From contig JAFRFV010000138.1 in NCBI GenBank assembly GCA_017434185.1, forward strand, positions 1 to 56,400: a stretch of DNA of 56,400 nucleotides, given 5' to 3'. Of the stretch, positions 1 to 56,400 are shown one piece after another; the stretch's first letter is position 1, and every line of letters starts with the position of its first letter. The translations under genes and the position numbers were made by a program. The notes under the pieces are model-generated. The model had not been told where the DNA came from. It saw nothing but the letters and a program-made list of their open reading frames with translations, and did not search any database. This DNA comes from Coriobacteriales bacterium. Its GTDB lineage: Bacteria > Actinomycetota > Coriobacteriia > Coriobacteriales > RUG844.

Positions 1-212
1 AGCATCGGGATGCCGATGGCGACGAGCGCCGTACCAGCGACGATGTTGATAGCGCGCCCCAGAAAGCCGCGCACGCGCGTCTCGACGGAAGGCTCGGGAG
101 TGGGGGAAGCGGGCTTGGCGGACACATACTCGAAGACGGAGGAGTGCTGCGCAGGGGCGTCGCTCCAGTCGTCAGAGGTGGTGTGGATGTGGATGGTCTT
201 GTTGTCGGTCAT
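1..212 (-). CDS. Partial hypothetical protein with predicted membrane segment
   Basis: This is the N-terminal part of a gene that runs off the left edge. It starts at an ATG at 212 preceded by a GGAGCT Shine-Dalgarno sequence 9-10 bases upstream. The roughly 70 visible residues begin MTDNKTIHIHTTSDDW, continue with a Ser/Pro/Glu-rich stretch, and then enter a hydrophobic segment (INIVAGTALVAIGIPML) that looks like the start of a transmembrane helix. I recognise no family. The gene is the next one leftwards after purC, with a terminator between them, so it is probably a separate transcription unit. Confidence 0.6.
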   Translation of the reverse strand, partial: MTDNKTIHIHTTSDDWSDAPAQHSSVFEYVSAKPASPTPEPSVETRVRGFLGRAINIVAGTALVAIGIPM

Positions 213-346
213 GATGATCAGCTCCTATCTGCCAAGCATCATAGGGAATCGCGCGGGGGGCGACGGCGCGCCGGTGACATGCCGTCACCATGCGACAACG
301 TGCCGTTACGAACGGCGGGGATCATGGGGATAAGCGCTGCACTGCG

Positions 347-415
347 CTCGCAACACACACAAAGTTCCGCTGGATGCCGCAGGAGCCCCGTCCAGACGAA
401 TCGTGTGTGTGCGAG
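347..415. repeat. Imperfect palindromic intergenic element
   Basis: Positions 213-535 contain no gene that I can support. The stretch 347-415 is an imperfect inverted repeat. CTCGCAACACACAC on the left faces GTGTGTGTGCGAG on the right, and inside them CGCTGGA faces TCCAG. It is flanked on both sides by GGGGATAAGCGC (326-337 and 416-427), the 9-mer iterated throughout this window. It resembles the other palindromic elements described here but is more degenerate. Confidence 0.45.
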
Positions 416-470
416 GGGGATAAGCGCTGTGCACGCACGACCGCAAGCGGGAGCAGCGCGTCCCTCGCAC

Positions 471-510
471 AAAAAAGACGCTCCTTCGAGGCATCACGAA
501 GGAGCGTCCC
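471..510 (-). terminator. Rho-independent terminator after purC
   Basis: Read on the minus strand, GGGACGCTCCTTCG is followed by a short loop, the complementary CGAAGGAGCGTC and then a run of six T. This is a canonical intrinsic terminator 26 bases past the purC stop, and it closes the purine block. Confidence 0.9.
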
Positions 511-535
511 TGCTTGCGGCGGTGGTACGAGCGGC

Positions 536-1219
536 TTACGCGAAGAAGAGCTCGTTGAGCTCGAGCGGCTGGATGTAGACGCCGTCCTTGTAGACGCGCA
601 TGTTACCGGAAGCGATCTCGTCGATGAGCATGACGTCGCCGTTGGCGTCGTAGCCGAACTCGAACTTGATGTCGTACAGGTCCAGACCCTTGGCGGCCAT
701 GTCGTCAGCCACGAGCTTGGTGATCTTCTGGGTGAGCTTGACGATGGCGTCGTACTGCTCGCCGCTCATGATACCCAGCACGATCAGGCCGTCCTTGGTG
801 ACCAGCGGATCGCCCTTGGCGTCGTCCTTGAAGGTGGTCTCCACATAGTAGGGCAGGTCAGCGGCCTCCTCGATGTAGTCGCTGTAGCGGCGATAGAAGG
901 AACCGACGGCCTTGCGGCGGCAGATGACCTCCAGGCCCTTGCCAAAGGTCTTGGCGGGCTTGACCTCCATGGTGGTGTCATCCAGGTTGGCGGCCACGAA
1001 GTGATTGGGGATGCCGGCCTCGTTGATCTTGTCGAAGTAGTACTGGGTCATACGCAGGTTGATGTTGCCAACGCCCTCGATGGTCAGACCGATGGTGTTC
1101 ATGCCGGGGTCGAAGACGCCGTCGGCACCGGTGCAGTCATCCTTGAAAGCGAGCAGGTAATTGCCATTGTCGAGTGCGAAGACGTTCTTGGTCTTGCCCG
1201 TGTAAACCAGTTTCTTCAT
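536..1219 (-). CDS. purC: Phosphoribosylaminoimidazole-succinocarboxamide synthase (SAICAR synthetase)
   Basis: This enzyme joins aspartate to CAIR with ATP to make SAICAR in cytosolic purine synthesis. The protein is 227 aa and begins [18 protein letters not shown], the family's N-terminal signature with the KTK-type nucleotide-binding loop. It later has [33 protein letters not shown] in two overlapping motif blocks, and DIKFEFGY with LIDEI near the C-terminus. A longer in-frame start at 1315 exists, but the ATG at 1219 has a GGGAAGGG ribosome-binding site and matches the usual family start. A strong terminator hairpin (1272-1304) lies between purH and purC, so purC is expressed by read-through or from its own promoter. 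Confidence 0.95.
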
Positions 1220-1271
1220 GTAGCGACCCTTCCCTTGTTCGAACGTGGAACCCGAAGTCTGTACGATAGCG

Positions 1272-1304
1272 CAAAAAGCGACCCCGCGGGGTTTCCGCGG
1301 GGTC
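1272..1304 (-). terminator. Intrinsic terminator or attenuator between purH and purC
   Basis: A perfect 10-bp stem (GACCCCGCGG, 5-nt loop, CCGCGGGGTC) occupies 1280-1304. On the minus strand it is followed by GCTTTTTGCG. It sits right after the purH stop and ends about 50 bases before the purC start. It would reduce transcription from purH into purC. Confidence 0.85.
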
Positions 1305-1315
1305 AGCGACAACAT

Positions 1316-2896
<1,581 letters not shown>

Positions 2897-2926
2897 GAGC
2901 CACTCCTTTTCTTGAGGCTGTTGAAC

Positions 2927-3550
2927 CTACGATAGCACCTGTACCACGCTGCGCCCCGCGTCGTTCACGGTCACGCGTACGCGATCCTCGGCGATCCACT
3001 GCAGCACCTGGGGATACAGCTTGTGCTCCACCTTGTGCATGGCGGCTTCGAAGTCCTCGAAGGACATGCCCGGCTCGATACGCACGGGCTCCTGGGCGAT
3101 GATGGGCCCACGGTCGTATTCGGCGTTGGCGAAGTGCACGGTGATGCCGCTCACCTTGACGCCGTGGTTCCACGCGTCCTGCATGGCGTGCGCGCCCACG
3201 AAACTGGGCAGCAGCGCGGGATGGATGTTGATCACGCGAGTGGGGAAGGCGTCCAGGATGTTGGCGCCCACCTTGCGCATGTAACCGGCCATGACCACGT
3301 AGTCCACGTCGTGGTTGCGCATGGCCATGGCGATCACGGCGTCGGCCAGGTCCGGTTCCGCGTAGGCTTCGCGCGTCATGTTCATCGTGGGGATAAGCGC
3401 TTCGCGTGCCCGCACCAGCCCATAGGCCTCGGGCTTGCTGGCGATCACGATCTGCACGCTGGCGTCCAGGGTGCCCGCCGCGATGGCGTCGATGATGGCC
3501 TGTAGGTTGGTCCCACTGCCGCTGATGAGAACGCCCAGCTTGATGGTCAT
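2927..3550 (-). CDS. purN: Phosphoribosylglycinamide formyltransferase (GART)
   Basis: This enzyme transfers a formyl group from 10-formyl-THF to GAR. The protein is 207 aa, the typical size. It starts MTIKLGVLISGSGTNLQAI (nucleotide/phosphate-binding loop) and contains the catalytic block VINIHPALLPSFVGAHA (Asn-His), followed by GVKVSGITVHFANAEYDRGP with the catalytic Asp. The start overlaps the purM stop by 4 bases (ATGA), implying translational coupling. One GATAAGCGC motif copy lies inside the gene near 3391. Confidence 0.96.
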   Translation of the reverse strand: MTIKLGVLISGSGTNLQAIIDAIAAGTLDASVQIVIASKPEAYGLVRAREALIPTMNMTREAYAEPDLADAVIAMAMRNHDVDYVVMAGYMRKVGANILDAFPTRVINIHPALLPSFVGAHAMQDAWNHGVKVSGITVHFANAEYDRGPIIAQEPVRIEPGMSFEDFEAAMHKVEHKLYPQVLQWIAEDRVRVTVNDAGRSVVQVLS

Positions 3551-4608
3551 GCGTACACCACTTTACCCTTCGCGGCTGGGCCTTCGTCACTCGCGACGAT
3601 ACGACCCACCGTGTACACCTTCTCTCCGGCGGATTCCAGCTTCGCGGCGATGGCGGCTGCGGCATCCGGCGGGCAGATCACGCACAGGCCGATGCCCATG
3701 TTGAAGGTCTTGAGTGCCTGCTCCTGCGAGAGCGCCGCAGCGCTTATCACCTTGTTGATGATGGGCAGCACGGGCCAGCTGCCCAGTTGCACCTGCGCAT
3801 CGAGGCCGGCGGGCAGAGCGCGGTCCAGATTCTCGGTGATGCCACCACCGGTGATGTGCGCGAGCGAGTGCACAGGAAGCCCGGCCGCGAGCACATCGAG
3901 CACGCTGCGCACGTAGATGCGGGTGGGTGCCAGCAGCGCCTCGCCCAAGCTGCGGCCGTCCAAGTCGTCGCAGGGCGCGAGCAGCTGCTCGTTCGTGAGC
4001 TTGTCCGTTAGTGCGCGGCGCACCAGGCTGAAGCCGTTGCTGTGGATGCCGGTGGAGGCGCAGCCCAGGATCACATCGCCCTCGCGCACATTGGCGGGGT
4101 CGAGCATCTTGGGGCGATCCACCACGCCCACGCAGAAACCGGAGAGGTCGTAGTCGTCCGGGTCCATGACTCCGGGGTGCTCCGCCATCTCTCCGCCGAT
4201 GAGCGAGCAACCCGCCTGACGGCAGCCTTCGGCGATACCGGCCACGATGCGCGCCACGTGCTCCGCACGCAGCTTACCTATGGCGACGTAGTCCAGGAAG
4301 AACAGCGGCTCGGCACCGCAGGCCAGGATGTCGTTGGCGCACATGGCCACCAGGTCGATGCCCACCGTGTCGTGCATGTCCAGACGCTGGGCGAGTGCGA
4401 GCTTGGTGCCCACGCCGTCGGTACCGGACACCAGCAGCGGATCCGCCATGTCCTTGGCGGCGGCGATGGAGAACAGGCCTCCGAAACCACCGATGTCACC
4501 CACGACTTCGGGTCGATAGGTCGACTTGACCGCGGCGCGGATCGCACCCACCGCTCGGGCGCCCTCGCTGGTATCGACTCCGGCGTCCTTGTAGGTGAGC
4601 TCTGCCAT
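3547..4608 (-). CDS. purM: Phosphoribosylformylglycinamidine cyclo-ligase (AIR synthetase)
   Basis: This enzyme converts FGAM to AIR with ATP. The protein is 353 aa. The start at 4608 (MAELTYKDAGVDTSEG) is chosen over a longer frame because AAGGAGACAC sits just upstream and AYKDAGVD-type N-termini are universal in PurM. Visible motifs are VSGTDGVGTKLALAQ, CANDILACGAEPLFFLDY, CSLIGGEMAEHPG and HITGGGITENLDRALP. It is 43 bases downstream of a sortase gene on the same strand, with CGCTTATCCCC, a copy of the iterated motif, in the gap. Confidence 0.96.
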   Translation of the reverse strand: MAELTYKDAGVDTSEGARAVGAIRAAVKSTYRPEVVGDIGGFGGLFSIAAAKDMADPLLVSGTDGVGTKLALAQRLDMHDTVGIDLVAMCANDILACGAEPLFFLDYVAIGKLRAEHVARIVAGIAEGCRQAGCSLIGGEMAEHPGVMDPDDYDLSGFCVGVVDRPKMLDPANVREGDVILGCASTGIHSNGFSLVRRALTDKLTNEQLLAPCDDLDGRSLGEALLAPTRIYVRSVLDVLAAGLPVHSLAHITGGGITENLDRALPAGLDAQVQLGSWPVLPIINKVISAAALSQEQALKTFNMGIGLCVICPPDAAAAIAAKLESAGEKVYTVGRIVASDEGPAAKGKVVYA

Positions 4609-4651
4609 GTGTGTCTCCTTGTCTCGTCGCTTATCCCCGGGAAGGGGCCGT

Positions 4652-5620
4652 CTACTTGATGACGTTGCCCTGCGCGTCAACCTCGACCGCCTGCACCAAC
4701 ATGCGCGCAGCGGTGTACTGATAATCGCAGGTGATGAAGCTGTACAGATGCTTGGCGCCGCTCACATCCACCCCTATATCGCGGCAGGACTTCTGCTGCG
4801 CACGGGCGATGTAATCCTTCAGGCGGTTGTCGTTGTCGAAGTAGGTGCGTCGCATCTCGCCCGAGCTGCGCTCGGTGTAGGCGCTGAAGATGAGCAGGCG
4901 ATGCGTCACGTTGTCGGGCGTGACCAGATAGATGTAGGGATGCTGGTCCCAGAAATCGCCCTCGGGGTATTTGAGCAGGCAGCGGAACATGCTGCCGTCC
5001 TGCATGCTGTGGCCGTAGATGATGCTGTGCAGGTCGCTGAAGTCGCGCTTGGAGTCGCAATCCATGTAGATGGCGCCCGATCGGGACGACTTGCCGTTGG
5101 CGTCACGATACAGGTAGTAGTCGTTGTCGGATGCCTGCACGATGGGGTAACTCACCTTGGTGTCGGGGATGTAGATCCAGCCCACGATGTTGGGAGAGAC
5201 CTTCCTGAGAGCATCCCAGTCGATGGTGATGTGGGGGATCTCGTCGGTGCCCTCCGCGACATCCATGGTGATGGTCACGTCGGCCTGCTTCTCGATATTG
5301 CTGTAGGTCTGACGTGCGGATATGTAGCCCCAGCCGTAATACGCCAAGCCACCGATGCCCGCCACGGCGGCGACGATGCAGATGATCAGGACGATGCGGG
5401 TGATAAGCCCTTTGGGAAGCGGCTTCTTCTGCTTGGGCTCCTTGGGTTCCTTGGCGGCCTTGGGCTTCTTGACCAGGGCGGTTCCAGCGGAATGGGCGCC
5501 AGCGGTGAGTTGCTTGGGTGCCTTGGAGGAGTGCGCACCGCCACTGGCCGCACCGCCGGCTGACTTGCTGTGTGCGCCAGCGCTGTGCGCGCCGCTGCGC
5601 TTGGGTTTCTTGTCTGCCAT
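4652..5620 (-). CDS. Class B sortase with GAHS-repeat cytoplasmic tail
   Basis: This is a membrane-bound cysteine transpeptidase of the sortase superfamily. The 322-aa protein has a long basic cytoplasmic tail (residues 1-70) with four GAHS repeats and Lys/Pro-rich KEPKEPKQKKP. One transmembrane helix follows (about 71-95, LITRIVLIICIVAAVAGIGG). The extracellular sortase fold has the catalytic His in IIYGHSM, Cys in FITCDYQY and Arg in TAARMLV. The DNDYYLYRD and FWDQHPYIYL blocks are typical of SrtB. No sorting-signal substrate (NPQTN or LPXTG) is encoded nearby, so its targets are unknown. It is co-directional with and close to purM, an unusual neighbour for a sortase. The start has AAGGAGACCTCG upstream. 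Confidence 0.9.
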   Translation of the reverse strand: MADKKPKRSGAHSAGAHSKSAGGAASGGAHSSKAPKQLTAGAHSAGTALVKKPKAAKEPKEPKQKKPLPKGLITRIVLIICIVAAVAGIGGLAYYGWGYISARQTYSNIEKQADVTITMDVAEGTDEIPHITIDWDALRKVSPNIVGWIYIPDTKVSYPIVQASDNDYYLYRDANGKSSRSGAIYMDCDSKRDFSDLHSIIYGHSMQDGSMFRCLLKYPEGDFWDQHPYIYLVTPDNVTHRLLIFSAYTERSSGEMRRTYFDNDNRLKDYIARAQQKSCRDIGVDVSGAKHLYSFITCDYQYTAARMLVQAVEVDAQGNVIK

Positions 5621-5783
5621 CGAGGTCTCCTTCCAATGGCCGACGGATGGCTTGAGCGAACGTTAACAGTATAAGGGCTTCGAACTGCTGCGACCACGGC
5701 GCGCGACTCAAGGCCGCAGAAAACACAAGCGCCCCGCAGAGGACTGCAGGGGCACCTGGTTGATCATCAGTGGTGCGGACTCA

Positions 5784-5894
5784 CTACTTCTTCTTCATCT
5801 CGTCGATGAAGCCCTTGGCGACGAAGACGGCGACGATGACGAGGATGGCAGCGCCCACGATCAGGCCGACAGTCAAAGCATGCTCTCCGAACAT
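5784..5894 (-). CDS. Small single-pass membrane peptide (36 aa)
   Basis: This is a short open frame with a good SD (AGGAGTT, 4-9 bases before the ATG). Its translation begins MFGEHALTVGLIVGAAILVI and ends in DEMKKK. One hydrophobic helix (about residues 7-27) is followed by a basic tail, which predicts a periplasm-out, tail-in small membrane protein. There is no recognised family. It stands alone between the sortase and the palindromic element at 6045-6164. The imperfect hairpin 5730-5757 (GCCCCGCAG/CTGCAGGGGC) could be its terminator. SD quality and hydrophobic composition support it as a real gene. Confidence 0.65.
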   Translation of the reverse strand: MFGEHALTVGLIVGAAILVIVAVFVAKGFIDEMKKK

Positions 5895-6044
5895 GAACAA
5901 CTCCTTTGCTCACGAACTACACCGGGTTTCGCACTCCCGGTGATGGTTACGATTACATTCCCTGCACCGACCATTCTATACGATGCGTGCACGTTCGTGG
6001 ATGGATATTCACCCAACGAATGGAAAACATCTGCGAAGCGGGGC

Positions 6045-6164
6045 TGGTCACGATTCACGCTCGTGGGGTTGTGGGATGGTCATTCTTGCGCCTCGTGGGG
6101 TTGTGCAACCCCATATCCTCGATTTCTGACCACGCTACAACCCCACGTGGTACGAAAATGACCA
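6045..6164. repeat. Four-unit palindromic element (32-nt period, 2 direct + 2 inverted)
   Basis: The intergenic stretch 5895-6216 holds no gene, only this element. TGGTCA occurs at 6045 and 6077, and its complement TGACCA at 6127 and 6159, so both arms have a 32-nt period. Each unit also carries a TGGGGTTG core (CGTGGGGTTGT in three of the four units), and the centre is the palindrome GGGGTTGTGCAACCCC (6097-6112). No transposase or integrase is adjacent. The same two-plus-two design recurs at 12484, 48708 and 54265 with different unit sequences. Confidence 0.85.
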
Positions 6165-6216
6165 CACGGTAGGTATAGAACGGCCGCACTAACGGCGATG
6201 GGGCCGCGCTTATCCC

Positions 6217-7203
6217 CTACTTGCCGGGGTAGCCAAGCTTGAGCGCGTTCACGAAACGGTTCCCGCCCTCGACGTAGTGGAAGCCCGGCAGCTTGCCGCA
6301 GTTCATGAGCGCAAGACCCAGGTTGAGAGCGCGCTTGGGGCTCACCTTGACGGCGTCGGCCAGCTCCTGGGCGCTGATCTGATCGTGGGGGATGATGGCG
6401 TTGACGCAGTCCTTGAGCAGGATCATGCGGCGGATGATCAGGATGCAGCTCGCGATGCCCAGCGCAGCGACCACGATGAAGACGGCCAGCAGGATTCCGC
6501 GGGCCACCGGGTCAACGATGAGGCCCTTGCCCATGAGCACACCCACCACGATAGCACCGATCGTGCCGATGGCACCGAAGATGAGGCAGGTGGCGGCGAG
6601 CGCCCTGAGCTCGTCGTTGTCGGCGGAGCCGAACCACGCGTGCTTGCGCTTCACGATGTACTGGCGGTTGGGCGGATAGCCCTGGTAGGGAGGCCGCCCG
6701 TCGGTGAAGGCGATGCGGTAGTTGTCCAGGTCGAGCACGCAGTCCTTGAGCTTGCGCTTGTTGATCATGTGGCGCAGCTCGTTGATGCAGGTGGCATCGG
6801 AGACCTTGGTCTTGCTGGCGATGTCGGCGATGTTGGTGTAGAAGCCCTCGGCGATGATGAGCTGGTAGAGCGCCTCGCGCTCGAGCGCATTGCGGGTGCG
6901 ACGGGAACCGGCAAGCAGCGTGATGCCAAAGATGATGCCCACGACCAGCGGAATGAGCGCCATGAGGGGCGAGCGACCCGTCTCGGCCGCGCTGGGCACA
7001 TAGCGCAGCACCAGATAGATGACGACGGCGGCGAGCACGCCTACGGTTATGAAGGATAAGCCCAGCCACTTGAGCACACCGGCCTTGCCGGAATCGACCT
7101 GCGGCGCAGGGGCATGACTGCGAGCGGGCGGCATACCCGGAGGAGGCGCGAGCGGCGCCGGAGGCATGGGTACCAATGGTTGCTGCTGATCCTGCTGTGA
7201 CAT
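6217..7203 (-). CDS. Hypothetical four-helix membrane protein with winged-helix-like segments
   Basis: The protein is 328 aa from the ATG at 7203, which has AAGGAGCCCCC directly upstream and follows the folP-folK stop by 14 bases. The N-terminal 40 residues are Pro/Ala/Gln-rich. Two hydrophobic helices (about 45-65 and 80-100) are followed by a soluble region with a DNA-binding-like sequence (YTNIADIASKTKVSDATC, about 120-150). Two further helices (about 205-260) come next, then a second similar region (ISAQELADAVKVSPKRALN). The repeated helix-turn-helix-like pattern after each membrane pair suggests an internal duplication. No function is recognised. It may be the last gene of the folate operon. 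Confidence 0.7.
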   Translation of the reverse strand: MSQQDQQQPLVPMPPAPLAPPPGMPPARSHAPAPQVDSGKAGVLKWLGLSFITVGVLAAVVIYLVLRYVPSAAETGRSPLMALIPLVVGIIFGITLLAGSRRTRNALEREALYQLIIAEGFYTNIADIASKTKVSDATCINELRHMINKRKLKDCVLDLDNYRIAFTDGRPPYQGYPPNRQYIVKRKHAWFGSADNDELRALAATCLIFGAIGTIGAIVVGVLMGKGLIVDPVARGILLAVFIVVAALGIASCILIIRRMILLKDCVNAIIPHDQISAQELADAVKVSPKRALNLGLALMNCGKLPGFHYVEGGNRFVNALKLGYPGK

Positions 7204-7217
7204 GGGGGCTCCTTCCG

Positions 7218-8537
7218 TCACGAGAGCTGTCCGAGCACCCCCACGATGCGGCCAACACTCACAGCATCCCTGCCGATGGGCGTGCCGTCCGCCAGCACGT
7301 GGCCGGGGGCGATCTCCATGAAGGGCATCATAACAAAGTCGCGCTCCAACTGCTTGGGGTGCGGCAAGGTCAATACCGGGTCGTTACTTGTGACGCCCTG
7401 GTAGTCCAGGATGTCCAGATCGAGAGGGCGCGGAGCATTGCGGAAGCTGCGGCGGCGGCCGGCCTGGTATTCGAAACCCTGCAGCTCCTGCAGCAGCACA
7501 CGGGGGTGCAGCCGGGTCCGGACGGCGATGACCGCGTTACCAAAGCTCGCTTGGTCAAGATAGTACGCCGGCTCGCTCTCGTAGACCTGCGAGACGGCGG
7601 TGACCTGCGTGAACGGGAGCTCACGGATGCAGTCGACCGCATCCTGCAGCGCCTGCACGCGGTCGGGGACGCTGTTGCAGCCGAGCGCGATGTACGCGGT
7701 CGCGGCGGGCTGCCGAAGCGAAGCGAGCGCCTGCGCATGTTGGGCGACGTCGTGCACGCGCAACACGCTGGCGCCCTTCGCAGCACCACGCATCGCCGCG
7801 GCGACGCTGCTCCAGATGCGTGTGGCAGGTTCGGGCTGGCCATAGTACGTGCCCAGGAATGTCTTGCGAGATACCGCCAGCATGACCGGATAGCCGGTGG
7901 CGGCGAGCCCATCGAGGTGCTCGAGCAATTCGAGGTTCTGCTGGTAGGTCTTACCGAAGCCGGGGCCGGGATCGATGCAGATGCGTTCGCGCGCCACGCC
8001 CGCAGCTTCCAGCAGCGCGGCCTGTTGCAGCAAGTAGTCACGCACGTCAGCCACAACGCCGGCTTCGCTGTAGCAGGGTGCCTGCTGCATGGTGGCGGGC
8101 TCGCCCAGCATATGCATGACCACCAGGCCCGCATCACAGCCGGCCGCGACCTCGCGCATCGCGGGGTCGCGGAAGCCGCTGACGTCGTTGATGATGTGCG
8201 CGCCCGCCTGCACGCACGCGCGCGCCACGCTCGCGTGACGTGTGTCGATGGAGATGAGTGGCGATGTGGAAGGACTCAGGGCGCGCACCACGGGCAACAC
8301 GCGGGCGAGTTCCTCCTGCTCGGTCACGGGTGCGGCACCCGGACGCGTGGACTCGCCGCCTACGTCGATGATGTCCGCACCCTGCTCGATCATGAGCCTG
8401 GCATGCGCGAGCGCCGCTTCAGGAGCGTCGTGCTCTCCCCCGTCGCTGAAACTGTCCGGGGTCACGTTGAGGATGCCCATGATGAGGGGCTTATCCGCTG
8501 GAATCTCCAGGGTATGCGGGCCGCACTGCCAGATCAT
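7218..8537 (-). CDS. folP: Fused dihydropteroate synthase-HPPK (FolP-FolK)
   Basis: This bifunctional folate enzyme of 439 aa is cytosolic. Residues 1-265 are dihydropteroate synthase: LIMGILNVTPDSFSDGG, IIDVGGESTRPGA, ISIDTRH, INDVSGF and an ICIDPGPGFGKT block. Residues about 285-439 are 6-hydroxymethyl-dihydropterin pyrophosphokinase: YIALGCNSVPDRVQAL, YESEPAY and the catalytic RPLDLDILDY. It therefore both activates the pterin and condenses it with p-aminobenzoate. No FolB (dihydroneopterin aldolase) gene is visible here. Its start lies 27 bases after folE's stop on the same strand. Confidence 0.95.
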   Translation of the reverse strand: MIWQCGPHTLEIPADKPLIMGILNVTPDSFSDGGEHDAPEAALAHARLMIEQGADIIDVGGESTRPGAAPVTEQEELARVLPVVRALSPSTSPLISIDTRHASVARACVQAGAHIINDVSGFRDPAMREVAAGCDAGLVVMHMLGEPATMQQAPCYSEAGVVADVRDYLLQQAALLEAAGVARERICIDPGPGFGKTYQQNLELLEHLDGLAATGYPVMLAVSRKTFLGTYYGQPEPATRIWSSVAAAMRGAAKGASVLRVHDVAQHAQALASLRQPAATAYIALGCNSVPDRVQALQDAVDCIRELPFTQVTAVSQVYESEPAYYLDQASFGNAVIAVRTRLHPRVLLQELQGFEYQAGRRRSFRNAPRPLDLDILDYQGVTSNDPVLTLPHPKQLERDFVMMPFMEIAPGHVLADGTPIGRDAVSVGRIVGVLGQLS

Positions 8538-8564
8538 GGCGTCAGCGCTCCTTTTGCGCGCGGC

Positions 8565-9131
8565 CTAGTGGAAGAACAGCTTGACGGCCTCGTCGCGAGT
8601 GGCGTGGCTGCTCTCGAAGATGCCGCGCACAGCGGATGTGGTGGTCTTGGAGCCGGGCTTCTTGACGCCGCGCATGGTCATGCACATGTGCTCGGCCTCG
8701 ATGACGACCATGCAGCCCATGGGCTCGAGCATCTCCACCAGGGTGTCGGCGATCTGGCTGGTGAGGCGTTCCTGCACCTGCGGACGGCGGGCATAGAGGT
8801 CAACCAGACGGGCGAGCTTGCTGATGCCGCAGATCTTGCCGCTCTTGCCGGGGATGTAGGCGATGTGCGCCACACCGTAGAAGGGCGCCAGATGGTGCTC
8901 GCACAGGGAGTACATGGGAATGTCGCGCACGACCACCATCTCGCGGTGATTCTCGTCGAAGAGCGTCTCGAACAGGGGCTCGGGCTTCTGCTCCAGGCCG
9001 GCGCAGATCTCCTGGTACATGCGGGCGACGCGCTCCGGGGTCTTGAGCAGACCCTCGCGATCGGGGTCCTCGCCGATGCCCTCCAGGATCAGGCGAACGC
9101 CCTGCGCTATCTTGTCGTGGTCCATGGCCAT
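8565..9131 (-). CDS. folE: GTP cyclohydrolase I
   Basis: This enzyme opens GTP to dihydroneopterin triphosphate, the first committed step of folate synthesis. The protein is 188 aa, standard for FolE-I. Zinc and active-site residues are visible in [13 protein letters not shown] and in [17 protein letters not shown], with [13 protein letters not shown] between them. The start at 9131 is chosen over an internal ATG four bases on because GGGAGG precedes it. It sits between metA and folP-folK, all on the minus strand with short gaps, so one folate/methionine transcript is likely. Confidence 0.97.
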
Positions 9132-9146
9132 GTTCGTGCCTCCCTT

Positions 9147-10067
9147 CTAGACGACACCCTGGGACAGATCGTAGGGCGTGGTCTGGTAGACATAATAGTT
9201 GAGCCAGTTGGTGTAGAGCAACTGCGCGTGCGCCCTCCAGGTGGAAAGGGGCTCACGCGTGGGGTCGTCATCGGGGAAGTAGTTGGCGGGAACGTCCGGG
9301 TCGATGCCCTTATCCACATCGCGGACGTATTCGCGCTTGAGGGTGTCGGGGTCGTACTCCGGATGCCCGAACACGAAGAAGTGGCGCGAGTCGTCGCTCT
9401 TGGCAAGGTAGACGCCGGCTTCCGGGGATGCGGCGATGATCTCGAGCAGCGGGTGGTTCTGGATGTCGGTGGCCAGGACCTCGGTGTAGCGGGAGTGCGG
9501 TGCCATGAAGAGGTCGTCGAAGCCGCGCACCCACGGCGAACTGGGCTTGACCACCCAGTGACGGAAGACGCCGGACACCTTGTGGTCGAGCTCGTGTTTG
9601 TTGATGCCGTAGTGGTAGTAGATGCCCGCCTGCGCGCCCCAGCAGATGTGCAGCACGGAGTGGACGTTGGTCTTGGACCACTCCATGACCTGCTTGAGTT
9701 CGTCCCAGTAGTCGACCTGCTCGAAGTCGAGCAGCTCCACGGGCGCACCGGTGATGATCATGCCGTCGAAGCGCTCGTTACGCACCTGGTCGAAGGTGCG
9801 GTAGAAGGTCTCCAGATGCTGCTCGCTCACGTTGCGGGACTCGTGCGTGGCCATGTGCAGCAGCTCGACCTCGATCTGCAACGGCGTGTTGGACAGCTTG
9901 CGCAGGATCTGGGTCTCGGTGGCGATCTTGGTGGGCATGAGGTTCAGGAGCAGCACGCGCAGCGGACGGATGTCCTGATGCATGGCGCGGAACTCCGTCA
10001 TGACGAAGATGTTCTCGCTTTCGAGTATCTGGGTTGCCGGCAGTGAATCCGGTATCCTGATGGGCAT
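9147..10067 (-). CDS. metA: Homoserine O-acetyltransferase (MetA family, predicted acetyl-CoA specific)
   Basis: This enzyme acylates L-homoserine to start methionine synthesis. The protein is 306 aa from the ATG at 10067, which has AGGAGGTGC upstream. The catalytic Cys142 is in [18 protein letters not shown], and His235 and Glu237 are in VFGHPEYDP, at the canonical positions. MetA enzymes are often called succinyltransferases by default. However, residue 111, which controls acyl choice in this family, is Glu here ([15 protein letters not shown]). Glu is the residue found in acetyl-CoA users, whereas succinyl users have Gly. The divergent metY, an O-acetylhomoserine enzyme, supports this. No SAM riboswitch is seen upstream. 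Confidence 0.95.
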
Positions 10068-10128
10068 CCGTGCACCTCCTAGCATCGACGCGCGCCGTTG
10101 ACGAGCGCTTATGGGTATGTGCTGCTAT

Positions 10129-10134
10129 TATAAT
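10129..10134 (+). promoter_or_regulatory. Probable -10 box of metY
   Basis: A consensus TATAAT lies 32 bases before the metY start in the 98-base divergent metA/metY gap. No good -35 is found at 16-18 bases. TTGACG at 10098 is 25 bases away, with GCGCTTAT, part of the iterated motif, in between. Confidence 0.55.
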
Positions 10135-10165
10135 GATGGGAGACGGTTTGAGAGAGGAGTTTCTC

Positions 10166-11452
10166 ATGAGTGAGTCCATCGGCACAACCTGCGTGCAGGG
10201 CGGCTATCGTCCGAGCGACGGAGAGCCCCGCCAGCTGCCCATCTACCAATCCACCACCTGGAAGTACGACACGAGCGAGCACATGGGGCGCCTCTTCGAC
10301 CTGGAGGAGGCGGGCTACTTCTACACCCGTCTGCAGAATCCCACCAACGATGCCGTCGCGGCCAAGATCTGTGCGCTGGAAGGTGGTAGCGCGGCCATGC
10401 TCACAAGCAGCGGTCAGGCGGCCAACTTCTTCGCGCTGTTCAACATCATGAGTGCCGGCGACCACGTGGTGGCGAGCAGCGCCATCTACGGCGGCACCTT
10501 CAACCTGATCAAGCACACCATGGGCCGCATGGGCATCCAGAGCACATTCGTGTCGCCACACGCCACCCGCGAGGAGCTCGACGCCGCCTTCCAGGAGAAC
10601 ACCAAGTGCGTCTTTGGCGAGACGGTTGCAAACCCGGCGCTGGACGTGCTGGACATCGAGACCTTCGCCGCCGCCGCCCACGCGCACGGCGTACCGCTGA
10701 TCGTGGACAACACCTTCCCCACCCCCGTGAAGTGCCGGCCCTTCGAGTGGGGCGCCGACATCGTGACCCACTCCACCACCAAGTACATGGACGGCCACGG
10801 TGCCGCAGTGGGTGGCGCGATCGTGGATTCCGGGCACTTCGACTGGCTGGCACCCGGCGTGGCCGAACGCTTCCCGGGCCTGACCACGCCCGATGTGAGC
10901 TATCACGGTGTGGTGTATGCTGAGAAGTTCGGACTGGGTGGCGCGTTCATCACCAAGTGCACCGCGCAGCTGATGCGCGATTTCGGCTCGATCCAGTCGC
11001 CGCAGAACGCGTTCCTGCTCAACATGGGTCTCGAGTCGCTGCACCTGCGCATGGATCGCCACTGCGCCAACGGTCTCGAGATCGCCACATGGCTGGCCGC
11101 GCACCCCAAGGTGAGCTGGGTTCGGCACCCCTCGCTGCCGGGTGACGCCAACTACCAGCTGGCCTGCAAGTACCTGCCGCAGGGGAGCTGCGGCGTGGTG
11201 AGCTTTGGTGTGGCCGGCGGTCGCTCCGCCGCCGAGGAGTTCATGAAGCACCTGCGTGTGGCCGCGATCGAGACGCACGTGGCCGACGCGCGCAGCTGCA
11301 TCCTGCACCCCGCCAACGCCACGCATCGCCAGATGAACGACCAGGAGCTGGCCGACTGCGGCATCACGCCGGATCTGGTACGCCTGAGCTGCGGTATCGA
11401 GGATGCCAGCGACCTGATCGCGGATCTCGATCAGGCCCTGTCATTCGTGTAG
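10166..11452 (+). CDS. metY: O-acetylhomoserine sulfhydrylase (aminocarboxypropyltransferase)
   Basis: This PLP-dependent gamma-replacement enzyme of the Cys/Met metabolism family uses O-acetylhomoserine with sulfide to form homocysteine. The protein is 428 aa. The chosen ATG (10166) follows AGAGAGGAG. Visible features are LPIYQSTTWKYD, the YTRLQNPTNDAVAAKICALEGG substrate region (as two blocks), SSGQAANFF, IVDNTFPTPV and the PLP lysine in HSTTKYMDGHG. The length of about 430 and the absence of a shorter CGS-type pattern favour the sulfhydrylase over cystathionine gamma-synthase. Its placement opposite metA gives a two-gene route to homocysteine. Confidence 0.9.
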   Translation: MSESIGTTCVQGGYRPSDGEPRQLPIYQSTTWKYDTSEHMGRLFDLEEAGYFYTRLQNPTNDAVAAKICALEGGSAAMLTSSGQAANFFALFNIMSAGDHVVASSAIYGGTFNLIKHTMGRMGIQSTFVSPHATREELDAAFQENTKCVFGETVANPALDVLDIETFAAAAHAHGVPLIVDNTFPTPVKCRPFEWGADIVTHSTTKYMDGHGAAVGGAIVDSGHFDWLAPGVAERFPGLTTPDVSYHGVVYAEKFGLGGAFITKCTAQLMRDFGSIQSPQNAFLLNMGLESLHLRMDRHCANGLEIATWLAAHPKVSWVRHPSLPGDANYQLACKYLPQGSCGVVSFGVAGGRSAAEEFMKHLRVAAIETHVADARSCILHPANATHRQMNDQELADCGITPDLVRLSCGIEDASDLIADLDQALSFV

Positions 11453-11490
11453 TCGCGAGGCGGGAGCCCGGGAGCGCGACGCTTATCCAC

Positions 11491-12633
11491 ATGCAGGTCA
11501 TCATCTCACACGAAAGCGCGATCGAGTTCTGGCTCACCTGGGGTGACATCTACCCCGGTGTGCCCTGCAGCGTCCCAAGGGGATATCGCCTGCAGCTGAG
11601 CGCCGCGGAGATTCCCGGCCTTGCTCTCACGATGCCGCTGCATGTGCTGATCGCGGGGCAGGAACAACGGCGTAGCGACCCGCTGCGTTGCCACATACTC
11701 GAGAAACTGCCGCCCAAGAGCCTGCGTCAAGTGGGCAACGGCATCTACGTCGTGTGCCCCGAGCTCGCATTCATGCAGCTCGCGGCGGCGAGCGCGCGTG
11801 ACGAGCGCGAGCTCATCGTGCGGGGCACGCAGTTGTGCAGCCAGTATTCGCTCGATTCAACGAAAGAGAATGGGCTGCGGCCACACGCTCCGCACAGCAG
11901 CACGAAGGCGATCGCGGATTTCGCGGCGGCGAACCCAGGACTGCGAGGCGCACATCGCGCGTTCCAGCTGGGCAAACGACTTCTGGATGGCAGTCGCTCG
12001 CCCATGGAGGGCAAGCTCGGACTCACGATGGGGCTCCCGCACCGCCTGGGCGGCTACAGCGAAGCCGACTTCGAGATGAATGGAATCGTGCAGCTGTCCA
12101 ACAAGGGCGAAGCGATGCTGCGACGCCCAAGCTGTGAGTGTGACCTGATCTGGCGGAAGCTGGGCATCGTGCTCGAATATGACAGCGACCAGCACCATTC
12201 GCGGCAACCGGACCTGAAGCGTGACACTCGCCGCCGTGAAGCGCTGCGCGTGTCCGGGCTCGACGTGACCGTGGTCACTGGCGACCTCTTCAACTCGTAC
12301 ACGTGGATGGACGAGCTCGCGCGGCGCATCATGAAGGCGCGCACGGGCCGCTTCCGTGCGTGGCCGGACGACTTCCGCTTGCGGCAGAGTGCACTGCGAC
12401 GCGCGCTGCTCGCGTTCGACAGCCAGCGACCCGCGGAGCTGCCCAGGAAGACGCGCGGCAAGAGGGTCGTGCCCGCGGGCGACTTGACGCAAAATATCGA
12501 GATTAGTGGTTCGATGCTGGAAGCGGCGAGGGGTTTGACGCAAAAAGTCGAGATTAGTGGTTCGCCTTCCGACCAATCGACCGTCGTCTACTACGCTCTC
12601 GAGTTCAAACCAGACGAGGATCCCTTGGGATAA
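11491..12633 (+). CDS. DUF559-like (PD-(D/E)XK/Vsr-fold) putative nuclease with repeat-derived C-terminus
   Basis: The protein is 380 aa. Residues 1-200 are uncharacterised (SHESAIEFW near the start, PELAFMQLAAAS, RSPMEGKLGLTMGLPHRLGGY). Residues about 215-300 carry a DUF559-type nuclease pattern: CECDLIWRKLGIVLEYDSDQHH, then DTRRREALRVSGLDVTVVT. The acidic Asp and Glu-Tyr-Asp with downstream Asp-x-x-Arg are the features expected of Vsr/EndoMS-like restriction folds. The last 50 residues encode two copies of LTQ(N/K)(I/V)EISGS, which come from two palindromic-repeat units reading through the gene. The stop codon itself lies in GGGATAAGCCC. The SD is weak. A paralogue occurs at 54578-55567. 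Function is inferred only. Confidence 0.75.
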   Translation: MQVIISHESAIEFWLTWGDIYPGVPCSVPRGYRLQLSAAEIPGLALTMPLHVLIAGQEQRRSDPLRCHILEKLPPKSLRQVGNGIYVVCPELAFMQLAAASARDERELIVRGTQLCSQYSLDSTKENGLRPHAPHSSTKAIADFAAANPGLRGAHRAFQLGKRLLDGSRSPMEGKLGLTMGLPHRLGGYSEADFEMNGIVQLSNKGEAMLRRPSCECDLIWRKLGIVLEYDSDQHHSRQPDLKRDTRRREALRVSGLDVTVVTGDLFNSYTWMDELARRIMKARTGRFRAWPDDFRLRQSALRRALLAFDSQRPAELPRKTRGKRVVPAGDLTQNIEISGSMLEAARGLTQKVEISGSPSDQSTVVYYALEFKPDEDPLG

Positions 12634-12733
12634 GCCCGGATTGACGGGCTTATCAACCACTAATCGCCACTTTTTGCGTCAAAAGAAGGCTTCGCTGGCG
12701 GCGCTAACCACTAATCGCCACTTTTCGTGTCAA
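12484..12733. repeat. Four-unit palindromic element (51-nt period) overlapping the nuclease gene
   Basis: Two direct units (TTGACGCAAAA at 12484 and 12535, each continuing to GATTAGTGGTT) face two inverted units (starting at 12655 and 12706, ending in TGCGTCAA or CGTGTCAA). The period is 51 nt in both arms. The direct units are in frame in the DUF559-like gene and encode its last residues, while the inverted units are in the gap before the lipoprotein gene. The inverted units read GCCAC where direct ones read GTCGAG-type sequence, so the arms have drifted. The same unit recurs at 34647-34835. Confidence 0.9.
12629..12654 (+). terminator. Hairpin of inverted GATAAGCCCG copies at the nuclease gene stop
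   Basis: There is a perfect 10-bp stem (GATAAGCCCG, 6-nt loop, CGGGCTTATC). It contains the TAA stop of the upstream gene, and no U-tract follows. It is a variant of the GATAAGCGC motif arranged as an inverted pair, like 16171-16202. A terminator role is inferred. Confidence 0.55.
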
Positions 12734-12745
12734 GCAACGGCGTTT

Positions 12746-13321
12746 CTACGCCGTACGGGAGAACTCGATCGAGTCGAGGATGGCCGTGATCTCCGGCTGG
12801 TACTCGTTCCACCAGGTCTCGCCGCAGGCGTTGGTGATGTTGCAGCCTTCCATGTCGCCAGTCAGGTAGATGAAATCCCAGTACGGATGCTCATTGAAGA
12901 CGCCCATGGAAGCCGGGTGGCCGTTGAAGGTCACCTGGGTCTGGGTGAGCCCGGTGCCACAGACGCCGACGGGGCCGTTGCCCACCGAGATGATGATGAA
13001 GCCCTCCGCGTTCGCGCTGGGACTGATGAGAGCCTGCGCGGGGCCGCTGCCATCCTGGTAGAGCTCGACGTTCTCAACGCGACAGTGCCAATCCGGTGGA
13101 AGCAGGAAGCTGGCGGAGGTGCCGCCCTGGGTGATGGTCTGGCGCTGCCAGCCGTCGGTGAACGCGGGCTCCACCTGTGAGGTGGTGAGCTCGGGCGCGG
13201 CGTCAGGGGCAGGGGCAGCGCCAGGGGCAGGGGCAGGGGCGACGGGCTCCTTGCCGCAGGCGGAGATGAGCAGCGCCAATACGGCGGCTGCGATCGCGGC
13301 TATGATGACGGGGCGTTTCAT
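12746..13321 (-). CDS. Putative secreted lipoprotein
   Basis: The protein is 191 aa with a lipoprotein signal: positive start MKRP, hydrophobic stretch, and lipobox LISAC with Cys at about 22. A Pro/Ala linker (APAPAPGAAPAPDAAP) follows, then a compact domain of about 140 residues with four further cysteines that could form disulfides (WHCRVENV, GVCGTGL, EGCNITNACGE). It is expected to be anchored to the outer face of the membrane. I recognise no family. It is transcribed as a single gene toward the palindromic element at 12655-12733. Confidence 0.75.
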   Translation of the reverse strand: MKRPVIIAAIAAAVLALLISACGKEPVAPAPAPGAAPAPDAAPELTTSQVEPAFTDGWQRQTITQGGTSASFLLPPDWHCRVENVELYQDGSGPAQALISPSANAEGFIIISVGNGPVGVCGTGLTQTQVTFNGHPASMGVFNEHPYWDFIYLTGDMEGCNITNACGETWWNEYQPEITAILDSIEFSRTA

Positions 13322-13389
13322 CTGCGCTGATTCTTTCAGAGGGGCTCTTGGTGATAATACGACTCAGCCCCCGGAACCGTCGGAAGAAT

Positions 13390-13929
13390 CTAGAGTGTTC
13401 CCGCCGCGCGTGCCGCTTCGACCTCCGCGATGGCGTCCGCGGGCGAGAACTCGCAGTGGCCATCGCCGCGCTTGACCACCACGATGGGGTCGCCGGCTTG
13501 CACCCAGCCACCCTGCAACACCACGGCGAAGATGCCCTCACGGGGGAAGATGCAGTCGCCAGCCAGATGATAGATGGCGCAGCGCGTGTGACAGACCTTG
13601 CCGATCTGGCTCAGCTCGACCAGCACCTCATCACCGATGCGCATCTGACTGCCAAGCGGCAGATCGAGCAGGTCGATGCCCTGGGTGGTGAAGTTCTCGG
13701 CGAAATCGCCTTCCTTCACATCGAGGCCCATCGCCCGCGCCTTCTCGATGGACTCGAAGGCGAGGAAGGAGACCTGACGGTGCCAGTCGCCAGCATGGGC
13801 GTCGTCCTCGAAGCCCCACTGCTCCTTCACGTAGAGGCGCTTATCCCCTACTGGGGTCTTGCGCATCTTCTTACGCGGCGAGATGTTTATGGAGCGCACG
13901 ACCGGTGTGCTTGCTTCTGACTGAGGCAT
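13390..13929 (-). CDS. MOSC-domain protein
   Basis: This 179-aa protein has the MOSC fold found in molybdenum cofactor sulfurases and related sulfur carriers. The start at 13929 (MPQSEASTPVVRSINISP) has AAGGGGGAGGGACC upstream and is preferred over a longer frame. Visible family features are the G.EDDAHAG-like GFEDDAHAGDWHRQVSFLA, EGDFAENFTTQGIDLLDLPLG in overlapping blocks, and the conserved Cys in GKVCHTRCAIYHLAGDCIF. The family also includes MoaC/MogA-associated proteins. No molybdopterin gene is adjacent, so the physiological substrate is unknown. Confidence 0.85.
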   Translation of the reverse strand: MPQSEASTPVVRSINISPRKKMRKTPVGDKRLYVKEQWGFEDDAHAGDWHRQVSFLAFESIEKARAMGLDVKEGDFAENFTTQGIDLLDLPLGSQMRIGDEVLVELSQIGKVCHTRCAIYHLAGDCIFPREGIFAVVLQGGWVQAGDPIVVVKRGDGHCEFSPADAIAEVEAARAAGTL

Positions 13930-13998
13930 GGTCCCTCCCCCTTCGGGATTGTTCTTGCTTGGGAACCATAGTAGCACTCATCAATTCATAGTCAACCA

Positions 13999-15351
13999 CT
14001 AGGGTATTATTTCACCACCAACGTCGTCCCGTCCATCATCCGCGCTGCGGTCGTTCTCATGCTCGAAACGTTCGGCCTCCTGCTTGCCTTCGCGCCAATG
14101 GCGGCTGATGATGCGCCCCGCGAGCTTGGGTTCGCGGCGGATCTCACGCGCGGCCAGAACGGGATGCGCGTCGGTGATACGATAGGTGACCGACGTGAGG
14201 AGCGGCATGAGCAGCACCGTCACCGCACCGGCGGCCACCAGCACACTCGCGGTGGTCGTCTCCATGGCCCCTATTCCTGTGGCGATGTTGGTCACCGCGA
14301 CGATGAGCGGCAAGGCCGTCGTGCAGTACAGCGCGACCGTGGCCCTGTGGTGGACGGGCATGTCACGCGTCGCCTTGTTCAGACGCAGCGATACGGCGAT
14401 GGGCACCGCACGCACCAGCAGCAACATGACGATGAAGACAACGAGAACACCGGGCGCGGCGACAACCGCCGTAATGTCGATCCTGGCGCCGCTCACCACG
14501 AAGAAGATGGGGATGAAGAAGCCGAAGGCGATGCCCTCGAGCTTGTGCTCCAGACCCTCCTGGCTCCCCCATTCCTTCTCGGGCATGAGGAAGCGCAGGA
14601 TGAAGCCGGACGCGAACGCGCCCAGCACGATGTCCAGGTCGAAGATGGCGCTCAGGGCCACGAGCCCCACCAGCAGCAGGACCACCGTGCGGACCAGGGT
14701 CTGCGAAGTCGAGTCCTTGCGTGCATCAAGGAAGGTGAAGAGTCTGCTGCCTGCGGCTATGGCCTTCTTGGGCAGGATGGCGACGACAACCGCGACCAGC
14801 AGGAAGATTGCCAGCACGAGCACGGTCACCCACTTGGCGCGCGTGGACAGCAGGATCGCGATGGCCAGCACCGGTCCCAACTCGCCCCAAGTGCCGTAGC
14901 CCAGCACCGCGTCACCCACCCGCGTGCCCAGCAGGCCGCGTTCCTTCAGGATGGGCATGAGCGTGCCTAACGCGGTGGTGCCGAGCGCGATCACCAGCGC
15001 GAGTCCGTTGATGCTCAGCAGTTCGACCGTGGGCAGCAGCGCCACGATCACACAGCCCAGAGCGAATGAGACGAGCCAGCTGCGCAACGCATGCCCACCC
15101 TGCTTGCCGGTGATGCTCTTGGGGTCGATCTCGTAACCCGCCAGCAGGAAGAGGAACGCCAGACCCAGCTCACTCAGGAACTCGATCTCGGACCCAAGGG
15201 TGATGAGCCCCGCGCACGAGGGTCCCAGCAGCATGCCCGCCACGATCAGGAAGACCGTCTCGGGGATGGGCTGCTTGGGAATGAGATGCGCGATGATGGG
15301 GCAGACGAAGGCGATGAGCGCCACGAACGCCAGCGAGATGAAGACCTCCAT
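13999..15351 (-). CDS. Cation:proton antiporter (CPA2/Kef-type)
   Basis: This integral membrane exchanger of 450 aa has about 12 hydrophobic helices. Family features are FLIVAGMLLGPSCAG in the N-terminal helices, FLSELGLAFLFLLAGYEID with the acidic residues near the transport site, and ALGTTALGTLMPIL. It lacks the C-terminal RCK/TrkA-N domain of KefB/C and instead ends in a charged tail of about 50 residues (HWREGKQEAERFEHENDRS). Its coding sequence ends 70 bases before the MOSC gene. It follows cobB by 12 bases on the same strand, so they may be co-transcribed. Confidence 0.88.
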   Translation of the reverse strand: MEVFISLAFVALIAFVCPIIAHLIPKQPIPETVFLIVAGMLLGPSCAGLITLGSEIEFLSELGLAFLFLLAGYEIDPKSITGKQGGHALRSWLVSFALGCVIVALLPTVELLSINGLALVIALGTTALGTLMPILKERGLLGTRVGDAVLGYGTWGELGPVLAIAILLSTRAKWVTVLVLAIFLLVAVVVAILPKKAIAAGSRLFTFLDARKDSTSQTLVRTVVLLLVGLVALSAIFDLDIVLGAFASGFILRFLMPEKEWGSQEGLEHKLEGIAFGFFIPIFFVVSGARIDITAVVAAPGVLVVFIVMLLLVRAVPIAVSLRLNKATRDMPVHHRATVALYCTTALPLIVAVTNIATGIGAMETTTASVLVAAGAVTVLLMPLLTSVTYRITDAHPVLAAREIRREPKLAGRIISRHWREGKQEAERFEHENDRSADDGRDDVGGEIIP

Positions 15352-15363
15352 GGAGCTCTCCCG

Positions 15364-16140
15364 CTACCTGTCGCCTTCGATCCGCAGGCCGCCCAGGATC
15401 TGCCCCACCGGCGCGGCGATGCACAGCTCCGCATGGGAGTCGAGCGACGTGGGGCTCATGTTGCAGATCACCAGGTGGTGCCCACGGAAGTAGTGCACGA
15501 AGCCCGCCGCCGGATAGACCGCGAGCGAAGTGCCCGCCACGATGAGCACGTCGGCAGCCTCGATATCCGCGAGTGCGGCGCTTATCACCCGCTCGTCGAG
15601 TTGCTCTTCGTAGAGCACAACGTCGGGTTTGATGATCCGGCCGCAGCTCTCGCAGCGCGGTACGCTGTCGTCCGCCTCCGCGGCGCGGGCGAGCAGGCCC
15701 TCCAGGTCGTAGAAACGTCCGCAGCCCTCGCAGTAGTTGCGCAGCACGCTGCCATGCAGCTCACGCACCTGGGTGCTGCCCGCCGCCTGATGCAGGCCGT
15801 CGATGTTCTGCGTCACGACGCTGCGCAGCTTGCCCACGCGCTCGAGCGCCGCCAGCGCCAGATGCGCGGCATTGGGCGCGGCGTCGCGGTAGATCATGCG
15901 GTCCAGGTAGAAGCGGTAGAACTCACGCGGATCGCGCAGGAAGAAACTGTGCGAGATGATGCGCTCGGGCGGATACTTGTACTTGAGGTTGTACAGGCCG
16001 TCGGCGCTGCGGAAATCGGGGATGCCGCTCTCCGTCGAGACGCCCGCGCCGCCAAAGAACACGATGCTCCCCGGGCCGGCGTTGTCGATGATCTCCTGCA
16101 GGCGTGCCTGCTGTTCGAGCTGCTGCTGTGTGAGGGCCAT
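15364..16140 (-). CDS. cobB: NAD-dependent protein deacylase of the Sir2 family
   Basis: This enzyme removes acyl groups from lysines using NAD+. The protein is 258 aa from the ATG at 16140 (MALTQQQLEQQ). It contains FFGGAGVSTESGIPDFRS, the catalytic His block TQNIDGLHQAAGS, a four-cysteine zinc site (CEGCGRFYDLE and PRCESCGRIIKPDVV) and IVAGTSLAVYPAAGF. The usual FGE after the zinc site is YEEQLD here. It is cytosolic. It sits directly upstream of the antiporter. Confidence 0.95.
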   Translation of the reverse strand: MALTQQQLEQQARLQEIIDNAGPGSIVFFGGAGVSTESGIPDFRSADGLYNLKYKYPPERIISHSFFLRDPREFYRFYLDRMIYRDAAPNAAHLALAALERVGKLRSVVTQNIDGLHQAAGSTQVRELHGSVLRNYCEGCGRFYDLEGLLARAAEADDSVPRCESCGRIIKPDVVLYEEQLDERVISAALADIEAADVLIVAGTSLAVYPAAGFVHYFRGHHLVICNMSPTSLDSHAELCIAAPVGQILGGLRIEGDR

Positions 16141-16170
16141 GTTCGTCGCCTCGCTTTCGTGCAAGAAGAA

Positions 16171-16202
16171 GGGGATAAGCGCGTCGCGATGCGCTTATCC
16201 CC
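16171..16202. repeat. Inverted pair of GGGGATAAGCGC motifs (hairpin)
   Basis: GGGGATAAGCGC (16171-16182) and its complement GCGCTTATCCCC (16191-16202) are separated by 8 bases, giving a perfect 12-bp stem. It lies between the HTH-less LysR-type gene (stop at 16230) and the cobB start. It can act as a transcription terminator without a U-tract. Inverted pairs of uptake sequences in Neisseria and Haemophilus are used the same way. Confidence 0.8.
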
Positions 16203-16229
16203 ATGATAACGGATATGTGAGCGTGGAGC

Positions 16230-16880
16230 CTAGAAGCGGGCGTAGCGATCCAGGTTCTTGTTGAGGATCCTGATGAAGCGCTGGGCGTCCTCGGAGAGTG
16301 CGGCGCCCTTCTTCACGACGTAGCCCAGGTGCAGCGTGACATCGGTCTGCAGCGGGATGGTGGTGAGCGCGCTGCCGTCGCTGATGCCCACCAGGATGCC
16401 ACTCGTGACGGTGTAACCGTTGAGTGCGACGATGAGCTCACTCAAGCTGGCGCGGTCGGTGCAGGCGATGGACTTGGCACGCGGAACACCGGCGAGGGCC
16501 TCCTCGGCGACGTAGAGCGGCGCGTCCTCCTCCTGCTCGAAGTACAGGTAGGGATAGTCGGCCATGTCGTCGAGCGACAGCGACTTGGCGTTCACCATGG
16601 GATGGCTCGCCGGCAGAGCGATGCGCGGGGCGCTCACCTTGAGCTCGACGAAGTCCAAGCCGGCGGCGTCGATCGCGGCGGCAAGGTCCGCGGCGGTCTG
16701 GCTGGTCTGGAAGATCACGCCCACCTCGCTGATGCCCTCGGCGACGTCGGCCAGCACCTGGCGGGTGCTGCGGTCGCGGAACGCATAGCTGAACTCATCG
16801 CCACCCAACTGCAGCACGAGCTGGGCGAAGGTCTGCACGTTGAAAAGGTAGTGCTGACCGGAGACTGCGAATCGAGCCAT
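16230..16880 (-). CDS. LysR-type effector-binding domain lacking the HTH
   Basis: The 216-aa protein matches only the C-terminal ligand-binding part of LysR regulators. It begins MARFAVSGQHYLFNVQTFAQLV, which aligns with the start of the sensor domain of the complete LysR at 18560 (AISTQHYAFSVQAFMAVAE), and continues with similar blocks (YLYFEQEEDAP against YCFEQGSMNS; LIVALNGYTVTSGIL against LLANHNGFTLSTGIL). There is no DNA-binding helix-turn-helix and no upstream frame encoding one, since the ligase gene ends 1 base upstream. GGGGAGTAAC provides an SD. It may sense the same ligand as the LysR protein, titrate it, or heterodimerise with it. Confidence 0.8.
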   Translation of the reverse strand: MARFAVSGQHYLFNVQTFAQLVLQLGGDEFSYAFRDRSTRQVLADVAEGISEVGVIFQTSQTAADLAAAIDAAGLDFVELKVSAPRIALPASHPMVNAKSLSLDDMADYPYLYFEQEEDAPLYVAEEALAGVPRAKSIACTDRASLSELIVALNGYTVTSGILVGISDGSALTTIPLQTDVTLHLGYVVKKGAALSEDAQRFIRILNKNLDRYARF

Positions 16881-16881
16881 G

Positions 16882-18285
16882 TTACTCCCCTTCCTTCTTG
16901 GCGGCCGCGGCTTCCTTGGAGTGCTCCACGACGGCGTGGGCGTCCTTGACGCTGGTGCGCTCGTCGATGAAGCGGGAGGCCTTGTGCTCGGCGGACACGT
17001 TGAGCTTGTCCGTGTCGAACACGATGACCTTGGCGGGACGCACGCCGGTGTGGGTCTTCAGGTTGTTCTCCACGCGCTTGGCGATCTCATCATAGCTCTC
17101 TTCGCTACCGAAGACACGCTCGACGGAGACCTCGTACTTGGTGGTGAACTTCTCGTCGTACACGCGGATGCGGTACTCGCCGGACAGACCGGAGTCCTGA
17201 CGCACGACGTACTCGATGTCGCTGGGGAACACGTTGACGGCGCTCACGATGAACATCTCGTCCTTGCGGCCGCTGATGTAGATGCGGGTCATGGTACGAC
17301 CGCACTGGCACTTCTCGCGGTTGACCCAACCGATGTCACCACTGCGGAAGCGGATCATGGGACGGCTGCGCTTGGTGAGCGTGGTGTAGACGATCTCGCC
17401 CTTCTCGCAGTCGGGCACACGCAAGCCGGTGGCGGGGTCGACGATCTCGACCAGGATCTGATCCTCGATGATGTGCAGGCCGTCCTTGTACTCGCACATG
17501 CCGGCGCAGGCACCGTAGATGTCGGACAGGCCGAAGAAGTCGTAGACGCTCGCGCCCCAGATGTCCTCGATGGCCTTGCGGGTGGTGGGGATGGAACCAC
17601 CGGGCTCGCCGCTGATGATGATGGTACGCAGGTTGGCGAAGTCCTTCTTGGGGTCGTAGCCCTTCTCGATGGCCTTCTGGCCCAGCAGCCACGCGTAGGA
17701 CGGCGAACTCCAGAATTGGGTTGGCTGGTAGTGCTTCATGGCCCAGAGCAGGCGGTCGCTGGGAACGGCACCCACCCAGATGCCCAGGGCGCCCAGTTCC
17801 TGCGCACCGATGACGCAGGGGCCACCCACGTACAGCGCGAAGTTCATGCCATGCAGATAGCGGTCGTTGGGACGCATGCCGGTCTGCCAGAACAGACGGG
17901 ACTCGGCCTTCATGAACTCGTCGAAGTCGTGCTGGGAGAACGGGCTCATGGTGGGAACGCCGGTGGAACCGGAGCTGGTGGCCATGAAGACGACGTCATC
18001 CTCGGGCACGCAGCACAGCTCGCCGAAGAAGCTGCCCACGCCCTGCGTGTCGCGCTCGGTCTGCTTGTTGATGAACGGGAACTTGACCAGGTCGTCGAGG
18101 GTCTCGATGTGGGGATCGATGCCCGCGGCATCCCATGTGCGCTTGTAGTACGCACTGTTCTCGTATGCCCACACGAGCTCGTCCTTCAGCCGCTCCAACT
18201 GCAGCTTCTCGAGTTCCTCACGGGGCATGCACTCGACTTCGGGGTCGTAGTACTTCTGGTCGTAGGGAACGTTCTTCTTCGCCAT
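16882..18285 (-). CDS. Phenylacetate-CoA ligase family (AMP-forming)
   Basis: This is an adenylate-forming ligase of 467 aa, PaaK-like and cytosolic, that activates an aromatic or other carboxylic acid to its CoA thioester. It contains the nucleotide-binding SSGSTGVPTMSPFSQ, IIISGEPGGSIPTTRKAIE, YDFFGLSDIYG and TTLTKRSRPMIRFRSGD, and the CQCGRTMTRIYISGRKDEM block close to the catalytic hinge. The start at 18285 (MAKKNVPYDQKYYDPEVE) has AAAGGCGATGAG upstream. It forms a two-gene unit with the HTH-less LysR-type gene and is divergent from a complete LysR gene, the usual layout of a LysR-controlled catabolic gene. The exact acid cannot be told from sequence. Confidence 0.85.
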   Translation of the reverse strand: MAKKNVPYDQKYYDPEVECMPREELEKLQLERLKDELVWAYENSAYYKRTWDAAGIDPHIETLDDLVKFPFINKQTERDTQGVGSFFGELCCVPEDDVVFMATSSGSTGVPTMSPFSQHDFDEFMKAESRLFWQTGMRPNDRYLHGMNFALYVGGPCVIGAQELGALGIWVGAVPSDRLLWAMKHYQPTQFWSSPSYAWLLGQKAIEKGYDPKKDFANLRTIIISGEPGGSIPTTRKAIEDIWGASVYDFFGLSDIYGACAGMCEYKDGLHIIEDQILVEIVDPATGLRVPDCEKGEIVYTTLTKRSRPMIRFRSGDIGWVNREKCQCGRTMTRIYISGRKDEMFIVSAVNVFPSDIEYVVRQDSGLSGEYRIRVYDEKFTTKYEVSVERVFGSEESYDEIAKRVENNLKTHTGVRPAKVIVFDTDKLNVSAEHKASRFIDERTSVKDAHAVVEHSKEAAAAKKEGE

Positions 18286-18411
18286 CTCATCGCCTTTCGT
18301 TGAATTGGTCGTGAATTCGGTCACGGAGTGTTAACTCTCGAAATCTAACCACGGGAACCGTTCGCGGACAACGTTTCGCGTCATTCGAAGTTCTGGGGAT
18401 TGGTTATCGAG

Positions 18412-18440
18412 TTTACCGATAACTGGGTTGCAGCTAGAAT
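18412..18440 (+). promoter_or_regulatory. Predicted promoter of the LysR gene
   Basis: TTTACC (18412-18417), a 17-base spacer and TAGAAT (18435-18440) make a good sigma-70-type promoter. The transcript would begin near 18447 and include the 59-base perfect hairpin at 18470-18528 in its leader. Confidence 0.5.
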
Positions 18441-18469
18441 AGGGATGTTGGGATAAGCGCTGCGGTCAA

Positions 18470-18528
18470 TCGTTCATACACTTCGACTTTTGGCAGAGGT
18501 GCTGCCAAAAGTCGAAGTGTATGAACGA
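18470..18528. repeat. Perfect 27-bp inverted repeat with 5-nt loop
   Basis: The arms 18470-18496 and 18502-18528 are perfectly complementary. The right arm begins CTGCCAAAAGTCGAAGTG, and the loop is AGGTG. It lies in the leader of the LysR gene, 31 bases before its start codon, and would form a very stable RNA hairpin. The unit core (TGCCAAAAGTCGA) resembles those at 54265 (TGCCAAAAAGTGGA) and 12535 (GCAAAAAGTCGA), so I place it in the same element class as a one-plus-one form. Confidence 0.9.
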
Positions 18529-18559
18529 ATCCGGGACAGAATCGGGAAGGAGACCGGGC

Positions 18560-19480
18560 ATGACCCTGCAACAACTGCGCTACCTGGTGGCAATCGCGGA
18601 TGCCGGCAGCATAAACGCCGCTGCAGCGAACCTGTACACGTCGCAGTCATCACTCTCGAGCGCCATCAAGGAACTCGAGCAGGAGCTGGGTATCATCGTG
18701 TTCACGCGCAGCAACCGCGGCGTCACACTCACCAACGACGGCACGGAGCTGCTGGGGTACGCGCGCCAGGTGATCGAGCAGGCGGATATGCTCGAGGCGC
18801 ACTATCTGCGGGGTGACAGCAAGCAGGGCCGCCTGGCCATCAGCACCCAGCACTACGCGTTCAGTGTGCAGGCCTTCATGGCGGTGGCGGAGACCTGCGA
18901 TGTGGACGAATACGACTTCATCCTGCGTGAGTGCGGCACCGCCGAGCTCATAGATGACGTGCGCACGTTCCGCAGCGAGATAGGCATCCTGTACCTGGAC
19001 GACTTCAACCGTCGCGTGCTGGAGCGCGCCTTCCTGGATGCAGGAGTCGGATTCACTCCCCTCTTCGATGCCAATGTGCATGTGTTCGTGGGCGAACACC
19101 ACCCGCTCGCCAGCCGCACGCTCCTCACACTCGAGGACCTCGAACCCTACCCGCGCTATTGCTTCGAGCAGGGCAGCATGAACTCCTTCTATTACTACGA
19201 GGAGCCGCTTGCCTATCTCCCACACAAGCGCAACATACGCATCTCGGACCGCGGCACCCTGAGCAACCTGCTGGCCAACCACAACGGCTTCACGCTCTCG
19301 ACCGGCATCCTGAGTTCCGAGATGCACAGCGGCATCGCGAGCATCCCGCTCGACATGGATGCGAGGATGCAAGTAGGATACATCATGCATAACGAACGCC
19401 GGCCCAGCGCACTCCTGCTCGAATACATCGAGCAGCTGCGCGCGGTGATCCACGCCACGCCGGGCGTGCGAGCTTATTGA
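18560..19480 (+). CDS. LysR-family transcriptional regulator
   Basis: This 306-aa regulator has an N-terminal winged HTH (MTLQQLRYLVAIADAGSINA, then SQSSLSSAIKELEQELG and FTRSNRGVTLTNDG) and a C-terminal ligand-binding domain (about 90-300). The start at 18560 follows GGGAAGGAG. It is divergent from the phenylacetate-CoA ligase gene and from the HTH-less paralogue of its own sensor domain, so it probably controls that pair in response to an aromatic or related acid. Translation may be affected by the hairpin in its leader. Confidence 0.92.
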   Translation: MTLQQLRYLVAIADAGSINAAAANLYTSQSSLSSAIKELEQELGIIVFTRSNRGVTLTNDGTELLGYARQVIEQADMLEAHYLRGDSKQGRLAISTQHYAFSVQAFMAVAETCDVDEYDFILRECGTAELIDDVRTFRSEIGILYLDDFNRRVLERAFLDAGVGFTPLFDANVHVFVGEHHPLASRTLLTLEDLEPYPRYCFEQGSMNSFYYYEEPLAYLPHKRNIRISDRGTLSNLLANHNGFTLSTGILSSEMHSGIASIPLDMDARMQVGYIMHNERRPSALLLEYIEQLRAVIHATPGVRAY

Positions 19481-19496
19481 GGAACGGAGGCAGGTC

Positions 19497-20648
19497 ATGG
19501 ACATCGCGCAGTTCAGGGACGAGACGATCGAGCTCGTGGTGAGGGTCAGTCGCAGTTGGAAGAAGGGCGACCGGGACTTTCCCAAGCTTGCCAATGGCCT
19601 GTACGAGGCCAGTCTGTTCTTCGATCGTGCCGTCGACCCGCGCAGTGGTGCGACCCTGGAAGACGGCGGCCGCGGAAAGATCATCTGGCACACGCCCAAG
19701 AAGCACTTCGGTTTCCCCTACGGCCATGACTTCGAGGCAGGACACCTGTACCACCTGGCGCTGCGTCGCGAACGCGAATCCTCAAGTACGGTGACCACCA
19801 GCTACTATCTGGAGCGTGTGATCGCACGCGACGTGTTCGACCCGCGCCTCGACCCCGCGCTCGAATTCGCCGGCAAGTACCAGGACCAGGACCTGGAGCG
19901 TGTCCTACTCACCCAGAGCGGACCCCGCGGCTGGGCGACGGCGTTCGGCCACTACGTGGCGGGCATTCGCTACCTGGCCTTCGCCGCGGATGGCGATGCG
20001 AGCGCCACGGCACGCGTGGGGCACCTGCGCTGGCGTGAACCCATCAAGGGCGGGCGCCCCAGGATCAGCTTCGCCGAGCTGGGCACCTACCGGGCGATCG
20101 TGCGCGAGAGCAAGGACGACCCGCGTGCCCTGATGCTGGTGAAGCTGCTGGGCAAGGTGAATGACCCCCGCTTCGACACCGCCAAAGCGGATTACCTCGC
20201 GCCCGTCGTGCTGCACGACAGCCTCTGCGATTTCACCTTGGATAAGCGCTACGACTGGTACAGCGGTGTCATCGACTGGCTGGGTACCCAGGTCGAGGTG
20301 CTCCTGAACGTGGAGACCGGCGAAACCGACGCCAGCATGCAACTCGCGAAGCTGCACGGGATCTGCGCTGACATGGCCGCCTGCGACGCCCGCGTGAGGG
20401 CATACGCCGCCCAGGAGCTATTGGAAGGCGCACGCGATTGGGCTGCGGACGCAGCGCAGGACGACGAAGAGCCCCAGGAACTCAGCGCCGAACAGTTCCA
20501 GGAGCGCATCACGCCCTGCTCCATCAGCATCGGAGATGATGGCAGTGTGGACTTCAACTTCGACGACGGCAACCTGTTCTGGGGTCACGTGATCATCGTG
20601 AGCATGGACGCGAACGGCGAGTTCACCGGCGCGGATATCGCTGGCTAG
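19497..20648 (+). CDS. DUF2262-like hypothetical protein
   Basis: The protein is 383 aa with no signal peptide or membrane helix. The N-terminal 240 residues are unassigned. The C-terminal 130 residues (YAAQELLEGARDWAADAA, LSAEQFQERITPCSISI, LFWGHVIIVSMDANGEF) resemble DUF2262 proteins, small cytosolic proteins of unknown function with a FWGH motif. It starts 16 bases after the LysR stop with GGAACGGAGG as SD and is probably co-transcribed with it. Its stop overlaps the stop of the convergent nitroreductase gene by 4 bases. Confidence 0.75.
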   Translation: MDIAQFRDETIELVVRVSRSWKKGDRDFPKLANGLYEASLFFDRAVDPRSGATLEDGGRGKIIWHTPKKHFGFPYGHDFEAGHLYHLALRRERESSSTVTTSYYLERVIARDVFDPRLDPALEFAGKYQDQDLERVLLTQSGPRGWATAFGHYVAGIRYLAFAADGDASATARVGHLRWREPIKGGRPRISFAELGTYRAIVRESKDDPRALMLVKLLGKVNDPRFDTAKADYLAPVVLHDSLCDFTLDKRYDWYSGVIDWLGTQVEVLLNVETGETDASMQLAKLHGICADMAACDARVRAYAAQELLEGARDWAADAAQDDEEPQELSAEQFQERITPCSISIGDDGSVDFNFDDGNLFWGHVIIVSMDANGEFTGADIAG

Positions 20649-21427
20649 ATCGTCACGGTGGCGATGTACTCCGCGTCAGCGGCGATACCGGGGTCCGCAA
20701 TCGAGAGCACGCCGCCTGCCACGCTCATGAAGTGGCAGAGCGCGATGCCCATATCGATCTTCTGGGAGTCCCAGGGACGGTTGGCGCCTCCCATCGAACC
20801 TTTCTTGTAGAAGTGGAAGGCATCCCCCGCCTTCACGACGCGGCAGGGTTGCTTGTTTGCCGCGGAGGGATACCAGCGCACCGCCTCAAGCGCATCCTTC
20901 ACAGCGTCGTCGCAGTCCAGCAGCGGCGTGGCGAAGTCACCTTCGAAGAACAGCTGCTCGAACGGCAGACGCTCGTCACCACGCACGGAACCCCTGAGCC
21001 TGCGATCAACGAACGACTGCTTCGCAGCGGGATACCCCAGCGGGCTCACGACCATCATGAACTCATCCGGCCCCGTCTGTGCCGCTTCCTCGAAGCGTGA
21101 CCTGTTCATGGTGCCGGCGATCCAGGTGGTGCCGACACCCAACGACCATGCGTACAGCACCAGCTTCTCGAACGAGAATCCCAGCGCCTCCTCGCAGCGC
21201 GGCACCTTGGGCACCTTGACCGCGACGTAGAAATGCTCACCGTTGATCACCGGGCTCGAGAGCTTGTACTGCGCGGCGTCGAGCCACACGAAGCTCACCG
21301 GGATGCCGTAGGGGTTCTCGATCGTCTGTGCGTATGCGGCAAGCGCGTCCTTATCCTCCTGGCTGAGTTCCCTGCCATCGAAGGTGCGGAAGCTCTTCCT
21401 GGTGCGGATGACCTCCTTGATATCCAT
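20645..21427 (-). CDS. Nitroreductase-family flavoprotein
   Basis: This is a predicted FMN-dependent oxidoreductase of 260 aa. N-terminal IKEVIRTRKSFRTFDGREL carries the Arg-Lys-Ser FMN-phosphate contacts, GFSFEKLVLYAWSLGVGTTWIAG in two blocks is the central helix, and RWYPSAANKQPCRVVKAGD matches the second FMN-contact region found in nitroreductases of about 250 aa of the TM1586 type. SD GGAGAGG precedes the ATG. The substrate is unknown. It ends tail to tail with the DUF2262-like gene and is followed upstream by the secreted repeat-protein genes on the same strand. Confidence 0.88.
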   Translation of the reverse strand: MDIKEVIRTRKSFRTFDGRELSQEDKDALAAYAQTIENPYGIPVSFVWLDAAQYKLSSPVINGEHFYVAVKVPKVPRCEEALGFSFEKLVLYAWSLGVGTTWIAGTMNRSRFEEAAQTGPDEFMMVVSPLGYPAAKQSFVDRRLRGSVRGDERLPFEQLFFEGDFATPLLDCDDAVKDALEAVRWYPSAANKQPCRVVKAGDAFHFYKKGSMGGANRPWDSQKIDMGIALCHFMSVAGGVLSIADPGIAADAEYIATVTI

Positions 21428-21446
21428 GGTGCAGTCCTCTCCCTCG

Positions 21447-24400
21447 TCAGTTCGCTTTCGTTATCACCGCATAGGCGCCATCGTCGATGGCGCGCAGCAG
21501 CGTGATCAAGTCGCTCTTGGCCAGCAGCACGCAGCCGCCCGAGTTCACACCCACATCGCAGTGGATGAAGAAGGCGCTGCCCGCCCCGGGAACGGTGTCC
21601 GGGTAGTTGTACTGGATGAAGATGCAGTGGTCGTAAGCGCTGCCAACGCTGCTGATGTGCTCGGCCGACTTCCAGTCGCGGCTCACCTGGCTCGCATCTA
21701 CCCAGCGGTTGTAATATGCGGAATCGGAATCATCCACCCAATAGATGTTGTTGTTCGCCACGCGGTATTCCATGCTCGTGCCCGGGTTCGCCACATTCCC
21801 GAAGGCGAAGCCCAGCAGATACGTGCCCGCGGGTGTGGCATTGCAGGCGCCTTCGTAGATATCGCTGCTCACGCCGTTGGGCCCCACACGGCAGTCGAAG
21901 CGCAGCGTCTCCTGCCAGCCGTCATCCGTGAGCTCATGGAACGTGAGTACGCCGCCAGCACCACCCGTACCCTGGATCGCGACGATCTGCTCGCAACTGG
22001 CGGCGATCGCATAGGAGGCCGCGAAGGACTCGCCTGCTCCGGGCAGGACGCTCACGGCATCGTCCATGAAGTACGTCTCGGTCACGCCCGTCAGTTGATC
22101 ATGGACATCAACCCACAGGTGATAAGCCCCGCTCCACGCAGCCGTGACGCTCGCTTGCGACTCGCTCGTGCGGGCACCCGTGTCCTTGACGGTGGAACCC
22201 CAGTGGTTCCAGCTGTCCCCGCGCTTCCACGCGAAGTTGTACTCGAGATCGTCCGCGCGCGGCCCCGTCACGTTGACGGCGAAGTCGATCGACCCACCAC
22301 GCTCGATGTCCCCGGTCGTGAGCAGCTCGATGCCCTCGAAGCTCCAACCCTGCTCCACCTGATACGACTCCGCGGCCACATACGTGCTCTTCTTCCCGCT
22401 CGCATCGATCACGTCCACCCAGATCTCGTACGCGCCCATCTCAGGCAGGATGAACTCGGCGGTGGAACCACTGCGCGCGCTTCCACCATCTTTGAGGTCG
22501 GAATCCCAAGTGCTCCAACCCGGCTTCAAGCGCCAGGCGAAGTTATAGCTGAGCCCCGCGGTGTTGGAACCCTCCGCGAAGACGACCTCCACGGTGACGG
22601 GCTCACCGGGTGCGCCGGCATCGGGACTCACGACGACGCTCTCAACCTGCCAATCCTGCGTCACCACCAGGTCGCGATAGTACTGTCTGGTCCTGCCGTT
22701 GGCTTGCTGCGCGTCGATCCACAGGCGGTAGTTGCCCGGCTTGCTGGGCGTGAAGGACCAGCTGGTCTCACTCGTAGTTGAGCCGGTGCGCTTGACGGTG
22801 GAATCCCAGTCGTCACCCCACTGGCCCTCCCAGCTCCAGGCGTAGTTGAACTCGGCGCCGCTCGCATCACCTGCGACCTGTGGTGTCATCGTCACACTCT
22901 GGCCCAGCATGATGCGCGTGGCGGAGATCTCGAGTCCCGTGACCTGATAGGGCAGGTCGACCGGCTCCGGCTGATACCAGACGATGCGCCCGCCCATGCT
23001 GGAGAAGCCCGCTTGGAAGCCGTCCAGGCTCCAGGAATGCGTGCTGCCCCAAAGCGGGTCGGTCACCCTGATGGCACCCGGCTCATAGCCACTCACCACC
23101 ACGGCATGTTCGTTGTAGGGCCAGGGCACGCTCTCGCCGGTCTTGTAGTCGGTCCAGGTTGGATAACCCCAGCGGATGTACCCATCGGTGCGCATGCTGA
23201 TCCAGGCGATCAGGGGCTCGCCTTGGTCGAGGCACCAATAGATGTCCTCCATCACAGCGCCCACCAGGCTGCTGGCACCATCCAGGTATCCGTTCGCGAG
23301 GTCCGCGATGGGCTTCTCGAACACACCGTAGCCACTCGTCTTCGTGGGATCGCCGATGAACGCACGCTCGGGATTGCCGCCCACACCACCGCTGGGACCC
23401 GGTTCCCTGGGCAGATCGCTCACGATCTCCCACATACTCACATCGACGCCGTAGTACTGGAGCAGCATGTACAGCGACGCGCTCTCGCATCCCGTGGGAT
23501 AACCGTTCGCAGTCTGATCGTAGGCTGCCACATCGATCTGCACGGCATCACTCTGCGCGTCGTACGTCACCTGCAGCTCGCGCTCGAAGAACTGCGTCGT
23601 CCCATCCGGGGCGACCGCATCGATCCACACGCGGTATTCGCCCGGAATGGGCGGCTTGAAGTCCCATGTGGGATCCTTGCTGCGCTCACCCGTGCGCAGG
23701 ACCGTCGAATCCCAAAGGTCCCAGCCGTCCGCGAAAGCCCAAGCGTAATTGAATTCGAATCGCGACGCATCGCCCTTGGCATGGGGTGATAAGGTCACGG
23801 TCTCCCCCCATGCGATACTCGTCGCGGAGAGATCGAGACCGGTGATCCCGTCCGATGCTTCGACGACGTATTCCTCGCTCGCGGTGAAGGTCCGACTCGT
23901 TCCCTCCGCATCGATCACATCCACCCAGATCGTATAGACGCCAGCGCCGGGAAGCGTGAGCGCGGCGCTGGATTCACTGCGTGGGCTGCCGCCATCCTTC
24001 AGGTCGGAGTCCCAAACGCTCCAATCGGGATTCTTGCGCCAGACGAAGTTGTAGGAAAGCCCCAAGGTGTTCGACCCATCCGCGAAGTGCAGCGTCACCT
24101 GCGTGTCGATACCTGGAGCGCCGGGGTCCGGACTGAGCTCGATGGATTCGAGTTCCCAAGCGGGCCCCACGGTGAGTTCGCACTGGAAGAGCTGTGTCGT
24201 GCCGTCAGGCGCCACCGCATCTATCCACAGGCGATAAGCGCCTGCTCTGCGCGGAGTGAATTCCCAGCTCGTCGCGGATGTGCGGGAACCGGTGTCGAGC
24301 ACCGTCGAGCCCCAGAAGTCCCAGCCTGAGCCGAGTGCCCAGGCGTAGTTGAACTCGAAACCGCTCACATCACCGCTGGTCTGCGGCGTCATGGTGACGG

Positions 24401-24692
24401 AAGCTCCAAGGCGGATGCTGCTCGAGGAAAGCTCCAGACCCGTGACCTGCCCCTCCCCTGTTTCGCCCTTGGCTGCAACGCTGACATTCGGTTCCGGTTG
24501 ACCCGGCTCCTCCGTTGGCTCAGCCGCTTCGAGCATATCGAGCGGTTCGACAGCTTCCGTCACCTCGAGCAACTCGATCGCCTCGACCGGCTCAACCGCA
24601 TCAACAACGCCATCGTCGGCGATGGCGAACGGCGCGCAGGCAAGGAATGCCGCCAACAGCAGGACGACCGGTATGAATCGATGGGAGCGCAT
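21447..24692 (-). CDS. Secreted triple-tyrosine repeat protein with C39-like peptidase and YkuD-like C-terminus
   Basis: The protein is 1081 aa. A signal peptide (MRSHRFIPVVLLLAAFLACA, cleavage near AIADD) is followed by an acidic linker and three beta-sandwich repeats of about 95 aa with Y_Y_Y-like patterns (FNYAWA...W, YRLWIDA). A C39_2-like papain-fold domain lies at about 390-560, with catalytic Cys in YPTGCESASLYMLLQYYG, His in NEHAVVVSGY and Asp in VTDPLWG. Three more repeats follow. The C-terminus has an L,D-transpeptidase-like block, AFFIHCDVGVNSGGCVLL, with His and Cys about ten residues apart. It starts 4 bases after the stop of the paralogue, and GGGGATAAGCG supplies both that stop and its SD. 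A cell-wall remodelling role is inferred. Confidence 0.85.
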   Translation of the reverse strand: MRSHRFIPVVLLLAAFLACAPFAIADDGVVDAVEPVEAIELLEVTEAVEPLDMLEAAEPTEEPGQPEPNVSVAAKGETGEGQVTGLELSSSSIRLGASVTMTPQTSGDVSGFEFNYAWALGSGWDFWGSTVLDTGSRTSATSWEFTPRRAGAYRLWIDAVAPDGTTQLFQCELTVGPAWELESIELSPDPGAPGIDTQVTLHFADGSNTLGLSYNFVWRKNPDWSVWDSDLKDGGSPRSESSAALTLPGAGVYTIWVDVIDAEGTSRTFTASEEYVVEASDGITGLDLSATSIAWGETVTLSPHAKGDASRFEFNYAWAFADGWDLWDSTVLRTGERSKDPTWDFKPPIPGEYRVWIDAVAPDGTTQFFERELQVTYDAQSDAVQIDVAAYDQTANGYPTGCESASLYMLLQYYGVDVSMWEIVSDLPREPGPSGGVGGNPERAFIGDPTKTSGYGVFEKPIADLANGYLDGASSLVGAVMEDIYWCLDQGEPLIAWISMRTDGYIRWGYPTWTDYKTGESVPWPYNEHAVVVSGYEPGAIRVTDPLWGSTHSWSLDGFQAGFSSMGGRIVWYQPEPVDLPYQVTGLEISATRIMLGQSVTMTPQVAGDASGAEFNYAWSWEGQWGDDWDSTVKRTGSTTSETSWSFTPSKPGNYRLWIDAQQANGRTRQYYRDLVVTQDWQVESVVVSPDAGAPGEPVTVEVVFAEGSNTAGLSYNFAWRLKPGWSTWDSDLKDGGSARSGSTAEFILPEMGAYEIWVDVIDASGKKSTYVAAESYQVEQGWSFEGIELLTTGDIERGGSIDFAVNVTGPRADDLEYNFAWKRGDSWNHWGSTVKDTGARTSESQASVTAAWSGAYHLWVDVHDQLTGVTETYFMDDAVSVLPGAGESFAASYAIAASCEQIVAIQGTGGAGGVLTFHELTDDGWQETLRFDCRVGPNGVSSDIYEGACNATPAGTYLLGFAFGNVANPGTSMEYRVANNNIYWVDDSDSAYYNRWVDASQVSRDWKSAEHISSVGSAYDHCIFIQYNYPDTVPGAGSAFFIHCDVGVNSGGCVLLAKSDLITLLRAIDDGAYAVITKAN

Positions 24693-24695
24693 CGC

Positions 24696-27600
24696 TTATC
24701 CCCTGGGAGACCATTCGGAACCGAAGCAGTACACCTTGGTCCCGTTGGGGATGTTGTCGTAGATCCACTTGGCGTTCTCAGGCGCCAGACGTACGCAACC
24801 GTGGGAGATGCGCTCACCCAGACGTCCATCGAGAACGTCCCAGGTGCCGCGGTAGTACTCGATGGTATGGAATAGGTAGTCACCCCAGAACTGCGTGTAG
24901 TAATAGCAGGTGTAGGGCGTGCCACCCTTGGAACCGCTGAAGGAATAGCCGCGGCCCGTGACGGTGTAGGTGCCATTGGGCGTGGGCGAGCCGACGGCGC
25001 CCGGACTGCAATCCCAGTAGCGGATGGGCATCCAGTCGTATTGACTGCCACGGTAGATGGTGACCTTGCAGCGCTCGGAGTCGGCGATGATCAGGTAGCT
25101 CGTGCTGCTCGTCATGTACTGGAAGCGGCCGTCATAGGGGTCCTCGCGCTGGAGCCACCTGCTCACGCTCCGCTGCTGGGTGCTGCCATCGGGAGCGGTC
25201 ACATCCACGATGAAGGTGTAGGTGCCGTAACCCTCCGTGGGAGCCCAGCTCGCGCTCGAAGCGTTGGTATCCTGTGCGATGATCCCGCCCTTGGACACGC
25301 TGTACTGCGCCCACGAATAGGTGAAGGTGAAACCCTCCAGGTTGTCGCAGTTCAGCTGCGGATGGATGATGACCGTCTTCTCGAGTGAGCCGGGAACGCC
25401 GCCGTCGATCACTTCGAGCTCGATGCCGGTGAAATCCCAGACCGCGATGTTCTCGCGCTCGTTGTCGACCTCACCGTAGGTATCACGCACGTAACCGTAA
25501 ACCGTGTAACCGCCACTCGCATCAGGTGTCCACGTGCAGCTGCTGGAATCCGAATAGTCCTGGATGGTCGTGAGCGCACCGTCGGAGCCAAGGTGGTATG
25601 CGAAGCGGTACTGCAGGCCGGTGGTATCACCCGTGGTCTCGATGGCCAGGTCGATGCTCTCACCGGGCTTGGCGGAGCTCTTCGACACGATCAGGCCGGG
25701 ATCCGCGAAGTCCCACGGACGCGTGATCTTGAGCGGTTCATCACAGTCGAAGGTCTGAGTAGTGCCGAGCACGGGGTCGTGCACGATCGCGCTCAGCTGG
25801 TACAGACCGCCCCACTGCGGAGTGAAGATGGCGGAATCGTCGCCCGTGAAGCTGCAGCCGCCATCGCTGGTCGAACCATGCGAATCGGGGTCGCCCACAC
25901 GCTGCCACGCCAGCTCGACCTCCAGCTGCGACACACGGGAGCCGCTGAATGCCGCCGCGAACTCGACGGGGTTGCCGCGCTCGATGGGGCCGGGAGTGAG
26001 AATCTCGATGCCATCGAAGTCCCAGCCCTGGGTTACCGTGAGCGAAGCGGAGAAGTACTGCACCTCACCGTCGCTCGAGACCGCGTCGATCCAAAGGTTG
26101 TAGTTGCCCGTCTTCTGCGGCACGAAATCCCAGGAGAGCTCGCTCGTGCGGGAGCCGGTGCGCTTTACGGTGGAATCCCAATCGTCACCCCACTGGCCCT
26201 CCCAGCTCCAGGCGTAGTTGATGGTGAGCGGCGTGGTGTCGCCCGTGACATGGGGCGACATGGTGACCGGTTCGCCCACGGCGACCGTATTGGAGGAAAG
26301 ATCGAGGCCTGTGACTTGGTACGGCAAGCCCACCGTGTAGCTGCCGCTGGGGCTGAAGGTGGTGGACACACCGTTGGCATCGATCACATCCACCCAGATG
26401 TCGTACGTGCCACGCTTGGGCAGATCGAGCGCGGCGGTGGACTCGCTACGAGGGCTGCCGCCGTCCTTCTTGTCGGAATCCCACAGGCTCCAGCCCGGCT
26501 CGAGACGCCAGACGAAGTTGTAGGAAAGGTTGGTGGTGTTGGAGCCTGGCGCGAAGACGACTTCCACCTGGACTGGCGTTCCCAGAGCGCCCGGTTCGGG
26601 ACTGATGCTGATGGACTCGACCTGCCAGTCCTGGGTGACCGTGAGGTCGCGATAGTACTGCTTGCTGCCGCCGTCGGCCGTCTGGGCATCGATCCACAGG
26701 CGATAAGCGCCCGGCTTGCTGGGCGTGAACTCCCAGCTCGCGTCACCCGTGGTCGCGCCGGTACGCTTGACGGTGGAGTCCCAGTTGTCGCCCCACTGGC
26801 CCTCCCAGCTCCAGACGTAGTTGAACTCAGCGGCGCTCGCATCGCCGCTCACCTGCGGCGTCATGATCACGCTCTGCCCCAATTCGATGGAGCTGGCGGA
26901 AAGCTCGAGACCCGTGACCTCATAGGGAAGACCTACTTCGTAGCTACTCTGGGAGCTGAAGGTGGTGGACACGCCGTTGGCATCGATCACGTCAACCCAG
27001 ATGTCGTAGCTGCCCGCCCTGGGCAACTCCAGAGAGGCGCTGGATTCATTGCGTGGTCCACCGCTGGACTTGATGTCGGAGTCCCATGTGCTCCAGCCGG
27101 GCTCGAGACGCCAGACGAAGTTGTAGGACAGGTTGGTGGTGTTGGAGCCGGCCGCGAAGACGACCTCCACCTGCACCGGTGTACCCACCATACCCGGTGT
27201 GGGGCCGACCTGGATGGATTCGACCTGCCACTCCTGGTTGACCTGAAGGCTCTGATCGAACTGTTTGGTCGTGCCATCGGGAGCGACCGCGTCGATCCAT
27301 AGCGAATACGTGCCCGGTTTGTGGGGAGTGAACTCCCAGCTCGCATCACTCGTGCGCGAGCCGCTGCGCTTGACAGTGGAGTCCCAGTTGTCGCCCCACT
27401 GGCCCTCCCAGCTCCAGGCGTAGTTGAATTCGAAGCCACTCGCATCACCGCTGATCAGCGGTGTCATGGTGACGGACTGCCCCAATTCGATGCTGTTCGA
27501 GGAAAGCTCCAAGCCGGTCGCCTGGCCGGGTTCACCCCTTGTCGGACCCGCCGCTTCGACTACTGGAGCCTGCGCGGGAGGGGTCGTGTCCTCGACGGTG

Positions 27601-27779
27601 GGTTCCTCCGCGACTTCGACGGTGGGTTCCTCCATCGGCTCGACGGCTTCGATGCTGGGTGCAGTGGCATCGCCCGTGGGCTCATCGTCCGCGAGAGCGA
27701 AGGTAGCGAAGGACAGAAGGAGCAGCGCGCTCAGAAGCGCGGCGATGAACCGTGCATATTGCAGTCGACGAAAGCGCAC
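24696..27779 (-). CDS. Secreted triple-tyrosine repeat protein with L,D-transpeptidase (YkuD) domain
   Basis: The protein is 1027 aa with a GTG start at 27779 preceded by GGAGAAGGG. The signal peptide ends ATFALADDEP. After an acidic linker come about eight beta-sandwich repeats. The first five alternate between two types (EFNYAWSWEGQWGD...WDSTVKRTG and LSYNFVWRLEPGW...WDSD). The last 120 residues are a YkuD domain: FHTIEYYRGTW (His near 971) and RISHGCVRLAPENAKWIYD (catalytic Cys near 992). The enzyme would form or remodel 3-3 peptidoglycan crosslinks, or attach proteins, outside the membrane. The near-identical DNA repeats make the gene prone to length change by recombination. It is translationally coupled to the following paralogue. 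Confidence 0.9.
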   Translation of the reverse strand: MRFRRLQYARFIAALLSALLLLSFATFALADDEPTGDATAPSIEAVEPMEEPTVEVAEEPTVEDTTPPAQAPVVEAAGPTRGEPGQATGLELSSNSIELGQSVTMTPLISGDASGFEFNYAWSWEGQWGDNWDSTVKRSGSRTSDASWEFTPHKPGTYSLWIDAVAPDGTTKQFDQSLQVNQEWQVESIQVGPTPGMVGTPVQVEVVFAAGSNTTNLSYNFVWRLEPGWSTWDSDIKSSGGPRNESSASLELPRAGSYDIWVDVIDANGVSTTFSSQSSYEVGLPYEVTGLELSASSIELGQSVIMTPQVSGDASAAEFNYVWSWEGQWGDNWDSTVKRTGATTGDASWEFTPSKPGAYRLWIDAQTADGGSKQYYRDLTVTQDWQVESISISPEPGALGTPVQVEVVFAPGSNTTNLSYNFVWRLEPGWSLWDSDKKDGGSPRSESTAALDLPKRGTYDIWVDVIDANGVSTTFSPSGSYTVGLPYQVTGLDLSSNTVAVGEPVTMSPHVTGDTTPLTINYAWSWEGQWGDDWDSTVKRTGSRTSELSWDFVPQKTGNYNLWIDAVSSDGEVQYFSASLTVTQGWDFDGIEILTPGPIERGNPVEFAAAFSGSRVSQLEVELAWQRVGDPDSHGSTSDGGCSFTGDDSAIFTPQWGGLYQLSAIVHDPVLGTTQTFDCDEPLKITRPWDFADPGLIVSKSSAKPGESIDLAIETTGDTTGLQYRFAYHLGSDGALTTIQDYSDSSSCTWTPDASGGYTVYGYVRDTYGEVDNERENIAVWDFTGIELEVIDGGVPGSLEKTVIIHPQLNCDNLEGFTFTYSWAQYSVSKGGIIAQDTNASSASWAPTEGYGTYTFIVDVTAPDGSTQQRSVSRWLQREDPYDGRFQYMTSSTSYLIIADSERCKVTIYRGSQYDWMPIRYWDCSPGAVGSPTPNGTYTVTGRGYSFSGSKGGTPYTCYYYTQFWGDYLFHTIEYYRGTWDVLDGRLGERISHGCVRLAPENAKWIYDNIPNGTKVYCFGSEWSPRG

Positions 27780-27933
27780 TCAGGGGTCCCTTCTCCTAGC
27801 TGTGTGATGTGAAAAGGATACTTGCCCAGCCTCCCGTACACAAGATGCGAGCAGGGAAAACACCTTTCGTCGACTCACGTGGCCAAGGGCTTATCCCCTG
27901 CGCGGGGCAAGCGTACAATGTGGCCATCCTGTT

Positions 27934-28066
27934 TCAGGGCGAGGTGGAATCCCTCACTGGCGGTTAGTCGCGTGCTGACGTGACGAGCCCGCGACCCGCA
28001 CGTGGGATGCGTGCGGCTGATCCGGTGCGAACCCGGAGCCAACGGTCAGAGTCCGGATGGAAGAAA
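27934..28066 (+). promoter_or_regulatory. FMN riboswitch (RFN element)
   Basis: The conserved RFN blocks are all present in order: AGGGCGAGGTGGAAT, CACTGGCGGT, GCCCGCGA, GCGGCTGATCCGGTG, CCGGAGCCAACGGT, AGAGTCCGGATGGAAGA. P1 is closed by GTTTC/GAAAC. Upstream ATCCT (27926-27930) can pair with AGGAT at the ribu ribosome-binding site (28071-28075), so FMN-stabilised P1 could be extended to hide the SD, which suggests translational control. A -10-like TACAAT lies at 27914-27919. Positions 27780-27933 hold only this promoter region and a CTTATCCCC motif copy. Confidence 0.95.
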
Positions 28067-28082
28067 CGAAAGGATGTCTGTC

Positions 28083-28676
28083 ATGGGCAATGAGTCCAAT
28101 GCCGCCGCGCAACGCGGCACCACGCCAAGCTTCCGCAACAGCAATCGTTGGGACACCAGACAACTGGTTGTGATGGGGCTCCTGTGCGCCATCGGCGTGC
28201 TGCTGAGCTTCGTCGAGTTCCCCATCTTCCCCGCCGCCCCCTGGCTCAAGTACGATGCCAGCTTCGTCGCCTACATGGTGGCGGGCTTCGCGTACGGCCC
28301 CGGCGCCGGTCTGGCCGTGGGTATCACCGCGATCGTGATCCACGGTCTGATGGACGGCAATCTGTGGGGAGCCGCCATGAACGTCCTGGTGCTCGTGGGC
28401 TTCCTGTGGCCCGCAGCAGTGATCTACATGCGCAAGCGCACGCTGGGCCGTGCCGTCGTGGGCCTGCTCGTGGGTTGCGTCTGCGCTCTTGCCATGGCCA
28501 TCGTGGGCAACATAGTCGTCACGCCCATCTATTCCGGCATGCCGCGTGAGGCGGTCATAGACCTGATCCTGCCGGTCCTGCTGCCCTTCAACGCCATGAA
28601 GGCGGGCCTCAACACCGTTCTCACACTCGCGGTCTACAAGAGCATCTCGTTGCTCATCAAACCACAGCGGCGATGA
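28083..28676 (+). CDS. ribU: ECF transporter riboflavin-specific S component
   Basis: This is the substrate-binding membrane subunit for riboflavin uptake, 197 aa with about six hydrophobic helices (LVVMGLLCAIGVLLSFVEFP first; the last ends VYKSISLLIKPQRR). The ECF S-component pattern (short N-terminal charged region, ASFVAYMVAGFAYGPGAG) and the FMN riboswitch directly upstream identify the vitamin. ATG 28083 is preferred over ATG 28074 because the AAAGGA SD abuts 28074 but is 8 bases from 28083. The stop overlaps the next ATG by 4 bases (ATGA). Confidence 0.92.
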   Translation: MGNESNAAAQRGTTPSFRNSNRWDTRQLVVMGLLCAIGVLLSFVEFPIFPAAPWLKYDASFVAYMVAGFAYGPGAGLAVGITAIVIHGLMDGNLWGAAMNVLVLVGFLWPAAVIYMRKRTLGRAVVGLLVGCVCALAMAIVGNIVVTPIYSGMPREAVIDLILPVLLPFNAMKAGLNTVLTLAVYKSISLLIKPQRR

Positions 28677-29506
28677 CGGCGATCGACTTCGAGGGCGTCC
28701 GCTTCTCGTACGACGACAGCAAGAATGCACTCGACGGCGTCACGCTGCATATAGCAGCAGGTGAGTTCGTCGCCGTGCTGGGTGGCAACGGCAGCGGAAA
28801 ATCCACGCTCGCCAAGCATGTGAACGCCCTGCTCGTTCCCAGGACCGGAACGGTGCTCACGCTGGGCATGGACACACAGGATCCGGATTCCCTGTATCTG
28901 ATCCGCCAGAACGCAGGCATGGTCTTCCAGAACCCCGACGACCAGCTGGTGGCCACGCTGGTCGAGAACGAGGTCGCCTTTGGCCCGGAGAACCTTGGCG
29001 TGCCCAGCAGCGAACTCGAGCTGCGGGTGCGCGACGCACTGCATGAAGTGGGTTTTCGCGACGCCAGCTTCGCCACCCACGAGACGAACGCGCTCTCCGG
29101 CGGACAGAAGCAGCGCCTTGCGATCGCCGGCGTGCTGGCCATGGAGCCACGCATCCTCATATTGGACGAGGCGACCGCCATGCTCGACCCACGTGGGCGG
29201 CGCGGTCTGCTGCGCATCGCCCGTGAACTCAACGCGAACGGCATGACCGTCATCATGATCACACACTCCATGGAGGAGGCCGCGCAGGCGAGCCGTGTCA
29301 TCGTGCTGCGCGAAGGGCGCATCGTGGCGGATGGCAGCCCCGCGCAGGTACTCTGCGACAAGGAGACGCTCTCGAGCCTGCATCTCAGGCTGCCCTTCGC
29401 CGTGCGGCTCTCGCTCGCATTGCAGCAACGCGGCATCCCCGTGAGCATCCATCTGGACGAATCGTCGCTGGAGGAGGAGCTATGCAGCTTGAACTCCGCG
29501 ATGTGA
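28673..29506 (+). CDS. ecfA1: ECF transporter ATPase subunit
   Basis: This ATP-binding subunit of 277 aa energises the riboflavin ECF transporter. It has Walker A GGNGSGKSTLAKHVNALL, the Q-loop QNAGMVFQNPDDQLVA, signature LSGGQKQRLAIAGVLA, Walker B ILILDEATAMLD and switch His in IMITHSMEEAAQ. The DDQLVAT sequence after the Q-loop is typical of EcfA. It overlaps the downstream gene by 25 bases, which argues for coupled translation. Confidence 0.93.
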   Translation: MTAIDFEGVRFSYDDSKNALDGVTLHIAAGEFVAVLGGNGSGKSTLAKHVNALLVPRTGTVLTLGMDTQDPDSLYLIRQNAGMVFQNPDDQLVATLVENEVAFGPENLGVPSSELELRVRDALHEVGFRDASFATHETNALSGGQKQRLAIAGVLAMEPRILILDEATAMLDPRGRRGLLRIARELNANGMTVIMITHSMEEAAQASRVIVLREGRIVADGSPAQVLCDKETLSSLHLRLPFAVRLSLALQQRGIPVSIHLDESSLEEELCSLNSAM

Positions 29507-31209
29507 CATACAGCTACGATGGCACCAACAACGCCATCGAGGACATCGACCTCACGCTTGACTACAGCCGGATCGTGGGCATCGCCGGCCACACCGGCAG
29601 CGGCAAGTCCACGCTCATCCAGCACCTCAACGGCGTGCTCCATCCCACTGCCGGCCAGGTGCTGCTGGACGGCGTCGACCTTGCGCACAAGCAACATCGC
29701 AATGCCGCGTTCGCACAGGTGGGCGTGTTGTTCCAATACCCCGAGCAACAGCTGTTCGGGCAGAGCGTACTCGAGGACGTCGCCTTTGGACCCCGCAACC
29801 TGGGGCTCGATGACACACAGGTGCAAGAACGCGTGCACTGGGCGCTCCGCAAGGTGGGCATGGACGATGCGGATGTATGGGATAAGAGCCCCTTCGAGCT
29901 CTCCGGTGGACAGCAGCGCCGCGTGGCGCTCGCGGGTGTGTTGGCGATGGAACCGCGTCTGCTGGTGCTCGATGAGCCGGTGGCGGGCCTCGACCCCGCA
30001 GGCCACGACTATCTGCTGGCGCTCATCCGCAAACTGCATGCCGATGGCATGGGCATCGTCATCGTGTCGCACGATATGAACGACCTGGCGCAGCTCTGCG
30101 ATCGCATCGTGGTGCTCAACAACGGTCGCATCGAGATGGATGGCGCACCCAACGAAGTGTTCGCGCAGGCGACGCGTTTGCGCGCTATCGGTCTGGGCGT
30201 TCCCGATGCCCAGCGTGTCGCGCTCGACCTGCGTGATGCTGGGATGCCGCTCGCGGACGATACACTCTTCTGCGACGTGGAATCCCTGGCCGACGCGATC
30301 GCCGCCGCCTTCGCGGCGGATGAACCCGTACCCCGGCGATCCGGGAGGGGACAGGGGGTGGAGCGATATCCTAGCGAAATCCCCCTGCCCCCTCCCAACA
30401 GCCTACGGGAACAGGAGCGCTTATCCCCTGCAACAGCGCGTCGGCGTAGCGTGGTGCACCGGATGGACCCCCGCGTGAAGCTCACGCTGCTTCTGGTCTA
30501 CATCGCCATCGCGTTGCTCGCGAAGTCATGGCTGGCACTGGGCGTGCTCGCCGCCTTCACCGTCGCCTTCTTCGCCGCCGCCCGCATCAGCGTGCGCGAA
30601 GCGCTTGGCGCGTGGCTGCCGCTGAGTTTCATCGTGCTCCTCACGCTGATCGCCAATCTGTTCTTCGTACAGGGCGGCACCGAGTACGTGAGCTGGGGAT
30701 TCATCCACATCAGCCACGACGGCGTGCATCAGGCGCTGTTCATGGGTGCACGCTTGAGTCTGCTGCTCTTCGCGGCGGTCCTGCTCACGCTCACAACCAC
30801 TCCGCTCGACCTGACCGATGGTATGGAGAGCATGCTCGCGCCGTTCAAGCGCATCGGTGTGCCGGCACACGAGCTCTCGATGATCGCGGGCATCGCCCTG
30901 CGCTTCCTGCCGCAGCTCAACACCGAATTCAAGCAAACGCGCGCGGCGCAGCTCTCCCGCGGTGCCAAACTTGGCACAGGCCACATGGGCGAGCGTTGGC
31001 GGGCGCTGAAAGCGCTGCTGGTGCCGCTGTTCGCTGGTGCCTTCCGCCATGCCGACACCCTGGCCGCCGCGATGGATGCGCGCTGCTACCACGGCACCGA
31101 CGGCCGCACCCGCCTGCACCCGCTGGAGCTGAGCGCGCGCGACGCTTGGGGTACGGCGGCGATGCTGCTGCTTGTCGTCGCCGTGATCGCGTGCCGCCTT
31201 GCGTGCTAG
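29482..31209 (+). CDS. Fused ECF ATPase (EcfA2) and transmembrane energy-coupling subunit (EcfT)
   Basis: The single frame of 575 aa joins two normally separate subunits. Residues 1-280 are EcfA2: Walker A GHTGSGKSTLIQHLNGVL, PEQQLFGQ after the Q-loop, LSGGQQRRVALAGVLA, LLVLDEPVAGLDPAG. Residues about 325-575 are EcfT, with five or so hydrophobic helices and the C-terminal coupling helices TRAAQLSRGAKLG and AMDARCYHGTDGRTRL. The second Ala-Arg-Gly motif is Ala-Arg-Cys. The linker (about 285-320) is encoded by a palindromic repeat (30343-30396) followed by GCGCTTATCCCC. The SD is GGAGGAG. Together with ribU and ecfA1 this gives a complete transporter. Confidence 0.9.
   Translation: MQLELRDVTYSYDGTNNAIEDIDLTLDYSRIVGIAGHTGSGKSTLIQHLNGVLHPTAGQVLLDGVDLAHKQHRNAAFAQVGVLFQYPEQQLFGQSVLEDVAFGPRNLGLDDTQVQERVHWALRKVGMDDADVWDKSPFELSGGQQRRVALAGVLAMEPRLLVLDEPVAGLDPAGHDYLLALIRKLHADGMGIVIVSHDMNDLAQLCDRIVVLNNGRIEMDGAPNEVFAQATRLRAIGLGVPDAQRVALDLRDAGMPLADDTLFCDVESLADAIAAAFAADEPVPRRSGRGQGVERYPSEIPLPPPNSLREQERLSPATARRRSVVHRMDPRVKLTLLLVYIAIALLAKSWLALGVLAAFTVAFFAAARISVREALGAWLPLSFIVLLTLIANLFFVQGGTEYVSWGFIHISHDGVHQALFMGARLSLLLFAAVLLTLTTTPLDLTDGMESMLAPFKRIGVPAHELSMIAGIALRFLPQLNTEFKQTRAAQLSRGAKLGTGHMGERWRALKALLVPLFAGAFRHADTLAAAMDARCYHGTDGRTRLHPLELSARDAWGTAAMLLLVVAVIACRLAC
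30343..30396. repeat. Palindromic element in frame in the EcfA2-EcfT linker
   Basis: GGGAGGGGACAGGGGG (30343-30358) and CCCCCTGCCCCCTCCC (30381-30396) are inverted with one mismatch and enclose 22 bases. The GGGGACAGG core resembles the unit of the element at 48708 (GGGGAC followed by TGTTTC). It is translated in frame as the linker of the fusion. Confidence 0.75.
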
Positions 31210-31281
31210 CTCCCATGCGACAGCATGGCAACGAAGTTGCAAGGATTCGGAGATAAGCGCCGCGCACCCGCCCTCACTGGC

Positions 31282-31287
31282 TATAAT
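31282..31287 (+). promoter_or_regulatory. Probable -10 box upstream of the zinc-ribbon protein gene
   Basis: A consensus TATAAT lies 58 bases before the start at 31345. There is no convincing -35, and GATAAGCGC lies 23-31 bases upstream of the box. Confidence 0.45.
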
Positions 31288-31344
31288 GCAAGCAAGATGC
31301 GGCGCTGCTTGGGCGCCGCCACGTGAGATTCGGAGGTTGCCCCT

Positions 31345-32619
31345 ATGAAGAACTGCAGGATCACCGTTTTGAAGAAGGTCTTCTTCCAGGACCTGGCCGA
31401 CCTGTACGAGAATCCCATCCAGGATGCGTGCGATCTCGAGGTTGGCGACGTGTTCGTGACCGACGGCTATCGCAAGCCCGAGGGTCTGTGCGAGTGCGCT
31501 TGGCGAAGCCTCTTCCCCTATGTCATGACCTTCGCCCATGGCGGCAAGGACGTCTTCGACGGTTGGATGAAGGACCCCTACACCGCCATCGTCTCCTGCG
31601 ACGACGGTATCCGCCCGACCATCTTCCTGGTCGAGGCGCTGGAAGAGGAAGTCGAAGCCCCCATCGTGACCGACGAACCGCTGCCCGAGGTCGAGGCGGA
31701 GCCTGAGGTCGAGGTCGCCGAGGCCGTCGAGCCCGCCGCCGAGGATGTCGCCGAGGCTGTCGAGGACGTTGTCGAGGAAGCCGAGGCCGAGCTCAAGGAC
31801 GCCGCAGCCGCTGTTGCCGTTGCCGCCGCTCCCGCCGCCGCCATCATCGATTCCCTTGGTGATGAGCCCGGCTTGAAGGTGAATGTCCCCGAGGTCGAGA
31901 TCCCCGAGGTCGACATCGAGCTGCCCGAGGCCGAGATCCCCGCGATCGATATCGAGCTGCCCGAGGTCGAGGTCAACCTGCCTGAGGTCGAGCTCCCCGA
32001 AGTCGAGATCGAGGCTCCTGCGGTCGACGCGGAGATCGAAGCTGCCGTCGAGGAAGTCGAAGCCGCGGTCGCCGATGTCGACGCGAAGGTTGAAGCAGTC
32101 GCCGAAGAGGCGGTCGAGAGTGTCGAGAACGTCGTCGAGGAAGCCGCCGACGAGGTCGAGAACTTCGTCGAGGAAGCCGCCGACGAGGTCGAGAACGTCG
32201 TCGAGACCGTCGAGGAATGGCAGCCTGAGCCCATCGTGGTCCCCGAGCCCGTCGTCGAGCCCGAGCCCATCGTGGTCCCCGAGCCCGTTGAGCCTGCCGC
32301 CGAGGCCGCTCCCGCCGCTGCTGAGGAGCCCGACCTGCTCGCCGGCGTGACCGCCGCCCTCGCCGGACTCGCCGGCAAGGCGGAGGACGCTTTCGAGAAG
32401 GCCGAGGACAAGGTCGAGAACGTTTTCGAGAAGGCGGCCGATGCGGCCCAGAAGATCGTGGATGATGGCAAGGTCGTCTGCCCCAGCTGCGGCAACCGCG
32501 TTCCCAACAACAACTTCTGCCGTGAGTGCGGCAAGCCGCTGCCCAAGATCTGCCCTAACTGCGGCCATAATGCCAGGCCCCAGGATCGTTTCTGCCAGGA
32601 GTGCGGCACCCGCCTGTAG
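31345..32619 (+). CDS. TIGR04076-like domain fused to acidic repeats and a double zinc ribbon
   Basis: The protein is 424 aa. Residues 1-100 (MKNCRITVLKKVFFQDLADL, LCECAWRSLFPYVMTFAHGG) resemble the small TIGR04076 family of unknown function. Residues about 100-370 are low complexity: long runs of Val/Pro/Glu (LPEVEVNLPEVELPEVE) and amphipathic Ala/Glu coils (VEEAADEVENFVEEAADEV). The C-terminal 50 residues hold four Cys pairs, CPSCGNRVPNNNFCRECG and CPNCGHNARPQDRFCQECG, which form a double zinc ribbon. There is no signal peptide or clear membrane helix. A scaffold role is possible but not shown. SD GGAGGTTGCCCC precedes the ATG. The gene is followed by a hairpin terminator. Confidence 0.85.
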   Translation: MKNCRITVLKKVFFQDLADLYENPIQDACDLEVGDVFVTDGYRKPEGLCECAWRSLFPYVMTFAHGGKDVFDGWMKDPYTAIVSCDDGIRPTIFLVEALEEEVEAPIVTDEPLPEVEAEPEVEVAEAVEPAAEDVAEAVEDVVEEAEAELKDAAAAVAVAAAPAAAIIDSLGDEPGLKVNVPEVEIPEVDIELPEAEIPAIDIELPEVEVNLPEVELPEVEIEAPAVDAEIEAAVEEVEAAVADVDAKVEAVAEEAVESVENVVEEAADEVENFVEEAADEVENVVETVEEWQPEPIVVPEPVVEPEPIVVPEPVEPAAEAAPAAAEEPDLLAGVTAALAGLAGKAEDAFEKAEDKVENVFEKAADAAQKIVDDGKVVCPSCGNRVPNNNFCRECGKPLPKICPNCGHNARPQDRFCQECGTRL

Positions 32620-32645
32620 ACCCATCTGCCAACCATAGCGCAGTC

Positions 32646-32674
32646 AAGCGCCCCGCCCTCGTGGCGGGGCGCTT
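32646..32674 (+). terminator. Hairpin terminator after the zinc-ribbon protein gene
   Basis: This is a perfect 12-bp stem (AAGCGCCCCGCC, 5-nt loop, GGCGGGGCGCTT) 26 bases after the stop. Only a short CTTCT follows, so termination relies on the very strong stem. Confidence 0.8.
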
Positions 32675-32768
32675 CTGCAATGGATGCTTGCGTGACGCAG
32701 CGCTTATCCCCTGCCATAATGCGTGTTGCAAGCTTGCGACGAACGACATCGCATGAAAGGAAGCACCC

Positions 32769-33407
32769 ATGGCACTCAAGGATACGCTGCTGCGACTGCG
32801 CAAGGACGCCGGCCTCACCCAGGACCAGATGGCAGCCAAACTCTACGTCACCCGCCAGGCGATCTCCCGCTGGGAGTCCGGGGAGAACAGCCCCAGCCTG
32901 GATACCCTCAAGCTCATCAGCCAGGTCTTTGGCATCTCCGCCTATGCCCTGCTCGAACTGCCGGAACCCAGCGCCCAGGAACTCGACCTGGCGCCCCGCG
33001 TGCGCGCCATCGCCGCCAACGAGCGTGCGTATGGCAGCGAGGCACGCGCTCGCTTTGGCGATGACGTCGTTGACGCCGCCAACGAGCGCCTCATGAGCCT
33101 CTCGCAGGAGGAGTGGGAGGATGCCCAAGCACTCGAGAAGGCAATCCTCGTGAAACTCGCGGAGGTTTTCGCCAACGGTGCGGGTGACCCGCGCAGCCTG
33201 GCCGCGATGGAGCTGTGCTACATGCACGAGCAGTGGCTCAAGCTGCACTGGCCGGCCGGACTCTACAGCCCGCAGACCCACATGGACCTGGCGCAGGGCT
33301 ACCTTGCCGACGATCGCTTCGTCGCCTACTACGACAACGCCGTCGCCCCCGGCGCGACGCGCTTCCTGGTTTCCGCTATCGAGAATTACTGCTGCGAACG
33401 CGCGTAG
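32769..33407 (+). CDS. XRE-family regulator with a C-terminal TipAS-like domain
   Basis: The protein is 212 aa. Residues 1-60 are an XRE helix-turn-helix (LRKDAGLTQDQMAAKLYVTR, then ISRWESGENSPSLDTL). Residues about 75-212 look like TipAS, the ligand domain of TipA: two helical halves with EEWEDAQALEKAILVKLAEV, EQWLKLHWPAGLYSPQTHMD, LAQGYLADDRFVAYYDNAV and PGATRFLVSAIENY. TipAS domains capture cyclic thiopeptide antibiotics and are normally joined to a MerR HTH, so an XRE partner is uncommon. The start follows AAAGGAAGCACCC. No efflux pump is adjacent, so its regulon is unknown. The stop is 18 bases from the stop of the convergent gene. Confidence 0.82.
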   Translation: MALKDTLLRLRKDAGLTQDQMAAKLYVTRQAISRWESGENSPSLDTLKLISQVFGISAYALLELPEPSAQELDLAPRVRAIAANERAYGSEARARFGDDVVDAANERLMSLSQEEWEDAQALEKAILVKLAEVFANGAGDPRSLAAMELCYMHEQWLKLHWPAGLYSPQTHMDLAQGYLADDRFVAYYDNAVAPGATRFLVSAIENYCCERA

Positions 33408-33425
33408 GATCACGCGGTAAGCCGC

Positions 33426-34202
33426 CTACGCCGCCACGTAATCCGGGGGATAGAGGGCCTCTTTCCTCTCATCGGTCTCTTCGAACACGGGATCCTCCGC
33501 ATAATCGGAGACCTTGATGAAGACGATGAAGTAGTTGTCCTCTTCCCTGCGGTAGTTGCCCTCATAGAAGACGATCAGGTTCTCGTTGCTTATGTGGACG
33601 GTGGCGACGGGAAGGAACGCGGACATCTGCCCTTGGGCGGCGCCGGAACCGAACAGCCCGTACGCATCGTCGTAGGCGATCAACCGGTCGATGAACTTCG
33701 ATGTGAACAGATTGCCGCTGATGGTGATGTAGGCATCGGGCGAGAGTTCGGCGGTCGCATAGAAACCCATCTCGGCGAGGTCGTACGTGCCGTTCTGGTC
33801 GATGAAGGTGATCGCCTCCCACACGCCCACATACGAGGCGGGAAGCGGCTGATGGCCGACGATCGGCTCGGGCAGGTTCTCATCGACAACGCTCTGGCCC
33901 TGGCTGGCGAGTTCGCTCAGCATGCTCGCTTCCCGCTCGATGCGCGCTTGCTTCGCTCCAAGGGTCTCGTTGTCGCGGATCTGGTGGGCCATGAACACGA
34001 AGAACAGCACGAACAGGAGCAGGAGGACAAGGGTGAGGCCATAGGGGATGGGCGGATCCACCCGCTTCCTGGGCTCGGGCAGGGTGCTCACGTAGACGGG
34101 AGGCTCGGGGGTTTCGGGGCTCTCGGGCTCCGGGGCGTCGGGCGCAGGGGCGTCGCCGACGTCGAGAACGTCGCGCTTATCCTCTGTATCGGTATCGGCC
34201 AT
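33426..34202 (-). CDS. Hypothetical single-pass membrane protein with extracytoplasmic domain
   Basis: The protein is 258 aa from the ATG at 34202 (MADTDTEDKRDVLDVG; SD AAAGGGGG). The N-terminal 55 residues are acidic and Pro-rich, one transmembrane helix follows (about 56-77, LTLVLLLLFVLFFVFMAHQI), then a short coiled region and an external domain of about 150 residues (YVGVWEAITFIDQNGTYDLA, FLPVATVHISNENLIVFYEG). The external part resembles lipocalin-like or beta-rich domains only in general composition. No function is recognised. Confidence 0.75.
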   Translation of the reverse strand: MADTDTEDKRDVLDVGDAPAPDAPEPESPETPEPPVYVSTLPEPRKRVDPPIPYGLTLVLLLLFVLFFVFMAHQIRDNETLGAKQARIEREASMLSELASQGQSVVDENLPEPIVGHQPLPASYVGVWEAITFIDQNGTYDLAEMGFYATAELSPDAYITISGNLFTSKFIDRLIAYDDAYGLFGSGAAQGQMSAFLPVATVHISNENLIVFYEGNYRREEDNYFIVFIKVSDYAEDPVFEETDERKEALYPPDYVAA

Positions 34203-34274
34203 GTCGCACCCCCTTTGGAACCATAACGGTACCACTTTAACGGTGTTGAAACTGCATGGATGACAAATAACGCA

Positions 34275-34324
34275 CAAAAAAGCACGTCACGGCTGCTGCG
34301 GGGGGAGCAGACAGCACGTGACGC
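34275..34324 (-). terminator. Rho-independent terminator after the FeoB-associated peptide gene
   Basis: On the minus strand GCGTCACGTGCTG pairs, with small bulges, with GCAGCAGCCGTGACG, and six T follow. It ends the iron-box-controlled transcript before it reaches the next minus-strand gene. Confidence 0.85.
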
Positions 34325-34351
34325 GTTCCCGTTGCTTGCTATGGAGTTGGA

Positions 34352-34501
34352 TCAGCGCTTCTGGGGGGTCGTGCCACAGCAACCGCAGCTGCATTGGTCG
34401 CAACCACAGCTGCAACTGCCCTTGCGCTTGATCACGGAGCGAAGAGCCAGTACGACACCCACAGCCACCAGTGCCAGGATGATGACAGTCGGCAGATTCA
34501 T
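34352..34501 (-). CDS. FeoB-associated Cys-rich membrane protein
   Basis: The 49-aa protein has one membrane helix (NLPTVIILALVAVGVVLALR), a basic stop-transfer (RSVIKRK) and a C-terminal tail with six cysteines (GSCSCGCDQCSCGCCG). This matches the small Cys-rich family usually encoded after feoB and thought to help ferrous iron uptake. No feoA or feoB is in this window, so the gene stands alone. SD GGGAGGGGAG precedes the ATG at 34501. A DtxR/IdeR-type box lies 42-60 bases upstream, which supports iron control. Confidence 0.8.
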   Translation of the reverse strand: MNLPTVIILALVAVGVVLALRSVIKRKGSCSCGCDQCSCGCCGTTPQKR

Positions 34502-34542
34502 TCTCTCCCCTCCCTTCTCTCTCATGTAGCTTCGCACAAAAG

Positions 34543-34561
34543 TTAGTTTAGGCTAAACTTT
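34543..34561 (-). promoter_or_regulatory. DtxR/IdeR-type iron box
   Basis: TTAGTTTAGGCTAAACTTT matches 15 of 19 positions of the DtxR/IdeR consensus TTAGGTTAGSCTAACCTAA, and its core AGTTTAG/CTAAACT is a dyad. It is positioned upstream of the Cys-rich peptide gene, as expected for iron-dependent repression. Confidence 0.75.
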
Positions 34562-34646
34562 TTCCTCTGTCAAGGGGATAAGCGCGGCGTGGGCGAGCGG
34601 CACGCAGTCGGGTGCCACAGGTAGGAGCGGCGTTCCAGCGAGCGTT

Positions 34647-34835
34647 TTGACGCAAAAAGTCGAGATTAGTGGTTGGCGCGAGATTCCAGTGTATTTTTTG
34701 ACGCAAAAAGTCGAGATTAGTGGTTGGGATTGAGCCCACGTCGGGCATGAATGACCACATATCTTGCGATTCTCATGCATGTGATAAGCGCTTATCCACT
34801 GGGTGAACCACTAATCTCGATTTTTTGCGTCAAAA
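34647..34835. repeat. Three-unit palindromic element (51-nt period), same unit as 12484-12733
   Basis: The 443 bases between the iron box and the helicase gene hold no gene. TTGACGCAAAAAGTCGAG occurs at 34647 and 34698 (period 51), each running on to GATTAGTGGTT, and an inverted copy lies at 34806-34835. A fourth unit expected near 34857 is absent or decayed. No nuclease gene is at this copy. Confidence 0.9.
34783..34796. repeat. Full palindrome GATAAGCGCTTATC
   Basis: Two copies of the iterated 9-mer overlap head to head at their GCGC ends and give a perfect 14-bp palindrome. It shows that the motif can exist as a symmetric site. It lies between the direct and inverted units of the surrounding element. 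Confidence 0.8.
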
Positions 34836-35004
34836 CACCTCTCGCGGATTGGCGCCGGCGCCATCGACCCATTGGCGTTGCATCGTCCCGGGCAACACGC
34901 GCGAGCGGCGAGCGGCGAAGTCCCATGCATGGGTCGCAAGGATTCCCCTCGCCTGCTATACTTGAGCTTTCCCCACCGCGAGTGACGAAGGAAGGAGGGC
35001 ATCG

Positions 35005-38000
35005 ATGGTATCCACGGCGGAGCTGGCGCGGCACTGCGCACAGCAGTCGATCGCACGCGCCCAGCGCATCGCGAAACTGGACAGCAGTATCATGTCACGC
35101 CGCTGCGAGTACGGCGACGGTACCGACGACTCCCTCACCCTGCGCGCCTTCGTCATGAGCGAGAGCGAATGGAACGAACGCTATCGCGTGAGCGTGAAGC
35201 TGGATGGCAACCTGGAGCAGATCCGCGACTACAGCTGCACCTGCCCCGCCAGCTACAGCTTCGATGGCATGTGCAAGCATGCCGCCGCCGTGCTGCTGTC
35301 GTTCCAGAAGGCCCCGGAGAAGTTCAGCGGGTACCAGCCCAAGCGCGTCATGAACACGTCGGCGCCCCTGAGCGAGTTCATGCGCCAAGCGGATCGCAAC
35401 CCGGGGGTCGCAGCTGCCGCCAGCGCGGCGGGCGCGACGGACACGGGTGATGCTGCGGACGTGGCCCCCATCCCCGCGGGCAGCATCGACCTGCTGCCCA
35501 CCCTGACGCTCAACTACAACGAATGGCGGCTGAGCTTCAAGATCGTGGCTCCTACCTGTGAATACGTGCTCAAGAACGTGGGCGAGCTCGTGGAGGACCT
35601 GCGCTTTCGCCGCTATCACTCCTATGGCAAGAAGCTGGGATTCACCCACCTGCCCAGCATGTTCACTCCGCATGCCCAAGCACTGCTGGACTTCCTCACG
35701 CGCGCGGTGGAGGTGCGCCGCAAGGTCGAGCAGAGCAGCTTCATGCACTACGGACGACCTGTGAGCGTGGGCAAGGACCTGCCCTTGTCCGATGTGGAAC
35801 TCATTGACTTCCTGGACATGCATCGTGGTGACAGTGTCGACGTGAGGCTGAGCGGCTGGGGCTCGAGGGATGACAACTTCCGTGCTCCCATCCTGGGCGA
35901 GGACCCCGACCTGCGGCTCGACCTGACCACCTGCGACGGTGGCTTCCTGCTGCTGTCCAGCATGCGTCCGCGCGTGATCGCGAGCGGCCGGCGCATGTAC
36001 CTGCTGTGCGAGCAGCGCTTCCATGATTGCAGCCCCGCTCTGGCGGCCAATGCCGACTTCATCCGCAGCGTTCTGGGCATCAGCTCCGATGCGCTGTTCA
36101 TAAGCGAGCAGGACATGCCGCGCTTCTGTCAGCTGCTGCTACCGTCGCTCGAGAGCGGCTTCAAGATGAAGCTCGACCCCAGTGTGGGGCGCTACCGCCC
36201 CCAGCCCTGCGAGCTCGAGTTCTACCTCGATCGCGTGGAACAGCAGGTGAGCTGCATCGTGATGGCCCGCTACGGCGAAGTCGTGCACACGCTTCTGGGC
36301 GGCATGCGGGGCGACGCCGCGGATGATTCGGCGAGCGTGCCCGGTCCCGCCCGCAACATGGGCAAGGAGGATGCGGCGCTGCAGCTGGTGCGTGAGTTCT
36401 TCCGCATCGTTGCGCCGGATGGAGCGGGCGCTGTGAGCGCGGGCGCTGCGGAGATGCCCGGGATGAGAGCGCTTATCGACAGCAGGTTCGACGAAGCGAA
36501 TCTGGGCGCGCTGCTCTTTGGCGGACTCGCGCGTTTCAAGGCCCTGGGCACCGTGTTCACGACCCCGGCCTTCGATCGCCTGCTTTCGGATAAGCGCCCC
36601 CGCGTGTCGACCGGCCTTTCGCTGGCGGGCAATCTGGTGCGTCTGGATGTGATGAGCGACGACCTCGAGCCCAAGGAGCTGGCTGCTCTGTTGGGCAGCT
36701 ACCATCGCAAGAAGCGCTACCATCGCATGAAGGACGGCAGCTTCCTGGACCTTTCCACGTTGGATCTGGGGCAGGTCGACCGCCTGATGGACGATCTGAG
36801 CCTGAGTCTGGGTTCCTTCAAGGACGGGCACTTCGAGCTGCCCAACTTCCGTGCCTTCTATCTGGACCAGGAACTGGAGGATGCGCAGAAGGACGAGGCC
36901 TTCAGGGACTACATCGACAAGCTCGAGCATGCCCGCGAGAGCGAGCGCGCCGTGCCGGAATCGCTCGCAGGCGTGCTGCGCGGCTACCAGGTGGAGGGTT
37001 TCCGCTGGCTGAGCACGCTCTGCGAACTTGGCTTTGGTGGCATCCTGGCCGACGAGATGGGTCTGGGCAAGAGCGTGCAGCTCATCTCGCTTCTGCTGGA
37101 GCGCAAGGAAGCCGGCGAGCAGGCGCATCCCAGCCTGATCGTGTGTCCCGCGTCGCTCGTGTACAACTGGCAGGTGGAGTTCAACCGTTTCGCGCCCCAG
37201 ATGGACGTGCGCATAATCGCTGGCAACAAGGACGAACGGGCGCTCATCCGCGCGCATCAGGCGGGTCGCTGCGATGTCATGGTGACCTCATACGACCTGC
37301 TGCGCGCCGACATCGACGAATACGCGCGGCTCGAGTTCAGCTGCTGCGTGCTGGACGAGGCACAGTACATCAAGAACGCGACGACGCTCACCACCAAGGC
37401 ATGCAAGCGCGTAGTGGCACAGCACCGTTTCGCGCTCACCGGCACGCCCATCGAGAACCGCCTGGGCGAGCTGTGGAGCATCTTCGACTTCCTCATGCCG
37501 GGCTTCCTGGGCAGCTACAAGCGCTTCCGCGAGCGCTTCGAGATGGGCATCGTAGGCGGCGACGAGGATCTGTCGCAGCGACTCGCCGCGCTGGTGGGGC
37601 CCTTCATGATGCGCCGCCTCAAGGCCGACGTGCTGCGGGAGTTGCCCGACAAGCTCGAGACCTGCATCGTCACACAGATGCTGCCGGAACAGGAGCGCCT
37701 CTACGATGCCCACGAGCAGCGACTGCGCGAGTCGCTGCAAGCGCAGAGGAAGAAGGACTTCGACCACAACCGCATCCAGGTGTTGGCGGAGCTCACCATG
37801 CTGCGGCAGCTCTGCTGCGACCCCGCGCTCGTATACGACGACTACACGGGAGGCACCGCCAAGCTGGACAGCATCCTGGAGTTGGTGCTGCAGGCCATGG
37901 ACAGCGGTGCGAAAGCGCTCATCTTCAGCCAATTCGTGAGCTTTTTGAACGTGATCGCGCAGGGATTGAGCGATCACGGCATCGACTTCTTCACCATCAC

Positions 38001-38364
38001 CGGCGCCACACCCAAGAAGCAACGTCTGGAGCTGGTGAACACCTTCAACCAGGACGACACCCCCGTGTTCCTGATCTCGCTCAAGGCGGGCGGCACCGGG
38101 CTCAACCTGACGGGCGCGACCGTGGTGATCCACGCGGACCCGTGGTGGAACGCCGCCGCGCAGAACCAGGCCACAGACCGCGCGCACCGCATAGGTCAGG
38201 AGAACGTGGTGAGCGTCTACAAGGTGATCGCCAAGGACAGTATCGAGGAGCACATCATCAAGCTGCAGGAAGCCAAGAGCGAACTCGCGGATCGCATCCT
38301 GGAGGGCAGCGGCACTTCGCTCGCGTCGCTCGACCGCGAGGAACTGCTCGCTCTGCTGGGGTGA
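35005..38364 (+). CDS. SWIM-domain SNF2-family helicase-like ATPase
   Basis: This large cytosolic DNA translocase has 1119 aa. A SWIM zinc finger lies near 72-92 (CTCPASYSFDGMCKHAAAV), followed by the bacterial SNF2-associated region (about 150-640). The two-lobed SNF2 motor starts near 655: LRGYQVEGFRWLSTL, Walker A ILADEMGLGKSVQLI, motif II DEAQYIKN (DEAH variant), ALTGTPIENRLGELWSIFDF, and in lobe two FSQFVSFLNVIAQGL, ISLKAGGTGLNLTGA and TDRAHRIGQ. SD GAAGGAGGG precedes the ATG. Bacterial homologues occur singly or near defence genes. No such partner is adjacent here other than the repeat element upstream. Confidence 0.93.
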   Translation: MVSTAELARHCAQQSIARAQRIAKLDSSIMSRRCEYGDGTDDSLTLRAFVMSESEWNERYRVSVKLDGNLEQIRDYSCTCPASYSFDGMCKHAAAVLLSFQKAPEKFSGYQPKRVMNTSAPLSEFMRQADRNPGVAAAASAAGATDTGDAADVAPIPAGSIDLLPTLTLNYNEWRLSFKIVAPTCEYVLKNVGELVEDLRFRRYHSYGKKLGFTHLPSMFTPHAQALLDFLTRAVEVRRKVEQSSFMHYGRPVSVGKDLPLSDVELIDFLDMHRGDSVDVRLSGWGSRDDNFRAPILGEDPDLRLDLTTCDGGFLLLSSMRPRVIASGRRMYLLCEQRFHDCSPALAANADFIRSVLGISSDALFISEQDMPRFCQLLLPSLESGFKMKLDPSVGRYRPQPCELEFYLDRVEQQVSCIVMARYGEVVHTLLGGMRGDAADDSASVPGPARNMGKEDAALQLVREFFRIVAPDGAGAVSAGAAEMPGMRALIDSRFDEANLGALLFGGLARFKALGTVFTTPAFDRLLSDKRPRVSTGLSLAGNLVRLDVMSDDLEPKELAALLGSYHRKKRYHRMKDGSFLDLSTLDLGQVDRLMDDLSLSLGSFKDGHFELPNFRAFYLDQELEDAQKDEAFRDYIDKLEHARESERAVPESLAGVLRGYQVEGFRWLSTLCELGFGGILADEMGLGKSVQLISLLLERKEAGEQAHPSLIVCPASLVYNWQVEFNRFAPQMDVRIIAGNKDERALIRAHQAGRCDVMVTSYDLLRADIDEYARLEFSCCVLDEAQYIKNATTLTTKACKRVVAQHRFALTGTPIENRLGELWSIFDFLMPGFLGSYKRFRERFEMGIVGGDEDLSQRLAALVGPFMMRRLKADVLRELPDKLETCIVTQMLPEQERLYDAHEQRLRESLQAQRKKDFDHNRIQVLAELTMLRQLCCDPALVYDDYTGGTAKLDSILELVLQAMDSGAKALIFSQFVSFLNVIAQGLSDHGIDFFTITGATPKKQRLELVNTFNQDDTPVFLISLKAGGTGLNLTGATVVIHADPWWNAAAQNQATDRAHRIGQENVVSVYKVIAKDSIEEHIIKLQEAKSELADRILEGSGTSLASLDREELLALLG

Positions 38365-38401
38365 GTGCTGCGGGAAGCGCGCCGCAGGAGGCGCGTTGCG
38401 C

Positions 38402-39109
38402 CTAGCCTTTCAGGGGATAGTAGGGGCAGTGCTCCTTGAGGCACTCGTAGTTGCGGTGATGGTAGTGGCAGCGGATCCGCTGTGGCATGTCCATCTGGAC
38501 GCCCAGCATCTCCTGCGTGTATGCCGCCGCCTCGCGGATTGCAGTGAAGCCGGTGCGCTTGCAGCAGCGCGGACCACCGATGTCCGCCAGCTTGCCCAGG
38601 ATGCGGGAGGTGAGGCGCTGTGTCTGTCCCCAGGTATCCACGGTCATGGGGGATGCTCCCGTGATGATGCTCCAGTACATGCCCGCGCTCACCGCGGCCC
38701 CACAGGTGCCCCAGAATCCGCAGGTCCCACCCGGCACCTGCAGGGATCTCGCTTCCAGCTCCGCCAGCGCGGCATCCAGGTCGATCCCGCCACCGCTGTT
38801 ACGATACGCCGTGAGCAGCGCTGCACCCACCAGGGTGTGGTGCTCCGGCCCGTTGGGATAGATGACCGCTTGGTCCATGATCTCCATGGCGATCTCGATG
38901 GGGTCCTTCGAATCACTGCGCTTGCAAAGCTCCATGGCGGTACGTACACCACTGCTCCTGTGGCATGCATCGCAGATGTAGTGGCCGTTCTCGCAGGCGC
39001 ACCAGGCCAGGCTGGTCTTGCCGCAACTCTCGCAAACGAGCTCCCTGGCCTCCTCGAAGTACACGAGCGGTGCGCCACAGATCAGACAATTGACATCTCC
39101 GTACGACAT
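38402..39109 (-). CDS. DUF5714-like zinc-ribbon protein
   Basis: The protein is 235 aa. Residues 1-45 hold paired cysteines (NCLICGAPLVYF, LVCESCGKT, CACENGHYICDACH) that suggest zinc binding. The remaining region has GGTCGFWGTCGAAVSAGMYW and GGPRCCKRTGF, with a Cys/His tail RCHYHHRNYECLKEHCPYY. This corresponds to DUF5714, seen mostly in anaerobes and methanogens and of unknown role. Its many cysteines could ligate metal or a cluster. It lies 22 bases downstream of the ABC-importer permease gene on the same strand and so probably belongs to that operon. Confidence 0.8.
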   Translation of the reverse strand: MSYGDVNCLICGAPLVYFEEARELVCESCGKTSLAWCACENGHYICDACHRSSGVRTAMELCKRSDSKDPIEIAMEIMDQAVIYPNGPEHHTLVGAALLTAYRNSGGGIDLDAALAELEARSLQVPGGTCGFWGTCGAAVSAGMYWSIITGASPMTVDTWGQTQRLTSRILGKLADIGGPRCCKRTGFTAIREAAAYTQEMLGVQMDMPQRIRCHYHHRNYECLKEHCPYYPLKG

Positions 39110-39131
39110 GTTCCCTCCTTGGCTTGCGGAT

Positions 39132-40037
39132 TCACTCGGACCACCTGACCGTCTTCTTGACGAAGAGGGTCACCAGCCAATCCAATACGGTCACCACGAT
39201 GCCCACCAAGATGATACCCGCAACCACGTTGGTGTAGTTGGCATAGTTGGTGTAGTTGATGATGAAATAGCCCAAGCCGCTGGTGGCACCGTACATCTCC
39301 GACATGACCATGATGAGCATGGCGGAAGGCAGTTGCAGCTTGAGACCCTTCGCGATGGAAGGGTAGAGATACGGCAGGAGCACCTTGAATATCATGGTCC
39401 CCGTGCCCACACCCAGCATCTTGGCGGTGTCCACGATGCGCTTATCCATCGCCTCTATGCGAAGGATGGTGTTGAGCATGGTCGACCAGAAGATGCCCAG
39501 GAAGATGACCATCGCCGCCGCCATCCTGAAGCTGGGCAGCAGGAAGATGAGATAGGGCGTGAAGACGATGGCGGGCACGGGAGCAAGCACGCGCGCGATG
39601 GGATAGACGGTCTCGCGCACGCGTGGCAGCCAACCCACGATCAGACCCAGCAGGTTGCCCACGACGATGGCCGTGAGGAAGCCTTCCGCGAAGAGCGTCA
39701 GCGACGACTTGATGTTGCGCATCAGCTCCGGTGTCTTGTTGGAGAAGACGGCGAAGACGTTCTCGGGCAGGGGGATGAGCACCGGATGGGTGAGACCCAG
39801 GTCCGTGGAGACCAGCTCCCAGACGATCAGCAGCACCCACACGATGATGACGATATAGCAGCTCGAGGGCTTGCGCTTGCTCTTGGGTAGGTAGTGCCAC
39901 AGGAACAGCGCCTCGATAATCACGGTCGCGACGATGAAGGGCACGTTCGTGGGGGTGTCCATCCTGCCGGGAATCAGGATGATGGTGATAAGCGCCACGA
40001 AGAGCACGTTGGCCAGGATGAAGCTGGGGCGTTTCAT
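39132..40037 (-). CDS. ABC importer permease (SsuC/TauC type)
   Basis: This inner-membrane permease of 301 aa has about seven helices. After two N-terminal helices, the BPD_transp domain has NLLGLIVGWLPRVRETVYPI, PVPAIVFTPYLIFLLP and the EAA-loop ILRIEAMDKRIVDTAKMLG, where the ATPase docks. It overlaps the ATPase stop by 4 bases (ATGA). Together with the neighbouring ATPase and Tat lipoprotein it forms a nitrate/sulfonate/taurine/pyrimidine-type importer whose substrate is not evident. Confidence 0.92.
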   Translation of the reverse strand: MKRPSFILANVLFVALITIILIPGRMDTPTNVPFIVATVIIEALFLWHYLPKSKRKPSSCYIVIIVWVLLIVWELVSTDLGLTHPVLIPLPENVFAVFSNKTPELMRNIKSSLTLFAEGFLTAIVVGNLLGLIVGWLPRVRETVYPIARVLAPVPAIVFTPYLIFLLPSFRMAAAMVIFLGIFWSTMLNTILRIEAMDKRIVDTAKMLGVGTGTMIFKVLLPYLYPSIAKGLKLQLPSAMLIMVMSEMYGATSGLGYFIINYTNYANYTNVVAGIILVGIVVTVLDWLVTLFVKKTVRWSE

Positions 40038-40831
40038 TCCTCATCCCCCTTCCCGCGCGGCGCCTTCTCGAAGAGTTCGAGTACCTCGCGTTTGATGGCC
40101 TTGATCCCGGGTTGTTCCAAGCGATCCTCGCCCGTCTGGCCGGGCTGACGCGCGGGGAGGATGAAATCCTTAACCACGTGTTTGGGTTCCATGAACACGA
40201 TGCGGTCGGCAAGGATGAGCGCCTCGTCCACGTCATGCGTCACGAAGATGGCCGTCTTGCAGCACTTGGAGGCGTCGTCATCCCAAAGCTCCAGGAGCAT
40301 GTCCTGGAGCTTCTTGCGGATGGAGGGATCGAGTGCGCCGAAGGGCTCGTCCAAGAGCATGATGGGGGCATTCACGGCCAGTGCGCGGGCTATGGCCACG
40401 CGCTGCCGCATGCCGCCGGAGAGCTGGAACGGGTAGCGATCCGCTCCTTCGCTCATGCCAACGCGTTCCAGCAGGCCCAATGCTTGCTCGCAGGCCGTCT
40501 CCTTCGTCATGCCCGGGTGGGTCTGGCGCAGGGCGAAGACCACGTTCTTGAGGGCTTTCTGCCAGGGGAAGAGCGAGTAGTTCTGGAACACGATGGAGCG
40601 GTCGGGACCGGGGCCGGCCACCTCTGCGCCATCCACCAGCACGCGGCCGGCGCTGGGCTTGGCGAGGCCGGCGATCAGGCTGAGCATGGTCGACTTGCCG
40701 CAACCACTGCGACCCAGCAGGCAGACGAACTCACCGGAGTCCACTCGCAGGTTGATGTCCTCGAGTGCCTGGAAGGCCCCGTTGATGTCGATGTAGCTGT
40801 AATCGACGTGTTCGAAAACCACCGCGGGCAT
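40034..40831 (-). CDS. ABC importer ATPase (SsuB/TauB type)
   Basis: The protein is 265 aa. It has Walker A LLGRSGCGKSTMLSLIAGLA, signature LSGGMRQRVAIARALAVN, Walker B IMLLDEPFGALDP and switch VTHDVDEALILADRI, the pattern of the SsuB/TauB/NrtD branch. The SD is formed by AAGGGGATAAGC, which is also a copy of the iterated motif and contains the upstream gene's TAA stop region. The ATPase is cytosolic and drives the permease encoded downstream. Confidence 0.93.
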   Translation of the reverse strand: MPAVVFEHVDYSYIDINGAFQALEDINLRVDSGEFVCLLGRSGCGKSTMLSLIAGLAKPSAGRVLVDGAEVAGPGPDRSIVFQNYSLFPWQKALKNVVFALRQTHPGMTKETACEQALGLLERVGMSEGADRYPFQLSGGMRQRVAIARALAVNAPIMLLDEPFGALDPSIRKKLQDMLLELWDDDASKCCKTAIFVTHDVDEALILADRIVFMEPKHVVKDFILPARQPGQTGEDRLEQPGIKAIKREVLELFEKAPRGKGDEE

Positions 40832-40843
40832 GTGCTTATCCCC

Positions 40844-42037
40844 TTAGATGCCCATGGTGTTGTGGGTGCGATAGACCTCCAGGAGCTGGTTGTAGATGTC
40901 CAGGTTCTCGCCGCAGGCGACAAGCTCGTCCAAGGCGGTCTTGTAGATGCTGGAGTCCAGATGCGCTTTGATGAGCTCCTTGTCGGGGTTCTCGATGTCG
41001 CCGTTGTCGACCATGTCGGCATAGAACGCCGCGACCGCGTCCGTGTAGGGATCCATCTCGAAGACCATGGCTGCGCGGTAATCGCCCTTGCCATAGGTGA
41101 TGCTCTCGACGTAGTCCCTGTCCTGACCGGAGTATTCGCAGATGAGGCTGATGGTGCCCTCGTGATCCTTCTGGATGTCTGCATAGGCGCGCAGGTTGGC
41201 GATCTCGAACTTGATGAGGGCGGAGCGCTTGTTCACGAACGCGTCGCGGTTCGTGCTCTGGCGGCAGCAGGGGAATTCATGGCCGATGAGCTCGTTGGGA
41301 TGGAAGGCAACCGCCATCTTGCCGGTCTTGAGGGCGTTCACACCATAGCCGCTGTTCACGAAGCACATGTCGATCTCGCCCTTCTCCACCGCGGCGACTT
41401 CCGCAGCGGCGCTCTCGAGCAGGACGAACTCGACGTCGTTGCCTTCGGAGAGGGGACCGATCTTGAGGCCCTGCTTGCGCAGCCAGCTCTTGGTCACCAT
41501 GTGGCCGGTCTCCATACGGAAGCAGCCGATGCGCTTGCCCTTGAAGTCGGAGGCCTTCTTGTAGCGGTCCTTGTTCTCGATGAGGGTGATGCACTCCGAA
41601 CCGTTGGCGACGGTGCCACCGAAAATGACCAGGTCATCGCCCTGGCCGATATAGGTGCAGGTGGGGATCGAGCCGAACGGCAGCACATCCGCCGTGCCCT
41701 TGGAGAGCGCGGGCATGGCCTCGGGGAATCCGCCGGAGACCACCTGGATGCCCATCTGGAGACCCTCCTGCTCGAAGTAACCCTTCTTCAGCGCGATGAT
41801 GTTGCACGCGATCTTGGAATCCTTGCCCAGGAGCACGATGTTGAGGGGCTCGACCCCGGGGTTGACCACGGGTTTGGTCTCGCCGACATCACTCGCGGGC
41901 GTGCTGTTGTCCGCAGGTGTGCTGTTGTTGCCTGTGGGCGCGCTGTTCCCGCCACAACCGATCAAGGGCGTGAGGGAGATCACCACGAAACCAGCACCGG
42001 CCAGCTCGAGGAACCTGCGACGACTCATCATCTCCAT
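40844..42037 (-). CDS. Tat-exported substrate-binding lipoprotein of the ABC importer
   Basis: The protein is 397 aa. The signal carries a twin-arginine motif and a lipobox (MSRRRFLELAGAGFVVISL, then LIGCGG with Cys near 26), so it is predicted to be exported folded and lipidated. A Thr/Pro/Asn-rich linker leads to an NMT1/THI5-like binding fold (NIVLLGKDSKIACNIIALKK, GYFEQEGLQMGIQVVSGG, DVLPFGSIPTCTYIGQGDD, ASDFKGKRIGC). The start at 42037 has GGAGGTATCCC. It is the first gene of the importer operon. Binding-site residues do not reveal the ligand. Confidence 0.88.
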   Translation of the reverse strand: MEMMSRRRFLELAGAGFVVISLTPLIGCGGNSAPTGNNSTPADNSTPASDVGETKPVVNPGVEPLNIVLLGKDSKIACNIIALKKGYFEQEGLQMGIQVVSGGFPEAMPALSKGTADVLPFGSIPTCTYIGQGDDLVIFGGTVANGSECITLIENKDRYKKASDFKGKRIGCFRMETGHMVTKSWLRKQGLKIGPLSEGNDVEFVLLESAAAEVAAVEKGEIDMCFVNSGYGVNALKTGKMAVAFHPNELIGHEFPCCRQSTNRDAFVNKRSALIKFEIANLRAYADIQKDHEGTISLICEYSGQDRDYVESITYGKGDYRAAMVFEMDPYTDAVAAFYADMVDNGDIENPDKELIKAHLDSSIYKTALDELVACGENLDIYNQLLEVYRTHNTMGI

Positions 42038-42060
42038 GGGATACCTCCATCTCGAATTGG

Positions 42061-42098
42061 GCATCGAACCATTGCCCGGCGTGCGGGATGGTCGATGC
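42061..42098 (-). promoter_or_regulatory. Hairpin in the leader of the ABC importer operon
   Basis: GCATCGAACCATTGCCCG and CGGGATGGTCGATGC form a stable stem with one small bulge, 24 bases before the lipoprotein start. No U-tract follows, so it may protect mRNA or affect translation rather than terminate. AT-rich sequence at 42160-42185 with two AAATAC direct repeats could be the promoter. Confidence 0.45.
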
Positions 42099-42189
42099 GA
42101 TTCATCCTCATGGTGAGAGTCTAGAGGGGCTCAGTTGAACTTGGAATCCTTATTCATCCCCTATAAAATACCTACGAAATACGCATTTC

Positions 42190-43542
42190 CTAGTCAGCCG
42201 CGGAGGGAGTGGCGATGGCTGCGGCGCCGTTCTTATCACCCTTGTCGGGCACCAGGAAGATGAACACCAGGTTCGAGATGAGCAGCGCGAACGGGTAGAA
42301 GAGCAGCGGCATGATCTGGAACGCGCTCACGGAGCCGCCCAGGGTGGCCACGGCGCTGATGGCGACCAGCATCTGTGCACCGTAGGGGATCACGCCCTGG
42401 AAGACGCAGCTGAAGGTGTCCAGGATGCTGGCGGTCTTGCGCTTGGAGATGCCGTAGCTCTGCGCCATGTCGGCGGCGATGGGGTTGGACATCACGATGG
42501 CCACGGTGTTGTTGGCGGTGGCGATATCCATGGCGCCAACCAGCAGACCCATGCCCAGCTGACCGGCCTTCCTGCCCTTGAACACGCTGCGAATCCAATA
42601 CAGCAGCGCGTCGAAACCGCCGTACTCGCGGATGAGTGCGCAGATGGCGCTCACCAACAGCGCCACCATGGTGGTCTCGAACATGCCCGCGGCACCGCTG
42701 CCCATGTTGGCGAGCAGGTCGGTGGCGGCGGTGGCTCCGGTCGCAAGCATGATGATGGCACCGCTCAGGATGCCAACCAGCAGGACGACGAACACGTTGA
42801 AGCCCACGATGCCGCCTACCAGCACCAGCAGGTACGGGATCAACTGGATGAGGTCGTACTCGTGCTTGACTTCGCCGGTGATGTTGGCGCTGAAGGACAT
42901 GACCAGGATGATCGCGAGCGCCACGAGCGCGGCGGGCAGCGCGATCTTGAAGTTCTCGCGGAACTTGTCCTTCATCTCGCATCCCTGGCCTTGGCAGGCT
43001 GCGATCGTCGTATCGCTGATGAAGCTCAGGTTGTCACCGAACATCGCGCCACCCATGACGCTCGCCACGCACAGCGGCAGGCTGAAGCCGCTCGCGTTGG
43101 CCACCGCGACGGCGATGGGCGTGATGAGCGTGATGGTGCCAACGCTGGTGCCCATAGCCAGACTCACGAAGCACGCGACCACGAACAGCACGGCCACGGC
43201 GTACTTGACGGGAATGAGCGCGAGCAGGAAATATGCGCAGCTGTCGGCGCTGTTGCGACCCACGGTGCCCACGAAGATGCCGGCCGCCATGAAGATGAGC
43301 ACCATCGTGACGATGGTCTTCTCGCCCATGCCCTTGCCCATGAGTTCGAGTTTGCGGTCGAAGTTGAGCTCGCGGTTCTGGAAGCACGCCACCATGAGCG
43401 CCACCAGGAAGATCACAACGATGGGGATGCTGTAGAAGCCCATGGGGATCTTGAGCACGTACTCGAACAGGATTCCCAAGCCCAGATACAGGACCAGGAA
43501 GACCAGGATGGGGATGAGCGCCTTGGGGTTGCCCTTCTTCAT
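42190..43542 (-). CDS. Na+/H+ antiporter (NhaC family)
   Basis: This is an integral membrane antiporter of 450 aa with about 11-12 helices. Family blocks are MAAGIFVGTVGRNSADS, SLAMGTSVGTITLITPIAVA, VMGGAMFGDNLSFISDTTIA with the conserved Asp, and VGAMDIATANNTVAIVMSNP. The start at 43542 (MKKGNPKALIPILVFLV) follows AAGGAGTC and is chosen over an upstream in-frame ATG. The gene is divergent from ettA across 91 bases. It may exchange Na+ or other cation/anion pairs, and the specific substrate cannot be read from sequence. Confidence 0.88.
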   Translation of the reverse strand: MKKGNPKALIPILVFLVLYLGLGILFEYVLKIPMGFYSIPIVVIFLVALMVACFQNRELNFDRKLELMGKGMGEKTIVTMVLIFMAAGIFVGTVGRNSADSCAYFLLALIPVKYAVAVLFVVACFVSLAMGTSVGTITLITPIAVAVANASGFSLPLCVASVMGGAMFGDNLSFISDTTIAACQGQGCEMKDKFRENFKIALPAALVALAIILVMSFSANITGEVKHEYDLIQLIPYLLVLVGGIVGFNVFVVLLVGILSGAIIMLATGATAATDLLANMGSGAAGMFETTMVALLVSAICALIREYGGFDALLYWIRSVFKGRKAGQLGMGLLVGAMDIATANNTVAIVMSNPIAADMAQSYGISKRKTASILDTFSCVFQGVIPYGAQMLVAISAVATLGGSVSAFQIMPLLFYPFALLISNLVFIFLVPDKGDKNGAAAIATPSAAD

Positions 43543-43633
43543 GTGGATGACTCCTTCACGAATCGAACGATGTTCGCATATGTTACCATGTTTCAAACGT
43601 TCATCCGCTACCCACGTCTTGAATGGAGAAGCC

Positions 43634-45310
<1,677 letters not shown>

Positions 45311-45343
45311 ACGCAGGGTGCGAAGCGACGCGCTTATCCCCCG

Positions 45344-46528
45344 CTACTCCGCGTCGTAGCTGGCCTTGAGCGCGGCGAATGCGGGCATCGAGCCTTCGAT
45401 GCATTCGCGGCTCACGCAGTAGCTCACGCGCACCCAACCGGTGCAGCCAAAGCTGTCGCTGGGAACCAGCAGCAGCTCGAACTTCTTGGCGCGTTCGCTG
45501 AACGCCTTGGCATCGGGTTCGAGCGCCTTCACCCACAGGTAGAACGCACCCTGCGGCTCGACGAACTCGTAGCCCAGTTCGCGCAGGCCGCTGGTGAGCA
45601 GTTCGCGGTTGATGCGGTACGCTTCGACGTCGGCGGGCAGCTCGAGGCAGGCCTGCAACACGTACTGGAACAGCGCGGGCGCGCAGAAGTAGCCCAGCGC
45701 ACGACCGGCTCCGGCAACGGCGATCGCCGTCTCGCGCGCATTGTCCATCAGGTCGCTCACGTAGATGTAGCCGATGCGCTCGCCCGGCAGGCTCAGACAC
45801 TTGCTGAAGCTGTAGCACACGATGGTACGCGGATAGATGCAGGGGATATAGGGAACATCGGCACCGTAGGTGAGCAGACGATACGGCTCATCAGCGATGA
45901 TGTAGATGGCGCGACCCAGCTCGGCCTCCTTGCGCGTGAGCATGGCGGCCAACTCCTGCAGGTTCTCGCGGGTGTAGACGCTACCCACGGGGTTGTTGGG
46001 GCTGTTGATGATGATAGCGCTGGTGTGTTCGTTGATGGCGGCCTCGATGGCGGGCACGTCGAGCGCGAAGCTGGGCTGCAGGCAGGGCACCTCGACCAGC
46101 TGGCAGCCGATCTGCTCGGTCCAGATGCGGTACTCGGGGAAGAACGGCGAGGGTACGATCACCTGGTCGCCGGCGTTGCAGATGGCGGCAAGGCTGATGG
46201 CGATACCAGCGGCGGCACCGGCGGTCAGATAGAGCTGGCCGGGCGTGGCGGGCACACCGTACTCGCGCTTGATGAAGTCGGCGATGGTCTGACGCACCTG
46301 CGGCGCACCGGACGCGGGCGTGTAGCCGTGCAGCACGACGGGGTCCATGTCCATGAGCTTGAGGATGGTCTCGCGCACGGCCTCGGGCGCGGGGACACTG
46401 GGATTGCCGATGCTGAAGTCGAAGACCTTGTCCGCACCGATCATGGCCTTGCGCTCCATACCGTAGGCGAACAGCTCACGGATGGCGCTGGGAGCGGCAC
46501 CGAGGTCATACATACGCTGGTTGATCAT
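45344..46528 (-). CDS. PLP-dependent class I/II aminotransferase
   Basis: The protein is 394 aa, a fold-type I aminotransferase. It has FSIGNPSVPAPEAVRETIL, GYTPASGAPQVRQTIADF, the PLP-binding NSPNNPVGSVYTRENL, IIADEPYRLL and the lysine block CYSFSKCLSLPGERIGYIY. The C-terminal carboxylate-binding Arg is in CTGWVRVSYCVS. It is cytosolic. This pattern is close to aspartate or other L-amino-acid aminotransferases, and the substrate cannot be fixed. SD GGAGGAGC precedes the ATG. An 11-bp hairpin lies between it and the upstream ABC operon. Confidence 0.9.
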   Translation of the reverse strand: MINQRMYDLGAAPSAIRELFAYGMERKAMIGADKVFDFSIGNPSVPAPEAVRETILKLMDMDPVVLHGYTPASGAPQVRQTIADFIKREYGVPATPGQLYLTAGAAAGIAISLAAICNAGDQVIVPSPFFPEYRIWTEQIGCQLVEVPCLQPSFALDVPAIEAAINEHTSAIIINSPNNPVGSVYTRENLQELAAMLTRKEAELGRAIYIIADEPYRLLTYGADVPYIPCIYPRTIVCYSFSKCLSLPGERIGYIYVSDLMDNARETAIAVAGAGRALGYFCAPALFQYVLQACLELPADVEAYRINRELLTSGLRELGYEFVEPQGAFYLWVKALEPDAKAFSERAKKFELLLVPSDSFGCTGWVRVSYCVSRECIEGSMPAFAALKASYDAE

Positions 46529-46576
46529 GGGAAGCTCCTCCGTTCACGTTGTCTATTGCAATTCTGCGATTACGCG

Positions 46577-46603
46577 ACGGTGCTCGCACAGGGCGAGCAC
46601 CGT
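46577..46603 (-). terminator. Hairpin between ABC-2 operon and aminotransferase gene
   Basis: Perfect 11-bp stem (ACGGTGCTCGC, 5-nt loop, GCGAGCACCGT). On the minus strand no U-tract follows, so it could end the ABC operon weakly or act as an operator. GATAAGCGC at 46622-46630 follows in the same gap. Confidence 0.5.
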
Positions 46604-46644
46604 GAAGTGGCGTATTTTGCGGATAAGCGCTTACTTGGAGCAGC

Positions 46645-47343
46645 TTACAGTTCCTTGTCCCGGTAGATCCTGCAGGAGACGACCGAACTCGCAGCATAGA
46701 TGAGAAGCGAGAGCAACACCACGGCTGCAAGGACCAGGAGAGCGTGTGAGGGCACCGCAATCCAGGAGAGCTCGAGTGCAGCCCAGTCGATCCTACCCGC
46801 GACGGAGGCGAAGATACCCACGCCAACGCAGATGACGATCACGGGTACGATACGGGTCGCCTTGGTGAAGCCGTACCGGAAGACGAAGGGCAGCATCATG
46901 GAATCCAGCAGCAGGACCACACAGATGCCCATTATGCTGGCAACGATCAGTGCTCCTATGGGAAGGCTCTGATCGAAGCGCGCGCCGATAGCGCCGGGAA
47001 GCATGCAGAAAACGGCTTGCAGCACAACGGCCAGGATGACACCCGCCACCAATGCCACCAGGCACAGGATCAGGATGGACAGATAGCGGCCACGGACGAT
47101 GTCGTCACGCCCCAAGGGGAATGCAGCCCTGAAGCGTGCCCAACCGTTGAGCTCGTCGAAGGCGCACAGGTTGAAGGAGAGCATCATCGCGGCGAGAACC
47201 GTCAGCATGGGGGCGACGGCAACGGCGCTGCCCATGCACACGGCAACGATCAAGCCGCAGATGCCGTACAGCAGCAGCATCTGCCTGAGGATGCCGCGGA
47301 TGGTGATCAGATCCAGTTCGGCCATGCTCATGACACCCTTCAT
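46645..47343 (-). CDS. ABC-2 type permease
   Basis: The 232-aa membrane protein has six hydrophobic helices and resembles ABC-2 permeases of the ytr/yhc type (short family with ABC2_membrane_5-like pattern). It contains the cytosolic loop FDELNGWARFRAAFPLGRDD, which carries the PLGR/P(L/V)SR motif typical of such permeases. It overlaps the ATPase stop by 4 bases (ATGA), with GGGGAGG as SD inside the ATPase gene. It likely exports a peptide, lipid or drug with its ATPase, and the cargo is unknown. Confidence 0.85.
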   Translation of the reverse strand: MKGVMSMAELDLITIRGILRQMLLLYGICGLIVAVCMGSAVAVAPMLTVLAAMMLSFNLCAFDELNGWARFRAAFPLGRDDIVRGRYLSILILCLVALVAGVILAVVLQAVFCMLPGAIGARFDQSLPIGALIVASIMGICVVLLLDSMMLPFVFRYGFTKATRIVPVIVICVGVGIFASVAGRIDWAALELSWIAVPSHALLVLAAVVLLSLLIYAASSVVSCRIYRDKEL

Positions 47344-48233
47344 CGCTGGCCTCCCCTCAGTACGAATTGCATGTATTCCTCGATGTTGATGCGTTCAACA
47401 TCCACCTGTGGCATCGCAGCCACGAATGTGAAACGATCGGGCAGGAGCACATCGGTGGAGTATTCACGATGCAACAGGAGCGGCTGCCCCTCCCCCGCCT
47501 GCACGAAGAAGGCGAGCACGTCGGACAGCTGGTCCGCACGGCAGTGGGCCACACCCATGCGATCGGTCACCTGGTCCTTATCCACATTGAAGACGATGCG
47601 CCCTTGGTCGATGCCTACCACGATGTCGGCGATCTTGTCCAGGTCGCTGGTGATGTGGCTCGACATGAGGATCGCACGATCATCCGACATGTTGGCTTTG
47701 AGCAGGTCGAGCACCTCGTCGCGTGCCAGTGGGTCGAGGCCAGCGGTCGCCTCATCGAGAATGAGCAGCTGGGGCTCGTGTGCGAGGGCGGCGCAGATCT
47801 GCAGCTTCATGCTCATACCGCGCGAAAGCTCCTTGGTCAGCTTGCCGCCAACGAGACCGGAGAATTCCAGCAACTCGCGGTAGCGCTCCTCATTCCAGTT
47901 GGGGTAGGCAGCGGCCATCATGCGTCCCACCGAGAACAGGCTCTGCTCGGTCATGAAGGGGCAGGTGTCGAACACCACGCCCACGCGTCCCTTCAAGCGG
48001 GCAGCCTGCTCGCTGCTCGCATGGTTGTCGAAGCGCTCGCCGAAAAGCTCCACCGTACCCGCGGCGAGTGGGGTCAGGCCCAGGATGGCACGGATGAGCG
48101 TGGTCTTGCCAGCGCCGTTCGCGCCCACGAGCCCCACCACGCAACCGGCGGGGATGTCCAAGTCGACATCACGCAGGGCGTATTCCTGTCCAAAGCGTTT
48201 GCTCAAGCCCTTTATGGAAACCAGATTCTCCAT
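47340..48233 (-). CDS. ABC exporter ATPase
   Basis: The protein is 297 aa. It has Walker A LVGANGAGKTTLIRAILGL, signature LSRGMSMKLQICAALAHEP, Walker B LLILDEATAGLDPLA and switch MSSHITSDLDKIADIV, with an extra C-terminal domain of about 80 residues. The LSRGM signature is shared by ytrB/bcrA-like ATPases found with GntR regulators. It is 9 bases downstream of the GntR gene and coupled to the permease. Confidence 0.92.
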   Translation of the reverse strand: MENLVSIKGLSKRFGQEYALRDVDLDIPAGCVVGLVGANGAGKTTLIRAILGLTPLAAGTVELFGERFDNHASSEQAARLKGRVGVVFDTCPFMTEQSLFSVGRMMAAAYPNWNEERYRELLEFSGLVGGKLTKELSRGMSMKLQICAALAHEPQLLILDEATAGLDPLARDEVLDLLKANMSDDRAILMSSHITSDLDKIADIVVGIDQGRIVFNVDKDQVTDRMGVAHCRADQLSDVLAFFVQAGEGQPLLLHREYSTDVLLPDRFTFVAAMPQVDVERINIEEYMQFVLRGGQR

Positions 48234-48242
48234 GGTCGTCTC

Positions 48243-48626
48243 CTAGTTGGCATCCTTCTCGCTGGCCAGCAGGTCCAGCATCTCGTGCAGCTCAGGCAGG
48301 GTGAGCCCCAGCGGCGCGGCTTCGGTGAGCGCGCGGTCGAGCAGCTCCTCCACCCGCCGCATGCGGTCCTCGCGGAGCAGGGTTCGGTTGCCCTGCGCCA
48401 CGAAGCTGCCCTTGCCCTGGAAGCTGTTGATGAAGCCCTGGGCTTCCAGATCCTGGTATGCCCGCTTGGTGGTGATGATGCTCACGCGCAGGTCGTTGGC
48501 CAGGGTGCGGATGGACGGCAGCGGGTCGCCCTCGCGTAGCTCGCCCGAAAGGATCGCGTCCTTGATCTGGGCGGCTATCTGGTCGTACAACGGTTTGGTG
48601 CTGGCATTCGAGATGATGATGTCCAC
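48243..48626 (-). CDS. GntR-family (YtrA-type) transcriptional regulator
   Basis: The 127-aa protein has an N-terminal winged HTH: PLYDQIAAQIKDAILSGELR, DPLPSIRTLANDLRVS, TTKRAYQDLEAQGFINSFQGKG (in two blocks). It has a short C-terminal dimerisation helix of about 45 residues, as in the YtrA subfamily. It starts at a GTG (48626) after CGAGGTACGAGAAC. It heads an operon with an ABC ATPase and a permease, and a double GTATATAC operator overlaps the promoter, so it probably represses its own operon until an inducer binds. Confidence 0.92.
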   Translation of the reverse strand: MDIIISNASTKPLYDQIAAQIKDAILSGELREGDPLPSIRTLANDLRVSIITTKRAYQDLEAQGFINSFQGKGSFVAQGNRTLLREDRMRRVEELLDRALTEAAPLGLTLPELHEMLDLLASEKDAN

Positions 48627-48666
48627 GTTCTCGTACCTCGATCCTCATTCGCAGTCTGCGAGGCAA

Positions 48667-48695
48667 AGTATATACATAGTATATACAGTTTGCAA
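48667..48695 (-). promoter_or_regulatory. Promoter with overlapping GTATATAC operator of the GntR/ABC operon
   Basis: On the minus strand TTGCAA (48690-48695), a 17-base spacer and TATACT (48667-48672) form a promoter. GTATATAC is at 48668-48675 and 48679-48686, with 3 bases between. The palindromes lie over the spacer and -10, so a bound GntR dimer pair would block RNA polymerase. Confidence 0.8.
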
Positions 48696-48707
48696 GGACT
48701 TTTTCGC

Positions 48708-48829
48708 GTGGAAAGGGGACGTGTTTCATTCCACGAACGTGTGATTGGGGACATGTTTCAAACTGAGGGAGTGCGCTAAGACCTGTCCCCAATCACACAA
48801 ATGTGGAAGGAAACACGTCCCCTTTCCAC
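48708..48829. repeat. Four-unit palindromic element (32-nt period, 2 direct + 2 inverted)
   Basis: Direct units carry GGGGAC at 48715 and 48747, and inverted units carry GTCCCC at 48785 and 48817, so both arms have a period of 32. The outer units are GTGGAAAGGGGACGTGTTTC (48708) with the inverse ending at 48829. The inner units have GTGTGATTGGGGACA at 48739 and its inverse starting at 48785. The element lies between the GntR promoter and the stop of the DUF1893 gene, so it fills the gap and would form a terminator-like hairpin. Confidence 0.92.
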
Positions 48830-48830
48830 A

Positions 48831-49244
48831 TCAGAGAGTGGCGAGGCGGGTGCGGATAGCGATAAGGGCTTCTTCTGGGGTGCTGGCGTCGCGCACGGTG
48901 AATTCGATGGGGCAGGGCCCGTCGCCTGCGCGATTCACGATGCCCGGCACGAGCTGATCGCAGCTGGCCTGGATGCCGTAGCGCTGCAGTGTGGCGCACG
49001 CGGGCTCGCTCATGACGTTGGCATGCACGGCGGCAACCCCCAGCAGCACGTACAGGTAGGCGGCGCCGTTGCCCACCACTTTGTCGGCGGCAACGAATCC
49101 GCGCAGGTCACGCCCCTCGTCCAGCCATGTGAGCAGCGGGCGGACACCACGCTGGTGACTCACGAGTTGCACACCGCCGTTGCGCAGAACACACGTGGCA
49201 TCGAGCGCGGCGAGTTGCTCGCGTGCGATATCGAGATCAGTCAT
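48831..49244 (-). CDS. DUF1893-like protein
   Basis: The 137-aa protein resembles DUF1893, a small cytosolic family: DIAREQLAALDATCVLRNGG, the loop GNGAAYLYVLLGVAAVHANV, and two Cys (EPACATLQRYGIQASCDQLV in two blocks). The family is of unknown function but occurs near nucleotide/pterin or tRNA modifying genes. Start at 49244. It is the last gene of the FTR/Trx/MetF-like operon, and the palindromic element ends 2 bases from its stop. Confidence 0.8.
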   Translation of the reverse strand: MTDLDIAREQLAALDATCVLRNGGVQLVSHQRGVRPLLTWLDEGRDLRGFVAADKVVGNGAAYLYVLLGVAAVHANVMSEPACATLQRYGIQASCDQLVPGIVNRAGDGPCPIEFTVRDASTPEEALIAIRTRLATL

Positions 49245-49251
49245 GGGATCA

Positions 49252-50871
49252 TCACCAGACCTTGGGGGCATCGTCAGCGGGCGGGATGCCACCGTCGGCA
49301 GCATCATCGGGCTCCACGCCGGGCAGCCACATACGGCGTGCATATCCGTCGCGGCCGGTGGCGGTGGCGCCCCAGGGACTCTTGCCAAAGTTGCTCCAGT
49401 CATTGGGCGGCACGACGTAGGCGGCCAGGCTCTCCTGCTCGCCGTATGGCTTCAAACGGTGGTAGGCGGTGAACCAGATGCACCGCTTCTGACCGGGGTA
49501 GACCTCGCACCAGCCGTCCTTGCTGCCTCCGCACGGGCCATTGCGCTGACACTTGGGGCAATGCACCATGGGGCAGGTGTAGGCGGTGGCGTACAGGCCG
49601 CAGTCGCCGCAATCCATGCAATCGTAGAGACGCACCTTGTTGCGATGCTCGAAGCCATGGGGATGCAGACGGCCACCCTGCTCCTCCAGCTTGCGCTGAT
49701 GCTTCATGAAAGCGCTGTTGAGGCCCTTGCCGGGTACGAAGAACAGCTTGTGGAAGCGGCGGCTCATGCGGTAGTTCCCCTGGATATCACGGTCATCCGC
49801 GAACGACTCCGTGCGGGGCGCCTGCGTGGGCGCATTGAGACCGGTCTCCGTGTCCTGCTCGTAGTAGTGGAAGCAGCCTTCCTGCGGGTAGCTCATCGCG
49901 GGCAGATGCATGACCCAGTCGCGTTGGTAGTCGGCCGCCATGTCCAGGATGAGTTCCAGATTGGTGGCATCCAGATCCGGGCCGCCAAGATGCACACCGG
50001 CGCAGCCCAGACCGCGCGCGATCGCGACCATCTTGGCTGCACGCTGGAGACGGGCGAGAAGGCCCTTATCCGGCGACTGGTCGCGCTCCTCGCGGAGCGT
50101 GGCCAGGAAGGCATCGCTCACGTCGCAGCCGGGTATGGCGCCGCGGTTCATGGCAGCGCCCGCACCTGCTGAAAGGATGTAGACGTTGGCGATCAGCGGC
50201 ACATCGATGCCGGCATCGCCCATGAGCCAGAGCATCTCCTGCAACTTGCGGGCGTCATAGCCCACCTGGCTCACGATGAAGCGGGCGCCGGCGAAGACCT
50301 TCTTCTTGAGCTTGTAGAACTGGGTGAGGGTTTCGGCCTCGGTCCACTTGAAGGGCGAGACCACGGCACCGGCGAAGAAGTCCGACGCCTGGGTGCGAAC
50401 GACCTGGCCCTTTGGATTGGGATAACCCATGCCCTTGTTCATCGAGCCCACCATCTGCAGCAACGTGATGGGGTCGAGATCGTAGACCGGGCGCGGACGA
50501 CCGTTCCAACCAGTGGAGGGATAGTCGCCGGTCATGCACAGCAGGTTCTGGATACCCGTGCGCTGAGCGGCGTAGAGCTGTCCCTCCAGCTGGTTGCGGT
50601 TGCGGTCCTTGCAGGTCAGGTGAAGCAGGGGCGTGATGCCCTTATCCACCAGATCCTGACACAGGGTGTCGGCGAGCAGGGCGAGATTGCCACCCGGCGC
50701 GTCGGTGATGGAGATGGCGTGCACCTTACGGGTCGCCCACAGGCGCTGGGCGTTCTCCAGCAGGCGCTGCTGGGACGTCTCATTGGCGCCGCGTCCGGGC
50801 ACCAGTTCGCAGCTGATGCAGAACTCGCCGGACTCGATCGCCTCACGGAAGGGGTTGTGGGTACCCGCCAT
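49252..50871 (-). CDS. Methylenetetrahydrofolate reductase-like protein with C-terminal zinc ribbon domain
   Basis: The protein is 539 aa. Residues 1-310 have a MetF-like TIM barrel (FCISCELVPGRGANETSQQR, HAISITDAPGGN, TPLLHLTCKDRNRNQLEG, NLLCMTGDYPSTGW). The C-terminal 150 residues hold the MTHFR C-terminal Cys motifs: YDCMDCGDCGLYATAYTCPM, HCPKCQRNGPCGGSKDGWCE. This arrangement matches the MetF-type subunit of anaerobic methyl-branch reductases, which couple 5,10-methylene-THF reduction to other electron carriers. In the operon it is preceded by thioredoxin and an FTR-like protein, which suggests a ferredoxin-linked redox supply. SD GGAGGGAGCC. No MetV-like partner is seen. Confidence 0.88.
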   Translation of the reverse strand: MAGTHNPFREAIESGEFCISCELVPGRGANETSQQRLLENAQRLWATRKVHAISITDAPGGNLALLADTLCQDLVDKGITPLLHLTCKDRNRNQLEGQLYAAQRTGIQNLLCMTGDYPSTGWNGRPRPVYDLDPITLLQMVGSMNKGMGYPNPKGQVVRTQASDFFAGAVVSPFKWTEAETLTQFYKLKKKVFAGARFIVSQVGYDARKLQEMLWLMGDAGIDVPLIANVYILSAGAGAAMNRGAIPGCDVSDAFLATLREERDQSPDKGLLARLQRAAKMVAIARGLGCAGVHLGGPDLDATNLELILDMAADYQRDWVMHLPAMSYPQEGCFHYYEQDTETGLNAPTQAPRTESFADDRDIQGNYRMSRRFHKLFFVPGKGLNSAFMKHQRKLEEQGGRLHPHGFEHRNKVRLYDCMDCGDCGLYATAYTCPMVHCPKCQRNGPCGGSKDGWCEVYPGQKRCIWFTAYHRLKPYGEQESLAAYVVPPNDWSNFGKSPWGATATGRDGYARRMWLPGVEPDDAADGGIPPADDAPKVW

Positions 50872-50895
50872 GGCTCCCTCCTTGCAGGTCGCGAA

Positions 50896-51204
50896 CTAGA
50901 GAGCGAAGGCCTCCAGCTGGTGGATGTCCTTGTAGCCGGCTTCCTGCTTCACGGCGACGCCGTTCTTGAAGATCATGAGGGTGGGGATGGCCTCGATGGC
51001 GAAGCGCTGCGCGAGAGCGGGCTCCTCGTCGGTGTTGACCTTGCAGACCTTGATCTCCGGGTGCGCGATGGCGAACTCGACGAGCACGGGAGCCTGCTTA
51101 CGGCAGGGCGGGCACCAGGTGGCCCAGAAGTCCACGAGGACGGTATCTTCGGCCTTGAGGACCTCGTCCTCGAAATTCTTGGTGGTGACGGTGGTTTCCA
51201 GCAT
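50896..51204 (-). CDS. Thioredoxin with CPPC active site
   Basis: The 102-aa protein is a standard single thioredoxin domain: VLVDFWATWCPPCRKQAPVL, then KVNTDEEPALAQRF and IEAIPTLMIFKNG with the cis-Pro. The active site is Cys-Pro-Pro-Cys instead of the usual CGPC, which changes the reduction potential. The start at 51204 follows GGAGGAAACC. It is located between the FTR-like protein and the MetF-like gene and is the likely electron carrier between them. Confidence 0.92.
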   Translation of the reverse strand: MLETTVTTKNFEDEVLKAEDTVLVDFWATWCPPCRKQAPVLVEFAIAHPEIKVCKVNTDEEPALAQRFAIEAIPTLMIFKNGVAVKQEAGYKDIHQLEAFAL

Positions 51205-51226
51205 GGTTTCCTCCAATCGATCGTAC

Positions 51227-51424
51227 TTACAGGGACTTGTAGTAGAGCATGCAGTGGCAGAAGCCCTCGAACTCCGGATCCTTGATCTGGTCGCGGAATT
51301 CCTTGCACATGCACTTGGTCTCGGGGGTGCGGGCAACACGGCAGGGACAATAACCGCCGGTGCGGGCGAGGCCGTCCTTGATCTCGCGGACGACTTCCTC
51401 ATCGGGATTGAGTGTGACTTTCAT
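51227..51424 (-). CDS. Ferredoxin-thioredoxin reductase catalytic subunit-like protein
   Basis: The 65-aa protein is much shorter than plant FTR beta (about 110). Six cysteines in three pairs are visible: YCPCR (26/28), KCMCK (38/40) and FCHCM (56/58), the CPC, CXC and CHC order of FTR subunits that hold a 4Fe-4S cluster beside a redox disulfide. Spacing between pairs differs from cyanobacterial FTR. It lies 22 bases upstream of the thioredoxin gene on the same strand, with AAAGGAG as SD, and is the first gene of the operon. It would reduce the adjacent thioredoxin with ferredoxin electrons. Confidence 0.85.
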   Translation of the reverse strand: MKVTLNPDEEVVREIKDGLARTGGYCPCRVARTPETKCMCKEFRDQIKDPEFEGFCHCMLYYKSL

Positions 51425-51547
51425 GGATACTCCTTTCCTGCATCACTGCAGATAGCATATCAGATGTGTCAACGCTATACTTCTTTCATGATGGCAACGG
51501 ACGTACGAAGGCGTCGTTGACCGAGCACACGAGAGAAGGAGCGCGGA

Positions 51548-52294
51548 ATGAGCCTATGGGGAGACCTTGAGAAACTGAAGTCCTGCACCTGGGTGGATCT
51601 GACCCACCCGCTGAACAACGAGAGTCCCTATTGGGGCGGCATGCCGGAGGGTGTCGTTGATCTGTGCCACACGGTCTTCGACTACGACTCCCCCATCCTC
51701 AAGTGCCGCATCCACACATACAAGTTCCCGGGTCAGTTCGGCACCCACGTGGACTTCCCGCTGCACTTCGAGCCGGGTCTGGCCGCCAGCGAAGCCTACG
51801 ACGACCCCTGCGTGCTGCCGCTCGTGGTGATCGACATCACGCCGCAGATGAAGGCCAACATCGAGCACGCCATCACCGTGGATGACATCCTGGCCTTCGA
51901 GGCCGCCAATGGCAAGATCCCCGCGGGTTCGTTCGTGGCACTGCGCACCGACTGGCACAAGCGTTGGCCGGACAACAACGCCCTCAACAACTTCGACGCC
52001 GACGGTGGCGAGCACTGCCCGGGCTGGTCGCTCGAAGCCCTCAAGTTCCTCTATGAGGAGCGCGGCATCGCCATGAACGGCCATGAGACCTTCGACACCG
52101 ATGCCTCCAGCGTCGCCGCCGCACTCGAGGACCTGGGCTGCGAGCGTTACGTGCTCGCCAACGGCCACCTGCAGCTGGAGGCCATGGCCAATCTGGACAA
52201 GCTTCCCGCGACGGGCGCCATCATCTTCGTCGCCTGGCCGCACATCGAAGGCGCGACCGGTCTGCCGGTGCGCGCATGGGCGGTCTTCGACTAG
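51548..52294 (+). CDS. Cyclase-family (kynurenine formamidase-like) metal hydrolase
   Basis: The 248-aa protein belongs to the cyclase family (PF04199). The metal-binding HxGTHxDxPxHF motif is present as FGTHVDFPLHF with nearby ITPQMK and LRTDWHKRW. A second His-Glu block is in MNGHETFDTDASS, and the C-terminus has ATGAIIFVAWPHIEGATGLP. Family members hydrolyse formylkynurenine or other amides, lactones and cyclic substrates, so the substrate is unknown. SD AGAAGGAG precedes the ATG. It is divergent from the FTR operon. The stop overlaps the convergent LOG gene stop by 4 bases. Confidence 0.9.
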   Translation: MSLWGDLEKLKSCTWVDLTHPLNNESPYWGGMPEGVVDLCHTVFDYDSPILKCRIHTYKFPGQFGTHVDFPLHFEPGLAASEAYDDPCVLPLVVIDITPQMKANIEHAITVDDILAFEAANGKIPAGSFVALRTDWHKRWPDNNALNNFDADGGEHCPGWSLEALKFLYEERGIAMNGHETFDTDASSVAAALEDLGCERYVLANGHLQLEAMANLDKLPATGAIIFVAWPHIEGATGLPVRAWAVFD

Positions 52295-52836
52295 AGAGTC
52301 ATCTCGAGCTTGCCGCCAGCACCATCAGCACTGCTGAAGGGCACGAAATCGATCCGCTCCAGAAGCTGATCGCTGCAGAAACCGGCACCCGCCATGTCCC
52401 GCAAGGCTTGGCGGGTGCTGTCATAGAATCCGTTCACGTTGATGAAGACGATGGGGTACTCCGTGGGCGAGAGCTTGGCCAGGGAGATCACATCGCTCAT
52501 CTCATCCCAGGTGCCAGGACCGCCCGGAAGCGCCACGAATGCGTCTCCCAGCCGGTACATGCACTGCTTGCGCGCGGCGAGATCGGGCGTTTCGATGCAT
52601 TCGTCCAGGTCCTGGTATTTGCGGGCTTGGATAAGCGCGTTGTTGGTGAGGACACCGGTCAGCTTGGCACCGGCAGCACGCGCCGCATCGGCCACCGCGC
52701 CCATGAGTCCCGTGCGGCAACCACCCCAGACCAGATCATGGCCGTTCCGGCCTATCCACGTACCCAGCCGCTGGGCCGCCAGGATGAAGTCGGGATCGTT
52801 CCCGGTACTGGAACCACAGAAGACCACGATGTTCAT
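52291..52836 (-). CDS. LOG-family protein (cytokinin riboside 5'-monophosphate phosphoribohydrolase-like)
   Basis: This 181-aa Rossmann-like protein has the LOG signature: MNIVVFCGSSTGND, VWGGCRTGLMGAVADAAR (PGGRGT-family first block), RKYQDLDECI and LPGGPGTWDEMSDVISLAKL, the PGGxGTxxE catalytic motif. Such proteins hydrolyse nucleoside 5'-monophosphates, e.g. AMP to adenine and ribose 5-phosphate. It is cytosolic and a single gene. The start at 52836 follows GGGGAGGACGAGC. Confidence 0.92.
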   Translation of the reverse strand: MNIVVFCGSSTGNDPDFILAAQRLGTWIGRNGHDLVWGGCRTGLMGAVADAARAAGAKLTGVLTNNALIQARKYQDLDECIETPDLAARKQCMYRLGDAFVALPGGPGTWDEMSDVISLAKLSPTEYPIVFINVNGFYDSTRQALRDMAGAGFCSDQLLERIDFVPFSSADGAGGKLEMTL

Positions 52837-52964
52837 GCTCGTCCTCCCCTTGCGCGTGATAAGGGCCGCGCCACGCGCTTTTGCGCGCCTGACAACATGC
52901 GATTATAATCTGTTCCGCCAATCCCGCACATCAAGATGGCCGGCAGCGACGCCAAAGGAGACCC

Positions 52965-53600
52965 ATGACCAAGAGCAGACACATACTATCCGGAGCGTGC
53001 AACCTGGCCGTCGTGATCCTGGTCATCATGAGCATCGCCTGGTTCTACATGCCCGGGCGCGAGGCCGACCCCTTCCTGGACGGCATCGGCCTGTTCTGCT
53101 TCTTCACCACCGACTCCAACGTGCTTGCCGCCCTCGCTTGCCTGGCGTTGCTGCCCACCAATTTCAAGGGTCAGAAACCGGGGATGGGCGACACTCCCCT
53201 GCCCCATGCCGCGTTCGTGTTCAAGTTCGTGGGGACGGCTGCCGTGACGGTCACCTTCATGACCGTGATGCTGTTCCTGGGGCCCGTCTACGGCTATACC
53301 GCCATGTTCAAGGGCGCCAACCTGTACCTGCACCTGGTCTGCCCGCTGCTGTGCATCGTCGGGTTCTGCTGTGCCGAAGCCGGTACCCTCAGCTTCAAGG
53401 AGATGCTCTTGGGCATGTTGCCGGTGCTGGTCTACGGCATCGTGTACTTCACGATGGTGGTGGCACTGGGTGCGTGGAAGGACTTCTACACCTTCAACAC
53501 GGGCGGGTTGTGGTACGTGAGCCTGGTCGCCATGGGAGCGGCCACGTTCGTCTTCTGCCTGGCATTGCGCTTCCTGCACCGCAAGGGCGCCGGCGAATGA
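52965..53600 (+). CDS. Multi-pass membrane protein (Pr6Pr-like)
   Basis: The 211-aa protein has six hydrophobic helices: ACNLAVVILVIMSIAWFYM; IGLFCFFTTDSNVLAALACL; a third near AAVTVTFMTVMLFLG; and others toward the C-terminus. The FFTTDSN motif after the first helices and LHLVCPLLCIVGF match Pr6Pr-type membrane proteins of unknown function. SD AAAGGAGACCC precedes the ATG. A -10-like TATAAT lies upstream at about 52905. No partner gene is adjacent. Confidence 0.78.
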   Translation: MTKSRHILSGACNLAVVILVIMSIAWFYMPGREADPFLDGIGLFCFFTTDSNVLAALACLALLPTNFKGQKPGMGDTPLPHAAFVFKFVGTAAVTVTFMTVMLFLGPVYGYTAMFKGANLYLHLVCPLLCIVGFCCAEAGTLSFKEMLLGMLPVLVYGIVYFTMVVALGAWKDFYTFNTGGLWYVSLVAMGAATFVFCLALRFLHRKGAGE

Positions 53601-53626
53601 CCGTATGATCGTGCTGATAACGCCCG

Positions 53627-54052
53627 CTAGACCAAGCGACCCTTGGTATGGTCGATGGCGTGCTGGATGCACTCCGCGACCCACTCGGTGAAGCGCTTCT
53701 CCTTGCGCACGAGCTTGCCGTCCTCAAGCTCCTCGAAGCTCACCTTGATCACGTTGAAGCGTGTGACCGTGCTCTCCTTGCTGATGCTCAGGCAGTTCTC
53801 CGTGGCCTTGAAGGGCTGGGTGGCCTGCTTGATGCGCGGGTTGAACATGACGTGGCGCTGCTCGTCCTCGTCCTCGTAGGCGATGATGGCTTTGTCGGAG
53901 CCGATCTGATTGGCAGCCAGGCAGACGCAACCGTCCTCTATGGAAGCCATGGTGTCGAGCAGGTCCTGCCCGATCTGCTCATCCTCCGCGGTGGCGGGAA
54001 CAGCCGGCTTGGCGAGGGCTTCGAGGTCGGTAACGATTTCCTTGATCATCAT
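53627..54052 (-). CDS. Peptide deformylase-like protein lacking the catalytic Glu
   Basis: The 141-aa protein has the deformylase fold. Motif I is VCLAANQIG (normally GLAAxQ), motif II is ENCLSIS (normally EGCLS), and motif III is CIQHAIDHTKGRLV, where HExxH is replaced by HAxxH. The metal-binding Cys and two His are kept but the catalytic Glu of motif III is Ala (codon GCC). It may be inactive, act on another substrate or use another base. The start at 54052 follows AAGGAGTC. It is transcribed as a single gene. Confidence 0.82.
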   Translation of the reverse strand: MMIKEIVTDLEALAKPAVPATAEDEQIGQDLLDTMASIEDGCVCLAANQIGSDKAIIAYEDEDEQRHVMFNPRIKQATQPFKATENCLSISKESTVTRFNVIKVSFEELEDGKLVRKEKRFTEWVAECIQHAIDHTKGRLV

Positions 54053-54264
54053 GACTCCTTGTTGCGGACGGAAAGGCGCGGGGGCATACGGGTGCACGAG
54101 CGTTGGGGCGCGTGCATTGGGATGCGAGCGTGCGTTGGGGCGAGGGCGCCGGAAAGCGCACTTGCACATGATACGCCTTCGCGCTTCTTCGCGCAGCCTT
54201 CCTTCTTGCTCAGCGCCTTTCTTTGGAAGATTCTCGACCACAGGAGAATGGATTGTCGCGACTT

Positions 54265-54519
54265 TGCCAAAAAGTGGACCATAAGAGAACGGATTGTAGC
54301 GGCTCTGCCAAAAAGTTGACCATAAGAGAATGAAATCTTGCCCGCAAGCGCTCCGGATCCCTGTATTTTTACTATTCTGGTAAAGTGTTTACAGCAACAC
54401 GGGCATTTGGCCCACCTTCGGGCGCGAAAACGTCCGAGAATTCGATCGATTCATTCTCTTATGGTCCACTTTTTGGCAGCACTGCGTCATCCTGTTCTCT
54501 TATGATGGGTTTTCTGCCA
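54265..54519. repeat. Four-unit palindromic element (41-nt period) before the second nuclease gene
   Basis: The 525 bases from 54053 to 54577 hold no other gene. Direct units TGCCAAAAAGT(G/T)GACC start at 54265 and 54306, each running to AGAGAA. Inverted units start TTCTCTTATG at 54454 and 54495. The period is 41 in both arms. A partial third direct unit (GACCACAGGAGAATGG) lies just before, at 54235. The element ends 58 bases before the start of the DUF559-like gene. Confidence 0.92.
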
Positions 54520-54577
54520 CGAAACAGCAGAATTGTTATCATCACACAACACGAAGACCGCACGAGCAAGGAGGCTC

Positions 54578-55567
54578 ATGGACATCATCCTGGCAGGAGA
54601 AACAGCCTTGCAGTATTGGCGGCAGAATCGCAGCGATCGCCCGCTCCCCAATGCGAGCATGATCAAAGGCGGCCATGGGCCCTCCCTTGCCAAAGTGGAG
54701 GCGGAGCTGCTGGCTGACGCCTATCAGCTGTCACTTCCGCTTTGCATCTATGCCCACGAAGAGAGTCAAACACGCAGGGATGCATTCTCCACCACGGTCC
54801 GCTGTTCTGCTGGCAATGCGCCGGCAATCATCAGGCTTCATGAGGGCCTTGCGGTGAGCACGCCCGAATTCGCCCTGCTCCAAGTCGCGCACCGCAGTTC
54901 ACCTGTGAGGCTCCTGTACGATTGCTACGAGCTGTGCGGTGACTTCAAGCGCAACGAGTTCTCCGGCAGCGGGTTCATCACCGTTGCCCCGCTCATGACC
55001 CCCGAGAGCCTTGAAGCCTTTTTGCGCAGCATTCCCACCATCCCGTCAGTGAATGACCGACCCCAGTGTGTCCGCGGAGCGAACAATCTCAGCCGATTGC
55101 TCCCCTTCCTCGCTGCGAATGCCCACTCCCCCATGGAGATCGAAACCGCCATGCGCTTCGTGCTCCCCTACAAGCTGGGCGGATACAAGTTGCCTCTGAT
55201 GCAGCTCAATCCTGAACTCAAGTTGACTTCGGCTCAGCAGAGGATCCTCGGTCGACCAACCCTCAAGCCGGATCTCTACTGGCCGCAGCAACGCGTGATA
55301 GCGGAATATGAATCCGCTCTCCACATGAATCCCGAGCAGCATGCATATGACGCTCTTCGCAACAACGCCTTCACCGAACTCGGCCTCCAGAAGATCCTCA
55401 TCACTTCGGACCATCTGAGCAGCGTGCGCAAGATGGATGAACTCGCAGAGCAACTCGCCAGACTCCTGGGCAAACGCATGCGCCCCAGCATCAGTGACCA
55501 TCTTGTTCGCAAAGACCGGCTGGCCCGAGAGCTCTACCAGATTCGTCAAGAGCGCAGCTCACTCTAA
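54578..55567 (+). CDS. DUF559-like putative nuclease, paralogue of the gene at 11491
   Basis: The 329-aa protein has the same layout as 11491-12633: a similar start (LAGETALQYW against SHESAIEFW), TPEFALLQVAHR, HSPMEIETAMRFVLPYKLGGY (matching RSPMEGKLGLTMGLPHRLGGY, in blocks), and a C-terminal DUF559/Vsr-like pattern, KPDLYWPQQRVIAEYESALH, then DALRNNAFTELGLQKILIT. The Asp, Glu-Tyr-Glu and downstream Asp-x-x-Arg are kept. There is a clear SD (AAGGAGGCTC). It sits immediately after the 41-nt-period palindromic element, as the paralogue sits with the 51-nt one. Sequence similarity is limited outside the motifs. Role inferred: sequence-specific nuclease. Confidence 0.78.
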   Translation: MDIILAGETALQYWRQNRSDRPLPNASMIKGGHGPSLAKVEAELLADAYQLSLPLCIYAHEESQTRRDAFSTTVRCSAGNAPAIIRLHEGLAVSTPEFALLQVAHRSSPVRLLYDCYELCGDFKRNEFSGSGFITVAPLMTPESLEAFLRSIPTIPSVNDRPQCVRGANNLSRLLPFLAANAHSPMEIETAMRFVLPYKLGGYKLPLMQLNPELKLTSAQQRILGRPTLKPDLYWPQQRVIAEYESALHMNPEQHAYDALRNNAFTELGLQKILITSDHLSSVRKMDELAEQLARLLGKRMRPSISDHLVRKDRLARELYQIRQERSSL

Positions 55568-55577
55568 AAGGAGCCCC

Positions 55578-56400
55578 ATGGCAGTGAGCCCCAACATAGA
55601 TCGCGAGCTTGAAGCGTTGGCAGCGGCCGGCGCGGTCATCCTGCGGTCCCAGGAGCAGCGCGGGCGCTGGCGTGAGCAGCATGGCAGCCACTTCGCGCGC
55701 GTGCATCTGGACTACGGCTGCGGGATGGGCGACTACTGCGTTGGCGCTGCCGCCCAGAACCCCTCGACCCTGTACATCGGCTTGGACGTGGAGCTCTTCT
55801 GCGTCGCCAAAGCCGCACGCAAGGCGCTCGATGCCGGCGTTCCCAACACCCTGTTCGCTGCCGTCCCCCGGGATTCCGGTGCCGCGGAACTCTCGCGGTT
55901 CTTCGCCCCCGCGGAGCTCGACTCCATCTCGATCAACGTCCCTACGCCCCACGCGCGTGCTGCTCAGGCGTCGCAGCGCATGACACACGCGAGCGCGCTC
56001 ATGGCATACCGCGAACTGCTGACACCGGGCGGCAACCTGGACTTCAAGACCGACAGCCAGCCGCTTTGGGACTACAGCCTCATCCAGTTCGAGCTCGCTG
56101 GTTATGCGATCACCTGGCGCAGCGATTCAGAGGATAAGCGCCGCGCTCCCAGCCCCATCACCGGCTATGAGAGACGGCTCGCCGCTCAGGGCGCCCGTAT
56201 CCTCGAGCTTGAAGCTCGACCCCTGGCGCCCGCCTCGGACCCCGCGAGCATCCAGCAGACGGCTCCCCAGAGCCTCTACGACTACCTGCCCCAGGACCTC
56301 GAATCGCTCACATACATCCCCGCAGATATGCGCCGCAGCGTCCGGAACATGATCGAGGCACGCGCCCGCGTGGCGCAGTCCCGCGCCGCCCGCGCCGCCC
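55578..56400 (+). CDS. trmB: tRNA (guanine-N7)-methyltransferase, partial at right edge
   Basis: This enzyme makes m7G46 in tRNA with SAM. The frame starts at ATG 55578 after AAAAGGAGCCCC and is open to the end of the window (274 codons). The SAM-binding motif is HLDYGCGMGDYCVGAAAQNP, followed by LYIGLDVELF. The later block GGNLDFKTDSQPLWDYSL matches the TrmB KTD region. The FPDPWPK motif is degenerate here (SINVPTPHARAAQ). The visible part is already longer than a normal TrmB of about 220-240 aa, so a C-terminal extension follows. Confidence 0.85.
   Translation, partial: MAVSPNIDRELEALAAAGAVILRSQEQRGRWREQHGSHFARVHLDYGCGMGDYCVGAAAQNPSTLYIGLDVELFCVAKAARKALDAGVPNTLFAAVPRDSGAAELSRFFAPAELDSISINVPTPHARAAQASQRMTHASALMAYRELLTPGGNLDFKTDSQPLWDYSLIQFELAGYAITWRSDSEDKRRAPSPITGYERRLAAQGARILELEARPLAPASDPASIQQTAPQSLYDYLPQDLESLTYIPADMRRSVRNMIEARARVAQSRAARAA

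Follow-up and report, generated by a model that had tools for sequence, protein, structure and literature searches.

Whether a nuclease gene that is physically joined to palindromic repeat units also recognises, processes or mobilises those units, as RAYT transposases do with REPs, is the question raised by a locus in a 56,400-nucleotide stretch of Coriobacteriales DNA (contig JAFRFV010000138.1, positions 1 to 56,400 of the forward strand; hereafter the window). The gene, P0001, encodes a DUF559/Vsr-like (EDxHD-type) nuclease of 380 aa on the plus strand (11491-12633), in which a conserved family region (about 11491-12429) is followed by a C-terminal extension whose reading frame runs on into the element. 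Four units make up this element: unit 1 (TTGACGCAAAATATCGAGATTAGTGGTT; 12484-12511, +) and unit 2 (TTGACGCAAAAAGTCGAGATTAGTGGTT; 12535-12562, +; 51 nt from unit 1) lie in frame in P0001 and translate as DLTQNIEISGS and GLTQKVEISGS, and the inverted units 3 (12655-12682, -) and 4 (12706-12733, -; 51 nt from unit 3) follow its stop codon. As single-stranded DNA the element folds with z = -7.7, and 0 of 200 shuffles were equally stable. Because family conservation in P0001 stops near 12429, the in-frame units belong to a read-through extension and not to the enzyme proper; the element lies about 55 bp past the conserved domain, the usual place of the downstream elements of other members. The earlier note on this DNA had described repeat units inside the 3' end of the gene, which holds for P0001 (two in frame, two inverted after the stop) as a peculiarity of this gene and not as a rule.

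The second DUF559/Vsr-like nuclease gene of the window, P0002 (54578-55567, +; 329 aa), begins 58 bases downstream of an element (54221-54519; folding z = -6.9), whose units lie at 54265-54289 (+), 54306-54330 (+), 54454-54478 (-) and 54495-54519 (-, degenerate) with 41-nt spacing, and which includes an additional degenerate direct copy at 54221-54261. Both window genes thus adjoin a symmetric element with two direct and two inverted 25-28-nt units; P0001 and P0002 are the only homologues in the window, and the earlier count of two out of two such genes touching an element stands. The window's own genome contains 14 homologues, most with a symmetric element beside them. One P0001-type orphan element, with no nuclease gene, was found in this genome at 34647-34833 of the window (units 34647-34674, +; 34698-34725, +; 34806-34833, -); it has 0-1 mismatches to the P0001 unit and lies upstream of an SNF2-family gene. 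A search of the same genome for orphan copies of the P0002 element found none. An orphan element of another homologue of this genome (gene at G000:C242, locus L007) lies at 6045-6164, with four units (6045-6070, +; 6077-6102, +; 6106-6133, -; 6137-6164, -) at a spacing of about 32.

Three further observations concern repeats in the same genome. At L014 (G000:C168) a broken homologue has a stop after MIISH, and the repeats beside it have become a direct duplication with 94-nt spacing; gene and element are likely a pair in decay. A perfect 27-nt inverted repeat (CTGCCAAAAGTCGAAGTGTATGAACGA; 5-nt loop) at 18470-18528 of the window, between divergent genes for an AMP-binding enzyme and a LysR-type regulator, may be a site for a regulator or a relative of the elements with one pair only. 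A separate class of repeats, long hairpins with GGGGAC/GGGACGG cores (e.g., GAGACAAAGGGACGGGG), occurs at 48708-48829 and in several Coriobacteriales genomes (also L069, L073, L078 and L093), unlinked to DUF559 genes here.

The catalytic set expected for Vsr/DUF559 (EDxHD-like PD-(D/E)XK) nucleases is E...D...E-x-[DN]...H...D..R. This pattern is present in an alignment of 61 homologues, in which S184, E187, D232, E243 and H249 (P0002 numbering) are invariant and D258 and R261 nearly invariant (at least 90%); the P0001 counterparts of the family-conserved residues are E173, D218, E229, H236, D245 and R248. Searched singly against Pfam, P0001 and P0002 gave no significant family match, so the DUF559/Vsr assignment rests on the family: at E ≤ 0.1, MTES_1575 REase was matched by 42 of the 61 members (best 9e-6) and DUF559 by 32 of 61 (best 1.5e-6). 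The Vsr/DUF559-type residues previously noticed in the gene are upheld by these family-level profiles and conserved residues. Among solved structures the family profile comes closest to the homing endonuclease I-Bth0305I (3r3p, E = 0.007), and profile comparison yielded no HUH domain or Y1_Tnp match for the family, which matches Vsr/DUF559-type nucleases instead. An AlphaFold2 model of P0002 (pLDDT 93.4, pTM 0.92) had DUF559/Vsr proteins among its best matches to viral proteins and weak matches to PDB folds. Support for a nuclease assignment therefore comes from the family profile, from the catalytic residues and from the DUF559 matches among viral proteins.

PADLOC returned weak matches, mainly to methyl-directed restriction enzymes, and weak AbiEi matches in two members. 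In the AbiE type IV toxin-antitoxin system the AbiEi antitoxin binds inverted repeats, and the N-terminal region of the family may resemble the AbiEi middle domain, which we take as no more than a lead; unlike AbiE, the nuclease domain is fused here and the repeats are dispersed through the genome. A phage or plasmid origin was rejected: phage and PHROG searches gave no match, and the plasmid collection gave a single Collinsella record. The nuclease genes at L090 and L094 were missed when genes were called with a model of codon usage trained on these genomes, which suggests atypical codon use and possibly a horizontal origin.

Of 201 genomes sampled from the order, 167 contain members of the family, often in multiple copies. 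The genus of the window is represented by one sampled genome and its taxonomic family by three, and of those three the nuclease gene occurs only in the window's genome. A long inverted repeat lies within 400 bp of 87 of 126 unique homologues, compared with 16 of 400 random windows; 87/126 is a lower bound, as the repeats at L007 and L013 escaped the automated count and were found by a separate repeat search. In 20-kb regions centred on homologues, a long-loop inverted repeat was present within 400 bp of 30 of 40 homologues vs 24 of 255 unrelated genes. Most homologues therefore have a symmetric repeat nearby and unrelated genes mostly do not, and the adjacency that the earlier note had reported for two genes is confirmed as real and general. 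Forty of the gene-adjacent elements are upstream, often ending about 15-20 bp before the start codon, and 47 are downstream. Most genes have an element on one side, and a subset has elements on both sides (L043, L061, L067, L072, L078, L086, L090, L094, L190, L207 and L214), in some cases with the same arms.

The arms of these elements are 18-50 nt long with about 80-100% complementarity, and the loops are mostly 60-120 nt. In the general plan, two (sometimes three) units of ~25-30 nt face inverted copies, and the outer ends of the main arms are about 120-165 bp apart. Extra units, present in 35 of 138 halves vs 8-12 in shuffles, sit 19-21, 31, 40-41 or 50-51 bp from the arms, a phasing that fits a period of 10.4-10.5 bp (Rayleigh R 0.62, p about 3e-5). 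Helical phasing of this kind points to a protein that binds duplex DNA along a single face; a Collinsella element folds as a near-complete 162-nt hairpin (z = -13), so single-strand recognition is also possible.

Units also occur far from the nuclease genes. The unit TGCAANTTTTTCGACYTTGTGGCA of genus g34 has 17, 29 and 13 matches in three species, in each of which the gene lies beside a unit; the copies are nearly all inverted pairs 126-139 bp apart, with conserved boxes and diverged spacers. No match to TGCAANTTTTTCGACYTTGTGGCA was found in G051 (same genus), G111 or G067, and reversed-pattern controls gave 0. In Collinsella, 23 of 45 genomes contain the unit CCACGAAANNGGCCCATCTACTACG (unit A), typically in two inverted copies 133 bp apart; it was present in 15 of 16 genomes with the orthologue vs 8 of 29 without it, a contrast confounded by clade; G205 has the orthologue and lacks unit A, and its own allele has unit C. 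Copy number is about 1-15 elements per genome and is low in the window's own genome. The dispersed copies scored for context are between convergent genes in 38 cases, between tandem genes in 19, and between divergent genes or inside genes in none (genes were called with a codon model, and some orthologous sites are counted more than once), compared with 34 divergent gaps among 124 background intergenic gaps of g34. Extragenic dispersed inverted doublets are thus a feature of both g34 and Collinsella.

In Collinsella (L215-L264) many dispersed elements are bordered by another repeat, CAAAATGATCCGTTTTCCTC(CGTCCCC), suggesting nested or composite repeats. In g34 (L141, L143, L148, L151 and L087), several copies are found where membrane-protein genes of a related set, resembling LuxR-type regulators, have their 3' ends.

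Orthologous sites with conserved flanking genes were found both filled and empty. Four g34 sites are filled in G095 and empty in at least one relative. One Collinsella site is filled in G192 and G078 (and in G206 by flank spacing) and continuous in at least 15 other species; a second, beside selC, contains the element in G183 and G114 and lacks it in the five species compared with them, the distance from the stop codon to GTTTGGTAAAATACC being about 190 bp in G114 vs 12 bp in the empty sites; two further Collinsella sites are likewise filled or empty between species. At several sites, including that of G192, the whole intergenic stretch differs and not the element alone, and no clear target-site duplication was seen in the filled/empty alignments, in which the flanks are too diverged.

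These placements bear on a regulatory explanation, under which the nuclease-like protein would be a DNA-binding regulator of its own promoter and the dispersed copies a small regulon. The close approach of upstream elements to the start codon is in its favour, and the helical phasing of the units would suit a looping regulator. Yet 47 of the 87 gene-adjacent elements are downstream, and promoter-like scores were no clearer in upstream than in downstream elements; the dispersed copies lie 3' of genes (none of the 57 scored separates a divergent pair, against the 34 of 124 control gaps) and are missing at orthologous sites, and the catalytic residues are conserved. Copy placement and absence at orthologous sites disfavour an operator or regulon, which we regard as unlikely.

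Each nuclease gene has a unit of its own. The 87 arms fall into 69 distinct families, and arm likeness tracks protein identity (Mantel r 0.50; 0 of 999 permutations), with similar arms in 0 pairs below 60% protein identity and in 96% of pairs at 85% or more. This covariation is partly due to linked descent, and for adjacent genes and elements part of it could reflect the exchange of a linked cassette. A sharper test comes from one Collinsella locus (named strains, L341-L352), at which alleles A, B and C of the nuclease, about 65-71% alike, are followed by units A, B and C at 56-60 bp after the gene; allele and unit agree in 3 of 3 cases for A, 3 of 3 for B and 5 of 6 for C (at L350 the unit is found only at +1218). 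The downstream neighbour genes are 95-98% identical, and one upstream ORF is 61-91% identical. Compared between alleles, identity is 84-100% over residues 1-50 and 80-96% over the catalytic core (276-325), and 36-60% in most blocks of residues 51-225; from this pattern we infer that the central region (51-225) probably reads the unit. On sequence grounds, recognition of a cognate unit by each nuclease is well supported, because the unit covaries with the nuclease. The link between gene and repeat accordingly extends beyond the adjacency first noticed, to a gene-specific covarying unit, dispersed extragenic inverted pairs and presence or absence at orthologous sites.

The allelic series is equally relevant to a second explanation, in which the nuclease cleaves foreign DNA or rival alleles that lack the cassette, in a host-useful or selfish, homing-like manner, gene and element are swapped together as a cassette, and copies arise by recombination. 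The homing endonuclease as closest solved relative by profile is consistent with such a system, as is the mosaic, allele-specific central region beside conserved downstream neighbours at one locus. In G160, two paralogous copies (L146 and L148) have the left flank and interior in common but diverge in their right flanks, past the other arm, and look like a product of recombination between copies. The family further resembles EDxHD (Vsr-like) homing endonucleases such as I-Bth0305I and the DUF559 / MTES_1575 REase proteins in nuclease domain, catalytic residues and allele-specific mosaic divergence. Unlike EDxHD homing endonucleases, the genes here are free-standing and not within an intron or intein, the proteins have an extra N-terminal region of about 180 residues, and target-like units lie both next to the gene and within dispersed elements, at unrelated intergenic positions where homing would not put them. 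Many copies, moreover, are at unlinked sites without flanking homology, copies occupy sites that are empty in relatives, and the PADLOC matches to restriction enzymes are weak. We regard a cleavage system with cassette exchange as an improbable account of the repeats.

Our preferred reading is that each DUF559/Vsr-type nuclease gene is paired with a private DNA element. The protein would recognise the units of its own element, either as double-stranded sites or as an extruded hairpin, and would nick or cut at the units, leading to excision of the element or its copying to new extragenic places in trans, while the gene would stay beside one or two parent copies. We infer mobilisation by the nuclease as the simplest link between a conserved nuclease, cognate inverted pairs at unlinked sites and the presence or absence of copies. 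To the reading as a whole, a REPIN/RAYT-like system built on an unrelated Vsr-like nuclease, with binding, cutting and nuclease-caused spread as its presumed steps, we assign a probability of roughly 0.58. Of the activities proposed in the earlier note, the evidence fits recognition strongly, and mobilisation, as by RAYTs with REPs, plausibly.

RAYTs are single-gene enzymes with paralogue-specific repeats that occur as extragenic doublets; they coevolve with these repeats and evolve faster than their neighbours (PMC2817692, PMC3116915). The present system is similar in several respects: a single gene encodes the enzyme and lies beside palindromic units, inverted doublets are scattered through intergenic DNA, a genome has several paralogues that each have a private unit, and the enzyme outpaces its neighbours and coevolves with its unit, the last two features being seen in the arm families and at the Collinsella locus. 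These parallels would concern how the system works. The enzyme itself differs, being a Vsr/DUF559-type nuclease here and an HUH Y1 tyrosine transposase of the IS200/IS605 superfamily in REPIN/RAYT; no constant GTAG (GT(A/G)G) head is present, none being common by eye to the arms of the 69 distinct families; the ~25-30-nt units form phased direct and inverted sets over 150-250 bp; elements number about 1-15 per genome, REPs usually having >100 copies; and the genes are not always flanked on both sides. With neither the HUH enzyme nor the GTAG head, and with a low copy number, the system falls outside REPIN/RAYT. The elements also resemble MITEs with a parental insertion sequence, as short inverted-repeat elements that are non-autonomous and presumably mobilised in trans by the parental enzyme, and differ from them in the lack of a DDE transposase, in that no target-site duplication was found, and in their multi-unit internal structure.

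The REPIN-like architecture (inverted doublet, extragenic, hairpin-forming; PMC3116915) could alternatively mean that an HUH (RAYT-type) or other transposase encoded elsewhere moves the elements and that the DUF559 genes are bystanders; as adjacency is mostly to the DUF559 gene, the unit is specific to each paralogue and allele, and the arms have no constant GTAG head, we consider this highly unlikely. Chance or low-complexity hairpins such as terminators, although the centre of one Collinsella element does resemble a bidirectional terminator, are rejected by the controls (87/126 vs 4-9%; reversed patterns 0), the length, complementarity and long loops of the arms and the dispersal of near-identical units.

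In the open-licence literature, we found nothing linking DUF559 proteins to such palindromic repeats or to mobility, and no description of such repeats in Collinsella. We tentatively propose, at somewhat below even odds, a new class of prokaryotic mobile element, in which Vsr/DUF559-type nucleases, in place of HUH or DDE transposases, would each mobilise a private palindromic miniature element. Such a system would extend over most of an order of gut Actinomycetota, often with many fast-diversifying copies in a genome, and a swappable central region that coevolves with the unit would set its specificity. If true, this would give a concrete function to DUF559-type nucleases, a large family of unknown role, and would mean that REP-like genome repeats have arisen twice, the second time in company with an unrelated enzyme. 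The coupled alleles of enzyme and unit would form a natural protein-DNA specificity series, useful for understanding how Vsr-like nucleases read long sites. Most sampled Coriobacteriales genomes, such as those of Collinsella, have several such genes, so the elements would add to genome plasticity and probably contribute to assembly breaks.
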